DNA of 41,123 nt from contig JAIPGD010000007.1 in NCBI GenBank assembly GCA_021736305.1, forward strand, positions 1-41,123, read 5' to 3'. Both the position numbers and the translations under genes were made by a program. The notes beneath the pieces are model-generated. The model saw only the letters and a list, made by a program, of their open reading frames with translations. It did not search any database and was not told the DNA's origin. Below are positions 1 to 41,123 of this stretch, one piece after another. The stretch comes from Candidatus Izemoplasma sp. Lineage in GTDB: Bacteria > Bacillota_I > Bacilli_A > Izemoplasmatales > Hujiaoplasmataceae. How positions within the stretch are numbered: the first letter of the stretch is position 1; the number at the start of each line of letters is the position of its first letter.

Positions 1-1388
1 TGTCCTGCTTTTCCTTCTAATCTAACACTTTCTAAACCCTCTAAATAATAACCAAACTCTTCATATATGTCAATCAACTTGTCATATAAAGTTTTTCCTT
101 CTTTATTGTGATAATAATTAGCTGCTTCAGATATTAAAAGCATTGCTTGTAAAGAATCTTTATCTCTAACAAAATCTTTTACAACATATCCATAAGATTC
201 TTCGTAACCAAAAACGAATTCTCTTTCATCTTCTTCAAGATATCTTGCTTGTTCCCCAATGAATTTGAATCCAGTTAGTGTAGAAATAACTTCCATATCA
301 AATGTTCTTGCTATTTTAGCACCCAAATCAGAAGTTACAATAGTATTGAAAACTACTCCTTTTTTAGGAAGAAGATTGAACTTTTTCTTTTCGTTCAAAA
401 GATAATAGATTAACAAAGCTCCTGTTTGGTTTCCATTAAGCAATTTATATTTACCATCTACCTTAACCGCTATCCCTAACCTATCGGCGTCAGGATCAGT
501 CGCAATTAACATGTCTGCGTCTATTTCTCTTCCTAAATTAATCGCAAAATCAAATGATGATTCATCTTCGGGATTAGGTGATTTGACCGTTGAGAAATTA
601 GGGTCAGGAACCATTTGTTCTTTGACAGGATAAATATCGTATCCAGTTTCCTCTAATAATCTTAAACCAATTTCTGCACTAGTTCCATGTAAAGGCGTAA
701 ATACAAGTTTTAAAGGTTTTAAAATATCCTTATGAATCTGAATTGTCTTTAACCTTTTAATATATAAATCATCAATCTCTTTATCAATATATTCAATTAA
801 ATCTTTTTTTTCTAAATCAGAAATCTCTTTGGTTTCAATTTTAAATAGATCTTTTATTTCATTAACATAATCAATTATTTCATTTGCATATTTTGGGGTA
901 AATTGGCAACCATATTGGTCATATATTTTATATCCATTATAGTTTGGTGGATTATGACTTGCAGTAATAACAATACCAGCAATTGCATTTAATTCTCTAA
1001 CTGCAAACGAAAGTTCTGGCGTTGGTCTTAAACCAGTGAACAAATATGATTTAATATCAAAAGCGCCCAAAACTTTAGCTGATTCTTTAGCAAAATCTTT
1101 CGATAAATGTCGATTATCATGAGCGATAACGACGCCTCTTTTTAAATCTTCCTTATCAAAGTTATTTAGCAAATATTTAGCTAATCCAGCATTTGCTCTT
1201 CTAATCGTATATATATTCAAACGATTAATTCCTGGTCCTAAAATCCCTCGCATTCCACCAGTACCAAAACTAAGTGATTGGTAGAACATCTCTTCAAGTT
1301 CTGATTCATTCTTCTCAAGCAAATCATCTCTTAAACTTGTATCTAAATTTTCATAATCAATCCATTTTTTATATTCTTTTTTCCACAT
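1..1388 (-). CDS. pgm: Phosphoglucomutase / phosphomannomutase (alpha-D-phosphohexomutase), 3' end cut by window
   Basis: Cytosolic enzyme that interconverts glucose-6-P and glucose-1-P, feeding ADP-glucose and glycogen synthesis. I translated this frame by hand from the ATG at 1388. It stays open to base 1, so about 462 codons are visible and the C-terminus is missing. The frame shows a FGTGGMRG segment near the N-terminus, the active-site serine loop TASHNPPNYNGYK, the metal loop DPDADR and the sugar-binding GYEESYG. This is the order found in PgcA/YhxB-type mutases of about 550-580 residues. A GGAG Shine-Dalgarno (1395-1398) lies 6 nt before the ATG, just after the stop of the nitroreductase gene, so the two are probably cotranscribed. 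It may act on both glucose and mannose phosphates; the choice cannot be made from sequence. With the glg genes nearby, a glycogen role is a reasonable inference. Confidence 0.93.
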   Translation of the reverse strand, partial: MWKKEYKKWIDYENLDTSLRDDLLEKNESELEEMFYQSLSFGTGGMRGILGPGINRLNIYTIRRANAGLAKYLLNNFDKEDLKRGVVIAHDNRHLSKDFAKESAKVLGAFDIKSYLFTGLRPTPELSFAVRELNAIAGIVITASHNPPNYNGYKIYDQYGCQFTPKYANEIIDYVNEIKDLFKIETKEISDLEKKDLIEYIDKEIDDLYIKRLKTIQIHKDILKPLKLVFTPLHGTSAEIGLRLLEETGYDIYPVKEQMVPDPNFSTVKSPNPEDESSFDFAINLGREIDADMLIATDPDADRLGIAVKVDGKYKLLNGNQTGALLIYYLLNEKKKFNLLPKKGVVFNTIVTSDLGAKIARTFDMEVISTLTGFKFIGEQARYLEEDEREFVFGYEESYGYVVKDFVRDKDSLQAMLLISEAANYYHNKEGKTLYDKLIDIYEEFGYYLEGLESVRLEGKAG

Positions 1389-1399
1389 AATCGTCTCCA

Positions 1400-1936
1400 T
1401 TATAAGATGTAATCAACAATATTTTCTTTTCTTGGTTTTGCTTCAGGTTCTTCATTAGGATAACCTAAACAAATCGCAACATCATGTTCATATCCTTCAG
1501 GAATTTTAATTAATTTATCAACATCAATTTTATTTGCTTTATGATACATATATCTTGTTTGACCAACAATACAACTACCATATCCTAATGCCTTTGCTGC
1601 TAAAGCGATATTTTCAATTGCACAGCCTACGTTAACACTTGAAAAACCAGCAATTTTAGAACTTATAATTATAACAACTGGAGCATGGTAAAAAATATGA
1701 GCATCTTCCTTAGGTTCCAAACCAATTCTTTTCATGCCAACAACAGCCATTGCACTTAACTGATCAATTGTTTCTTTATTGGTTATAACAGTAAAATGCC
1801 AGTCTTGTCTATTTTTTGCACTTGGAGCATAAATACCAGCCTTAACTATTGTTTTTAAGTCATCTTCAGGAACGGGCTTGTCTAAATAAGCCCGAATACT
1901 TCTACGATTTAGTATATCTTCAATAGTTTTGTTCAT
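1400..1936 (-). CDS. Nitroreductase family protein (FMN-dependent oxidoreductase)
   Basis: A 178-residue nitroreductase-fold flavoprotein, the usual size for small single-domain members, which act as homodimers with FMN and NAD(P)H. Visible signatures are the N-terminal RRSIRAY phosphate-binding segment, the APSAKNRQDWHF region (normally S-x-N-x-Q-P-W) and a C-terminal ICLGYPNE strand. The physiological substrate cannot be told from sequence. An upstream TTG at 1942 is in frame, but the AGGGAGG ribosome-binding site at 1944-1950 would lie 1 nt from it and 7 nt from the ATG at 1936, so the ATG is chosen. It is the first gene of a probable two-gene unit with pgm, driven by the promoter at 1962-1990. 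Confidence 0.88.
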   Translation of the reverse strand: MNKTIEDILNRRSIRAYLDKPVPEDDLKTIVKAGIYAPSAKNRQDWHFTVITNKETIDQLSAMAVVGMKRIGLEPKEDAHIFYHAPVVIIISSKIAGFSSVNVGCAIENIALAAKALGYGSCIVGQTRYMYHKANKIDVDKLIKIPEGYEHDVAICLGYPNEEPEAKPRKENIVDYIL

Positions 1937-1961
1937 AAACAAACCTCCCTAAGTATAATTT

Positions 1962-1990
1962 ATTATAAATATTAAAGACAATAAATTCAA
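1962..1990 (-). promoter_or_regulatory. Sigma-A type promoter of the nitroreductase-pgm unit
   Basis: On the minus strand, TTGAAT (1985-1990) and TATAAT (1962-1967) are separated by 17 nt. The predicted start site is near 1955, just upstream of the AGGGAGG ribosome-binding site. The promoter sits in the 53-bp gap after the preceding gene. Assigned by consensus match only. Confidence 0.65.
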
Positions 1991-1995
1991 ATATT

Positions 1996-2724
1996 TTATT
2001 CTAAGATATTTGTGAAAATAAAATCAAGATCTAATTTGATAAGTTTTTCAGCTTGAAACTTGTCATTTACAACCCCAGTCATTGTCTTTAATCCAATTAA
2101 ATGTAATTTTTTTATAAAACCTTTATCAATTAAGCTTTTATCAAAATAAACATTAAATTTATTCCTATTACAATATTCATAGTTATCCTGATTAATACTT
2201 TTTATATCATAAAAAATATGATTAGCACTAATATTATACGCAATCATTTTATCGATTTGCTTTCTATTTTCAATAATAAAATAGCAGTTTTTTATACTAT
2301 AAAATTCTTCAATTTCTTCTATCATATTATTGATAGCATTATGATTTATACTTGGGTTTAGACGTATAAAACAATTTTTTTCATATGCTTTACAAATTGT
2401 TAAAAAATCTTTTAATAACGGTATAAAAAAGAAATCACTTAAATTTTGACTTTTTCTATCCACTAAATTATGTTTTTTCAATTCGTCATAATCAAAACTT
2501 TGTATATCAAGATTCAATAATCCATATTTTAAAAGAGAAGTTTCAGCTGTCAGTATTAACTTATGATCCTTTGACGTTAACAAATCACAACTAATTCCAT
2601 TATAACTATGGTTAGCTGCGGCTAAAAAAGAAAAAACAGTATTTTCAGTCTCAATCGCACTTAATCCACGATTAGCAATCATCCCTTTAAAATATTTATC
2701 AATTTTAATCGTCTTCATTAACAT
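1996..2724 (-). CDS. Glycerophosphodiester phosphodiesterase-like protein with degenerate active site
   Basis: A 242-residue protein that follows the N-terminal layout of the GDPD (UgpQ/GlpQ) TIM-barrel family: an ANRGL strand, an ENT motif, a helix, then strand/loop segments. Active family members read H-R-G, P-E-N-T, I-E-x-D-V and H-D. Here the first His is Asn18, the Glu of IExD is Ser45, and the His-Asp pair is Thr59-Ala60; only Arg19, Glu27 and Asp47 remain. Hydrolysis of glycerophosphodiesters by the standard metal mechanism is therefore unlikely. No signal peptide is seen, so it is probably cytosolic. GTG 2727, ATG 2724 and ATG 2718 are all possible starts; ATG 2724 lies 8 nt from an AGAG-type site. 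The fold call is by motif and the function is unknown. Confidence 0.6.
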   Translation of the reverse strand: MLMKTIKIDKYFKGMIANRGLSAIETENTVFSFLAAANHSYNGISCDLLTSKDHKLILTAETSLLKYGLLNLDIQSFDYDELKKHNLVDRKSQNLSDFFFIPLLKDFLTICKAYEKNCFIRLNPSINHNAINNMIEEIEEFYSIKNCYFIIENRKQIDKMIAYNISANHIFYDIKSINQDNYEYCNRNKFNVYFDKSLIDKGFIKKLHLIGLKTMTGVVNDKFQAEKLIKLDLDFIFTNILE

Positions 2725-2748
2725 CACACTTTCTCTTTTATTACTTTT

Positions 2749-2777
2749 ATTCTATCATTAAATGATTGAATTATGAA
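2749..2777 (-). promoter_or_regulatory. Candidate promoter of the GDPD-like gene
   Basis: TTCATA (2772-2777) and TAGAAT (2749-2754) are 17 nt apart on the minus strand, about 25 nt before the chosen start. The -35 match is moderate. It follows directly after the terminator of the upstream lipoprotein gene, so a promoter is expected here. Confidence 0.45.
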
Positions 2778-2806
2778 TAATAAATTAGATTTTCATAAAA
2801 TTGTCT

Positions 2807-2835
2807 AAAAAAAAACAGAATGATTATCATTCTGT
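2807..2835 (-). terminator. Intrinsic terminator after the ribU-lipoprotein operon
   Basis: A perfect 9-bp stem (2815-2823 with 2827-2835) and 3-nt loop is followed on the minus strand by a run of nine T residues (2807-2815, the first of which pairs in the stem). The stem starts next to the TAA of the lipoprotein gene. Confidence 0.9.
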
Positions 2836-3264
2836 TTAATTTAAATTGTCTAAAATCTCTAATATATCATCAGCGCCAACATATTTTTCAACATATTGGT
2901 TATCGCTAATATAAGCGAGTGTAGGTGTATATCTAAGATTAATACTAGGTTCTACTTGAATATCACGAGATATATCAAATAAAAACAAATGATCTTCTTC
3001 TAAATTAGATATAGTCGATAAAACATCATTTTTAATTGCAATACATGCTGAGCAAACTTCTGAATAATAGTAAATATAATAATCAGATTCAAGACGATTT
3101 AATTGATCATCAAAATTTTCTATCTGATAATAAATATAATCAGAATAAACATAATCATTATTGTTAGTATTCACATTAGTAGTACTAATACTACCATTAG
3201 TACAACCAACAACAAAAACAAATAAACCAATTGTTAATAAACTAAGAAACCTCTTCAAAATCAT
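2836..3264 (-). CDS. Thioredoxin-like lipoprotein
   Basis: A 142-residue exported lipoprotein with a thioredoxin-like domain. The N-terminus is a signal peptide (KR, then a hydrophobic run) ending in the lipobox VVGC, with Cys21 as the lipidation site. An Asn/Thr-rich linker follows to about residue 37. The redox motif CSAC is at 71-74 and a TPTL segment supplies the cis-proline at about residue 114. It is therefore predicted to act as a thiol-disulfide protein on the outer face of the membrane; whether it reduces, oxidises or isomerises is not readable. The ATG at 3264 sits 7 nt after AGAGG (3272-3276); an in-frame GTG at 3267 would be only 4 nt away. Its start overlaps the end of ribU by 23 bases, so the two are translated from one mRNA and both should respond to the FMN riboswitch. 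Confidence 0.78.
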   Translation of the reverse strand: MILKRFLSLLTIGLFVFVVGCTNGSISTTNVNTNNNDYVYSDYIYYQIENFDDQLNRLESDYYIYYYSEVCSACIAIKNDVLSTISNLEEDHLFLFDISRDIQVEPSINLRYTPTLAYISDNQYVEKYVGADDILEILDNLN

Positions 3265-3868
3265 CACTATCCTCTGCTTTTATCAGTGGTGAAATTCGTT
3301 TATATATTATCACAACAATTACACTCACTAATGTAGCTTTAACTAAATTAAATGGAACAACTGAAAAGACCATAAATGTAAATACGTTTGTTATAAAAGG
3401 AAAAATCATATTTCCTAGAGCAACAAAATCATCAACATGTGCTCCCATCATTAAAGCAAATACTGGCAATAAAACAAATGCATTTAATAACGCAGCCACA
3501 ATAGCCATTGTTAAACCACCAACCGCTAAACCAATAATTGCGCGCTTTTTAGTTTTCTTTTGTGCATAAATAATACTAGCTGGAACAACAAAAGCTAATC
3601 CCACTAAAAAGTTTGCTAATTCACCAACCAAGAAAGTACTAGTTGGTTTAATTGCGAGTTTAACAATAATCTTTAAACCCTCAATAATTATACCTGCAAC
3701 CGGACCATAACTAAATGCTCCTACTAAAACAGGGACCTCAGAGAAATCTACCCCATAAAAATCTGGAGCTAACCATGGAATCGGAAATTCAAGGACCATC
3801 AATATCCCTGATATTGTTCCTAATAAACTGATAACCACTAATCTTTTTAAACTCTTGTTGCGTTTCAT
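3242..3868 (-). CDS. ribU: Riboflavin ECF transporter substrate-binding (S) component RibU
   Basis: Integral membrane S-component that binds riboflavin and works with a shared energy-coupling module (EcfA/A'/T), which is not in this window. The 208-residue protein has about six hydrophobic segments and RibU features: GTISGILMVLEFPIPW near the N-terminus, PDFYGVDFSEVPVLVGAF after the first helix, then GEL.NF and the helix-rich C-terminal half. An FMN riboswitch directly upstream strongly supports riboflavin as substrate. A TTG at 3880 is in frame but is part of the ribosome-binding site; the true start is the ATG at 3868, 5 nt after GGAGG (3874-3878). The end of ribU overlaps the lipoprotein gene. 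Acidic C-terminal tail (EDSDDFEE). Confidence 0.92.
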   Translation of the reverse strand: MKRNKSLKRLVVISLLGTISGILMVLEFPIPWLAPDFYGVDFSEVPVLVGAFSYGPVAGIIIEGLKIIVKLAIKPTSTFLVGELANFLVGLAFVVPASIIYAQKKTKKRAIIGLAVGGLTMAIVAALLNAFVLLPVFALMMGAHVDDFVALGNMIFPFITNVFTFMVFSVVPFNLVKATLVSVIVVIIYKRISPLIKAEDSDDFEEVS

Positions 3869-3878
3869 TTTTTCCTCC

Positions 3879-3904
3879 AAAAAAAATACCTAATTTAAGG
3901 TATT
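3879..3904 (-). terminator. Riboswitch-controlled terminator ahead of ribU
   Basis: On the minus strand a 7-bp stem (3898-3904 with 3885-3891) and 6-nt loop runs into eight T residues (3879-3886), immediately followed by the GGAGG of ribU. It is the expected expression platform of the FMN aptamer just upstream. Ligand binding should favour termination. Confidence 0.82.
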
Positions 3905-3922
3905 CTTCAGGTTGAAAGATGT

Positions 3923-4027
3923 AACTTCTTCCATCCAGACTATACTGTCGGTTTAGGAGTTTCACCCAATCAGCTTGCGCTCGCGGACTATCACCGCCGG
4001 TAGGGAATTTCGCCCTGCCCTGAAGTT
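3923..4027 (-). ncRNA. FMN riboswitch (RFN element) aptamer
   Basis: The minus strand contains the near-invariant RFN blocks in order: AGGGCAGGGCGAAATTCCC, the ACCGGCGGTGATAGTCCGCG block, GGGTGAAACTCC, and ACCGACAGTATAGTCTGGATG. The closing helix P1 is AACTTC (4022-4027) with GAAGTT (3923-3928). It binds flavin mononucleotide and, with the downstream terminator, should switch off ribU and the lipoprotein gene when FMN is plentiful. Confidence 0.96.
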
Positions 4028-4049
4028 CATATATTTTTAAAACAATAAT

Positions 4050-4078
4050 ATTATAAATTAAGCGGCATAAATTTGCAA
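4050..4078 (-). promoter_or_regulatory. Promoter of the FMN riboswitch-ribU operon
   Basis: TTGCAA (4073-4078), a 17-nt spacer and TATAAT (4050-4055) on the minus strand. The predicted start is near 4043, about 16 nt before the aptamer P1 helix. The ribU operon thus has its own promoter although it lies closely after the cyclase gene. Confidence 0.72.
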
Positions 4079-4084
4079 GTTAAA

Positions 4085-4711
4085 TTATAAATTTTTTGCA
4101 ATAGCCCTAACTATTGATGCTTCTAAAGCATCTATTTTTAGTGGCAAACCAACAAAATAAACTAAGTTATTTAGTGCATTCAAATTAGTTAAATTTTCAA
4201 TTAAATAAATATCACTATTTAAAAGATCTTTATGCATAAGTAATTTATCTTTGCTATCATATTCGTAACTTGGTAAATCAGAACAAATTAGTTTAATATC
4301 ATTACTAACAAGAAAATCTAAAACGCTCATTTCAAAAACTGGAACCTGGTAATATTTCGGTGTATTAAAGTGTTTTCCATGATCAAAATTAAAAATGATA
4401 ATAGATTGTTTGTTCGATAATTTATTATATGAGTTAATAATATCTATTGTTTTGATTACATTATTTATTGGGCTAATTTTTAAGACATTAGCTTTCCCAA
4501 TAAATCTTTGAAAACTAGGGGTATCTGAAACATTAAGACAATGTTTCTTAAAATCAATGTGAGTACCTAAATGCATATTTAAATTTATTTTTGATAAATT
4601 ATATCCATTATTATCAATGGTTTTATCCCATTCTATTTTCAAAGAATGATCTCCTGGATAAGGCAAATAATCCTGATTGATTTTAACAGTTAAATCAATC
4701 CATTTTTCCAT
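4085..4711 (-). CDS. Cyclase family protein (kynurenine formamidase-like metal hydrolase)
   Basis: A 208-residue member of the cyclase/KynB fold, a cytosolic metal-dependent amidohydrolase family. Visible marks are the N-terminal WIDLTVKI strand, YPGD (18-21) and the metal-binding string HLGTHIDFKKH, giving His47, His51, Asp53 and His57. The usual Pro after Asp-x is replaced by Lys. The length matches KynB (about 205-220). No tryptophan-degradation gene is nearby, so kynurenine formamidase activity is not claimed. The ATG at 4711 follows AGGTG by 6 nt and lies 9 bp after the glgP stop, which makes it the last gene of the glycogen cluster. Its substrate is unknown; the link with glycogen may be simple cotranscription. 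Confidence 0.78.
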   Translation of the reverse strand: MEKWIDLTVKINQDYLPYPGDHSLKIEWDKTIDNNGYNLSKINLNMHLGTHIDFKKHCLNVSDTPSFQRFIGKANVLKISPINNVIKTIDIINSYNKLSNKQSIIIFNFDHGKHFNTPKYYQVPVFEMSVLDFLVSNDIKLICSDLPSYEYDSKDKLLMHKDLLNSDIYLIENLTNLNALNNLVYFVGLPLKIDALEASIVRAIAKNL

Positions 4712-4720
4712 TCAGAACAC

Positions 4721-7123
4721 CTACTTTATTTTTTTTATATTCCAAATTTTTCGAGCATAATCTTTGATTGATCTATCTGATGAAAAAACTCCACTTTTAG
4801 CGATATTCTCAATCGCAATTTTTGCCCAATCATATTGATTTTTATACGCTTTATTTATAGCTTCATTTGCTAATCGATATTCATGAAAATCTTTTAAAAC
4901 AAAATATTGGTCTTTATATACTAAATTATCAAAAATTTCTCTAAACTCATTTCTTTCAACTGATTTAAAATATCCATTTACTAATTGATCTAATAATTTC
5001 TTTATAATTGGATCAGTTTCATATAGTGTTCTAGGATTGTAGTTTTGTTTAACTGTTAGATCATTTACTTCATCAGCACTTAAACCAAAGATATAAATTG
5101 CTTCTTTACTAACCAACTCATTTATTTCAACATTTGCTCCATCTAATGTTCCTAAAGTTATTGCTCCATTCATCATAAATTTCATATTTCCTGTTCCGCT
5201 AGCTTCTTTAGAAGCTGTAGATATCTGTTCAGAAATATCACAAGCCGGCATAATCATTTCGGCATAACTTACATTATAATTTTCAACAAATACTACTTTC
5301 AAGTATTCATTAGTATCAGGGTCATTATTAACTTTTTTTGCTATAGTATTTATTAGTTTAATAATTTTTTTGGCAAAATGATAACTACCTGCGGCTTTTG
5401 CACCAAAAATATAAGTGTGCGGATAATAATTGTTTTTAAATTCTGATGAGGTCTTTAATTGATTATATACATAAAGAATATGTAAAGCATTCATTAGCTG
5501 TCTTTTGTATTCATGAAGTCTTTTTACCTGAATATCAAAAATAGAATCAGTATTTATTTCTAGTTTCTGTTCTTGATAAATTCTATTAGCTAATGCTTGT
5601 TTTTTTATTTTCTTAATTTTTAAGAATTCTAATTGTGAATTTTTATCATCTTTATATTCTAATAATTTATTCAATTCACTAGGATTAGTTTTAAACCCTT
5701 CTCCAATTCGCTTTTCAATAAATGAAGTTAATTCGGGATTTGAATGTAATAACCATCTTCTATGAGTAATACCATTAGTTATATTAACAAATTTTTCAGG
5801 ATAAAGCTCGTTAAAATCTTTCATTTCAATATTTTTCAAAATATTTGTATGAAGTTTTGCGACGCCATTCACCGAATAAGAACTTATAATACATAGATGA
5901 GCCATTCTTACTTGATTATGATTAATAACTCTTAACTTGTTTATTAAATCAACTCCCTTATTTTCTCTTGCTAATTTTTCAACAAAGCGTCTATCTATCT
6001 CTTCAACAATTTGAAAAATACGAGGTAACAACGGTTTAATAATATCTATTGACCATTTTTCCAAAGCTTCTGCCAGGATAGTATGGTTTGTATATGCAAA
6101 AGTTGTAGATGTAATTTCCCATGCTTTGTCCCATGAAAACTTTTCTTCATCTATAAGAATTCGAATTAATTCGGGAATCAACAGCGCAGGATGAGTATCA
6201 TTAATATGAATTACATTCTTAGCTGCGAAATTTTTTAATGTTCCATATTTTTCTTTATGTTTTCTTATAATACTTTTAAGTCCAGCTGCAGATAAGAAAT
6301 ATTGTTGTTTTAAACGTAAGGTTTTTCCTTCAGGATTACTATCATCAGGATATAAAAAACCTGATATTTGTTCTAATTCACTTTCATATTCAAATGGAGA
6401 CTTATTTTCAGGATATCTTTTATCTGGTTCTGCATTCCAAATTCTTAATTTATTAACAAATTCATTATTATCTCCAATAATAGGAATGTCATATGGAACT
6501 GCTCTAATATACTCATCAGGAATATAAGTCATTTTATTGTTTTTATAACTTACTTCTCCATAAAACGGTATACTTTCAGCTTCTTCAGTTTTTCTTACTT
6601 CCCAAACATAACCATCGCTAAGCCAGTTGTCAGGTCTTTCTTCTTGATAACCATTTTTTATTGTTTGTTTAAATAGACCATAACGATAGCGAATACAATT
6701 TCCTGATCCTGGATACTTTAAGGCCGCTAAAGAATCTAAAAAGCAAGCCGCTAATCGACCTAACCCACCATTTCCTAAACCTGGATCTGATTCGTAATTT
6801 TCAACTTCGTTTAAATCAAAGCCTAACTCATCAAAACCATCTTTAGTAATATCTCTAATACCTAAACTAATAAGATTATTTGTTATTAATCTCCCTAACA
6901 AAAATTCCATTGAAAAATAGTGGACTTGTTTTGCTTCGTTCTTCTCTATTGCTAATTTAGAATCTATCCATGCTTCAGCTAATTCTTCTTTTACTAACAT
7001 ACCTAATACATGATATCTTTCTCTAATTGTTGAATCTTTTATATTCTTAAAAAACGTTTTTCTTAAACGATTTTTAAATGTCTTTTTGAATTGTTCTACA
7101 GATGTAAAAATTTCATTTTTCAT
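4721..7123 (-). CDS. glgP: Glycogen/maltodextrin phosphorylase
   Basis: PLP-dependent GT35 enzyme that releases glucose-1-phosphate from the non-reducing ends of alpha-1,4-glucans. The 800-residue length is normal for bacterial GlgP. It shows GNGGLGRLAACFLDS near residue 117, the HINDTHPAL segment mid-protein, KRLHEYKRQ, and the PLP loop EASGTGNMKFMMNG with the Schiff-base lysine at about 648. The ATG at 7123 lies 9 nt after a GGAG site; the gene starts 19 bp after the glgD-glgA stop and ends in TAG. Its product glucose-1-P can be converted to glucose-6-P by the mutase at the left end of the window. No debranching enzyme is visible in the window. Confidence 0.97.
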   Translation of the reverse strand: MKNEIFTSVEQFKKTFKNRLRKTFFKNIKDSTIRERYHVLGMLVKEELAEAWIDSKLAIEKNEAKQVHYFSMEFLLGRLITNNLISLGIRDITKDGFDELGFDLNEVENYESDPGLGNGGLGRLAACFLDSLAALKYPGSGNCIRYRYGLFKQTIKNGYQEERPDNWLSDGYVWEVRKTEEAESIPFYGEVSYKNNKMTYIPDEYIRAVPYDIPIIGDNNEFVNKLRIWNAEPDKRYPENKSPFEYESELEQISGFLYPDDSNPEGKTLRLKQQYFLSAAGLKSIIRKHKEKYGTLKNFAAKNVIHINDTHPALLIPELIRILIDEEKFSWDKAWEITSTTFAYTNHTILAEALEKWSIDIIKPLLPRIFQIVEEIDRRFVEKLARENKGVDLINKLRVINHNQVRMAHLCIISSYSVNGVAKLHTNILKNIEMKDFNELYPEKFVNITNGITHRRWLLHSNPELTSFIEKRIGEGFKTNPSELNKLLEYKDDKNSQLEFLKIKKIKKQALANRIYQEQKLEINTDSIFDIQVKRLHEYKRQLMNALHILYVYNQLKTSSEFKNNYYPHTYIFGAKAAGSYHFAKKIIKLINTIAKKVNNDPDTNEYLKVVFVENYNVSYAEMIMPACDISEQISTASKEASGTGNMKFMMNGAITLGTLDGANVEINELVSKEAIYIFGLSADEVNDLTVKQNYNPRTLYETDPIIKKLLDQLVNGYFKSVERNEFREIFDNLVYKDQYFVLKDFHEYRLANEAINKAYKNQYDWAKIAIENIAKSGVFSSDRSIKDYARKIWNIKKIK

Positions 7124-7142
7124 AACGCATCTCTCCTCGAAG

Positions 7143-9569
7143 TTATTGATTTTGAATAATTTTTTCGTATAGTTCTATATATTTTTGTGCAGAATCTCTT
7201 ATAGTAAACCTTGAATTCATAGCATTTATAATTAGTTGTTTCCAATCCGGTGAACTTTCCATATAAATAGCAAAAGCATGTTTAATTTGAAAAACTAAAT
7301 CACGAGAATCAAAATTATAAAATTTAAATCCGTTACCTCGCTTACTTGATAAATCAAAATGTTCAACGGTATCATTCAATCCCCCTGTTTGTCTCACTAA
7401 CGGAACTGTACCATATTTTAACGCAATCATTTGCCCTAAGCCACAAGGCTCATACCTAGAAGGCATTAAAAACAAATCAGCCCCAGCATATATATAATTA
7501 GGGTTTGTTGCATCATAAGTTAAATTAGCGCTTACCTGGTCAGGATACTTTTTAGCTAAATCTTGTATATCTTGTAAATATTTTTCATCACCAGTGCCTA
7601 AAATGACAAATTGAATTTCTTGGTTTTTTAAAACTTCTTCCATAGAAGGAATAATAATATCAAAACCTTTTTGTTCAACAATTCTTGTTACCATACCGAT
7701 TACAAACTTATCTTTATCAATTGTCAATCCTAAGCGTTCTTGTAAATCCAGTTTATTAACATCTTTAGCTTTAAATACATTAACTAAATCATAAGGCATT
7801 TTAATCTCTAAATCATTTTTTGGATTAATTTCTTTATCTATCCCATTTAAAATCCCATAAAAATCTCGGCTTCTTCTATTAATAGCTTCCACAAGATTTT
7901 TTGAATAAAACTCATAACTTAACTCATCTTTATAGGTCTCGGATACCGTTGATAATTTATCAGCTAAATGGATGCCTGTTTCTAAGAAATTTATATAATT
8001 AGGTCGAATAAAACTATAACTATTTTGTAAATTTAATACATTAATTAAATCATTATTAAATTTACCTTGATATTCAATATTATGAATAGTCAAAAGTGTT
8101 TTTATATCAATTCCCTTTTCTTTCAATAATAAAGGAATTAAACTTGCATGCCAATCATGTATATGAATAATACTTGGATAAGCTTCTAAGCTTTCTAAAA
8201 ATTCAATCACAGCTAAAGCAAAAAAAGCAAATCTCAAACCATCATCTTCATAGCCATACAATTTATCCCTTTCAAAGAATTGATAAGTTTCAATAAAATA
8301 ATATACAGTATTTGTATTACTCAAACTATAAAGTGCAGCTTTATAATCTTCATTTGCAAAATTAATTGTTTTGTCACATATATGTTTTAGTAATAATTTA
8401 TATTTATCTTTAATCTTAGGATACAGTGGCAATATTACTTGAGACTTATTACCCAACTTAGAATATTCTTCGGCGTTCGCTCCTACAACATCTGCTAAAC
8501 CGCCAGTTTTAATAAATGGATTAACTTCAGCTGAAACTTGTAAAATTGACAAACTCTTTTCTGAAGTAACTATTTGTTTTTTTTCAGATACAAAAAGTTT
8601 ATCTACATCACCTAAAACTTGAGAATCTTTTAATACTTTAGTTTCTTTATCTAAAATAGAATATTGAACGAAAGCGCCTTCTTCTACTAAACCGTGATTC
8701 ATAATAACTGAATTAACTACCTTAGCACCTTTTTCTATTCTTGCTTTTCGGCCAATTACTGAATTAATAACCTCTCCATCAATTATTGCTCCAGAAGCCA
8801 CAATTGAATTTTTAATATTTGCTTCTTTCCCATAACGAGTTGTTGCTGACATAGTCTCTTTAGAAAATATTGGACGTTCATCATTAAAAACAGTATCTCT
8901 AACAGATTTAACTAATAATTGCATATTTGCATGGAATAAATCTTTAGCTGAATTAATTAAAAATGATGGTACATTAATCTTAATAGTTTGTTTTATTAAA
9001 CTAGTACTAAAATCAAAAACATCAGTTAAATTACGAAATTGAATTTGATCATAATGATTAATAAATTCGAGTAATTTACTTTTTTTTATAATATATGTTT
9101 TAAGTCTTTCGTTGTCCTCTGCAATAACAGCGCTAATATCAACCTTTGCGTCAATATGGTCGTTTAGCAAAAGATTATAATCATAATTCATTATAAGATT
9201 AGCCGGAGTAACAATAGCATATTCTTGGGATGAACGATTAAAATATTCAATATGTTCATACATTCTTTGAAAACTAACTTCATTATCAAATGTACTTGAT
9301 ATTACTTTAGGAGGAAGAATAAATATCCCATCTCTTCTACGATTTAAATCCCAGCGACTTCCAGAACCAATTTGATCTGACAAAGAACGATAATTACCAT
9401 AAGGGAAAATCGCCACATTAAATATTTTTGAATTTTTACAATTTGATAAAGTGAAATCAATTAAACGAAACTTAGCCGCATAAGGCATAGCGCCAGGAAC
9501 TCTATGTCTAGTAAGATGAGAGAAACTGCCGTGATTTGTTGCATCAATTATCACAAATAAATCATTCAT
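7143..9569 (-). CDS. GlgD-GlgA fusion: ADP-glucose pyrophosphorylase-like subunit joined to glycogen synthase
   Basis: One 808-residue ORF with two full domains. Residues 1-about 330 are GlgD-like: a nucleotidyltransferase fold with AAKFRLIDFTLSNC, SGSRWDLNRRRDGIFILPP, then hexapeptide left-handed beta-helix repeats at about 245-325. The catalytic GGxGTRL loop of GlgC is replaced by DATNHGSFSHL, as in non-catalytic GlgD subunits. After a short linker (about 325-340), residues 341-808 are a complete GT5 starch/glycogen synthase with KTGGLADVVG (354-363), a DWHASLIP segment, VTRIVEQKG and the C-terminal SRYEPCGLGQM motif. GlgD and GlgA are normally separate neighbouring genes. The ATG at 9569 overlaps the glgC stop by 8 bases, with AGGTG 6 nt upstream. 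It should extend glucan from ADP-glucose, and the N-terminal domain may pair with GlgC (inference). Confidence 0.93.
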   Translation of the reverse strand: MNDLFVIIDATNHGSFSHLTRHRVPGAMPYAAKFRLIDFTLSNCKNSKIFNVAIFPYGNYRSLSDQIGSGSRWDLNRRRDGIFILPPKVISSTFDNEVSFQRMYEHIEYFNRSSQEYAIVTPANLIMNYDYNLLLNDHIDAKVDISAVIAEDNERLKTYIIKKSKLLEFINHYDQIQFRNLTDVFDFSTSLIKQTIKINVPSFLINSAKDLFHANMQLLVKSVRDTVFNDERPIFSKETMSATTRYGKEANIKNSIVASGAIIDGEVINSVIGRKARIEKGAKVVNSVIMNHGLVEEGAFVQYSILDKETKVLKDSQVLGDVDKLFVSEKKQIVTSEKSLSILQVSAEVNPFIKTGGLADVVGANAEEYSKLGNKSQVILPLYPKIKDKYKLLLKHICDKTINFANEDYKAALYSLSNTNTVYYFIETYQFFERDKLYGYEDDGLRFAFFALAVIEFLESLEAYPSIIHIHDWHASLIPLLLKEKGIDIKTLLTIHNIEYQGKFNNDLINVLNLQNSYSFIRPNYINFLETGIHLADKLSTVSETYKDELSYEFYSKNLVEAINRRSRDFYGILNGIDKEINPKNDLEIKMPYDLVNVFKAKDVNKLDLQERLGLTIDKDKFVIGMVTRIVEQKGFDIIIPSMEEVLKNQEIQFVILGTGDEKYLQDIQDLAKKYPDQVSANLTYDATNPNYIYAGADLFLMPSRYEPCGLGQMIALKYGTVPLVRQTGGLNDTVEHFDLSSKRGNGFKFYNFDSRDLVFQIKHAFAIYMESSPDWKQLIINAMNSRFTIRDSAQKYIELYEKIIQNQ

Positions 9570-10686
9570 TTATCTCACCTACTTCATATAAGTTATTTTC
9601 AGTGATCAAAGTAATTTTTTCGTTTTCAGACACATAATTTTTAGGCAAAATAACGTTCTCATTAACAATAGTTTTTTCTAGTTTAACGTTTTCATTTATA
9701 ATTACATTTGAAAGTATACAACTATCTTTTATTGAACTTCCTTTTTTAACAATAACCTTATAAGCAATAACCGAATGGTTTATTTCCCCATCGATTTGAC
9801 ATCCATCAGCAATTACACAATTTTTTGCATCACCATTATTTAAAATTACATGTGGTTCAAGATTTAACGAACGTGAGAAAACAGGTAAATTTTTAGAAGA
9901 ATTTAATTCCAAAAAATTATTATCATTTAACAAATCCATATTAGCGTTATATAAGGATTCTATCGTTCCAACATCGCGCCAATAACTTTTAAATTCATAA
10001 TTTAATATCTTTTTATTGTTTTTCAATGCTTGGGGGATAATATCATTCCCAAAGTCATACATATCTTCTTGAGTGAATAATAGTTCTTCTAAAACTTTTG
10101 TCTTAAATATATAAATTCCCATCGACACTAAATTACTTGTCGGATTATTAGGTTTTTCTTTGAAACTTTTCACAAAGTTATTTTCATCTGTTTCAATAAT
10201 ACCAAATCTATTTATATCTTCAGATAATTTTTTTGAAGCGATAGTTATATCACTATTAACTTTTTCCATTTCTTTTAGCATTGGTAAATAATCCATTTTA
10301 TAAATATGATCCCCTGGTAAAATCAAAACATATTCTGCTTGATAATTTTTTATAAAATCAAAAAACTGTTTAACAGCGTGTCCAGTGCCTTTTTGCCAAA
10401 GAACATTATCTTTTTTTAAAAAAGGAGTTAAAAAGCGTATTCCACCATCTACATAATCCAAATCCCAAGATGAACCATTACCAATATAATTTATCAATTC
10501 TTGAGGTTCATATTGAGTAATAATTCCGCAAACATCGATATTACTATTAGATAGGTTACTGAGTGTAAAATCAATTAAACGATATTTCCCGCCATATGAA
10601 ACCGCAGGTTTAGCTTTATCATTAGTAATATCACCTAATCTTGTGCCTTTACCCCCTACTAGAATCATTGAAATAATCTTTTTCAT
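9562..10686 (-). CDS. glgC: Glucose-1-phosphate adenylyltransferase (ADP-glucose pyrophosphorylase)
   Basis: Makes ADP-glucose from ATP and glucose-1-P, the committed step of glycogen synthesis. The 374-residue cytosolic protein has the nucleotide loop LVGGKGTRLG, KPAVSYGGKYRLIDF, LPGDHIYKMDY, FKEKP and YWRDVGTIESLYNAN, followed by C-terminal beta-helix repeats. The usual RGTADAV segment reads KGTGHAV, a variant in a substrate-site loop. The ATG at 10686 lies 7 nt after AGGGGAG; an in-frame TTG at 10689 is too close to that site. It begins 4 bp after the glgB stop and overlaps the glgD-glgA start. The adjoining GlgD-type domain suggests a GlgC/GlgD partnership as in Bacillus-type operons, here with one partner tethered to the synthase. 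Confidence 0.95.
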   Translation of the reverse strand: MKKIISMILVGGKGTRLGDITNDKAKPAVSYGGKYRLIDFTLSNLSNSNIDVCGIITQYEPQELINYIGNGSSWDLDYVDGGIRFLTPFLKKDNVLWQKGTGHAVKQFFDFIKNYQAEYVLILPGDHIYKMDYLPMLKEMEKVNSDITIASKKLSEDINRFGIIETDENNFVKSFKEKPNNPTSNLVSMGIYIFKTKVLEELLFTQEDMYDFGNDIIPQALKNNKKILNYEFKSYWRDVGTIESLYNANMDLLNDNNFLELNSSKNLPVFSRSLNLEPHVILNNGDAKNCVIADGCQIDGEINHSVIAYKVIVKKGSSIKDSCILSNVIINENVKLEKTIVNENVILPKNYVSENEKITLITENNLYEVGEINE

Positions 10687-10690
10687 CAAC

Positions 10691-12547
10691 TCACTCCCCT
10701 AATTTAAATATCTGCACAGCTAAAGGCGCAATTTTTATTTTAATTGCTTGTAAATAGCCATGTGATGTTTGATTACTTGAATGAATTAATTCATTATATA
10801 TATTTGAACCTGAATATTTAGATAAATCAGAATTTAAGATTTCTTTGTATAAGCCTTTTTTAGGAACACCAATTAGATAATCTTCATACACCATTGGCGT
10901 TAAGTTAAGTACAACAACACAAAACCCTCCTGATTTATCATAACGAAGATAAGAAAATATACTTTGATTAAGATTATCACTATCAATCCATTTAAAACCT
11001 TCCGGATAATAATCACATTCATAAAGGCAAGGATTTCCATTATATGTCTTTAACAAGTCTTTAACAAAAATGTTTGCTTTTTGATGCATAGGATATTCAT
11101 ATAAGTGCCAATCTAATTCTTCTTTATCTTTCCATTCATGCATATGGGCAAATTCGCCACCCATAAAAATCAGTTTTTTCCCGGGATGTGTAAACTGAAA
11201 GCCTAGTAAAGCTCTATAATTGGCAAATTTCTGCCAATAATCTCCGGGCATTTTTTCTACAAGAGAACGTTTGCCATGAACGACTTCGTCATGAGATAAT
11301 GGCAAAATAAACTTTTCAGAATAATGATATGCCATAGCAAAATTAATTAAGTTGTGATGATATTTGCGATAAATTGGATCCTTACTGAAATAATTTAAAC
11401 TGTCATTCATCCAACCCATATTCCACTTAAAATCAAACCCAACTCCACCCTCATCAACAGATTTTGTTAAATTTGCAAAAGTCGAAGAATCCTCTGCAAA
11501 TAATAATACAGAATTGTCATTCGATTTAATTGAATAAGATAATTGTTTCAAAAATTCCAAAGCACCTTCATTTACACCTTTTGTTTGATCCCCTAAATAA
11601 TATAAAATGTTTGATACAGCATCAATTCTGAATCCATCTATATGAAAATATTCCATCCAAAATCTAGCATTAGAAATTAAAAAACTTCGCACAATTCCTT
11701 TTCCTAAATTCAGATTAATTGTACCCCAAATTTCATTAACACGAATATCTTCTGACTCATATTCATATAAAAAACTGCCATCATATTTATACAAACCATG
11801 GTCATCTTTACTAATATGCGAAGGAACCCAATCCAATATTACACCAATATTTTCTTGGTGTAATGAATCAATTAAATAACACAAATCTTTTGGAACACCA
11901 TATCTTGAGGTAGCTGAAAAATATCCCGTTGCCTGATACCCCCAAGATTCATCTAATGGATGTTCTGCTAAAGGCATGATTTCAACATGAGTAAACCCAT
12001 GATCCTTCAAATAAGGAACTAAATGGTCTACTAACTCATTATATTTATTAAAATTACCATCTGGTTTTTTCTTCCAAGAACCTAAGTGTAGTTCGTATAT
12101 AGCCATATTAGTTTCTAAGAAGTTAGTGTTTTTTCGGTTTTTTAAGTAATCTGTATCGTTCCAATCATAACCATCTAAATCATAAACTTTAGATGCTGTT
12201 TCAGATCTATAGTCAGAAAAAAAGGCATATGGATCGGCTTTAAATATTGTATCATTGTCACTTGTCACAAAACAATATTTATATCTTGCCCATTCGTTAA
12301 TACCTTCTATAAATAAAGAATAAACCCCAGATTCATCAATTTTTTTCATGACGTGAGTTCTAGAGTCCCAGTTATTAAATTCGCCAACAACAGACGCTAT
12401 TTTAGCGTTTGGTGCATATGTTGTAAAAGTAACACCCTTAACGCTACCAGATTTATCTTTTACAATATGGGCTCCAAAATGCTTATAAGCTTGATGGAGT
12501 TTTCCAGAATGAAATAGATAGAGAGTTGATTCATCAATTTTCACCAT
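10691..12547 (-). CDS. glgB: 1,4-alpha-glucan branching enzyme (GH13)
   Basis: Introduces alpha-1,6 branches into glycogen. The 618-residue protein has an N-terminal CBM48-type beta-sandwich (about 20-120, with GEFNNWD), then the GH13 barrel: WGYQATGYF (202-210), DGFRIDAV with nucleophile Asp309, FAED with acid/base Glu352, and LSHDEVVHGK with Asp420, followed by a C-terminal beta domain. The length is typical of Firmicute GlgB, which lacks the long N-terminal extension of E. coli GlgB. The ATG at 12547 follows GAAGGAG by 6 nt and overlaps the end of recX by 14 bases, so translation is probably coupled to the preceding housekeeping genes. Stop codon TGA. Confidence 0.97.
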   Translation of the reverse strand: MVKIDESTLYLFHSGKLHQAYKHFGAHIVKDKSGSVKGVTFTTYAPNAKIASVVGEFNNWDSRTHVMKKIDESGVYSLFIEGINEWARYKYCFVTSDNDTIFKADPYAFFSDYRSETASKVYDLDGYDWNDTDYLKNRKNTNFLETNMAIYELHLGSWKKKPDGNFNKYNELVDHLVPYLKDHGFTHVEIMPLAEHPLDESWGYQATGYFSATSRYGVPKDLCYLIDSLHQENIGVILDWVPSHISKDDHGLYKYDGSFLYEYESEDIRVNEIWGTINLNLGKGIVRSFLISNARFWMEYFHIDGFRIDAVSNILYYLGDQTKGVNEGALEFLKQLSYSIKSNDNSVLLFAEDSSTFANLTKSVDEGGVGFDFKWNMGWMNDSLNYFSKDPIYRKYHHNLINFAMAYHYSEKFILPLSHDEVVHGKRSLVEKMPGDYWQKFANYRALLGFQFTHPGKKLIFMGGEFAHMHEWKDKEELDWHLYEYPMHQKANIFVKDLLKTYNGNPCLYECDYYPEGFKWIDSDNLNQSIFSYLRYDKSGGFCVVVLNLTPMVYEDYLIGVPKKGLYKEILNSDLSKYSGSNIYNELIHSSNQTSHGYLQAIKIKIAPLAVQIFKLGE

Positions 12548-13346
12548 ACTTGTCTCCTTCTAAAATCTTTAATATTTTTCCATATTGATAACCTTTATTT
12601 AAAAGTTTAGGAACTACATAATTTTTAAAAGATGATTTTTGTTTTGATTTCTTGTATTTAGTGTAATATTTTTCGATATCTTTATCTAATGCTTTTTCTT
12701 CATTAACAAATTCATTAATTAAATCAATTTGATCATTAATTACAGTTTGAACAAGATTAAAATCATAACCCTTGTTTACTATATATGATTTAATTAACTG
12801 AATTGTTTTCTTAAAAGGTTTTGATTTAATTGACTTAGCTTTCTTTTCGACTAATTTAACTATGTTACGATAAATCAAATCTGCCTTATAATCATTTATA
12901 TGTTTGTTAATTAATGTTGGGCTTATACCTTTTCGCCTTAACTCATAGATGATTTTTTTGGGCCCAATTAAACGATAATGTGAATATTCATAAATGTAAT
13001 TTCTAACATATAAATCATCATTCAATAATTGGATTTCTTCTAATTTATTAAGGTAGTAATGTTTAGCTTTTTCATCTATATCAAACTTATCTAAATAGTT
13101 TTTTGCCTCATGGGCTGTTCTTGGTTTATAATTCGCGTAATATAGTAGCTTTTGATAATATTTATCACGATTAATGCTTTCAACTAAATTTTTGTATTCT
13201 TTTTCTGTTAATTCTTTATCTTTTAATAATCTGAAATCAAGAATAATATCTTCAGAAACAGTTAAGCTAATTTTTTCTCCTGCCTTTTCTATAACTACTT
13301 TATATTTATTCTTGTTTTTTTCAATCGATAAGACTTTATAGTTCAT
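12534..13346 (-). CDS. recX: RecX family regulatory protein
   Basis: A 270-residue RecX protein, a cytosolic modulator that binds RecA filaments and inhibits recombinase activity. Three-helix RecX repeats are seen in order: YYANYKPRTAHEAKNYL, then LNDDLYVRNYIYEYSHYRLIGPKKIIYELRRKGIS, then weaker repeats with NKGYDFNLVQTVI and LLNKGYQYGKILKIL. An N-terminal beta-rich extension (about 1-60) is like that of Bacillus RecX, and the length agrees with Bacillus members (about 260). The ATG at 13346 overlaps the end of prfB by 11 bases and the gene ends in TGA inside glgB. RecA itself is not in the window. Confidence 0.88.
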   Translation of the reverse strand: MNYKVLSIEKNKNKYKVVIEKAGEKISLTVSEDIILDFRLLKDKELTEKEYKNLVESINRDKYYQKLLYYANYKPRTAHEAKNYLDKFDIDEKAKHYYLNKLEEIQLLNDDLYVRNYIYEYSHYRLIGPKKIIYELRRKGISPTLINKHINDYKADLIYRNIVKLVEKKAKSIKSKPFKKTIQLIKSYIVNKGYDFNLVQTVINDQIDLINEFVNEEKALDKDIEKYYTKYKKSKQKSSFKNYVVPKLLNKGYQYGKILKILEGDKYGEN

Positions 13347-14439
13347 TTTTCATCATCGCCAAATAAGCAAATATAAAATCATCTAAGTCTCCATCTAATA
13401 CTTTATCACCGTTACCAGTCTCGAAATTTGTTCTGTGATCTTTAACCATTGTATATGGATGGAAAACATAAGATCTAATTTGAGACCCAAAAGCGTTTAA
13501 CTTTGAATCATGAAATTTAGCAATTTCTTCATGCTTTTTTTCTAATTCTAAATTATATAATTTTCCTTTTAACACCTTTAAAGCTGTCTCTCTATTTTGA
13601 ATTTGAGAACGTTCGTTTTGACATGTAACAACAATATTTGTTGGTAAATGAGTAATTCTAATAGCTGAATCAGTCGTATTTACTCCCTGTCCACCTTTAC
13701 CGCTTGAACGATAAGTATCTATTCGTAAATCATTTTCGTCAATATCTATTTCAATTGAATCATCTATTTCTGGATAAACTTTAACTGAAGCAAATGATGT
13801 GTGTCTTCTTCCTGATGAATCAAACGGAGATATCCTTACTAAACGATGAACTCCTGATTCAGCTTTTAAATATCCATAAGCATATTTACCAGAAACTAAA
13901 ACAGTAGCTGACTTAAGACCAGCTTCATCACCATCTAGATAATCTAATACTTTAAAACCATAACTTTTTTTATCAGCATATCGTTTATACATTCTAAATA
14001 ACATTTCAGCCCAATCCTGGGACTCGGTACCACCAGCACCAGGATGGAATTCAATAATTGCGTTGAACTTGTCATATTCTTCATTTAACAATAATTTTAA
14101 TGTGTAAGTTTTCGACAATCTTTCGAATTCTTTTACTAGTCTTTCAATCTCATTTAAATCTACTTTTTCAGATTCATTTAATAACTCAATTGATAAATCA
14201 ATTGTCTCGTATATATCGATTAAACGGTTATAATCAGATACTAAATCTTTTAATTCGTTTATTTCTGAAATAATTTTTTGAGCTTTATCATTGTCAGACC
14301 AAAAATCCGGACGAATAGTTAAATCTTCCAGATCTTTTAATTCTTTTTTTGTTTTTACAATATCAATACTTTGATTAATTTTATCAATTTCAGTCTCAAA
14401 GCTAGCTGAAATTTTCTTTAACTCATCTAAGTTTAACAT
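13336..14439 (-). CDS. prfB: Peptide chain release factor 2
   Basis: RF2 recognises UAA and UGA stops and hydrolyses peptidyl-tRNA. The 367-residue protein has the SPF anticodon-like tripeptide (204-206) and the catalytic GGQ loop SSGKGGQGVNTTDSA (GGQ at 249-251). The N-terminal helical domain is full length. Many prfB genes have an in-frame UGA and a +1 programmed frameshift near codon 25; here the reading frame is continuous, so RF2 is not autoregulated in that way. Its presence agrees with UGA being a stop codon. The ATG at 14439 overlaps the secA stop by one base (TAATG), with no strong ribosome-binding site, which suggests reinitiation. Confidence 0.96.
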   Translation of the reverse strand: MLNLDELKKISASFETEIDKINQSIDIVKTKKELKDLEDLTIRPDFWSDNDKAQKIISEINELKDLVSDYNRLIDIYETIDLSIELLNESEKVDLNEIERLVKEFERLSKTYTLKLLLNEEYDKFNAIIEFHPGAGGTESQDWAEMLFRMYKRYADKKSYGFKVLDYLDGDEAGLKSATVLVSGKYAYGYLKAESGVHRLVRISPFDSSGRRHTSFASVKVYPEIDDSIEIDIDENDLRIDTYRSSGKGGQGVNTTDSAIRITHLPTNIVVTCQNERSQIQNRETALKVLKGKLYNLELEKKHEEIAKFHDSKLNAFGSQIRSYVFHPYTMVKDHRTNFETGNGDKVLDGDLDDFIFAYLAMMKNEL

Positions 14440-16916
14440 TAGCCATTACGTCCGTGACAATGTTTATATTTTTTCCCACTTCCACATGGGCAAGGATCGT
14501 TTCTTCCCACAGTTTTTGTTTTAACTACCGGTTTTCTTTTCCTACTTTCATCTTCTTTGCCAGAATGAGTGCTTACAGGTTTAGCCACCTGTACTCTTTC
14601 AGTGTTTTGTCTAACTTGAGCTCTTAAAACATATCTAGTGATATCGGTTTGAATATTAGTTATCATTGTTTCAAACATATCAAATCCTACTTCTTGGAAC
14701 TCTCTAAACGGATTATTTTGTCCATAACTTTGTAACGCTACTGCTTGTCTTAATTCACTCATTGCATCAATGTGTTGAACCCAATAAGTATCTACAACTC
14801 TTAAGGTGATAGCTTTTAAGAAATCATTAAAAGCTTTTTCTCCAGCTATTTCTTTTTTGCTCGCTTTATCCTTTTCAAATACGTCAACTAAATATTGATA
14901 TTTATTTTCTTCGGTCTTAAGAATTTTTTTATCTACACTATCTTTTCCGAAGTAATTACTAATTATTTTATATAGTTCATCTATATCTTTTGTATGAGCA
15001 TTAACCATTCTATCTAAAGTCATGTATACCATTTTGTCAATTTGTTCTTCAATCGAATCTAAAAATAAGACATCTGTTCTTTGTTGATAAATAATATCTC
15101 TTTGTTTTTTTAATACTTCATCATATTGTAAAACAGTTTTACGTCTATCATAGTTATTTCCTTCAATTTGCCTTTGTGCTCTTAAAACCATTTTAGAAAA
15201 CATTTTAAAATCTAGAGGATCGTTTTGATTTTCGCCTTTACCGTTTATCATTTCAATCATACGTTTAAAACGGTCTCCTCCAAAACGTCTTAAAAGATCA
15301 TCATCAGCCGATAAAAAGAAACGTGAATAACCGGGATCACCTTGTCGACCAGATCGTCCTCTTAACTGATTATCAATTCTTCTAGACTCATGTCTTTCTG
15401 TACCAATAACAGCTAAACCGCCTAGTTCTTTAACACCTTCTCCAAGTTTGATATCAGTACCACGACCAGCCATATTCGTAGCAATTGTAACTGAATGTTT
15501 TTCACCTGCATTAGCAACGATTTCCGCTTCGCGTTCATGTTGTTTTGCATTTAAAACATCATGCTTTACGCCATTTCTATTTAAAAGTTTTGATAATAAC
15601 TCAGAACTTTCAATAGAAACAGTACCAACTAGTTGTGGTTGTCCAAGTTTATATCTTCTAGTAATTTCTCTTGCTAAAGCTTGATATTTCGCTTCCATAC
15701 TAGCAAAAATCAAATCATTATCATCTATTCTTATAACCGGTTCATTAGTTGGAATTTCCACAACTTCCATATTATATATTTCTCTAAATTCTTCTTCCTC
15801 TGTTTTTGCAGTACCAGTCATACCAGAAAGTTTAGAATACATTCTAAAGAAATTTTGGAAGGTAATAGTTGCTAAAGTAGAAGTTTCCTTTTTGATTTCT
15901 ACTGCTTCTTTAGCTTCTAAAGCCTGGTGTAAGCCTTCTGAAAACTGACGACCATGCATTAATCTACCAGTAAAAGCATCAACTATAATAACTTTACCGC
16001 CTTGAACTACATAATCAATGTCTTTTTGCATAATAAAGTTTGCTTTTAATGCGTTATTAATATGATGCAATAAAACAACATGATTAACATCATATAAATT
16101 CTCTAAATTAAAATGTTTTTCTGCCTTTTTAATGCCTTCTTCAGTTAAAGTAATACTTTTTGTTTTGATATCAATTTCGTAATCATCATCTTCTTTTAAT
16201 CTAATAACAAAATAATTAGCTTGTTTATAAAGATCAGCGGTATTTTTAGCTCCACCAGAAATAATTAAAGGCGTTCTTGCTTCATCAATTAAAATTGAAT
16301 CAATTTCATCAATAATCGCAAAATTAAGTTTCCTTTGAACAATTCTTTCTTTATATATAACCATATGATCACGTAAATAATCAAAACCTAATTCATTATT
16401 TGTTGAATAAATAACATCTGACTTATATACTTCTCTTTTTTCATCAGGACTTATCTCACGTGTGTTTAAACCTACAGTTAAACCTAGGAATTTAAATAAT
16501 TCCCCAATTTCACCTTCAGCTTCACGTGCAGCCAAATAATCATTAACCGTAACAATATGTACACCATCGCCACTTAAGGCATTTAAATATGCCGGCATAA
16601 CAGCTGTTAAAGTTTTACCTTCACCAGTTTTCATCTCCGCGATATTACCTTCGTGGATTGAAATAGCTCCCATAACCTGTACTTTAAATGGTGTCATTTT
16701 TAACACTCTAGTAGATGCTTCTCTAACAGTTGCATAAGCTTCTACTAACAGTTCATCCATTGTCTCAGTTTCTAAGCGTTTTTTGAATTCATCTGTTTTT
16801 GCTTGGAGCTCTTCATCTGTAAGGCTTTTATATTCTTCCTCAAGTGCTAAAACTTCTAATGCTTGCTTTTCTAGTCTTTTAAGGACTTTTTTATTTCTAT
16901 TAAATAATTTAAACAA
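14439..16916 (-). CDS. secA: Preprotein translocase ATPase SecA
   Basis: Motor ATPase that pushes unfolded preproteins through SecYEG at the membrane. The 825-residue protein has Walker A GEGKT (98-102), an IDEIDSILIDEARTPLI Walker B region near 205, the preprotein-binding domain, ATNMAGRGTDIKLG, the QLRGRSGRQGDPG helicase motif, and a C-terminal zinc-binding tail CPCGSGKKYKHCHG. The length is typical of Firmicute SecA. The start is a TTG at 16916, 6 nt after AGAGGTG; no in-frame ATG fits better. It lies downstream of hpf, in the usual Firmicute order comFA-comFC-hpf-secA-prfB, but has its own promoter after the hpf terminator. Confidence 0.97.
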   Translation of the reverse strand: MFKLFNRNKKVLKRLEKQALEVLALEEEYKSLTDEELQAKTDEFKKRLETETMDELLVEAYATVREASTRVLKMTPFKVQVMGAISIHEGNIAEMKTGEGKTLTAVMPAYLNALSGDGVHIVTVNDYLAAREAEGEIGELFKFLGLTVGLNTREISPDEKREVYKSDVIYSTNNELGFDYLRDHMVIYKERIVQRKLNFAIIDEIDSILIDEARTPLIISGGAKNTADLYKQANYFVIRLKEDDDYEIDIKTKSITLTEEGIKKAEKHFNLENLYDVNHVVLLHHINNALKANFIMQKDIDYVVQGGKVIIVDAFTGRLMHGRQFSEGLHQALEAKEAVEIKKETSTLATITFQNFFRMYSKLSGMTGTAKTEEEEFREIYNMEVVEIPTNEPVIRIDDNDLIFASMEAKYQALAREITRRYKLGQPQLVGTVSIESSELLSKLLNRNGVKHDVLNAKQHEREAEIVANAGEKHSVTIATNMAGRGTDIKLGEGVKELGGLAVIGTERHESRRIDNQLRGRSGRQGDPGYSRFFLSADDDLLRRFGGDRFKRMIEMINGKGENQNDPLDFKMFSKMVLRAQRQIEGNNYDRRKTVLQYDEVLKKQRDIIYQQRTDVLFLDSIEEQIDKMVYMTLDRMVNAHTKDIDELYKIISNYFGKDSVDKKILKTEENKYQYLVDVFEKDKASKKEIAGEKAFNDFLKAITLRVVDTYWVQHIDAMSELRQAVALQSYGQNNPFREFQEVGFDMFETMITNIQTDITRYVLRAQVRQNTERVQVAKPVSTHSGKEDESRKRKPVVKTKTVGRNDPCPCGSGKKYKHCHGRNG

Positions 16917-16941
16917 TTATATCACCTCTAATGCTCTTTTA

Positions 16942-16970
16942 ATAATACCATTTTATAGGCTAATATTCAA
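16942..16970 (-). promoter_or_regulatory. Promoter of secA and the downstream gene train
   Basis: TTGAAT (16965-16970), a 17-nt spacer and an extended -10 TGGTATTAT with hexamer at 16942-16947, minus strand. It lies between the hpf terminator and the secA ribosome-binding site. Confidence 0.68.
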
Positions 16971-16990
16971 TCATTTACGGTCTAAACTAC

Positions 16991-17018
16991 AAAAAAAAGT
17001 GGCCATAAACTGGCCACT
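16991..17018 (-). terminator. Intrinsic terminator after hpf
   Basis: An 8-bp stem AGTGGCCA/TGGCCACT (16998-17005 with 17011-17018), loop of 5 nt, followed by a run of T on the minus strand (A residues 16991-16998 on the plus strand). Confidence 0.92.
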
Positions 17019-17021
17019 CGA

Positions 17022-17555
17022 TTACTCAGTTTCTATAAGTCCGTATTTCCCATCATCTCTTAGATAAAGAATGCTTGTTTCATTGTCTTCATTTTTGAAA
17101 ATAAAGAAATCATGGTCTAGTAAATCCATTTGTGTCATTGCTTCTTCTAGTGATAGTATTTCTAATTTAATTTTTTTCTTTTTAACAGGATCAATAAGTT
17201 CTTTTTCTAACTCTTCTAAATCCAAATCATCAGCGAAAGTATTTTTTAAACCTTCTCGCTCTTGAAGAGAACGATTCATTTTATGTTTATTTTTTCTTAA
17301 TTGGGCTTCTAATTTATCAACTGACTTGTCAATAGCAGCATATAAATCGCGGTCTTTCACTTCAGCTCTTAAAGTTAAGAATTTAATCGGTATTGTAACC
17401 TCTACCTTGGTGCCATCTCGATAAACTTTACATATTACCGTGGCCTCCAATTGCTCATTAAAGAGTCTGTCAATTTTCCCTAACTTTTTTTCTACGTAGT
17501 TTCGAATTGCATCAGTAATAACAAATCCTGACTTGCCAACAATTTCTAGTTTCAT
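17022..17555 (-). CDS. hpf: Ribosome hibernation promoting factor, long form
   Basis: Binds the 30S decoding region and dimerises 70S ribosomes into inactive 100S particles. The 177-residue protein is the long form. The N-terminal beta-alpha fold runs to about residue 100 (EIVGKSGFVITDAIRNYVEKKLGKIDRLF, then DLYAAIDKSVDKLEAQLRKNK). A charged linker follows, then a C-terminal dimerisation domain at about 120-175 ending in DDGKYGLIE. The ATG at 17555 follows AAGGAG by 7 nt. It has its own promoter and terminator, which fits separate, growth-phase control, although the promoter seen is of the sigma-A type. Confidence 0.96.
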   Translation of the reverse strand: MKLEIVGKSGFVITDAIRNYVEKKLGKIDRLFNEQLEATVICKVYRDGTKVEVTIPIKFLTLRAEVKDRDLYAAIDKSVDKLEAQLRKNKHKMNRSLQEREGLKNTFADDLDLEELEKELIDPVKKKKIKLEILSLEEAMTQMDLLDHDFFIFKNEDNETSILYLRDDGKYGLIETE

Positions 17556-17588
17556 AAAACCACTCCTTTATATTTATTTGTTTAGTTA

Positions 17589-17617
17589 ATTATACCACTA
17601 CAAAAACTAATAGTAAA
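17589..17617 (-). promoter_or_regulatory. Promoter of hpf
   Basis: TTTACT (17612-17617), 17-nt spacer, extended -10 TGGTATAAT with hexamer at 17589-17594, minus strand. The predicted leader is about 27 nt and contains the AAGGAG site. Confidence 0.68.
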
Positions 17618-17635
17618 TAAACTGACTCTATTTTA

Positions 17636-18025
17636 CTAAAATATATCTTGATATAATAACTCCTTCCGCTCTAAAGAGAACAAAAAAGTCTTAGTGTAAT
17701 TAGAACTTATTATCTTTAAATCGATAATATTATTGAGTAAATTATCATCTAAAAATACAACCAAACCATAATTATTTTTTTGATTTATAAGTTCTCTATA
17801 GATAATATCTAAATACTTATCTAAGATATCACTTTGACTTAGGTTCAATTTTATATTTTCATATAAATAATAATAGTGAATTTCACCTAAATCAATAGGT
17901 ATAATCTCAAAATTTAGTTTAGGTTCATATTTTATTTTACAATTTTCACAGATCGAATCAAAATTAAATAGGTTTTCAAAACTTTCTTCTTCAATATAGA
18001 AACTACTACACAATCTACATAGCAT
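17636..18025 (-). CDS. Short ComFC-like protein: zinc-ribbon N-terminus without the phosphoribosyltransferase domain
   Basis: A 129-residue protein encoded directly after comFA. The N-terminus has four cysteines (3, 6, 26, 29) in the CxxC...CxxC arrangement and spacing of ComFC. The rest (about 35-129) has no recognisable PRTase loop or the RGFNQ-type region that ComFC (about 230-240 residues) carries. It is either a truncated, diverged ComFC or a protein that kept only the ribbon. There is no internal frameshift that would restore the missing part: only 80 bp separate its stop from hpf. The ATG at 18025 lies 7 nt after AAGGAG and overlaps the end of comFA by 11 bases. A competence role is inferred from position only. 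Confidence 0.6.
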   Translation of the reverse strand: MLCRLCSSFYIEEESFENLFNFDSICENCKIKYEPKLNFEIIPIDLGEIHYYYLYENIKLNLSQSDILDKYLDIIYRELINQKNNYGLVVFLDDNLLNNIIDLKIISSNYTKTFLFSLERKELLYQDIF

Positions 18026-19241
18026 CAAATTTCTCCTTATTCATTCTTTTTAACACTTTTTTCGCTTCAATCATTGCTTTTGTTTTAAATCTAGAAAAAA
18101 AGATTAATTCTCCCTTTGGGTAATTTCTATCTCTACCAACTCTTCCTGATATTTGCACTAAAACTTCTTTTGAAAAAATCCGATTATCAGATTCAATAAC
18201 AAAAACATTTAACTTTTTAAATGTAATTCCTCTTTCTAACAAAGTAGTTGTTAACAAAATATTGAAGTCATCGTTTTCATAAGCTTTTAATATTAACTTT
18301 TTGTACTTAGTCTTACTCGAAATAATCCGAGAATTTATATTATTATCATTTAAATACTTATGAAATTTCTTCAAAAGACTAATACTAGGAACAAATACCA
18401 TTAGTCTCTTTTTATATTTTTGATAACTAATTATATGGGTAATAATTTTGATAGAAAAAACATTTGAATATTTAACAAATTTGGGAATCACTAAATCATA
18501 ATTATGATAACGACTTGGTATTAGAAAGTACTTCACCTTTTTAGTATTAATCAATTTTTCTTCGGATTCTCCCAATGTTGCACTAATGAATATCTTTGTA
18601 GATAGATTCTTACTAGATTTATTTATTAAACGGCTTAAAAATTTGTTGTTTACAAATGGATAAGCATCAACTTCGTCAATAATCATAAGATCAAATTCTT
18701 CATAGAATTTTATTAATTGATGAGGCGTTGATAAGAAAATATCAGCGCTTTCAACAAATTCTTGATTTTGATATAAACAACATATACTAGTTTTGGGAAA
18801 ATATTCTATAAACCTTTTATAAACTTGTTTAATTATTTCAACTCGAGGAATAATAAAACAAATTGATTCATTATTACATAGTGCTTGATATATTGTTTTC
18901 AAACACATTTCAGTTTTTCCTGCCCCACACACTGCGTGTAAAAATCCTGATTCTTTCAAGTTATAACAATTGTAAATAAAGTTTTCGCCTAAGACTTGTA
19001 ATTTTGATAAATTAAATTTTAAGTTTAATTTATGTTTTCTTTTAATTCTAGACCTTGGTTTTCTTTTTAAATAATGATTGCTAGTTACTGTTTGATAGTT
19101 ATAACAATCTTCACAATACAATACATTATTATGATTAACCTTTAAATTATCTCCTAAACATCGATTACAAATCTCATCTATTGCTTTTACAGTATTACTA
19201 CTAGGACTTCTAACTACTCTTTCAATCATTCTATGACCCAT
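18015..19241 (-). CDS. comFA: ComFA-like DNA-uptake ATPase/helicase
   Basis: Superfamily 2 DEAD-box ATPase thought to help pull single-stranded DNA into the cell during competence. The 408-residue protein has an N-terminal four-cysteine zinc ribbon (Cys25, 28, 43, 46), Walker A CGAGKT (105-110), DEVD box (189-192), a SAT motif (FISATLGE) and the C-terminal motif QISGRVGRD. Length is slightly below B. subtilis ComFA (about 460). The ATG at 19241 has no clear ribosome-binding site; a second in-frame ATG at 19229 is possible. The gene lies 65 bp after leuS and precedes the ComFC-like gene and hpf, the classical arrangement. No late competence pilus or channel gene is in the window, so natural transformation cannot be concluded. 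Confidence 0.88.
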   Translation of the reverse strand: MGHRMIERVVRSPSSNTVKAIDEICNRCLGDNLKVNHNNVLYCEDCYNYQTVTSNHYLKRKPRSRIKRKHKLNLKFNLSKLQVLGENFIYNCYNLKESGFLHAVCGAGKTEMCLKTIYQALCNNESICFIIPRVEIIKQVYKRFIEYFPKTSICCLYQNQEFVESADIFLSTPHQLIKFYEEFDLMIIDEVDAYPFVNNKFLSRLINKSSKNLSTKIFISATLGESEEKLINTKKVKYFLIPSRYHNYDLVIPKFVKYSNVFSIKIITHIISYQKYKKRLMVFVPSISLLKKFHKYLNDNNINSRIISSKTKYKKLILKAYENDDFNILLTTTLLERGITFKKLNVFVIESDNRIFSKEVLVQISGRVGRDRNYPKGELIFFSRFKTKAMIEAKKVLKRMNKEKFDAM

Positions 19242-19277
19242 ATAAATAATACTTTTAATTTAATGTTTTTCTTTAAA

Positions 19278-19303
19278 AAGAAAAAGCAATCAATTGATTG
19301 CTT
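19278..19303 (-). terminator. Intrinsic terminator after leuS
   Basis: A perfect 20-nt palindrome at 19284-19303 (halves AAGCAATCAA and TTGATTGCTT) followed by a broken T run on the minus strand. It starts 3 bases past the leuS stop codon. Confidence 0.75.
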
Positions 19304-19306
19304 AGA

Positions 19307-21730
19307 CTATTTTACAACTATGTTTACTAATTTGTTCGGAACTACAATTGTTTTAATAACATTTTTACCTTCAATATAACCTTGAATCTTTTCACTATCA
19401 AAAGCAATTTCTTTTAATTTTTCTTTTGACAAATTATTCTCTACTGTTACTTTATCTCTAACCTTACCATTAATACTTAACACAAGTTCAATTTCTTCTC
19501 TAATAAGTTTCTTCTCATCATAACTTGGATATGGTTCAAAAACCAATAATTCTTTATTACCAAGTTTTTGCCATAATTCCTCGGCCATATGGGGAGCTAT
19601 TGGATTCAGTATTTTTAAAAGCACTTCATAATCCGCTCTTGTAATCTCTGATTCCTTATTATATAAATTAACTAATTCCATCATCTTAGCAATAGCTGTG
19701 TTAAATTTTATATTTTCAATATCCTCATCAACACCTTTAATAGTTAAATGAATATCTCTTTCTAAAGATTTTGAATAAGTGCTTTTAGTATTAACTTTAG
19801 GAAACATTCTCCAGATTTTATCTAAAAATCTTCTTGCACCTTTAACACCATCTTCATTCCATGGTGTACTCATTTCATAATCGCTTAAAAATAGTACAAA
19901 TGTCCTTAAAGTATCAGCGCCATATTCATCAATAATCTCCATAGGGTTTACAACATTCCCTCTTGATTTCGACATTTTTTCATTATCAGAACCAAGTATC
20001 ATCCCTTGAGCTGTTCGTTTTTTATATGGCTCTTTATTAGGAACTACACCTATATCATATAAAAACTGATTCCAAAAACGCGAGTAAATTAGATGTCTAG
20101 TAACATGTTCCATTCCACCATTATACCAATCTACTTTACCCCAATAATCTAATTTTTCTTTACTTGCAATTTCATTATTGTTGTTAGGATCCATGTATCT
20201 TAAAAAATACCAACTTGATCCTGCCCATTGCGGCATTGTATCTGTTTCTCTTTTAGCATCCTTACCACATTTAGGACATTTACAATTAACAAATTCCTCA
20301 ATGTTTGCTAGCGGGGATTCTCCTGTACTTGAAGGATTGAATTTTTCTATATAAGGTAATTCTACTGGCAAATCCTCATAAGGAACTGGAACGATTCCGC
20401 ATTGATTACAATAGATAATTGGAATTGGTTCTCCCCAATACCTTTGTCGGTTAAATGCCCAATCCTTCATTCTAAACTGCGTTGCTTTTTTACCAATATT
20501 TTCTTTTTCAATAACTTCAGTTATTTTTTTAATTGCTTTTTCGACATTTAATCCATTAATTAATGGAGAATTAATTAGTTCACCAGAATCAGTATTCACA
20601 TATGCTTCTTCTTCAATATTTCCGCCTTTAATAACTTCTATAATATCTAAATCATACTTCTTAGCAAACTCATAATCTCTTGTGTCATGAGCCGGAACCG
20701 CCATAATTGCTCCCGTACCATAAGTAATCATTACATAATCTGAAATAAAAATTGGAATCTCAGTCTTACTAATTGGATTAATTGCTGTTAAGCCTTCAAC
20801 TCTAACACCGGTTTTATCTTTTGCAAGTTCTACTCTTTCAAATTCAGTTTTAAGTTTTGCTTGCTCTTGATAATCTCTAATTTTATCAAAATTTATGATT
20901 CTTGATTTAAATTCTTCGATATATGGATGTTCTGGGGCAATCACCATAAAAGTTGCTCCATAGATTGTATCTGGTCTTGTAGTAAACACTTCCAAAGTCT
21001 TATCACTATCTTTTATCGGAAAATGTAAGTTAGCTCCAACTGATCTACCTATCCATTTTTCCTGTTCGGATTTTATTCTTGCATTTGATTCTAAATCATC
21101 TAAACCCTCTAATAAACTATTAGCATAATTCGTGATTTTTAAAAACCAAACATCTTTTTCCATTTGTACTACTTCAGATCCACAGCGGTCACATTTCCCG
21201 CCTTGTGATTCTTCATTTGATAAAATCACTTGACAACTTGGACAATAATTTACATATGCTTTATCTTTAAAAACTAAATTGTGTTCATATAGCTTTAAGA
21301 AAATCCATTGGGTCCAACGATAATACTTTGGGTCTGTTGTATCAACGATTCGAGAAAAATCAAATGAAATTCCTGCAGATTTTAATTGTTTTTTAAAAAT
21401 CTTAATATTATCATCAGTAATTTTTCTTGGGTGTATTTGTGTTTGAATTGCGTAATTTTCTGTTGGCAAACCAAAAGCATCAAAGCCAATCGGATACAAT
21501 ACATTATATCCTTCCATCCTTCTTTTTCTCGAAATTACTTCTAAAGATAAATACGCTCTAATGTGGCCAATATGCATTCCTACTCCACTTGGATAAGGAA
21601 ATTCTACTAAACTATAGTATTTATTTTTCTTTGAAAAATCCTCAGCTTCAAAATATTTGTTGTTATACCAAATGTCTTGCCATTTTTTCTCGATTTTTTC
21701 ATGTTCAAAACTAGGAATAAACTCACTCAT
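19307..21730 (-). CDS. leuS: Leucyl-tRNA synthetase
   Basis: Class I synthetase that charges tRNA-Leu. The 807-residue length is typical of bacterial LeuRS. It shows the HIGH motif (53-56, within PYPSGVGMHIGH), a zinc ribbon CPSC...CDRC, the CP1 editing domain with TTRPDTIYG, a second cysteine cluster CPKCGKDA, KMSKS (585-589), the anticodon-binding helices and a small C-terminal domain. The ATG at 21730 follows AAAGGAG by 8 nt. It is controlled by the T-box leader upstream and ends at a strong palindromic terminator, so it forms a single-gene unit. Confidence 0.98.
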   Translation of the reverse strand: MSEFIPSFEHEKIEKKWQDIWYNNKYFEAEDFSKKNKYYSLVEFPYPSGVGMHIGHIRAYLSLEVISRKRRMEGYNVLYPIGFDAFGLPTENYAIQTQIHPRKITDDNIKIFKKQLKSAGISFDFSRIVDTTDPKYYRWTQWIFLKLYEHNLVFKDKAYVNYCPSCQVILSNEESQGGKCDRCGSEVVQMEKDVWFLKITNYANSLLEGLDDLESNARIKSEQEKWIGRSVGANLHFPIKDSDKTLEVFTTRPDTIYGATFMVIAPEHPYIEEFKSRIINFDKIRDYQEQAKLKTEFERVELAKDKTGVRVEGLTAINPISKTEIPIFISDYVMITYGTGAIMAVPAHDTRDYEFAKKYDLDIIEVIKGGNIEEEAYVNTDSGELINSPLINGLNVEKAIKKITEVIEKENIGKKATQFRMKDWAFNRQRYWGEPIPIIYCNQCGIVPVPYEDLPVELPYIEKFNPSSTGESPLANIEEFVNCKCPKCGKDAKRETDTMPQWAGSSWYFLRYMDPNNNNEIASKEKLDYWGKVDWYNGGMEHVTRHLIYSRFWNQFLYDIGVVPNKEPYKKRTAQGMILGSDNEKMSKSRGNVVNPMEIIDEYGADTLRTFVLFLSDYEMSTPWNEDGVKGARRFLDKIWRMFPKVNTKSTYSKSLERDIHLTIKGVDEDIENIKFNTAIAKMMELVNLYNKESEITRADYEVLLKILNPIAPHMAEELWQKLGNKELLVFEPYPSYDEKKLIREEIELVLSINGKVRDKVTVENNLSKEKLKEIAFDSEKIQGYIEGKNVIKTIVVPNKLVNIVVK

Positions 21731-21751
21731 TATATTTGCTCCTTTCTAAAT

Positions 21752-21778
21752 AAAAAATCGCCCTATAAAAGGACGATT
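21752..21778 (-). terminator. T-box-controlled terminator of leuS
   Basis: Stem AATCGTCC/GGGCGATT (21771-21778 with 21756-21763, one G-U pair), 7-nt loop, then a T run (21752-21757) on the minus strand. It sits right after the T-box motif and before the leuS ribosome-binding site. Confidence 0.88.
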
Positions 21779-21783
21779 GTAAT

Positions 21784-21957
21784 CGCGGTACCACCTTAGT
21801 TCTGGAATAATCCAGCTCTCAATCCATAACGCCGGTAAGCGTGTTTTACTTACGTGCTTCGCAAAACCTACTCCATAGACTAATTCAAACAGATTATTTG
21901 TTAGTTTACACCAGCCACTAACTCTCTAAAAAATAACTACTGCTTTACTCTTTCTAT
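21784..21957 (-). ncRNA. T-box leader (tRNA-Leu sensing) of leuS
   Basis: The conserved T-box sequence AAGGTGGTACCGCG is at 21784-21797; its TGGT bulge (21790-21793) can pair with an ACCA-type tRNA 3' end, as tRNA-Leu has discriminator A. Stem I closes with ATAGA (21953-21957) and TCTAT (21875-21879). An AGTA S-turn strand (21946-21949) faces GAA (21884-21886), which places the specifier codon at 21881-21883, TTA (Leu). The distal AGAGAG and GGTG elements are at 21922-21927 and nearby. Uncharged tRNA-Leu should stabilise the antiterminator and allow leuS expression. Confidence 0.93.
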
Positions 21958-21975
21958 TTCCTTGTATTTAGTGAT

Positions 21976-22003
21976 ATTATATCATAAATCATAAAATATA
22001 CAA
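21976..22003 (-). promoter_or_regulatory. Promoter of the leuS T-box leader
   Basis: TTGTAT (21998-22003), 16-nt spacer, TATAAT (21976-21981) with an upstream TG (extended -10), minus strand. The predicted start near 21969 is about 12 nt before Stem I. Confidence 0.68.
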
Positions 22004-22017
22004 TTTAAATATATAAT

Positions 22018-22824
22018 CTATTTATCTTCGTCTTCTTCTTGATCAATAATATTATCATCTTCTTCATTAGACTCATCTTCAGAATTCTTTTTTTGATTTT
22101 CACGATACCTATCTTTAATAACCGAACGATAATACAATTCTTTTTGTAATGTAAATACAGAACGATAAGCTATAAACATCAAAACGAAGAATATAATCAT
22201 GTGAAAATGTAATAAGTTATAAATTGTTAATAAGATTGCTATTGGTGTAGCAGCAAAAGTAACCATTTTGAAGATTTTTCGATAACGTATTTCTTTTCTA
22301 AACCTTAAGAAAGGTAAGGTAGAAACCAAAATTATAAATAACATAATTACTAAATTTTGTAAAAAAGCAAAAACGATTCCACCTATTAAAATTGGAGTTC
22401 GTAAAAACTTACTCAACTCGGAAAACGTATTGTATTCAGAAATATCAAAACCAGTAGAACGAAAATTACTTAATACATAATAAGCATAATTATCTTTTAT
22501 AGCAATTGCCGCTCCTGTTTCGTCCAAAGGAACATTATTTACATCTTGATTTTCACCCAAGAAATAAACAGGTATTCCATATAAATCAATATCAGTTTCA
22601 ATTTCACCTTCATTTGAACAAACAAATTCCCCTGAGTTAATAACACAACCTGTACTAGATTCATTTAAAGTTGGATTTTCATAAGCTATTAAAACAACAA
22701 TTGACCCTAATGACAATAAAAAAATCATTATAAATAAATATAAGAAAACAAACCAACCTTTTTTATTATGATATTTAATTATTCCCTTAGGATTAAAAAT
22801 ACTTTCACGAATTATATTATACAT
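22018..22824 (-). CDS. Membrane protein, DUF1189-like
   Basis: A 268-residue integral membrane protein. An N-terminal cytosolic stretch (IIRESIFNPKGIIKYHNKKGW) leads into helix 1 (about 25-47). An extracytoplasmic domain of about 95 residues follows, with two cysteines (in SSTGCVINSGEFVCSNEG). Then come helices at about 145-170, 190-205 and 207-222, and a very acidic, charged cytosolic tail rich in Glu/Asp/Asn. The arrangement resembles the Firmicute DUF1189 family, but this is a weak visual match and no function is known. The two cysteines could form a disulfide. ATG at 22824 with GAAGG 7 nt upstream. It has its own promoter, divergent from ytqA, and no terminator is seen before the leuS promoter. 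Confidence 0.65.
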   Translation of the reverse strand: MYNIIRESIFNPKGIIKYHNKKGWFVFLYLFIMIFLLSLGSIVVLIAYENPTLNESSTGCVINSGEFVCSNEGEIETDIDLYGIPVYFLGENQDVNNVPLDETGAAIAIKDNYAYYVLSNFRSTGFDISEYNTFSELSKFLRTPILIGGIVFAFLQNLVIMLFIILVSTLPFLRFRKEIRYRKIFKMVTFAATPIAILLTIYNLLHFHMIIFFVLMFIAYRSVFTLQKELYYRSVIKDRYRENQKKNSEDESNEEDDNIIDQEEDEDK

Positions 22825-22842
22825 AGCATCACCTTCTTAATA

Positions 22843-22871
22843 ATTATAAACAATATAGACATATGTTTCAA
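22843..22871 (-). promoter_or_regulatory. Promoter of the DUF1189-like gene
   Basis: TTGAAA (22866-22871), 17-nt spacer, TATAAT (22843-22848) on the minus strand. It lies in the 126-bp divergent region shared with the ytqA promoter. Confidence 0.68.
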
Positions 22872-22906
22872 GATATATTATTCAATAATGGAAAATATCA
22901 TAAATA

Positions 22907-22935
22907 TTTCATAAATTATTAGTTTATGATATAAT
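22907..22935 (+). promoter_or_regulatory. Promoter of the ytqA operon
   Basis: An extended -10 TGATATAAT with hexamer at 22930-22935 and a weak -35 TTTCAT (22907-22912), 17-nt spacer, plus strand. The leader is very short (about 10 nt) with GGTG before the ATG. A 10-bp inverted repeat brackets this promoter. Confidence 0.6.
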
Positions 22936-22950
22936 TTTTATGGTGATTTT

Positions 22951-23895
22951 ATGAATTATTTTACAAACGAAAAGCACTATAATACTCTAAACAATTACTA
23001 TAAAGCTAAATACAAAACCAAAATAATGAAAATAGCACTTAATGGTGATTTTAGTTGTCCTAATCGCGATGGTGTTTTTTCATATGAAGGTTGTATTTTT
23101 TGTTCGGAAAAAGGTTCAGGGGATTTTGCTGGTAAAAAAGAAAATTCATTAAAAGAGCAATTTTTCAATATAAAAGCTTTAATGAATAAAAAATGGAAAA
23201 ATGGAAAATATATCGCTTATTTTCAAGCTAACACCAATACCTATGGACCGATTGAAAAATTAAAAAAATTATATTATGAAGCTTTAAGTTTAGATAAAGA
23301 TATCATAGGTTTAAATATTGGGACAAGACCTGATTGTTTTAGCCCAAAAATCTATGATTTATTATCTGAAATCAATCAAATTACAGATTTAACTATCGAA
23401 TTAGGACTACAATCAATAAAATCAGATACTTTAAAGCTCATTAATCGAGGTCATGATTTAGAAACATTTACTAATGCAGTGAATGAATTAAGAAAAAGAA
23501 ATATTGATGTAGTTGTTCATATAATAAATGGTCTCCCTTACGAAACTGATTCTGATATGCTAAACACCATTAACTATCTAAATAAATTAGACATTCAAGG
23601 ACTTAAAATCCATATGCTTTATATTTTAAAAAATACTACTTTAGAAAACTTTTATGCAAAAAATAAATTTCATATTTTATCATTAGAAGAATATGTTAAA
23701 ATAACAACTTTACAATTACGTAATTTACGAGAGAATATCATCATTCATAGGATAACCGGTGACCCTCCAAAAGCATTACTCATAACCCCCTCTTGGACAC
23801 TAAAAAAATTTATTGTTAGTAATGAAATAGATAAATTAATGCGAAAAGAAAATTTTTATCAAGGCGATTTATATAAGGAGAACAAGAATGAATAA
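22951..23895 (+). CDS. Radical SAM protein of the YtqA (TIGR01212) family, MnmL-like
   Basis: A 314-residue radical SAM enzyme. The N-terminal cysteine cluster is Cys36, Cys48 and Cys51 (within FSCPNRDGVFSYEGCIFC), followed by GSGDFAG, the pattern of the YtqA family rather than the classical CxxxCxxC. Later blocks YFQANTNTYGP, GTRPDCFS, LGLQS and HIINGLPYET fit an Elp3/MiaB-like radical SAM barrel. In B. subtilis, YtqA has been linked to tRNA wobble-uridine (mnm5s2U) formation together with YtqB; I recall this pair being renamed MnmL and MnmM. The ytqB homologue is two genes downstream, which supports that role. It overlaps the next gene by 8 bases. Confidence 0.85.
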   Translation: MNYFTNEKHYNTLNNYYKAKYKTKIMKIALNGDFSCPNRDGVFSYEGCIFCSEKGSGDFAGKKENSLKEQFFNIKALMNKKWKNGKYIAYFQANTNTYGPIEKLKKLYYEALSLDKDIIGLNIGTRPDCFSPKIYDLLSEINQITDLTIELGLQSIKSDTLKLINRGHDLETFTNAVNELRKRNIDVVVHIINGLPYETDSDMLNTINYLNKLDIQGLKIHMLYILKNTTLENFYAKNKFHILSLEEYVKITTLQLRNLRENIIIHRITGDPPKALLITPSWTLKKFIVSNEIDKLMRKENFYQGDLYKENKNE

Positions 23896-24817
23896 GTATG
23901 CACATATTTCTGGAATTGCATTTAGTATAATTTTCGGTTTTTCTTTTATGTTTTCAAAAATACTATTAAGAAGTATATCTCCTATGGGTGTTATTGCTTA
24001 TCGATTCTTAGTTGCCTTTATTGTTTTTGAAATCTTACGTTTAACTAAAATAGTAAAAATAAAAATTAAATTTAAAGATAGTTTGCCAATATTAATAGTA
24101 GCAATATTTCAACCTGTACTATATTTTATTTTTGAAACTTATGGATTAGAAAGAACAACTAGTGCTGAAGCGGGTTTAATGATTGCACTTATACCAATAT
24201 TTGTAACTATTTTTGGCTCTATCATTTTAAAAGAAAAACCAAGGCTCATTCAAGTTTTATTTATATTAGTTGGATTTCTAGGTGTTGTTGTTATCCAGTT
24301 ATTTAAACCAAACCTAGATTTTCAAACTGACATTTTTGGTTTTTTACTTTTGCTTTTCGCAGTTATTACCGCTTCATTATATAACATCGCTTCTCGAAGT
24401 GCTTCAAAATCCCATAAGCCACATGAAACCACGTATTTTATGATGTTTTTAGGAATGATATCTTTTAATTCAATATACGTTATTCAATTATTGAGAAATA
24501 ATCAAATAGAAAGATATTTTGATAATTTATTAAGAACAGAAGTTATATTTCCAATCTTATATTTAGGCGTACTTGCATCAATACTCGCCTTTTTTCTAGT
24601 TAATTATACACTAAGTAAATTGCCAGCTCATGTTTCAAGTATATATGCAAATATAGCAACAATCGTTTCTGTATTAGCTGGTTATTTCTTTTTGCAAGAG
24701 AATTTAGGTATTTATCATGTTATTGGTGGGATTTTAATAATTATCGGTGTTTATGGAACAACCCGTGTAAACTACTTAATAAAGAAGAGGTTGATATTAG
24801 ATGATTTATCTGACTGA
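23888..24817 (+). CDS. EamA/DMT family transporter
   Basis: A 309-residue membrane protein with about ten hydrophobic helices in two EamA-like repeats. The first repeat includes GIAFSIIFGFSFMFSK and TTSAEAGLMIALIPIFVTIFG. The second includes YNIASRSA and LPAHVSSIYANIATIVSVLAGYFFL with a closing IGGILIIIGVYG. This is the standard layout of the drug/metabolite transporter superfamily, whose members export or import amino acids, nucleosides or other small metabolites. The substrate cannot be read from sequence. ATG at 23888 with AAGGAG 7 nt upstream. It is inserted between ytqA and ytqB with overlaps on both sides, so all three are translated from one mRNA. Confidence 0.9.
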   Translation: MNKYAHISGIAFSIIFGFSFMFSKILLRSISPMGVIAYRFLVAFIVFEILRLTKIVKIKIKFKDSLPILIVAIFQPVLYFIFETYGLERTTSAEAGLMIALIPIFVTIFGSIILKEKPRLIQVLFILVGFLGVVVIQLFKPNLDFQTDIFGFLLLLFAVITASLYNIASRSASKSHKPHETTYFMMFLGMISFNSIYVIQLLRNNQIERYFDNLLRTEVIFPILYLGVLASILAFFLVNYTLSKLPAHVSSIYANIATIVSVLAGYFFLQENLGIYHVIGGILIIIGVYGTTRVNYLIKKRLILDDLSD

Positions 24818-25331
24818 TTTGTACAAACAAATCATAAAAAGTTTTGGAAAAATTGATAACGCTGTTGATATGACTTGCGGAAATGGCAAAGATACTTTGT
24901 TCTTAGCTTCAATAAGCAAAAAAGTTTACGCATTTGATATTCAAGAAACAGCTATTAAAAATACACAAACTTTAACCAAAAACTATGACAATGTTGAATT
25001 TATATTTGATAACCATATAAATATCGATAAATATATAACAGATAAGTTAGATGTTGTTGTATATAATTTAGGATATCTTCCAAATGGAAATAAGTCTATA
25101 ACTACCTCTGCTTCATCAACTCTAGATTCTCTTAAAAAAGTATTAAAAATATTAAATGATAAAGCGCTCGTTATCCTCGAAGTCTATCATCATAATCCTG
25201 AAGAAAAGAATAAATTAATTGATTTTACAAGCAATATTGATAGTGAACTCGATGTCTTTAAAATCGATATGCTAAACAAAGTTAATTCACCTTTCCTAAT
25301 TATTATTTCTAAAAAAAATGCACTCAAATAA
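24801..25331 (+). CDS. Class I SAM-dependent methyltransferase of the YtqB family, MnmM-like
   Basis: A 176-residue Rossmann-fold methyltransferase. SAM motif I is DMTCGNGKDTLFLA (about 23-36), the acidic end of strand 2 is in AFDIQ, and the catalytic-side motif is VVYNLGYLPNGNKS, typical of YtqB. In B. subtilis, YtqB (MnmM) methylates the nm5(s2)U34 intermediate in tRNA. The nearby YtqA homologue supports the same role here (inference). The start overlaps the end of the EamA gene by 17 bases. The stop codon lies in the loop of the terminator hairpin. Confidence 0.85.
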   Translation: MIYLTDLYKQIIKSFGKIDNAVDMTCGNGKDTLFLASISKKVYAFDIQETAIKNTQTLTKNYDNVEFIFDNHINIDKYITDKLDVVVYNLGYLPNGNKSITTSASSTLDSLKKVLKILNDKALVILEVYHHNPEEKNKLIDFTSNIDSELDVFKIDMLNKVNSPFLIIISKKNALK

Positions 25332-25345
25332 TTGAGTGCGTTTTT
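25312..25345. terminator. Bidirectional terminator between ytqB and the LemA-like gene
   Basis: An 8-bp stem GCACTCAA/TTGAGTGC (25320-25327 with 25332-25339), loop ATAA, T-rich on the plus side and A-rich before it, so it can stop transcription from both converging genes. Confidence 0.9.
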
Positions 25346-25814
25346 ATTTTGTTGTATAAACTTTGTACTTATCATATTTTAAAATTTTTGCATAGATATT
25401 AAAAGGAAATAATGCCAATTTATCGTTGTATACGATAACTTTACTATCTCGATTTCTTCTAATTTCTTCTAATCTTGAGAATGTTTCAATTACATAAGCA
25501 TTCTCTTCTTTATCTAAATCAATATTAGCATACGCTTTCTCAATTATTTGTATAAGTTCACGTTTTTCATCATGAGATAATTTTTTTATAACTAATTTAT
25601 GATACTGTTCTAATTCTTTTATCTGTAGAAATTTATGCATTATATTTACCATTTTCCTAAGTTCAATATCAAAACGAGATTGAATACGAAAAACTTTTTT
25701 ATATTCTTTTCTTAAATGTCTAATTATAAAAATTGATGCAATAGCAATTAATAAAATTAGAATTAATAAAAGAATTATGAGTTCAAATAATATATTTAAA
25801 CTATAGGTATACAT
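25344..25814 (-). CDS. LemA-like membrane-anchored protein
   Basis: A 156-residue protein with one N-terminal hydrophobic helix (about 8-31, FELIILLLILILLIAIASIFII), then a charged, mostly helical body. The C-terminus has the LemA-like pattern of a helix with regularly spaced Arg, a YND segment, then FPFNIYAKILKYDKYKVY, close to the family's YN...FP..I.A..FGF...FY. It is a little shorter than typical LemA (about 180-190). LemA proteins are membrane-anchored with a soluble helical domain; their function is unclear. The ATG at 25814 touches the metK stop. No strong motif beyond the C-terminal block, so moderate confidence. Confidence 0.68.
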   Translation of the reverse strand: MYTYSLNILFELIILLLILILLIAIASIFIIRHLRKEYKKVFRIQSRFDIELRKMVNIMHKFLQIKELEQYHKLVIKKLSHDEKRELIQIIEKAYANIDLDKEENAYVIETFSRLEEIRRNRDSKVIVYNDKLALFPFNIYAKILKYDKYKVYTTK

Positions 25815-26981
25815 TTATACCACTTCCTTTTTTAAGTAAACTTTTAATTTATCTGCCATATCAAGTTTTTCCCACGGTAAATCTAAATCATCTCTACCAA
25901 AATGGCCATAACTAGCAACTGGTTTGTATTTAACATCCCTTAATTTAAGATAATCAGTTATTGCTTTTGGTCTTAAATCAAAATGTTTTTCAATAATTTT
26001 AATTATTTTTTCTTCTGGAATCTTACTTGTATTAAAACTATCCACTCCAATACTAACAGGTTTTGCTTCTCCTATTGCATAAGATGCTTGAATTTCAATT
26101 TCATCTGCTAGCCCAGCAGCCACAATATTCTTAGCTATATACCTCAAAGCATAGGCTACAGAACGATCAACTTTTGAAGGGTCTTTTCCACTAAAAGCAC
26201 CACCGCCGTGATGTGCTCTTCCACCATATGTATCAACTATAATTTTTCTCCCAGTTAAACCAGAATCTCCTGAGGGACCGCCAATTACAAATCTTCCGGT
26301 TGGATTTATATGAATTCTTGTATCAGATTTCAAATATTTATCAGGAATTATTTCTTTTATAACATATTTTAGCAAATCTTTTCTTACATTCTCTTGGGTA
26401 ATCTCTGGAGCGTGTTGTGTTGATATTAATATATCTGTAAAATATTCAAATTCACCTGATTCACTAAATTTAGCCGTTACTTGAGTTTTACCGTCAGGCC
26501 TAAGATATTCTAAAATATCATTTTTACGCACATATGCTAATCTTCTAGCCAATTCATTTGCATAATGATGAGTTATTGGCATAAAAACAGAAGTTTGATT
26601 GGTCGCATAACCAAACATCATCCCTTGATCACCAGCTCCTTGTTCTTTTTCATCAGTCTCGTTAACTCCAATCGCAATATCAGGAGATTGTTCGTTTATA
26701 CAAACCAACACAGCCAAATTTTCAGCATCAAAACCGTATTTACCTCTATCATATCCAATTTCTGAAACTGTATCTCTAACGATCCTTTGAATGTCTACGT
26801 ATGTATCAGTTGTAACTTCACCAGCTACTAATACTAACCCAGTCGAAACTAATGTTTCGCAAGCTACTCGAGCATTTTTATCTTTTTCTAAAATTGCATC
26901 TAAAATTGCATCAGAAATCTGATCACAAATTTTATCAGGGTGACCTTCAGTCACAGATTCAGATGTAAAATATCTATACAT
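25815..26981 (-). CDS. metK: S-adenosylmethionine synthetase
   Basis: Makes SAM from methionine and ATP. The 388-residue cytosolic enzyme shows the N-terminal [28 protein letters not shown], the ATP-binding hexapeptide region [12 protein letters not shown], the phosphate loop [16 protein letters not shown] and a C-terminal [13 protein letters not shown]. Length is typical (about 385-400). ATG at 26981 with AGGAG 6 nt upstream. It lies 9 bp after the HD-GYP-like gene and directly before the LemA-like gene. The several SAM-using enzymes in the window (YtqA, YtqB) depend on this product. Confidence 0.98.
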
Positions 26982-26990
26982 ATTTTTCTC

Positions 26991-28574
26991 CTATTCTTCT
27001 AGTAATTCATAATAAGCTGATTCAAAATCATCCTCATATTTTATAAATCTATCGATGATTTGAGGATCAAAGTAATCATTGAATTCTAAACGAATTAAAT
27101 CAATTGCTCTTTTATGATTTAGTTTACGTTTGTAATTTCTTTCTTGTCTTAAAATATCATATATGTGGCACAACAAAATAACTTGTGATTCGCGGTTATT
27201 TTGTATACTATTCATTTCTTTAATAAAGTCTTTACTAACGGTTTTCTCAAAATGTGCTCTAACTATATCTTCACCTTTTTTATCTAACTGAAGACGTTTA
27301 ATTATGACTGATCCGATAATTGTTTTTTCGCGTATAACTTTATAATCAGATTCGTTTAATCTCTCTTTATTATTATATTCATCCACGTTTAAAATATCGC
27401 GTTTATCAATATGAATAGTAGAAAACTCATAAATTTCTTGACATAATTTAGAAGAGTAACCTAAATAACTGCCTAATTCCCCTGCTAATTTAGCGACTCT
27501 TTTAGCTGAATTAGCAAATTCTTTTTCAACTAAATCTTCTCCGCGTTGTTTATAAACCGAAATAACATCAAACACATCAGAAACAACTGCTTTAAAATCC
27601 TTTTCCATTGCTCTACGTTTTACTAACTCTTGTTTACGTTTTTTATTAATATCCTCAGAAATTTTAACAGTAGAATAGAGACCAATCATAAACACAGCTA
27701 AAATTAAAGTCCGTAGGAAAATATCAGTCAGTATTGGACCTTTAATATAATTCCATAACTCCACAAAATCTCCCGCATGCTCATAAATAGGATACATTAT
27801 AACTACATGAATTATAGTCATAGCTACAATAGAGACTTTAAACACAACATTTAGGAGTTTTGGATCTTGATACAGGGCTATAACAACTAAGGCGAAATAT
27901 ATAAGTGAATATCCTGCTTGAGTAATTGAGAAGAATCCACCTTCAAGGCTATCACCTAAAGTTAAACGAAGTTTAATATATACTGCAATTGCCATCATTA
28001 ATATGTATATACCCGAGACATATTCTGCCATTTGTTGCTTTTGCAAGGTCGTTGGTTTCTCTCTAACAATTTTTCGAATTGAACGTGCAGTAATAAACAT
28101 TATTAGCCCAATAATAAATGTTACAATCAAATTAACGTTTCTATCTAGACCTTCAGATCCAATTAAAGTAAATAATAAGAAAACAATATTGGTAATTATA
28201 ATTATATTCCTAATTACAAGATTTTTTCGATATAAAACACTTGTATCATCGAGAATATCAACACCGGCTTCAAAGCTAAATCTTTTAGTAAAAAAATCTT
28301 TAATTTCATGCCATCGTCTTGCTGTAGCTGAACTTTTCATGATTTCTGTCCGTTTTTTATTTGACGAAACTTTGCTTTCATCAAATTTATTTTTAAAAGA
28401 GATCATCCTAAAAAATTCCACTATTTTATCTGAAAAAGATTTTTTTGATTTCTTTGAGGAGACATTATTAAAATAATCATCAATCTCTTTAGAGTTGCGC
28501 GACTTTGATTTTTTATTTTTTGAGTTTTTATTGTTTCTAAAAAACTCATCTAAAGTCTTTTGACGATCATCCAT
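26991..28574 (-). CDS. Membrane protein with a degenerate HD-GYP-like C-terminal domain
   Basis: A 527-residue protein. Residues 1-about 115 are cytosolic and rich in Lys, Ser and Asn. About six membrane helices follow (roughly 117-138, 147-163, 184-200, 218-235, 243-261, 283-302). A short helical stretch leads to a domain at about 352-515 that follows HD-GYP order: SAKRVAKLAGELG, STIHIDKRDIL, LNESDYKVI, HIYDILRQERNYKRKLNHKRAIDLI and FDPQIIDRFIKYEDDF. The metal ligands are mostly lost: HSxRV reads NSAKRV, HD reads HI, HHE reads AHF and GYP is absent. A phosphodiesterase activity on cyclic dinucleotides is therefore doubtful; a sensory or binding role is possible. ATG at 28574 with GGAGG upstream. 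It is placed between pgpA and metK. Confidence 0.72.
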   Translation of the reverse strand: MDDRQKTLDEFFRNNKNSKNKKSKSRNSKEIDDYFNNVSSKKSKKSFSDKIVEFFRMISFKNKFDESKVSSNKKRTEIMKSSATARRWHEIKDFFTKRFSFEAGVDILDDTSVLYRKNLVIRNIIIITNIVFLLFTLIGSEGLDRNVNLIVTFIIGLIMFITARSIRKIVREKPTTLQKQQMAEYVSGIYILMMAIAVYIKLRLTLGDSLEGGFFSITQAGYSLIYFALVVIALYQDPKLLNVVFKVSIVAMTIIHVVIMYPIYEHAGDFVELWNYIKGPILTDIFLRTLILAVFMIGLYSTVKISEDINKKRKQELVKRRAMEKDFKAVVSDVFDVISVYKQRGEDLVEKEFANSAKRVAKLAGELGSYLGYSSKLCQEIYEFSTIHIDKRDILNVDEYNNKERLNESDYKVIREKTIIGSVIIKRLQLDKKGEDIVRAHFEKTVSKDFIKEMNSIQNNRESQVILLCHIYDILRQERNYKRKLNHKRAIDLIRLEFNDYFDPQIIDRFIKYEDDFESAYYELLEE

Positions 28575-28610
28575 TTTTCTCCTCCTTTCACTTATCTTAA
28601 TAAATTTAAT

Positions 28611-29171
28611 TTAAAATAATTGAGGTTCTTCTATAATACTAGGATCTTTTCTAGCTTCATTTTCATTTTCTATTTGTGCAACTCTAGTAGAAGCTGCAGC
28701 CGCTACTGCGCCAACTATATCGTCTAAAAATGTATGACACTCTTCCTTGTCGCCTTTTCCTTTTTCATTTAAGTCATTTACAATACCAGGCTTGTTAACA
28801 TCAATATCACCAAAATTAGTCTTACCAATTGTTCCATACAAACCCGCTAATTCAATACCAAATAATTCATCAATCCCAAACATACCTAAATCTGAGGCAA
28901 GAATTGATTGAATAGGTCCTTTAAAAGCACCTTCTTCAGTTAATCTATCTATTTCAGCACCTAATTGTAAAATATGGAAAACATCACGTAAAGATAAAAT
29001 TTTCTCAACTGAAGTTACACACTCTTGATAAGAAATGTCTTCTTTCCATTTAGACTGTTGTTTATAAGCGATTTTAGCGATTTCGTCAATACTAACACCT
29101 CGCGATTTCAACTTCTCGATATTCATTTCTAACATCTCATCTCGAGAAAATAAATTCTTATCTCTATTCAT
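28611..29171 (-). CDS. pgpA: Phosphatidylglycerophosphatase A family protein (YutG-like)
   Basis: Dephosphorylates phosphatidylglycerophosphate to phosphatidylglycerol in the family's characterised members. The protein is 186 residues from the ATG at 29171. Family signatures are RGVSIDEIAKIAYKQQ, the VEKILSLRDVFHILQLGAEID helix, a FGIDELFGIELAGLYGTIGKTNFGDIDVNKPGI core and HTFLDDIVGAVAAAASTRVA. It is the soluble YutG type, without membrane helices. A TTG at 29192 is in frame, but it has no ribosome-binding site and lies only about 10 nt after the predicted transcript start; AAAGGA before the ATG (spacing about 11) is preferred. It opens the pgpA-HD-GYP-metK-lemA unit. Confidence 0.85.
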   Translation of the reverse strand: MNRDKNLFSRDEMLEMNIEKLKSRGVSIDEIAKIAYKQQSKWKEDISYQECVTSVEKILSLRDVFHILQLGAEIDRLTEEGAFKGPIQSILASDLGMFGIDELFGIELAGLYGTIGKTNFGDIDVNKPGIVNDLNEKGKGDKEECHTFLDDIVGAVAAAASTRVAQIENENEARKDPSIIEEPQLF

Positions 29172-29208
29172 AATTTGACTAATCCTTTCCAATTTTATTT
29201 AATTACAT

Positions 29209-29237
29209 ATTATACCATAAAAAGGGCTTTATTGAAA
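29209..29237 (-). promoter_or_regulatory. Promoter of the pgpA-metK unit
   Basis: TTTCAA (29232-29237), 17-nt spacer, extended -10 TGGTATAAT with hexamer at 29209-29214, minus strand, in the 69-bp gap after fmt. Confidence 0.68.
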
Positions 29238-29240
29238 CAT

Positions 29241-30167
29241 TTATATGATTTTGCCTAAATAAAAATATTGCTTCCCAAGCCCATTCATAAATGCGTTTGC
29301 ATCCATACGTTTTTTGCCTTGTAATTGTAATTCTTCAAGAATAATTGTTCCTGATAAACACTGAACATGTATTCCGGATTTATCAATTTTATAAACTGTT
29401 CCTGGTGAATTGTTAGAATTAAAATCATTGTAAATAGCTTTAAAAACTTTTATTTTTTTACCTTCTACAACTATTTCAGCTACTGGCCAAGGATATAAAC
29501 CTCTAATCTTGTTATAAACAGATTTTGCGTTATTAGTAAAATCCAACAGTTTTTCTTCAGATTTAATATTATATGCAAAACTAACTTCATTAGTATTCTG
29601 TTTTTTAGGTTTAACAATACCGTTTAATATATCATCCATAGTTTTTAACAATAACTTTTTTCCAGTTATTGCTAATTTATTTTCTAATGTTTTAACATTA
29701 TCATCATTTTCGATTTTTACTTTTTCTTGAGAAAGTATTGGACCTGCATCCATTTTTTTAGCCATGTACATTATAGTAACCCCGCTATATTCATCACCAT
29801 TAATAATCGCTCTATGCATTGGTGATCCCCCTCTGTATTTAGGCAAAAGTGATGCGTGCACATTAATTGCTCTATATTTAGAATGGCTTAAAACAATCTC
29901 AGGGATAATTTGACCATAAGCAGCAACTATAATAAAATCAAAATCTGATTCAATAATCTGTTCGTAATTTCTCTTAATTGATTTAGGCTGATAAACTTCT
30001 AATTTCAATTCTTTAGCTCTCTTTTTTACAGGTGTACCTTTTAGTTTTTGTTTTCTTCCAAATGGCTTATCAGGTTGTGTAACAACTAAATCCACGCCAT
30101 ATTTATTATGTAAACCGTTGAGAATTTCAACAGCAAAATCCATGCTTCCCATAAAACATATTTTCAT
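29241..30167 (-). CDS. fmt: Methionyl-tRNA formyltransferase
   Basis: Formylates initiator Met-tRNA with 10-formyl-THF. The 308-residue length is normal. The N-terminal Rossmann-like domain has MKICFMGSMDFA, the substrate loop VTQPDKPFGRKQKLKGTPVK and the catalytic block INVHASLLPKYRGGSPMHRAIINGDEYSG with Asn-His, followed by the DAGPIL segment. The C-terminal OB-like domain begins near residue 205. ATG at 30167 with AGGTG 5 nt upstream, in the gap after the priA stop. priA-fmt is a common Firmicute pair. The usual partner def (deformylase) is not in the window. Confidence 0.96.
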   Translation of the reverse strand: MKICFMGSMDFAVEILNGLHNKYGVDLVVTQPDKPFGRKQKLKGTPVKKRAKELKLEVYQPKSIKRNYEQIIESDFDFIIVAAYGQIIPEIVLSHSKYRAINVHASLLPKYRGGSPMHRAIINGDEYSGVTIMYMAKKMDAGPILSQEKVKIENDDNVKTLENKLAITGKKLLLKTMDDILNGIVKPKKQNTNEVSFAYNIKSEEKLLDFTNNAKSVYNKIRGLYPWPVAEIVVEGKKIKVFKAIYNDFNSNNSPGTVYKIDKSGIHVQCLSGTIILEELQLQGKKRMDANAFMNGLGKQYFYLGKII

Positions 30168-30175
30168 ATAATCAC

Positions 30176-32524
30176 CTACCCTACTCCTGGAAATCTGTCA
30201 ACTCTTATTAAAACATCTCGATTTTCATATTTTTTTAAGACTTCTCTAACTATCTCAATAATATTTGGTTCTTCTTTATACTTAACTAAAATAGTTGTAG
30301 AAAATCTATTCTTAATTTTTCTAACTTCTGAAGAAGGCCCTAATATAATTGATGTTTCATTTAATTCCCTTCTAATTTCTTTCACAATATTAATGCCATA
30401 AATCATTACTTTATTAATTGATGCGCCAGTAATTGTTAATTCTATTAAAAAGTAAAAAGGCGCATATCTCGCGATTCTCCGCAATCTCATTTCGTGTTCA
30501 TAAAACCCTATATAATCATTTTCATAGGCGTAGCGAATAGCATAATGATCGGGGTTATATGCTTGGATAATAACTTCTCCTAATTCGTCTCGTCTTCCTG
30601 AACGCCCTGATACTTGCATTATTAATTGAAATGTTTTTTCAGGAGCTCGAAAATCCGGGACAAACAAATTTCCGTCAGCTTGAATTATTCCAACTAAAGT
30701 TACTCGCGGAAAATCTAATCCTTTCGCTATCATTTGTGTGCCGATTAATATATCTCCGCTTTCTTGAAAACTATGTAAAAGTTTTTCATGTGCATACTTC
30801 TTTCTTGTTGTATCAGTGTCCATTCTAAATATACTAGCGTCAGGGAATGTTTCAGTTAACTCATCTTGAATTTTTTGTGTGCCACTCCCCATAAACTCTA
30901 AATTCTCTGAACCACATTGCTCGCACTGTTTTGGAATTGCTAATTCGTAAGAACAATAATGGCATTTTAAAGAGTTTGAATGTTTATGGTAAGTCAAAGA
31001 TATATCACAATTTTTACATTTATAAACATGTCCACATTCTCTGCAAATCATAAAATTAGCATAACCTCTTCGATTAATAAGCAGGATAACTTGTTCGTCT
31101 TTATCTAATCTTTTTTGAATGCCATCAATTAGAGCTTGAGACATATCTTTCTTATTACCAGATTTAAATTCTTCCAACATATTTACAACTTTAATTTCTG
31201 GCATTTTCGAATTCAAAGCACGAGCTTTCAGACTAATTAACTCATAATGATTTCTCGAAACTCTTGCATAAGATTCAATATTAGGTGTAGCTGATCCTAA
31301 AATCAACAACGAATCGTGGTTTTTCGCTCTGCGTTTTAATATATCTATCGCATAATATGGTAAATTTTCGTTTTGTTTATAACTCGTTTCATGTGATTCA
31401 TCAACAATCATCAAACCAATATTCTTTAACGGAGCGAAACATGCGCTCCTTGCTCCAATTACAATCTTCGCTTCACCTCTTATAATTCTGCGCCATTCAT
31501 CATACTTCTCCATACTTGATAAACCTGAATGTATAGTAGCTACATTATCTCTAAACTTAGATTTAAATCGGCTTATCATCATTGGAGTTAATGAAATTTC
31601 TGGAACTAATAAAATTACCGATTGGTTCTTTTCGATAACTTCCTCTATTGCTTTTATATATATTTCAGTTTTACCTGAACCAGTCACACCGTGCAATAAC
31701 ATTGTATTGCTTTTTCCATAGTTATTTCTTATTTTATCCAAAGCTAGTTTTTGTTCAGGATTTAATTCAATTATTTTGTTTTCACCTTTGAAATATGTAC
31801 TAACATCTCGATATACTTCTTTTTCATAAATTTTAATATATCCATGTTTCTCCATTGTTTTAAGTACAGATACAGTAATATTTAATTTATGAATTATTAT
31901 ATTTATAATATCAGATTTAGTTTTTCGTTTGTTTAAGTAGTTAAAAACAAGTGTTTGCTTATCAGTTAATTCAGTTTTTGACTCAACTAATAATTTTGCA
32001 TATCTTTTTGTTATTGGTTTGTTTCGTTTTTTAATTTCATAAACTTGTTTAAGATGATTTTTTTTGATTTCTTCTAAAATAACATCTAATAATTTCTCAT
32101 CAATATTATCAAGTAAAACTTCTGTTTCTTCTTTAAATAAATCAACTAGTTTTTTATTTAAATTTGCCTTATCTAATAATTTTATTTTGGGTTTGTACAT
32201 TACTTTTAAAGCTGCAGGTAATATAGTTTCTAATACAGATAATAATAAATATCCTGTTTCATAGCTTAAATCTTTTGCTAGTGAAATTAATTCTTCATTT
32301 AGATATGGTTCAATATCAAAGATTCTAGATATTGATTTTAGTTTATCTTTATATTCTGATTTAGTGGATATTTCTAAACAATACCCCATGACTTGACGAT
32401 GATTAAAAGGCACGACAACTCTTGACCCCACTTTTAATAAACCTAAATATTTATCGGGAATTAGGTAATCATACATTTTATCAACTTTTTTTGCTTTAAC
32501 ATCAACCAAAACCCTTGCGATCAT
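30176..32524 (-). CDS. priA: Primosomal protein N' (replication restart helicase PriA)
   Basis: Superfamily 2 DNA helicase that reloads the replisome at stalled forks. The protein has 782 residues from the ATG at 32524, near the usual size (about 730-800). It has an N-terminal DNA-binding domain (IARVLVDVKAKKVDKMYDYLIP), Walker A GVTGSGKTEIY, DEAH-type box VDESHE, the zinc-binding cysteine cluster CRECGHVYKCKNC...CHYC...CEQCG and the helicase motif QVSGRSGR. The reading frame is open 75 bases further upstream, but that extension has no ribosome-binding site and crosses the promoter; AAGGAG lies 6 nt before 32524. Divergent from rnj, followed by fmt. Confidence 0.96.
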   Translation of the reverse strand: MIARVLVDVKAKKVDKMYDYLIPDKYLGLLKVGSRVVVPFNHRQVMGYCLEISTKSEYKDKLKSISRIFDIEPYLNEELISLAKDLSYETGYLLLSVLETILPAALKVMYKPKIKLLDKANLNKKLVDLFKEETEVLLDNIDEKLLDVILEEIKKNHLKQVYEIKKRNKPITKRYAKLLVESKTELTDKQTLVFNYLNKRKTKSDIINIIIHKLNITVSVLKTMEKHGYIKIYEKEVYRDVSTYFKGENKIIELNPEQKLALDKIRNNYGKSNTMLLHGVTGSGKTEIYIKAIEEVIEKNQSVILLVPEISLTPMMISRFKSKFRDNVATIHSGLSSMEKYDEWRRIIRGEAKIVIGARSACFAPLKNIGLMIVDESHETSYKQNENLPYYAIDILKRRAKNHDSLLILGSATPNIESYARVSRNHYELISLKARALNSKMPEIKVVNMLEEFKSGNKKDMSQALIDGIQKRLDKDEQVILLINRRGYANFMICRECGHVYKCKNCDISLTYHKHSNSLKCHYCSYELAIPKQCEQCGSENLEFMGSGTQKIQDELTETFPDASIFRMDTDTTRKKYAHEKLLHSFQESGDILIGTQMIAKGLDFPRVTLVGIIQADGNLFVPDFRAPEKTFQLIMQVSGRSGRRDELGEVIIQAYNPDHYAIRYAYENDYIGFYEHEMRLRRIARYAPFYFLIELTITGASINKVMIYGINIVKEIRRELNETSIILGPSSEVRKIKNRFSTTILVKYKEEPNIIEIVREVLKKYENRDVLIRVDRFPGVG

Positions 32525-32543
32525 GCTTTGCTCCTTAATAAAT

Positions 32544-32572
32544 ATTATACCATTTAATAGTAAACTAGAAAA
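32544..32572 (-). promoter_or_regulatory. Promoter of priA-fmt
   Basis: An extended -10 TGGTATAAT (hexamer 32544-32549) with a poor -35 TTTTCT (32567-32572) at 17-nt spacing, minus strand. The leader would be only about 13 nt and holds the AAGGAG site. Confidence 0.58.
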
Positions 32573-32593
32573 GTTAATAACGAAAGCAAATAA

Positions 32594-32622
32594 TTGCAAA
32601 TTGTGGTAATAACCTTTATAAT
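32594..32622 (+). promoter_or_regulatory. Promoter of rnj
   Basis: TTGCAA (32594-32599), 17-nt spacer, TATAAT (32617-32622), plus strand. A 9-bp inverted repeat overlaps the -10 and the predicted start site. Confidence 0.72.
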
Positions 32623-32638
32623 ATTAATGTTAATATTA
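32619..32638. repeat. Inverted repeat overlapping the rnj promoter
   Basis: Two 9-nt arms, TAATATTAA and TTAATATTA, form a perfect inverted repeat around a TG centre. The left arm shares bases with the rnj -10 box and the right arm covers the predicted transcript start. Possible operator or 5' hairpin; AT-rich composition makes chance occurrence a real alternative. Confidence 0.5.
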
Positions 32639-32655
32639 AACTGAAAGGATATATT

Positions 32656-34338
32656 ATGAATACAAAAATAAATTTAAATAAGGAGATAGGTGTTTTTGCC
32701 TTGGGTGGTCTTGGTGAAGTAGGCAAAAATATGTACGTTATACAATACGAAGATGAATTGATTATTGTTGATTCAGGCATTTTATTCCCTGATGAATATC
32801 TTTTAGGAATCGATTACGTCATTCCAGACTACACATATCTCATAGAAAACCAAGAAAAAATTAAAGCTTTAATAATCTCACATGGACATGAAGACCATAT
32901 TGGAGGTATTCCTTTTTTAGTTCAACAAGTAAATATACCTGTGATTTATGCTTCCGGATTAAGTTATGGTCTTATTCAAGTTAAATTGGAAGAAAAAGTA
33001 AGTTTTCCAGTTAACTTGAAAAAGTTCACCGATGGAGATGTTCTAAAATTCAACAAGTTAGAAGTTGACTTCTTTAGGACAAACCACTCAATCCCAGATA
33101 CTTTTGGACTTAGAGTTAAAACACCTGTTGGAAATGTAGTTCATACAGGTGATTTTAAATTTGATTTTTCACCAACTGGGAAAGATTCGGATTATCATAA
33201 AATGGCTGAAATAGGACAAGAAGGCGTTTTGTGCCTTTTAAGTGATTCTACAAATGCCGAACTAGAAGATTTTACAACTTCAGAAAAAGTTGTTTCTGAG
33301 AACATCCGCGAAATGTTTGAAGATATTGAAGGTAGAGTAATTATCGCTACTTTCGCTTCTAATATCCATAGAATTCAACAAATCATCGAAGCAAGTCTAG
33401 CTTCAAACCGTAAAATTGCAGTTTTTGGACGATCTATGGTAAGAAATATTGATGTTGGATATGAACTAGGATACATAAAAGCTCCTAAAGGTACATTTAT
33501 TGACACTAGAAATCGCTCGGCTTTAAAACAGAAAAACTTAACAATTATTTCAACTGGGTCTCAAGGAGAACCATTTGCGGCATTAACAAGAATTGCAAAC
33601 AAAACTCACAGACAAATAAGTTTAATGCCAGGAGATACAGTTATTCTTTCTTCTTCACCTATCCCAGGTAATTTAGAGAGCGTTAATAGAACTATCAATC
33701 TTTTACAAAAAAATGGAGCTAATGTTATTACACAATCACCTTTTGCTGATGTGCATTCTTCTGGTCACGGTGGACAAGGCGAATTAAAACTTATGTTAAA
33801 ATTAATGAAACCTAAATATTTTGCACCAATTCATGGGGAACATAGAATGTTAAAAGCCCACCAAAAACTCGCAATTGATACTGGTGTTAAAAAAGAGAAT
33901 ACTTTTATCCTTAATAACGGGGATGTATTAGCATTACAGGCTAATAAAGCTTATATGAAGGATAAAGTAAAAACTGGTGATGTTTATGTTGATAGCGAAA
34001 GCATTGGTGAAGTAGGAACACTTGTACTTAAAGATAGAAGAGAATTATCTGAAGATGGTCTATTATCAGTTGTTTTAACCATTAGTCAGATAAAATATAA
34101 AGTTATCTGTACACCAAATATTATCTCTAAAGGGTTTATTTTCGTTAGAGATAATAAAAAAATGATTAAAGATATGCAAAAATTAGTGATTGAAGCTGCT
34201 AAAAAATATCTCGACCCTAATCATAGTAAACTAAATATCAATGGTATTAAAAATGATATTACAAGATCTTTAAAAAATTATATTAAAAAAGAAACTAATC
34301 GAGAACCAATGATTATGCCAGTAGTAATGATTTTATAG
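32656..34338 (+). CDS. rnj: Ribonuclease J
   Basis: Metallo-beta-lactamase/beta-CASP endo- and 5'-3' exoribonuclease for RNA decay and rRNA maturation. The 560-residue protein starts with the beta-lactamase fold (GVFALGGLGEVGKNMYVI). The zinc motif HGHEDH is at 76-81, a second ligand region is VVHTGDFKFD, the beta-CASP part includes SDSTNAE and the RNase J block SSGHGGQGELKLML...APIHGEHRM, and the C-terminal domain begins near residue 450. Only one RNase J gene is in the window, and J1 or J2 cannot be assigned. ATG at 32656 with AAAGGA about 6 nt upstream. Monocistronic, divergent from priA. Confidence 0.96.
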   Translation: MNTKINLNKEIGVFALGGLGEVGKNMYVIQYEDELIIVDSGILFPDEYLLGIDYVIPDYTYLIENQEKIKALIISHGHEDHIGGIPFLVQQVNIPVIYASGLSYGLIQVKLEEKVSFPVNLKKFTDGDVLKFNKLEVDFFRTNHSIPDTFGLRVKTPVGNVVHTGDFKFDFSPTGKDSDYHKMAEIGQEGVLCLLSDSTNAELEDFTTSEKVVSENIREMFEDIEGRVIIATFASNIHRIQQIIEASLASNRKIAVFGRSMVRNIDVGYELGYIKAPKGTFIDTRNRSALKQKNLTIISTGSQGEPFAALTRIANKTHRQISLMPGDTVILSSSPIPGNLESVNRTINLLQKNGANVITQSPFADVHSSGHGGQGELKLMLKLMKPKYFAPIHGEHRMLKAHQKLAIDTGVKKENTFILNNGDVLALQANKAYMKDKVKTGDVYVDSESIGEVGTLVLKDRRELSEDGLLSVVLTISQIKYKVICTPNIISKGFIFVRDNKKMIKDMQKLVIEAAKKYLDPNHSKLNINGIKNDITRSLKNYIKKETNREPMIMPVVMIL

Positions 34339-34340
34339 AT

Positions 34341-34375
34341 AAAAAAGATGAATTTTTTCAATTCATCTTTTTTTT
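34341..34375. terminator. Bidirectional terminator between rnj and the exonuclease gene
   Basis: An 8-bp stem GATGAATT/AATTCATC (34347-34354 with 34360-34367), extended by A/T pairs, with a T run on the plus side and an A run before it that becomes T on the minus strand. It lies between two convergent stop codons. Confidence 0.9.
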
Positions 34376-35252
34376 ATGAAATATCAACTTTTAATTTATG
34401 ATTACAAACATCTTTAAAACCGTAAAAAACTTCCTTTGTTACTTCAGCATCTTCTAAGGCATCATGTTTTTGATTGTTTATGCTTTGTCCGTTTGCATAA
34501 ATATTATAAGCATTAAATAAACCCAAATCATTTTTCAACCGAAAATATGTTTTATGTAGACTTAGAAGATCAACAAATTGCATATCATTAAGAAAATTTT
34601 CAAGATTATGAATTTTATTTAGCTTAGCTAATTCAAACTTGTCATTTTTGCCCCATACATAAATGATTGGTTCATATTCTTGATTAATTTTTTTCAATAA
34701 ACTATATAGATTGTAATAATCAGATCCACCATCTACATTTTTTTGATTTAAATCCAAAAATCGCAGAGTCCTTTTTGACAATCTAGGAAATAATTTTGGT
34801 CTTATAAAACTACTATATTTTTTTATTTCATTCCCATATTCATCAGTTAACACAAATCCGACTTGAATAATCTCAGAAATAAAATTCTCATAATGATGAT
34901 AAGGTGGCATTGACATTTCAAAATCCATAAATAAGCGGTTACGTTTTTGGTTAACTAATTTCTTTATTTCAGTTTTAATCATAGATATATCATAAAATAT
35001 CTTTGGTTTGTTTTTATTTGGTGACAATACTTTATCAATACTGATAACATTTTGTACCCGAACTCCTTTATAAAACCGGTAATGCTCACTCACCTTTAAA
35101 AAGACATAGATATTCTTATTAAAATAATCCATAAATTTATTAAACATACCTTTACTCATATAGTAATACTTTAATCTCTTAGGCCCGTTTATAGCGATTA
35201 CCCGTTTATTTTCAATTACTTTATAAATGCTTCCGTTTATATTTTCTGTCAT
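34374..35252 (-). CDS. DEDDh 3'-5' exonuclease family protein with an unassigned N-terminal region
   Basis: A 292-residue protein. The C-terminal part (about 105-285) is a DnaQ-like exonuclease domain of the KapD/ERI1 style: Exo I LFMDFEMS (Asp110, Glu112), SEIIQVGFVL, Exo II VWGKNDKFEL (Asp204) and Exo III HDALEDAEVTKE (His263, Asp268). All four acidic residues and the catalytic His are present, so activity is expected on DNA or RNA; which one is unknown. Residues 1-100 are basic and aromatic-rich and match nothing I recognise. The ATG at 35252 overlaps the uvrC stop by 4 bases (ATGA), so it is cotranslated with uvrC, which could suggest repair, though RNA processing is equally possible. Confidence 0.82.
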   Translation of the reverse strand: MTENINGSIYKVIENKRVIAINGPKRLKYYYMSKGMFNKFMDYFNKNIYVFLKVSEHYRFYKGVRVQNVISIDKVLSPNKNKPKIFYDISMIKTEIKKLVNQKRNRLFMDFEMSMPPYHHYENFISEIIQVGFVLTDEYGNEIKKYSSFIRPKLFPRLSKRTLRFLDLNQKNVDGGSDYYNLYSLLKKINQEYEPIIYVWGKNDKFELAKLNKIHNLENFLNDMQFVDLLSLHKTYFRLKNDLGLFNAYNIYANGQSINNQKHDALEDAEVTKEVFYGFKDVCNHKLKVDIS

Positions 35253-37039
35253 TTAATATCATCTTTCTTATTAAAATTATAATTACTTAAAGCCAAATAT
35301 ATATTATCAATTGCTGCTTCCTGAATTTGCATTGACTTTAACTCTTCTCTAGGTGCGTTTTTAATATTTTCTAAATTCTTATATTTTTTTAATAGCTTAT
35401 TCTTTGTTACTTTACCTACCTTAGGTATCGTATCTAAAATTGAAGCATAAATTTGTTTACTAGCTATATTTCTTTGATAACTAATTGCGAACCGATGAAC
35501 TTCTTCTTGAATTTTATATAATAGTGAATATAAATTTGAATGTTTATCAAGTTTAATTTCTTTTCCTGAATCCGTAATTATTGCTTCAGTTTTATGTCGA
35601 TTATTTTTCTTTAATCCAATAACGCTAATATTTAGATTTAACTCATCCACAACAGATTTTGCAGCACGTTGTTGAGCTAATCCACCATCAACAATAATTA
35701 AGTCGGGTTTTTCTAAATCATCTCTTAAAACAGCAAAATAACGTCTGTATATAACTTCTTTCATTATATGATAATCATCATTAGTATCCACAGTTTTAAT
35801 TCGATATTTACGATATTCGTTTTTATCTGGCAATCCATTAACAAATACAACCATGGCTGAAACCAAATTCTGTCCTGAAATATTTGAGTTATCAAATGCA
35901 TCAATTCTTTTTATTGTTTGTAAACCTAATAATTTTTCTAATTCATTTAACGCATAAATTGTTTTATTTTCTTTATTTAAATATGCTGATAAATTATTAT
36001 TCAAATGATCTTTAGCGTTTTCATATGCAATATCTAATAGTTTCGTCTTTTTTCCTCGCTTAGGTATAAATATTATATTTTCAAAAACTTCAGGATATAA
36101 TTCGTAATCATATCCCTTTGGCAACAAGATTTCATCTGGTAAAGGCTGTTGTTCATAAAATTGCGCTAAGTAAGTTAATAAGATTTCTTCTTTGCTCCCA
36201 TAATATGCAAATATTTTTGATTTAGAAAATAATACTCTACCTTGACGCATAAATAGAATATTGATTGAAATATAATTATCATAACTAACAAAATTTATGA
36301 TATCGCGATTTTTATTATCCGCAAAGATGACTTGTTGTTTTTCAGTAGTTTTTTCAATTGCAGTAATTAGATCCTTGTATTCTTTTGCTTTTTCAAACTC
36401 AAGTTTTTCAGAATGGTCTTGCATTTTTAATTTAAATTTATCGATAAATGTTTTTGTATTACCTGACAAAAAACTACGTACTTTTTTTATCAATGTTTGA
36501 TATGTTTTTTTATCTACTTCATATTCACAAGGTCCAAGACATTGATTAATATGATAATACAAACACACCTTTTTAGGGAACTTAGAACATTTTCTAAATG
36601 GAAAAATAGAATCTAATAATCTAACTACTTCATTAGCGTAACTTGCATTTGGATATGGACCGAATACATTTCGTTTGTTTTTGTTTACATTCCTAGTTAC
36701 TCTAATAATCGGATGTTCATCATCTGTTACTTCGATATATGGATAAGTTTTATTATCTGTCAATTGAATATTGTATTTAGGCATATATTTTTTAATTTGT
36801 GATAATTCTAATAAAAATGCTTCTTTTTCTGTTTTCGTTATAACAAAAGAAAAATCTTCAATATTAGTTATTAGTCTTGTTGTTTTATCATCATGAGCCC
36901 CAACAAAATAAGAACTTATTCTTTTTTTTAAGTTCTTTGCTTTACCAACATAAATAATCCTATCTTTTTTATCAAGCATTTGATAAGTTCCAGGTTTATT
37001 TGGTAGATTATTTAGTTTTTCTTTTATTTTTTCATTCAT
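35249..37039 (-). CDS. uvrC: Excinuclease ABC subunit C
   Basis: Nuclease of the UvrABC nucleotide excision repair system that makes both incisions around a lesion. The 596-residue length is standard. It has the GIY-YIG domain (GTYQMLDKKDRIIYVGKAKNLK), a cysteine cluster CSKFPKKVCLYYHINQCLGPC, a UVR segment (LEFEKAKEYKDLI), the RNase H-like half with IDAFDNSNISGQNLVSAMVVF and DLIIVDGGLAQ, and C-terminal helix-hairpin-helix repeats. The ATG at 37039 has no ribosome-binding site and lies almost at the predicted transcript start, so the mRNA seems leaderless. uvrA and uvrB are not in the window. Confidence 0.97.
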   Translation of the reverse strand: MNEKIKEKLNNLPNKPGTYQMLDKKDRIIYVGKAKNLKKRISSYFVGAHDDKTTRLITNIEDFSFVITKTEKEAFLLELSQIKKYMPKYNIQLTDNKTYPYIEVTDDEHPIIRVTRNVNKNKRNVFGPYPNASYANEVVRLLDSIFPFRKCSKFPKKVCLYYHINQCLGPCEYEVDKKTYQTLIKKVRSFLSGNTKTFIDKFKLKMQDHSEKLEFEKAKEYKDLITAIEKTTEKQQVIFADNKNRDIINFVSYDNYISINILFMRQGRVLFSKSKIFAYYGSKEEILLTYLAQFYEQQPLPDEILLPKGYDYELYPEVFENIIFIPKRGKKTKLLDIAYENAKDHLNNNLSAYLNKENKTIYALNELEKLLGLQTIKRIDAFDNSNISGQNLVSAMVVFVNGLPDKNEYRKYRIKTVDTNDDYHIMKEVIYRRYFAVLRDDLEKPDLIIVDGGLAQQRAAKSVVDELNLNISVIGLKKNNRHKTEAIITDSGKEIKLDKHSNLYSLLYKIQEEVHRFAISYQRNIASKQIYASILDTIPKVGKVTKNKLLKKYKNLENIKNAPREELKSMQIQEAAIDNIYLALSNYNFNKKDDIK

Positions 37040-37047
37040 TGTCTATA

Positions 37048-37076
37048 ATTATACCAAATTCATAAATTCCTATCAA
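37048..37076 (-). promoter_or_regulatory. Promoter of uvrC
   Basis: TTGATA (37071-37076), 17-nt spacer, extended -10 TGGTATAAT with hexamer at 37048-37053, minus strand. The -10 ends only 8 nt before the ATG. The -35 touches the T run of the rbfA terminator. Confidence 0.72.
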
Positions 37077-37106
37077 TAAAATAAAACTCTAGCAAAGCTA
37101 GAGTTT
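37077..37106 (-). terminator. Intrinsic terminator of the nusA-infB-rbfA operon
   Basis: A perfect 10-bp stem AAACTCTAGC/GCTAGAGTTT (37084-37093 with 37097-37106), loop of 3 nt, then T-rich sequence on the minus strand. It overlaps the rbfA stop codon. Confidence 0.9.
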
Positions 37107-37434
37107 ACTTTATTTTTCTAATAATATCATCAACTCGTTTACCAGTCTCATACGATTTATCATATTTGAAAACCAATTCTGGAACTTTACGCATTTTTAC
37201 ACGCTTTGCAATTTGATTTTTAATATATCCATTTGCTCTTTCTAAAGCTTTTTTAGTATTTTCAATCACGTTTTCGTTACCATAAATTGTGTAATATGCA
37301 TACATATAAGATAACTCATTAGTAATTTTTACTTCTGTTATAGTAATAAAGCCTAGATTATCTTTTATTTCATTCTGTAAAATGTCACTTAAGACTCTTT
37401 GCACATCGGTTTCTAAATGCCTTACATTGCCCAT
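37105..37434 (-). CDS. rbfA: 30S ribosome-binding factor A
   Basis: A small KH-fold assembly factor for the 30S subunit and 16S rRNA 5' end maturation. The 109-residue protein has the RbfA start (VRHLETDVQRVLSDILQNEI), the strand block GFITITEVKITNELSYMYAYYTIYG and the KH-type end IAKRVKMRKVPELVFKYDKSYETGKRVDDII. Length is normal. The ATG overlaps the last base of infB's stop codon, so translation is coupled. It is the last gene of the operon, ending at a strong terminator. Confidence 0.96.
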   Translation of the reverse strand: MGNVRHLETDVQRVLSDILQNEIKDNLGFITITEVKITNELSYMYAYYTIYGNENVIENTKKALERANGYIKNQIAKRVKMRKVPELVFKYDKSYETGKRVDDIIRKIK

Positions 37435-39233
37435 TAGTCTACCTCTTTCATTGTTGAAACTTCGATAGTATCTCCTACTTTTATGTCGTTATAATTTTCT
37501 ATTGTAACACCGCATTCAAATCCTTGTCTAACTTCTTTCACATCATCAGAGAATCTTTTTAAAGTTCCAATTTTTCCTTCATAAATAATTTTACCATTTC
37601 TTACAATCTTAGCAAGTCCGTTTCTTTTCACAACGCCATTAGTAACCATACATCCAGCAATTGTCCCTACTTTAGAAACGCTATATGTTTCTCTAACATC
37701 TAGTTCGCCAATAATTTTTTCTTCAAAAACTGGATCGAGTAATCCTTTCATTGCTGCTTCAATATCATCAAGCGCTTCATAAATCACTCTATATGTTCTG
37801 ATTTCAACGCCTTTTTCTTTTGCAATACCCCTTACTGATGCAGGAACACCTACACCAAATCCGATAATAATTGCATTTGAAGCTTCGGCCAAAAGAATAT
37901 CTCCATCAGTTATTGCTCCAACACCAGTTCCAACAATTTCAATTTGAATTCCTTCAACTTCAATCTTGTTAATGGCTCCTTTAAAAGCTTCGATTGAACC
38001 TTGAACATCAGCTTTAATTATTAAAGCTAATTCTTTCTTTTCTTCACTAACTTTACTAAAGAAATCTTCAAGTGATACGGTTTCTTTTGCACTATGTTCT
38101 TTATTAAATAAACGATCTTTTCTTTCGCTCGCAATATCTTTTACAGTTTTTTCATCAGAAAACACTCTAAAAGGATCTCCTGCTTCAGGAACATCATCTA
38201 ATCCAATAATTTCCACTGCTTGACCAGGAAAGGCTTGTTTAACTTGTTCGCCTAAATCATTTGTCATAGCTCTAACTTTTCCATAAGTAGATCCAACAGC
38301 AAAATAATCTTGAACACTTAAAGTGCCGTTATTCACTAAAATAGTCGCTACTGGTCCTCTACCTTTATCTAATCTTGCTTCGATAACTGTTCCATAAGCT
38401 TCTCTATTTGGATTAGCTTTTAATTCTTTCATTTCTGAAACAACTTGAATTGTTTCTAATAAATCATCGATACCTTCATTTTTAAGAGCAGATATTTCAA
38501 CAAATGGAACCTCGCCGCCCCAATCATCTGGTAATAAACCTAAATCTCCTAATTGTTGTTTTACACGGTCTGGATTAGCACCGGGTACATCCATTTTATT
38601 TACGGCAACAATAATATCACATTTTGACGCTTTAGCATGATCAATTGCTTCTCTTGTTTGTGGCATAACTCCATCATCAGCAGCCACTACTAAAACAACT
38701 ATATCAGTAATTCTAGCTCCTCTAGCTCGCATTTCTGTAAATGCAGCATGTCCTGGAGTATCAATAAAAGTGATTTTCTTACCATTTTTTTCAACTTGAT
38801 AAGCACCAATATGCTGAGTTATTCCTCCAGCTTCTGTAGATACAACTCGAGTATGTCTAATTGTATCTAATAATGTTGTTTTTCCGTGATCAACGTGGCC
38901 CATTATGGTAACTACAGCTGGTCTTGGAACTAAATCTTCAGGATTATCTTTTTCTTTCATTTCTTCAAATCTAGTCACATCAGTAACAACTTCATCTTTA
39001 AAATCCATATTATATTCCATTGCTAAAAGTTCAGCATTTTCACGATTTAATGCTTGATTTTTAGAAGCCATAACTTTTAAGAACATCAATTTTTTTATTA
39101 CATCAGAGACTGGTTTTTTAGCTTGCTCAGCAAACTCACTCACTGTCAGTCCATCGCGATAATAAATCACTTTAGGTGATGACTTTTTCGTAACTTTTTG
39201 ATTTTTATTTTTTTTCGTTATATGTTTTGACAT
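37434..39233 (-). CDS. infB: Translation initiation factor IF-2
   Basis: GTPase that brings fMet-tRNA to the 30S subunit. The 599-residue protein has a short N-terminal region (Lys-rich, then [22 protein letters not shown]), the G domain with [20 protein letters not shown] and NKMD, then domains II, III ([13 protein letters not shown]) and IV (fMet-tRNA binding, GMV-type C-terminal barrel). Compared with Bacillus IF-2 (about 716) the N-terminal extension is much reduced, as in Mollicutes. ATG at 39233 with AGAGGTGG upstream. It lies between ylxQ and rbfA in the standard order. Confidence 0.98.
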
Positions 39234-39253
39234 ATAGCCACCTCTTTCTTAAC

Positions 39254-39550
39254 TTATAATAAATTCATTATTTTTTTAGCAAAACCACTATCGGTAACCA
39301 CAATAACCTTTCGGTTATTTTTTCCAATAGCCTTACTTAGTTCATCTGTCGAAAAACTATCAATAACGAAAACATTGTAAAAACTTGATTTATCTTTAAT
39401 TCTTTTTGTTGTATTAACGCCAGCGTCACTTGCTAAAAAAACGAGTTTTGCTTTATTACTCTTTATTTTTTCTAAAGCAAAACCTTCTCCACTAACAAGT
39501 CTATTTGCTCTTTTACACAGTCCAAGGATAGATAAAATCTTAGTTTTCAT
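39254..39550 (-). CDS. ylxQ: YlxQ-like L7Ae-family RNA-binding protein
   Basis: A 98-residue member of the L7Ae/L30e fold, which binds kink-turn RNA. The family pattern is clear: ILSILGLCKRANRLVSGEGFALEKIKSNKAKLVFLASDAGVNTTKRI, then the VIVVTDSGFAKKI end. The usual place for ylxQ is between ylxR and infB, as here. The ATG overlaps the end of ylxR by 11 bases and has only a weak ribosome-binding site. Its physiological RNA target is not known. Confidence 0.93.
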   Translation of the reverse strand: MKTKILSILGLCKRANRLVSGEGFALEKIKSNKAKLVFLASDAGVNTTKRIKDKSSFYNVFVIDSFSTDELSKAIGKNNRKVIVVTDSGFAKKIMNLL

Positions 39551-39812
39551 GTTCTATCGCTTTGATTAATTCTATATATATTTCATTAGGAATTTCAGTG
39601 TTTAAATGTCTTGACAAAGCATTCATTTTCTTAGCTTTTTCAATAACTGTTATAGATTTTGAAAGGTATACGCCTCGGCCATTAGCCTTGCCAGTTTTAT
39701 CATAAATAACATTACCTTCAGGAGTTCTAACGACTCTCATTAAATCCTTTTTTGGGAATCTTTCATTTGTTATAACACACTTTCTCATTGGTATTTTCCT
39801 AATTTTTTCCAT
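39540..39812 (-). CDS. ylxR: YlxR family protein (DUF448, RNase P modulator RnpM-like)
   Basis: A 90-residue RNA-binding protein with the family signature IPMRKCVITNERFPKKDLMRVVRTPEGNV followed by GKANGRGVYLSKS. A Bacillus/Streptococcus homologue has been described as an RNase P modulator (RnpM). A GTG at 39821 is in frame, but AGGTG (39819-39823) lies 6 nt before the ATG at 39812, which is chosen. The GTG is part of that ribosome-binding site. Located between nusA and ylxQ in the conserved operon. Confidence 0.93.
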   Translation of the reverse strand: MEKIRKIPMRKCVITNERFPKKDLMRVVRTPEGNVIYDKTGKANGRGVYLSKSITVIEKAKKMNALSRHLNTEIPNEIYIELIKAIEHEN

Positions 39813-39821
39813 CTTTATCAC

Positions 39822-40886
39822 CTAGAAATCTATATCTTGACTCAATGCTTCAGATTCAGCTTTAATATCAATTTTCCAACCAGAAGATTGAACTGCTAAC
39901 CTAGCGTTTTGACCCCGTTTTCCAATCGCCAATGATAATTGATCATCAGGGACAACAACTAAAGCAGATTTTTCTCTTTCATCATATTTAACTGCGATTG
40001 TTCTTGCGGGTTGAAGACTATTGGAAATAAGTTCTTCTGGGTTTTCACTATATTTATAAATATCAATTTTTTCACCATTCAAACTATCAATAACATTTTT
40101 TATACGCATTCCACTACGTCCTAAACAAGCTCCAACAGGATCAACATTAGGATCATTTGTTTGAACACATACTTTACATCTATCTCCAGGGTCTCTTGCT
40201 AAACCAAAAATCTCTATAACACCCTCAGATAATTCTGGAATCTCGTTTTCCATTAAACGAATAACCAAATTCCGATCGGTTCTTGAAACAAAAACCTTAG
40301 GACCTTTAGTTGTTTTTTCAACTTTAGTAATATATACATTAACTTTGCTACCTACAACTAAGTCAGAACTTAATAAGTCTCTTGTAGGAATCGAAGTTTC
40401 CGTATCGTGACCTAAATACAAAGTAGCAAAATCATTCTTGATTTTTATTACTTCAGCAATAACCATTTCTCCTGTGCGTTCAAAGAAAAACTCATAATTT
40501 TTATCTCTTTCTAATTGTTTTAAACCTTGAGTCAACATTTGTTTAGCACTTGAAGCGGCTAAACGGCCAAAGTTCTTCGGAGTAATCTTCTGTTTAATAA
40601 CATCTCCAACTTTTGCTGTTTTTTTAATTTCTTTTGCTTCTTCTAAGGAAATCTGCTCACCTGGTTCACTAGTAGAATCAACTTCAGAAACCACTAAAGA
40701 TTTAGAAACTAAATCAATCTCAGCCTTTTCTTCGTTGAAAACTACTTCAGCATTGGTTTTGCCATCATATGCTTTTTTATAAGCATTTAATAAACCCTTA
40801 CCAAATACATCTAATATCTCTTCTTTAGATATATTTCTTTCCATCGCTAAACTATCTAACGCTTTAAAAAATTCTTTACTAATCAT
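39822..40886 (-). CDS. nusA: Transcription termination/antitermination factor NusA
   Basis: Binds RNA polymerase and RNA to modulate pausing and intrinsic termination. The 354-residue protein is close to the Bacillus form (371). It has the N-terminal polymerase-binding domain (ISKEFFKALDSLAMERNISKEEILDVFGKGLLNAYKKAY), an S1 domain (about 130-200, GEMVIAEVIKIKNDFATLYL), KH1 (DPGDRCKVCVQTNDPNVDPVGACLGRSGMRIKNV) and KH2 (LAIGKRGQNARLA). It lacks the acidic C-terminal repeats of E. coli NusA. The ATG at 40886 overlaps the rimP stop by 4 bases, with AGGAG upstream. Confidence 0.97.
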   Translation of the reverse strand: MISKEFFKALDSLAMERNISKEEILDVFGKGLLNAYKKAYDGKTNAEVVFNEEKAEIDLVSKSLVVSEVDSTSEPGEQISLEEAKEIKKTAKVGDVIKQKITPKNFGRLAASSAKQMLTQGLKQLERDKNYEFFFERTGEMVIAEVIKIKNDFATLYLGHDTETSIPTRDLLSSDLVVGSKVNVYITKVEKTTKGPKVFVSRTDRNLVIRLMENEIPELSEGVIEIFGLARDPGDRCKVCVQTNDPNVDPVGACLGRSGMRIKNVIDSLNGEKIDIYKYSENPEELISNSLQPARTIAVKYDEREKSALVVVPDDQLSLAIGKRGQNARLAVQSSGWKIDIKAESEALSQDIDF

Positions 40887-41123
40887 TTTTTTCTCCTAAA
40901 ATCTATAGCTAATCTAATTGAATTAACATCTAGATAATTTAATTTTATTTTTTTATTATTAACTAACATAGTTAAGCTATCACCATCAAAATTTATTAAA
41001 TCGCCTTCTAAACTTTGATTAAAAGTATCAACATGAACTAAGTGATTAATTGCATGTTTAATAGCTGCTTCTGAACGCAATTCTCTTTCAGCGCCCGGTG
41101 AAGAAACTTCTAACAAATAAGTT
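40883..41123 (-). CDS. rimP: Ribosome maturation factor RimP, 5' end cut by window
   Basis: C-terminal portion of RimP, a 30S assembly factor. The visible 79 residues open with TYLLEVSSPGAERELRS, the conserved LEVSSPGxxRxL block of the family, followed by the C-terminal Sm-like domain (LEGDLINFDGDSLTML...LDVNSIRLAIDF). The frame stays open past the last base, so the N-terminal half lies outside the window; a TTG at 41116 is in frame but is only an internal Leu codon. It ends with TGA and overlaps nusA by 4 bases. Confidence 0.95.
   Translation of the reverse strand, partial: TYLLEVSSPGAERELRSEAAIKHAINHLVHVDTFNQSLEGDLINFDGDSLTMLVNNKKIKLNYLDVNSIRLAIDFRRKK

Follow-up and report, generated by a model that had tools for sequence, protein, structure and literature searches.

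The control point of glycogen synthesis is ADP-glucose pyrophosphorylase (AGPase), and the purpose of its inactive subunit GlgD is understood only in part. In Firmicutes GlgD forms mixed tetramers with the catalytic subunit GlgC and alters GlgC kinetics, and active GlgC/GlgD heterotetramers are known from Geobacillus stearothermophilus and Ruminococcus albus (PMC9093745). GlgC homotetramers are also active in Firmicutes, and in G. stearothermophilus GlgD increases the efficiency of GlgC with glucose 1-phosphate only about 3-fold (PMC9093745). In the glgBCDAP operons of Bacillales, GlgD (341-352 aa) and the glycogen synthase GlgA (about 475 aa) are separate chains encoded by overlapping genes. 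Several glycogen-pathway enzymes joined in one chain have been reviewed, i.e. TreS-Mak, MalQ-GlgB of Neisseria suica and GlgA-GlgB of Waddliaceae/Criblamydiaceae (PMC11046441); in the available parts of this 2024 review of prokaryotic alpha-glucan enzymes none of the fusions pairs an ADP-glucose pyrophosphorylase with a glycogen synthase, and neither a GlgD-GlgA fusion nor GlgD itself is mentioned. In maize endosperm, a non-covalent complex of about 670 kDa that contains SSIII, SSIIa, BEIIa, BEIIb, PPDK, and AGPase (PMC9501056) physically ties ADP-glucose production to starch synthase.

The window analyzed here, a 41,123-nucleotide stretch of a Candidatus Izemoplasma sp. contig, carries on its minus strand the operon recX-glgB-glgC-glgDA-glgP followed by a gene encoding a PF04199 cyclase, and the genes overlap or almost touch (Table 1). 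The glgDA gene, whose strand the original prediction did not give, is a single ORF of 808 open codons, whereas the plus-strand translation of the same region is riddled with stops. The cluster glgB-glgC-glgDA-glgP given in the original prediction was confirmed by profile matches, and its Bacillus-type order was borne out by the sister lineages, which keep separate, adjacent glgD and glgA genes in matching order. The operon resembles glgBCDAP of Bacillales in genes and order and differs from it in that GlgD and GlgA are one chain. At the other loci with sufficient flanking sequence, glgC is located immediately upstream and glgP immediately downstream of the fusion gene.

Table 1. Features of the glycogen operon within the window
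Feature	Coordinates	Strand	Evidence and remarks
recX-like gene	12534-13346	minus	overlaps glgB; also a neighbour in other Izemoplasmatales and Haloplasma
glgB, glycogen branching enzyme	10691-12547	minus	NF003811, 783 bits, above cutoff
glgC, catalytic ADP-glucose pyrophosphorylase	9562-10689	minus	PF00483, 199 bits; overlaps glgDA by 8 nt
glgDA, 808-aa GlgD-GlgA fusion protein	7143-9569	minus	single ORF
GlgD-type non-catalytic ADP-glucose pyrophosphorylase domain, residues 1-338	8556-9569	minus	TIGR02092 best family; tree; AF2 model
GlgA domain (GT5 glycogen synthase, ADP-glucose type), residues 339-808 and stop codon	7143-8555	minus	TIGR02095
glgP, glycogen phosphorylase	4721-7123	minus	PF00343, 997 bits; TIGR02093, 1071 bits
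PF04199 cyclase gene	4085-4711	minus	TIGR03035 arylformamidase-like, below cutoff; follows glgP

Some further features of the region were observed. In Izemoplasmatales and Haloplasma alike (L028-L038, L046-L053, L066-L083), the glycogen operon begins with a recX gene that overlaps or abuts glgB (window 12534-12547), an odd yet conserved association between a regulator of recombination and genes for glycogen metabolism. The cyclase gene behind glgP is restricted to the window's own family (L046-L053) and was not seen at the f3 loci. An FMN riboswitch (3919-4031; Rfam RF00050, 110.9 bits) lies upstream of a gene (3242-3880) whose product, a small membrane protein, resembles a riboflavin ECF transporter subunit, and a T-box leader (21766-21971; RF00230, 147 bits) precedes a leucyl-tRNA synthetase-like gene of 807 aa (19307-21730). 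The region 17636-19241 contains two competence ComF-like genes, a DEAD-type helicase and its small partner, in this reduced genome.

The two halves of GlgDA were assigned with Pfam and NCBIfam profiles and with AF2 models. A GlgD domain of about residues 1-333, with matches to the NTP_transferase and GlgC/GlgD hexapeptide families over residues 6-323, is followed after a near-zero linker by a complete GT5 glycogen synthase at residues 341-806, which matches the GlgA family TIGR02095 at model positions 2-477 of 477 with 465 bits (cutoff 328). When the N-terminal domain was searched alone, the GlgD family TIGR02092 was the top match (218 bits, compared with 151 bits for the highest-scoring GlgC model); this score lies below the curated cutoff of 236.6 but still marks the best family, which is also the best one for the fused orthologues L040 of family f14 (318 bits) and L036 of family f10 (291 bits), both above the cutoff. 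The model of the GlgD domain (pLDDT 91.4, pTM 0.89) shows the AGPase fold, a pyrophosphorylase domain plus a left-handed beta-helix, and matches the E. coli enzyme 5l6s (E 8.5e-19, TMq 0.81). In AGPases, the beta-helix makes oligomer contacts. The GlgA half was also modelled confidently, its nearest structure being E. coli glycogen synthase 2qzs (TMt 0.91). In the model of whole GlgDA (mean pLDDT 93.6, pTM 0.64) each domain is sure and their mutual orientation is not.

The catalytic residues were then compared in an alignment of 38 fused sequences from about 34 distinct genomes (four named loci are repeats). The GGxGxR motif, the catalytic Asp, the FxEKP motif with the glucose 1-phosphate-binding Lys, and the Asp of WxDVGT are missing in all 38 fused GlgD domains, whereas GGxGxR, the GDH Asp, FxEKP, and WxDVGT are intact in the 14 GlgC sequences checked, that of the window included. 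The fused GlgD domain is thus not a working pyrophosphorylase, and a bifunctional pyrophosphorylase-synthase was ruled out. In the GlgA half of the window, the KTGGL, HDWH, and TGGL motifs as well as K354, H474, R629, K634, and E707 (EPCG) are present; the K, R, K, and E sites are kept in 38 of 38 fusions and the His of HDWH in 35. These data agree with the original prediction of a non-catalytic GlgD-type domain joined to a full GT5 synthase. The fused domain shares with TIGR02092 GlgDs their fold, operon position, loss of catalytic residues, and place in the tree, and departs from them in a C terminus that runs on into GlgA and, in the window, in the score below cutoff. The dN/dS values, estimated by the Nei-Gojobori method against four congeneric genomes with synonymous sites partly saturated, were 0.12-0.17 for the GlgD domain, 0.07-0.17 for GlgA, and 0.09-0.18 for GlgC. 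The inactive half, with values as low as those of its neighbours, is hence under constraint, and at the sequence level both halves of the fusion are under purifying selection.

An uninterrupted fusion was found in 52 of the 57 Izemoplasmatales genomes of a class-wide sample, with identities of 43-83%, when an ORF crossing the joint was counted and partial contigs were accepted if the match crossed residue 340. The same two-domain order, which the original prediction had proposed to look for in other proteins, spans three Izemoplasmatales families, the Haloplasmataceae (f10; Haloplasma G097), and a further family, f14 (G071, G082, G092, G100, G108, and G116). Among the matches listed, the named fusion loci belong mostly to Candidatus Izimaplasma/Izemoplasmatales, together with MAGs labelled Mollicutes, Tenericutes or Bacillales. 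In contrast, none of 299 other Bacillota genomes, with up to three candidates scored per genome, yielded a stop-free match spanning GlgD and GlgA; every spanning match had a stop. Because the stop-free fusion recurs in dozens of independent assemblies, including the single-contig genomes G001 (73% identity) and G004 (71%), sequencing error is excluded, and an assembly artefact or frameshift was ruled out. The internal stop flagged in G004, G009, and G013 is the terminal stop codon, and these ORFs are intact. The original prediction knew of no description of the fusion, and none was found in the open-access literature searched either; annotation of single proteins likely exists. GlgDA consists of known parts in a new, fixed arrangement of single origin.

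This single origin is shown by two trees. In a GlgD/GlgC tree of 76 rows, GlgD and the fused set split from GlgC at 100/100, the fused GlgD domains form one clade (100/99), and short GlgDs that occur unfused in Bacillus, Planococcus, and G124 are their sister group (97/99 for the joint clade). In agreement with this topology, the fused GlgA domains occupy one side of a branch with support 98 in the GlgA tree. Since the fused domains group together in both trees, the fusion arose once. An independent origin in Haloplasma was ruled out, as Haloplasma falls inside the single fused clade.

The short unfused GlgDs (340-352 aa) and all the fused ones lack a glucose 1-phosphate-binding segment of about 35 residues, whereas the long GlgDs of Paenibacillus and Clostridia (368-376 aa) retain a degenerate version of this FxEKP-carrying GlgC segment. 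Accordingly, the spacing between the two flanking motifs is 65-67 residues in short and fused GlgDs versus 96-106. The presence of the segment is a clean structural marker that divides GlgD into two types, the short one being that of Bacillus/Planococcaceae (L085, L086, L088, L091, L092, L114). The deletion is not peculiar to the fusion, being common to unfused Bacillus/Planococcus GlgDs, and because these short sisters already lack the segment, the deletion preceded the fusion.

Regarding the route of the fusion, the original prediction that glgD and glgA were joined by loss of the intervening stop holds in part. That the two neighbours fused is supported by their separate, adjacent counterparts in sister lineages; stop loss alone is not, because the glgD stop and the glgA start of Bacillus and Planococcus share 4 nt but are read in different frames (L085, L086, L091), so that either a 1-nt indel would be needed as well or an ancestor in which the genes abutted in frame. 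The latter layout is found within a fused family in the f14 genome G124 (L042, 7420-9900), which has a separate short glgD and glgA abutting in frame. The GlgD of G124 falls outside the fused clade, among Planococcus-type GlgDs, and its GlgC also groups with other lineages, which suggests from the sequences that its operon was replaced by transfer. The placement of its GlgD does not support a view of G124 as the direct ancestor of the fused gene, or as a descendant in which that gene was split.

No stand-alone glgD was found in the genome of the window, but contig C76 (L006) carries an unfused glgA2 (8495-9913, 472 aa) and glgC2 (9926-11161, 411 aa) with intact motifs. The pair lies some 2.6 kb upstream of a gene (L006 13807-16431) resembling that for pyruvate phosphate dikinase. 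An unfused glgA2-glgC2 pair is also present in most relatives. The fusion is thus not the sole route but runs alongside an unfused GlgC2-GlgA2 one, and two parallel ADP-glucose routes coexist in a genome of 1.5 Mb. A Haloplasma MAG (G542; contig C70, 3530-5646) has an extra glgC-glgD pair without an adjacent glgA, with the fused gene on another contig.

Taken together, these results show that glgDA encodes a fixed fusion of an inactive GlgD subunit with GlgA, and make it probable that the GlgD half pairs with GlgC, so that the synthase is borne by a heteromeric pyrophosphorylase. The product of glgC is the likely partner. By analogy with other Firmicutes GlgC/GlgD, the GlgD half would assemble with GlgC, encoded just upstream, into a mixed tetramer, and each GlgDA chain would hang a glycogen synthase on the beta-helix end, so that ADP-glucose would arise next to its consuming enzyme, with both activities produced in a fixed ratio. 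Complex formation between GlgC and GlgDA, and with it the recruitment of GlgC to the synthase that the original prediction proposed, is inferred from this analogy, as would be any substrate hand-over; ADP-glucose might be channelled directly, but the model does not require it. The complex is favoured by retention of the fusion across families, its single origin, the constant upstream position of glgC in well-flanked loci, an intact GlgC and an intact GlgA half next to an inactive GlgD half, the lack of a separate glgD, the low dN/dS, the absence of a clear ribosome-binding site at the junction, and the presence of the beta-helix. Against it stand the unsettled orientation of the domains (pTM 0.64), the second route through glgA2-glgC2, and the approximately 3-fold GlgD effect in G. 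stearothermophilus.

The conservation of a GlgD half that has lost both its active site and its glucose 1-phosphate segment would also be expected if this half no longer bound GlgC and instead regulated the attached synthase in cis, serving as a domain for effector binding or folding, with GlgC as a homotetramer, a form active in Firmicutes (PMC9093745). We regard such a role as rather unlikely, since the next upstream gene is always glgC and the closest unfused relatives are GlgDs of the usual operonic kind, which are known to pair with GlgC.

A chance joining of operon neighbours into two independent domains, with fixed 1:1 stoichiometry as its sole effect, appears improbable. The gene order predisposes to such an event, both domains retain separate folds, and the near-zero linker and uncertain orientation (pTM 0.64) fit it too. 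However, no re-separation was seen within the fused clade, the GlgD of the only unfused case in a fused family, G124, comes from outside this clade, and Izemoplasmatales conserve the joint SEKKQIV, yet stability alone is compatible with neutrality. In the window, the very short, conserved joint ..FVSEKKQIVTSEK closes the GlgD domain after the end of the left-handed beta-helix; the conserved pattern at the end of the GlgD helix in Izemoplasmatales is (F/Y)(V/I)(S/T)(E/Q)K.Q.V, and GlgA begins at most about 7 residues after the conserved GlgD end.

A Shine-Dalgarno-like site precedes the N-terminal start of the fusion gene in nearly all of the 38 sequences, whereas at the joint 37 of the 38 genes show none before any start codon and the remaining gene has a weak AGGA, which makes separate translation of GlgA unlikely. 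That the fusion is an artefact of assembly or sequencing, or that free GlgA arises mainly through internal initiation within the fused ORF, is hardly credible, since nothing was found in its favour apart from the draft state of the contig, and the recurrence in independent assemblies and the missing site at the junction speak against it.

The broader proposal, in which the GlgC-GlgDA tetramer with its own synthases is a conserved glycogen-building complex that couples the making and use of ADP-glucose physically and stoichiometrically, perhaps with hand-over and cross-regulation, and in which one fusion is ancestral to the Izemoplasmatales and Haloplasma genes, stands at about even chances. 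Like the maize complex, the proposed assembly would tie ADP-glucose production to its user, with the difference that the link in GlgDA is covalent and runs via an inactive subunit. An old and conserved GlgD-GlgA fusion is strong genomic ("Rosetta stone") evidence of contact between GlgD and the synthase, from which it can be predicted that the unfused GlgC/GlgD and GlgA of Bacillus may also meet in the cell. GlgDA provides a ready-made construct for tests of ADP-glucose coupling or channelling in bacteria, as a counterpart of the cereal AGPase-starch synthase complexes. For the carriers of the fusion, free-living relatives of mycoplasmas, it suggests that these steps of glycogen building, the making and the use of ADP-glucose, are held in one complex.
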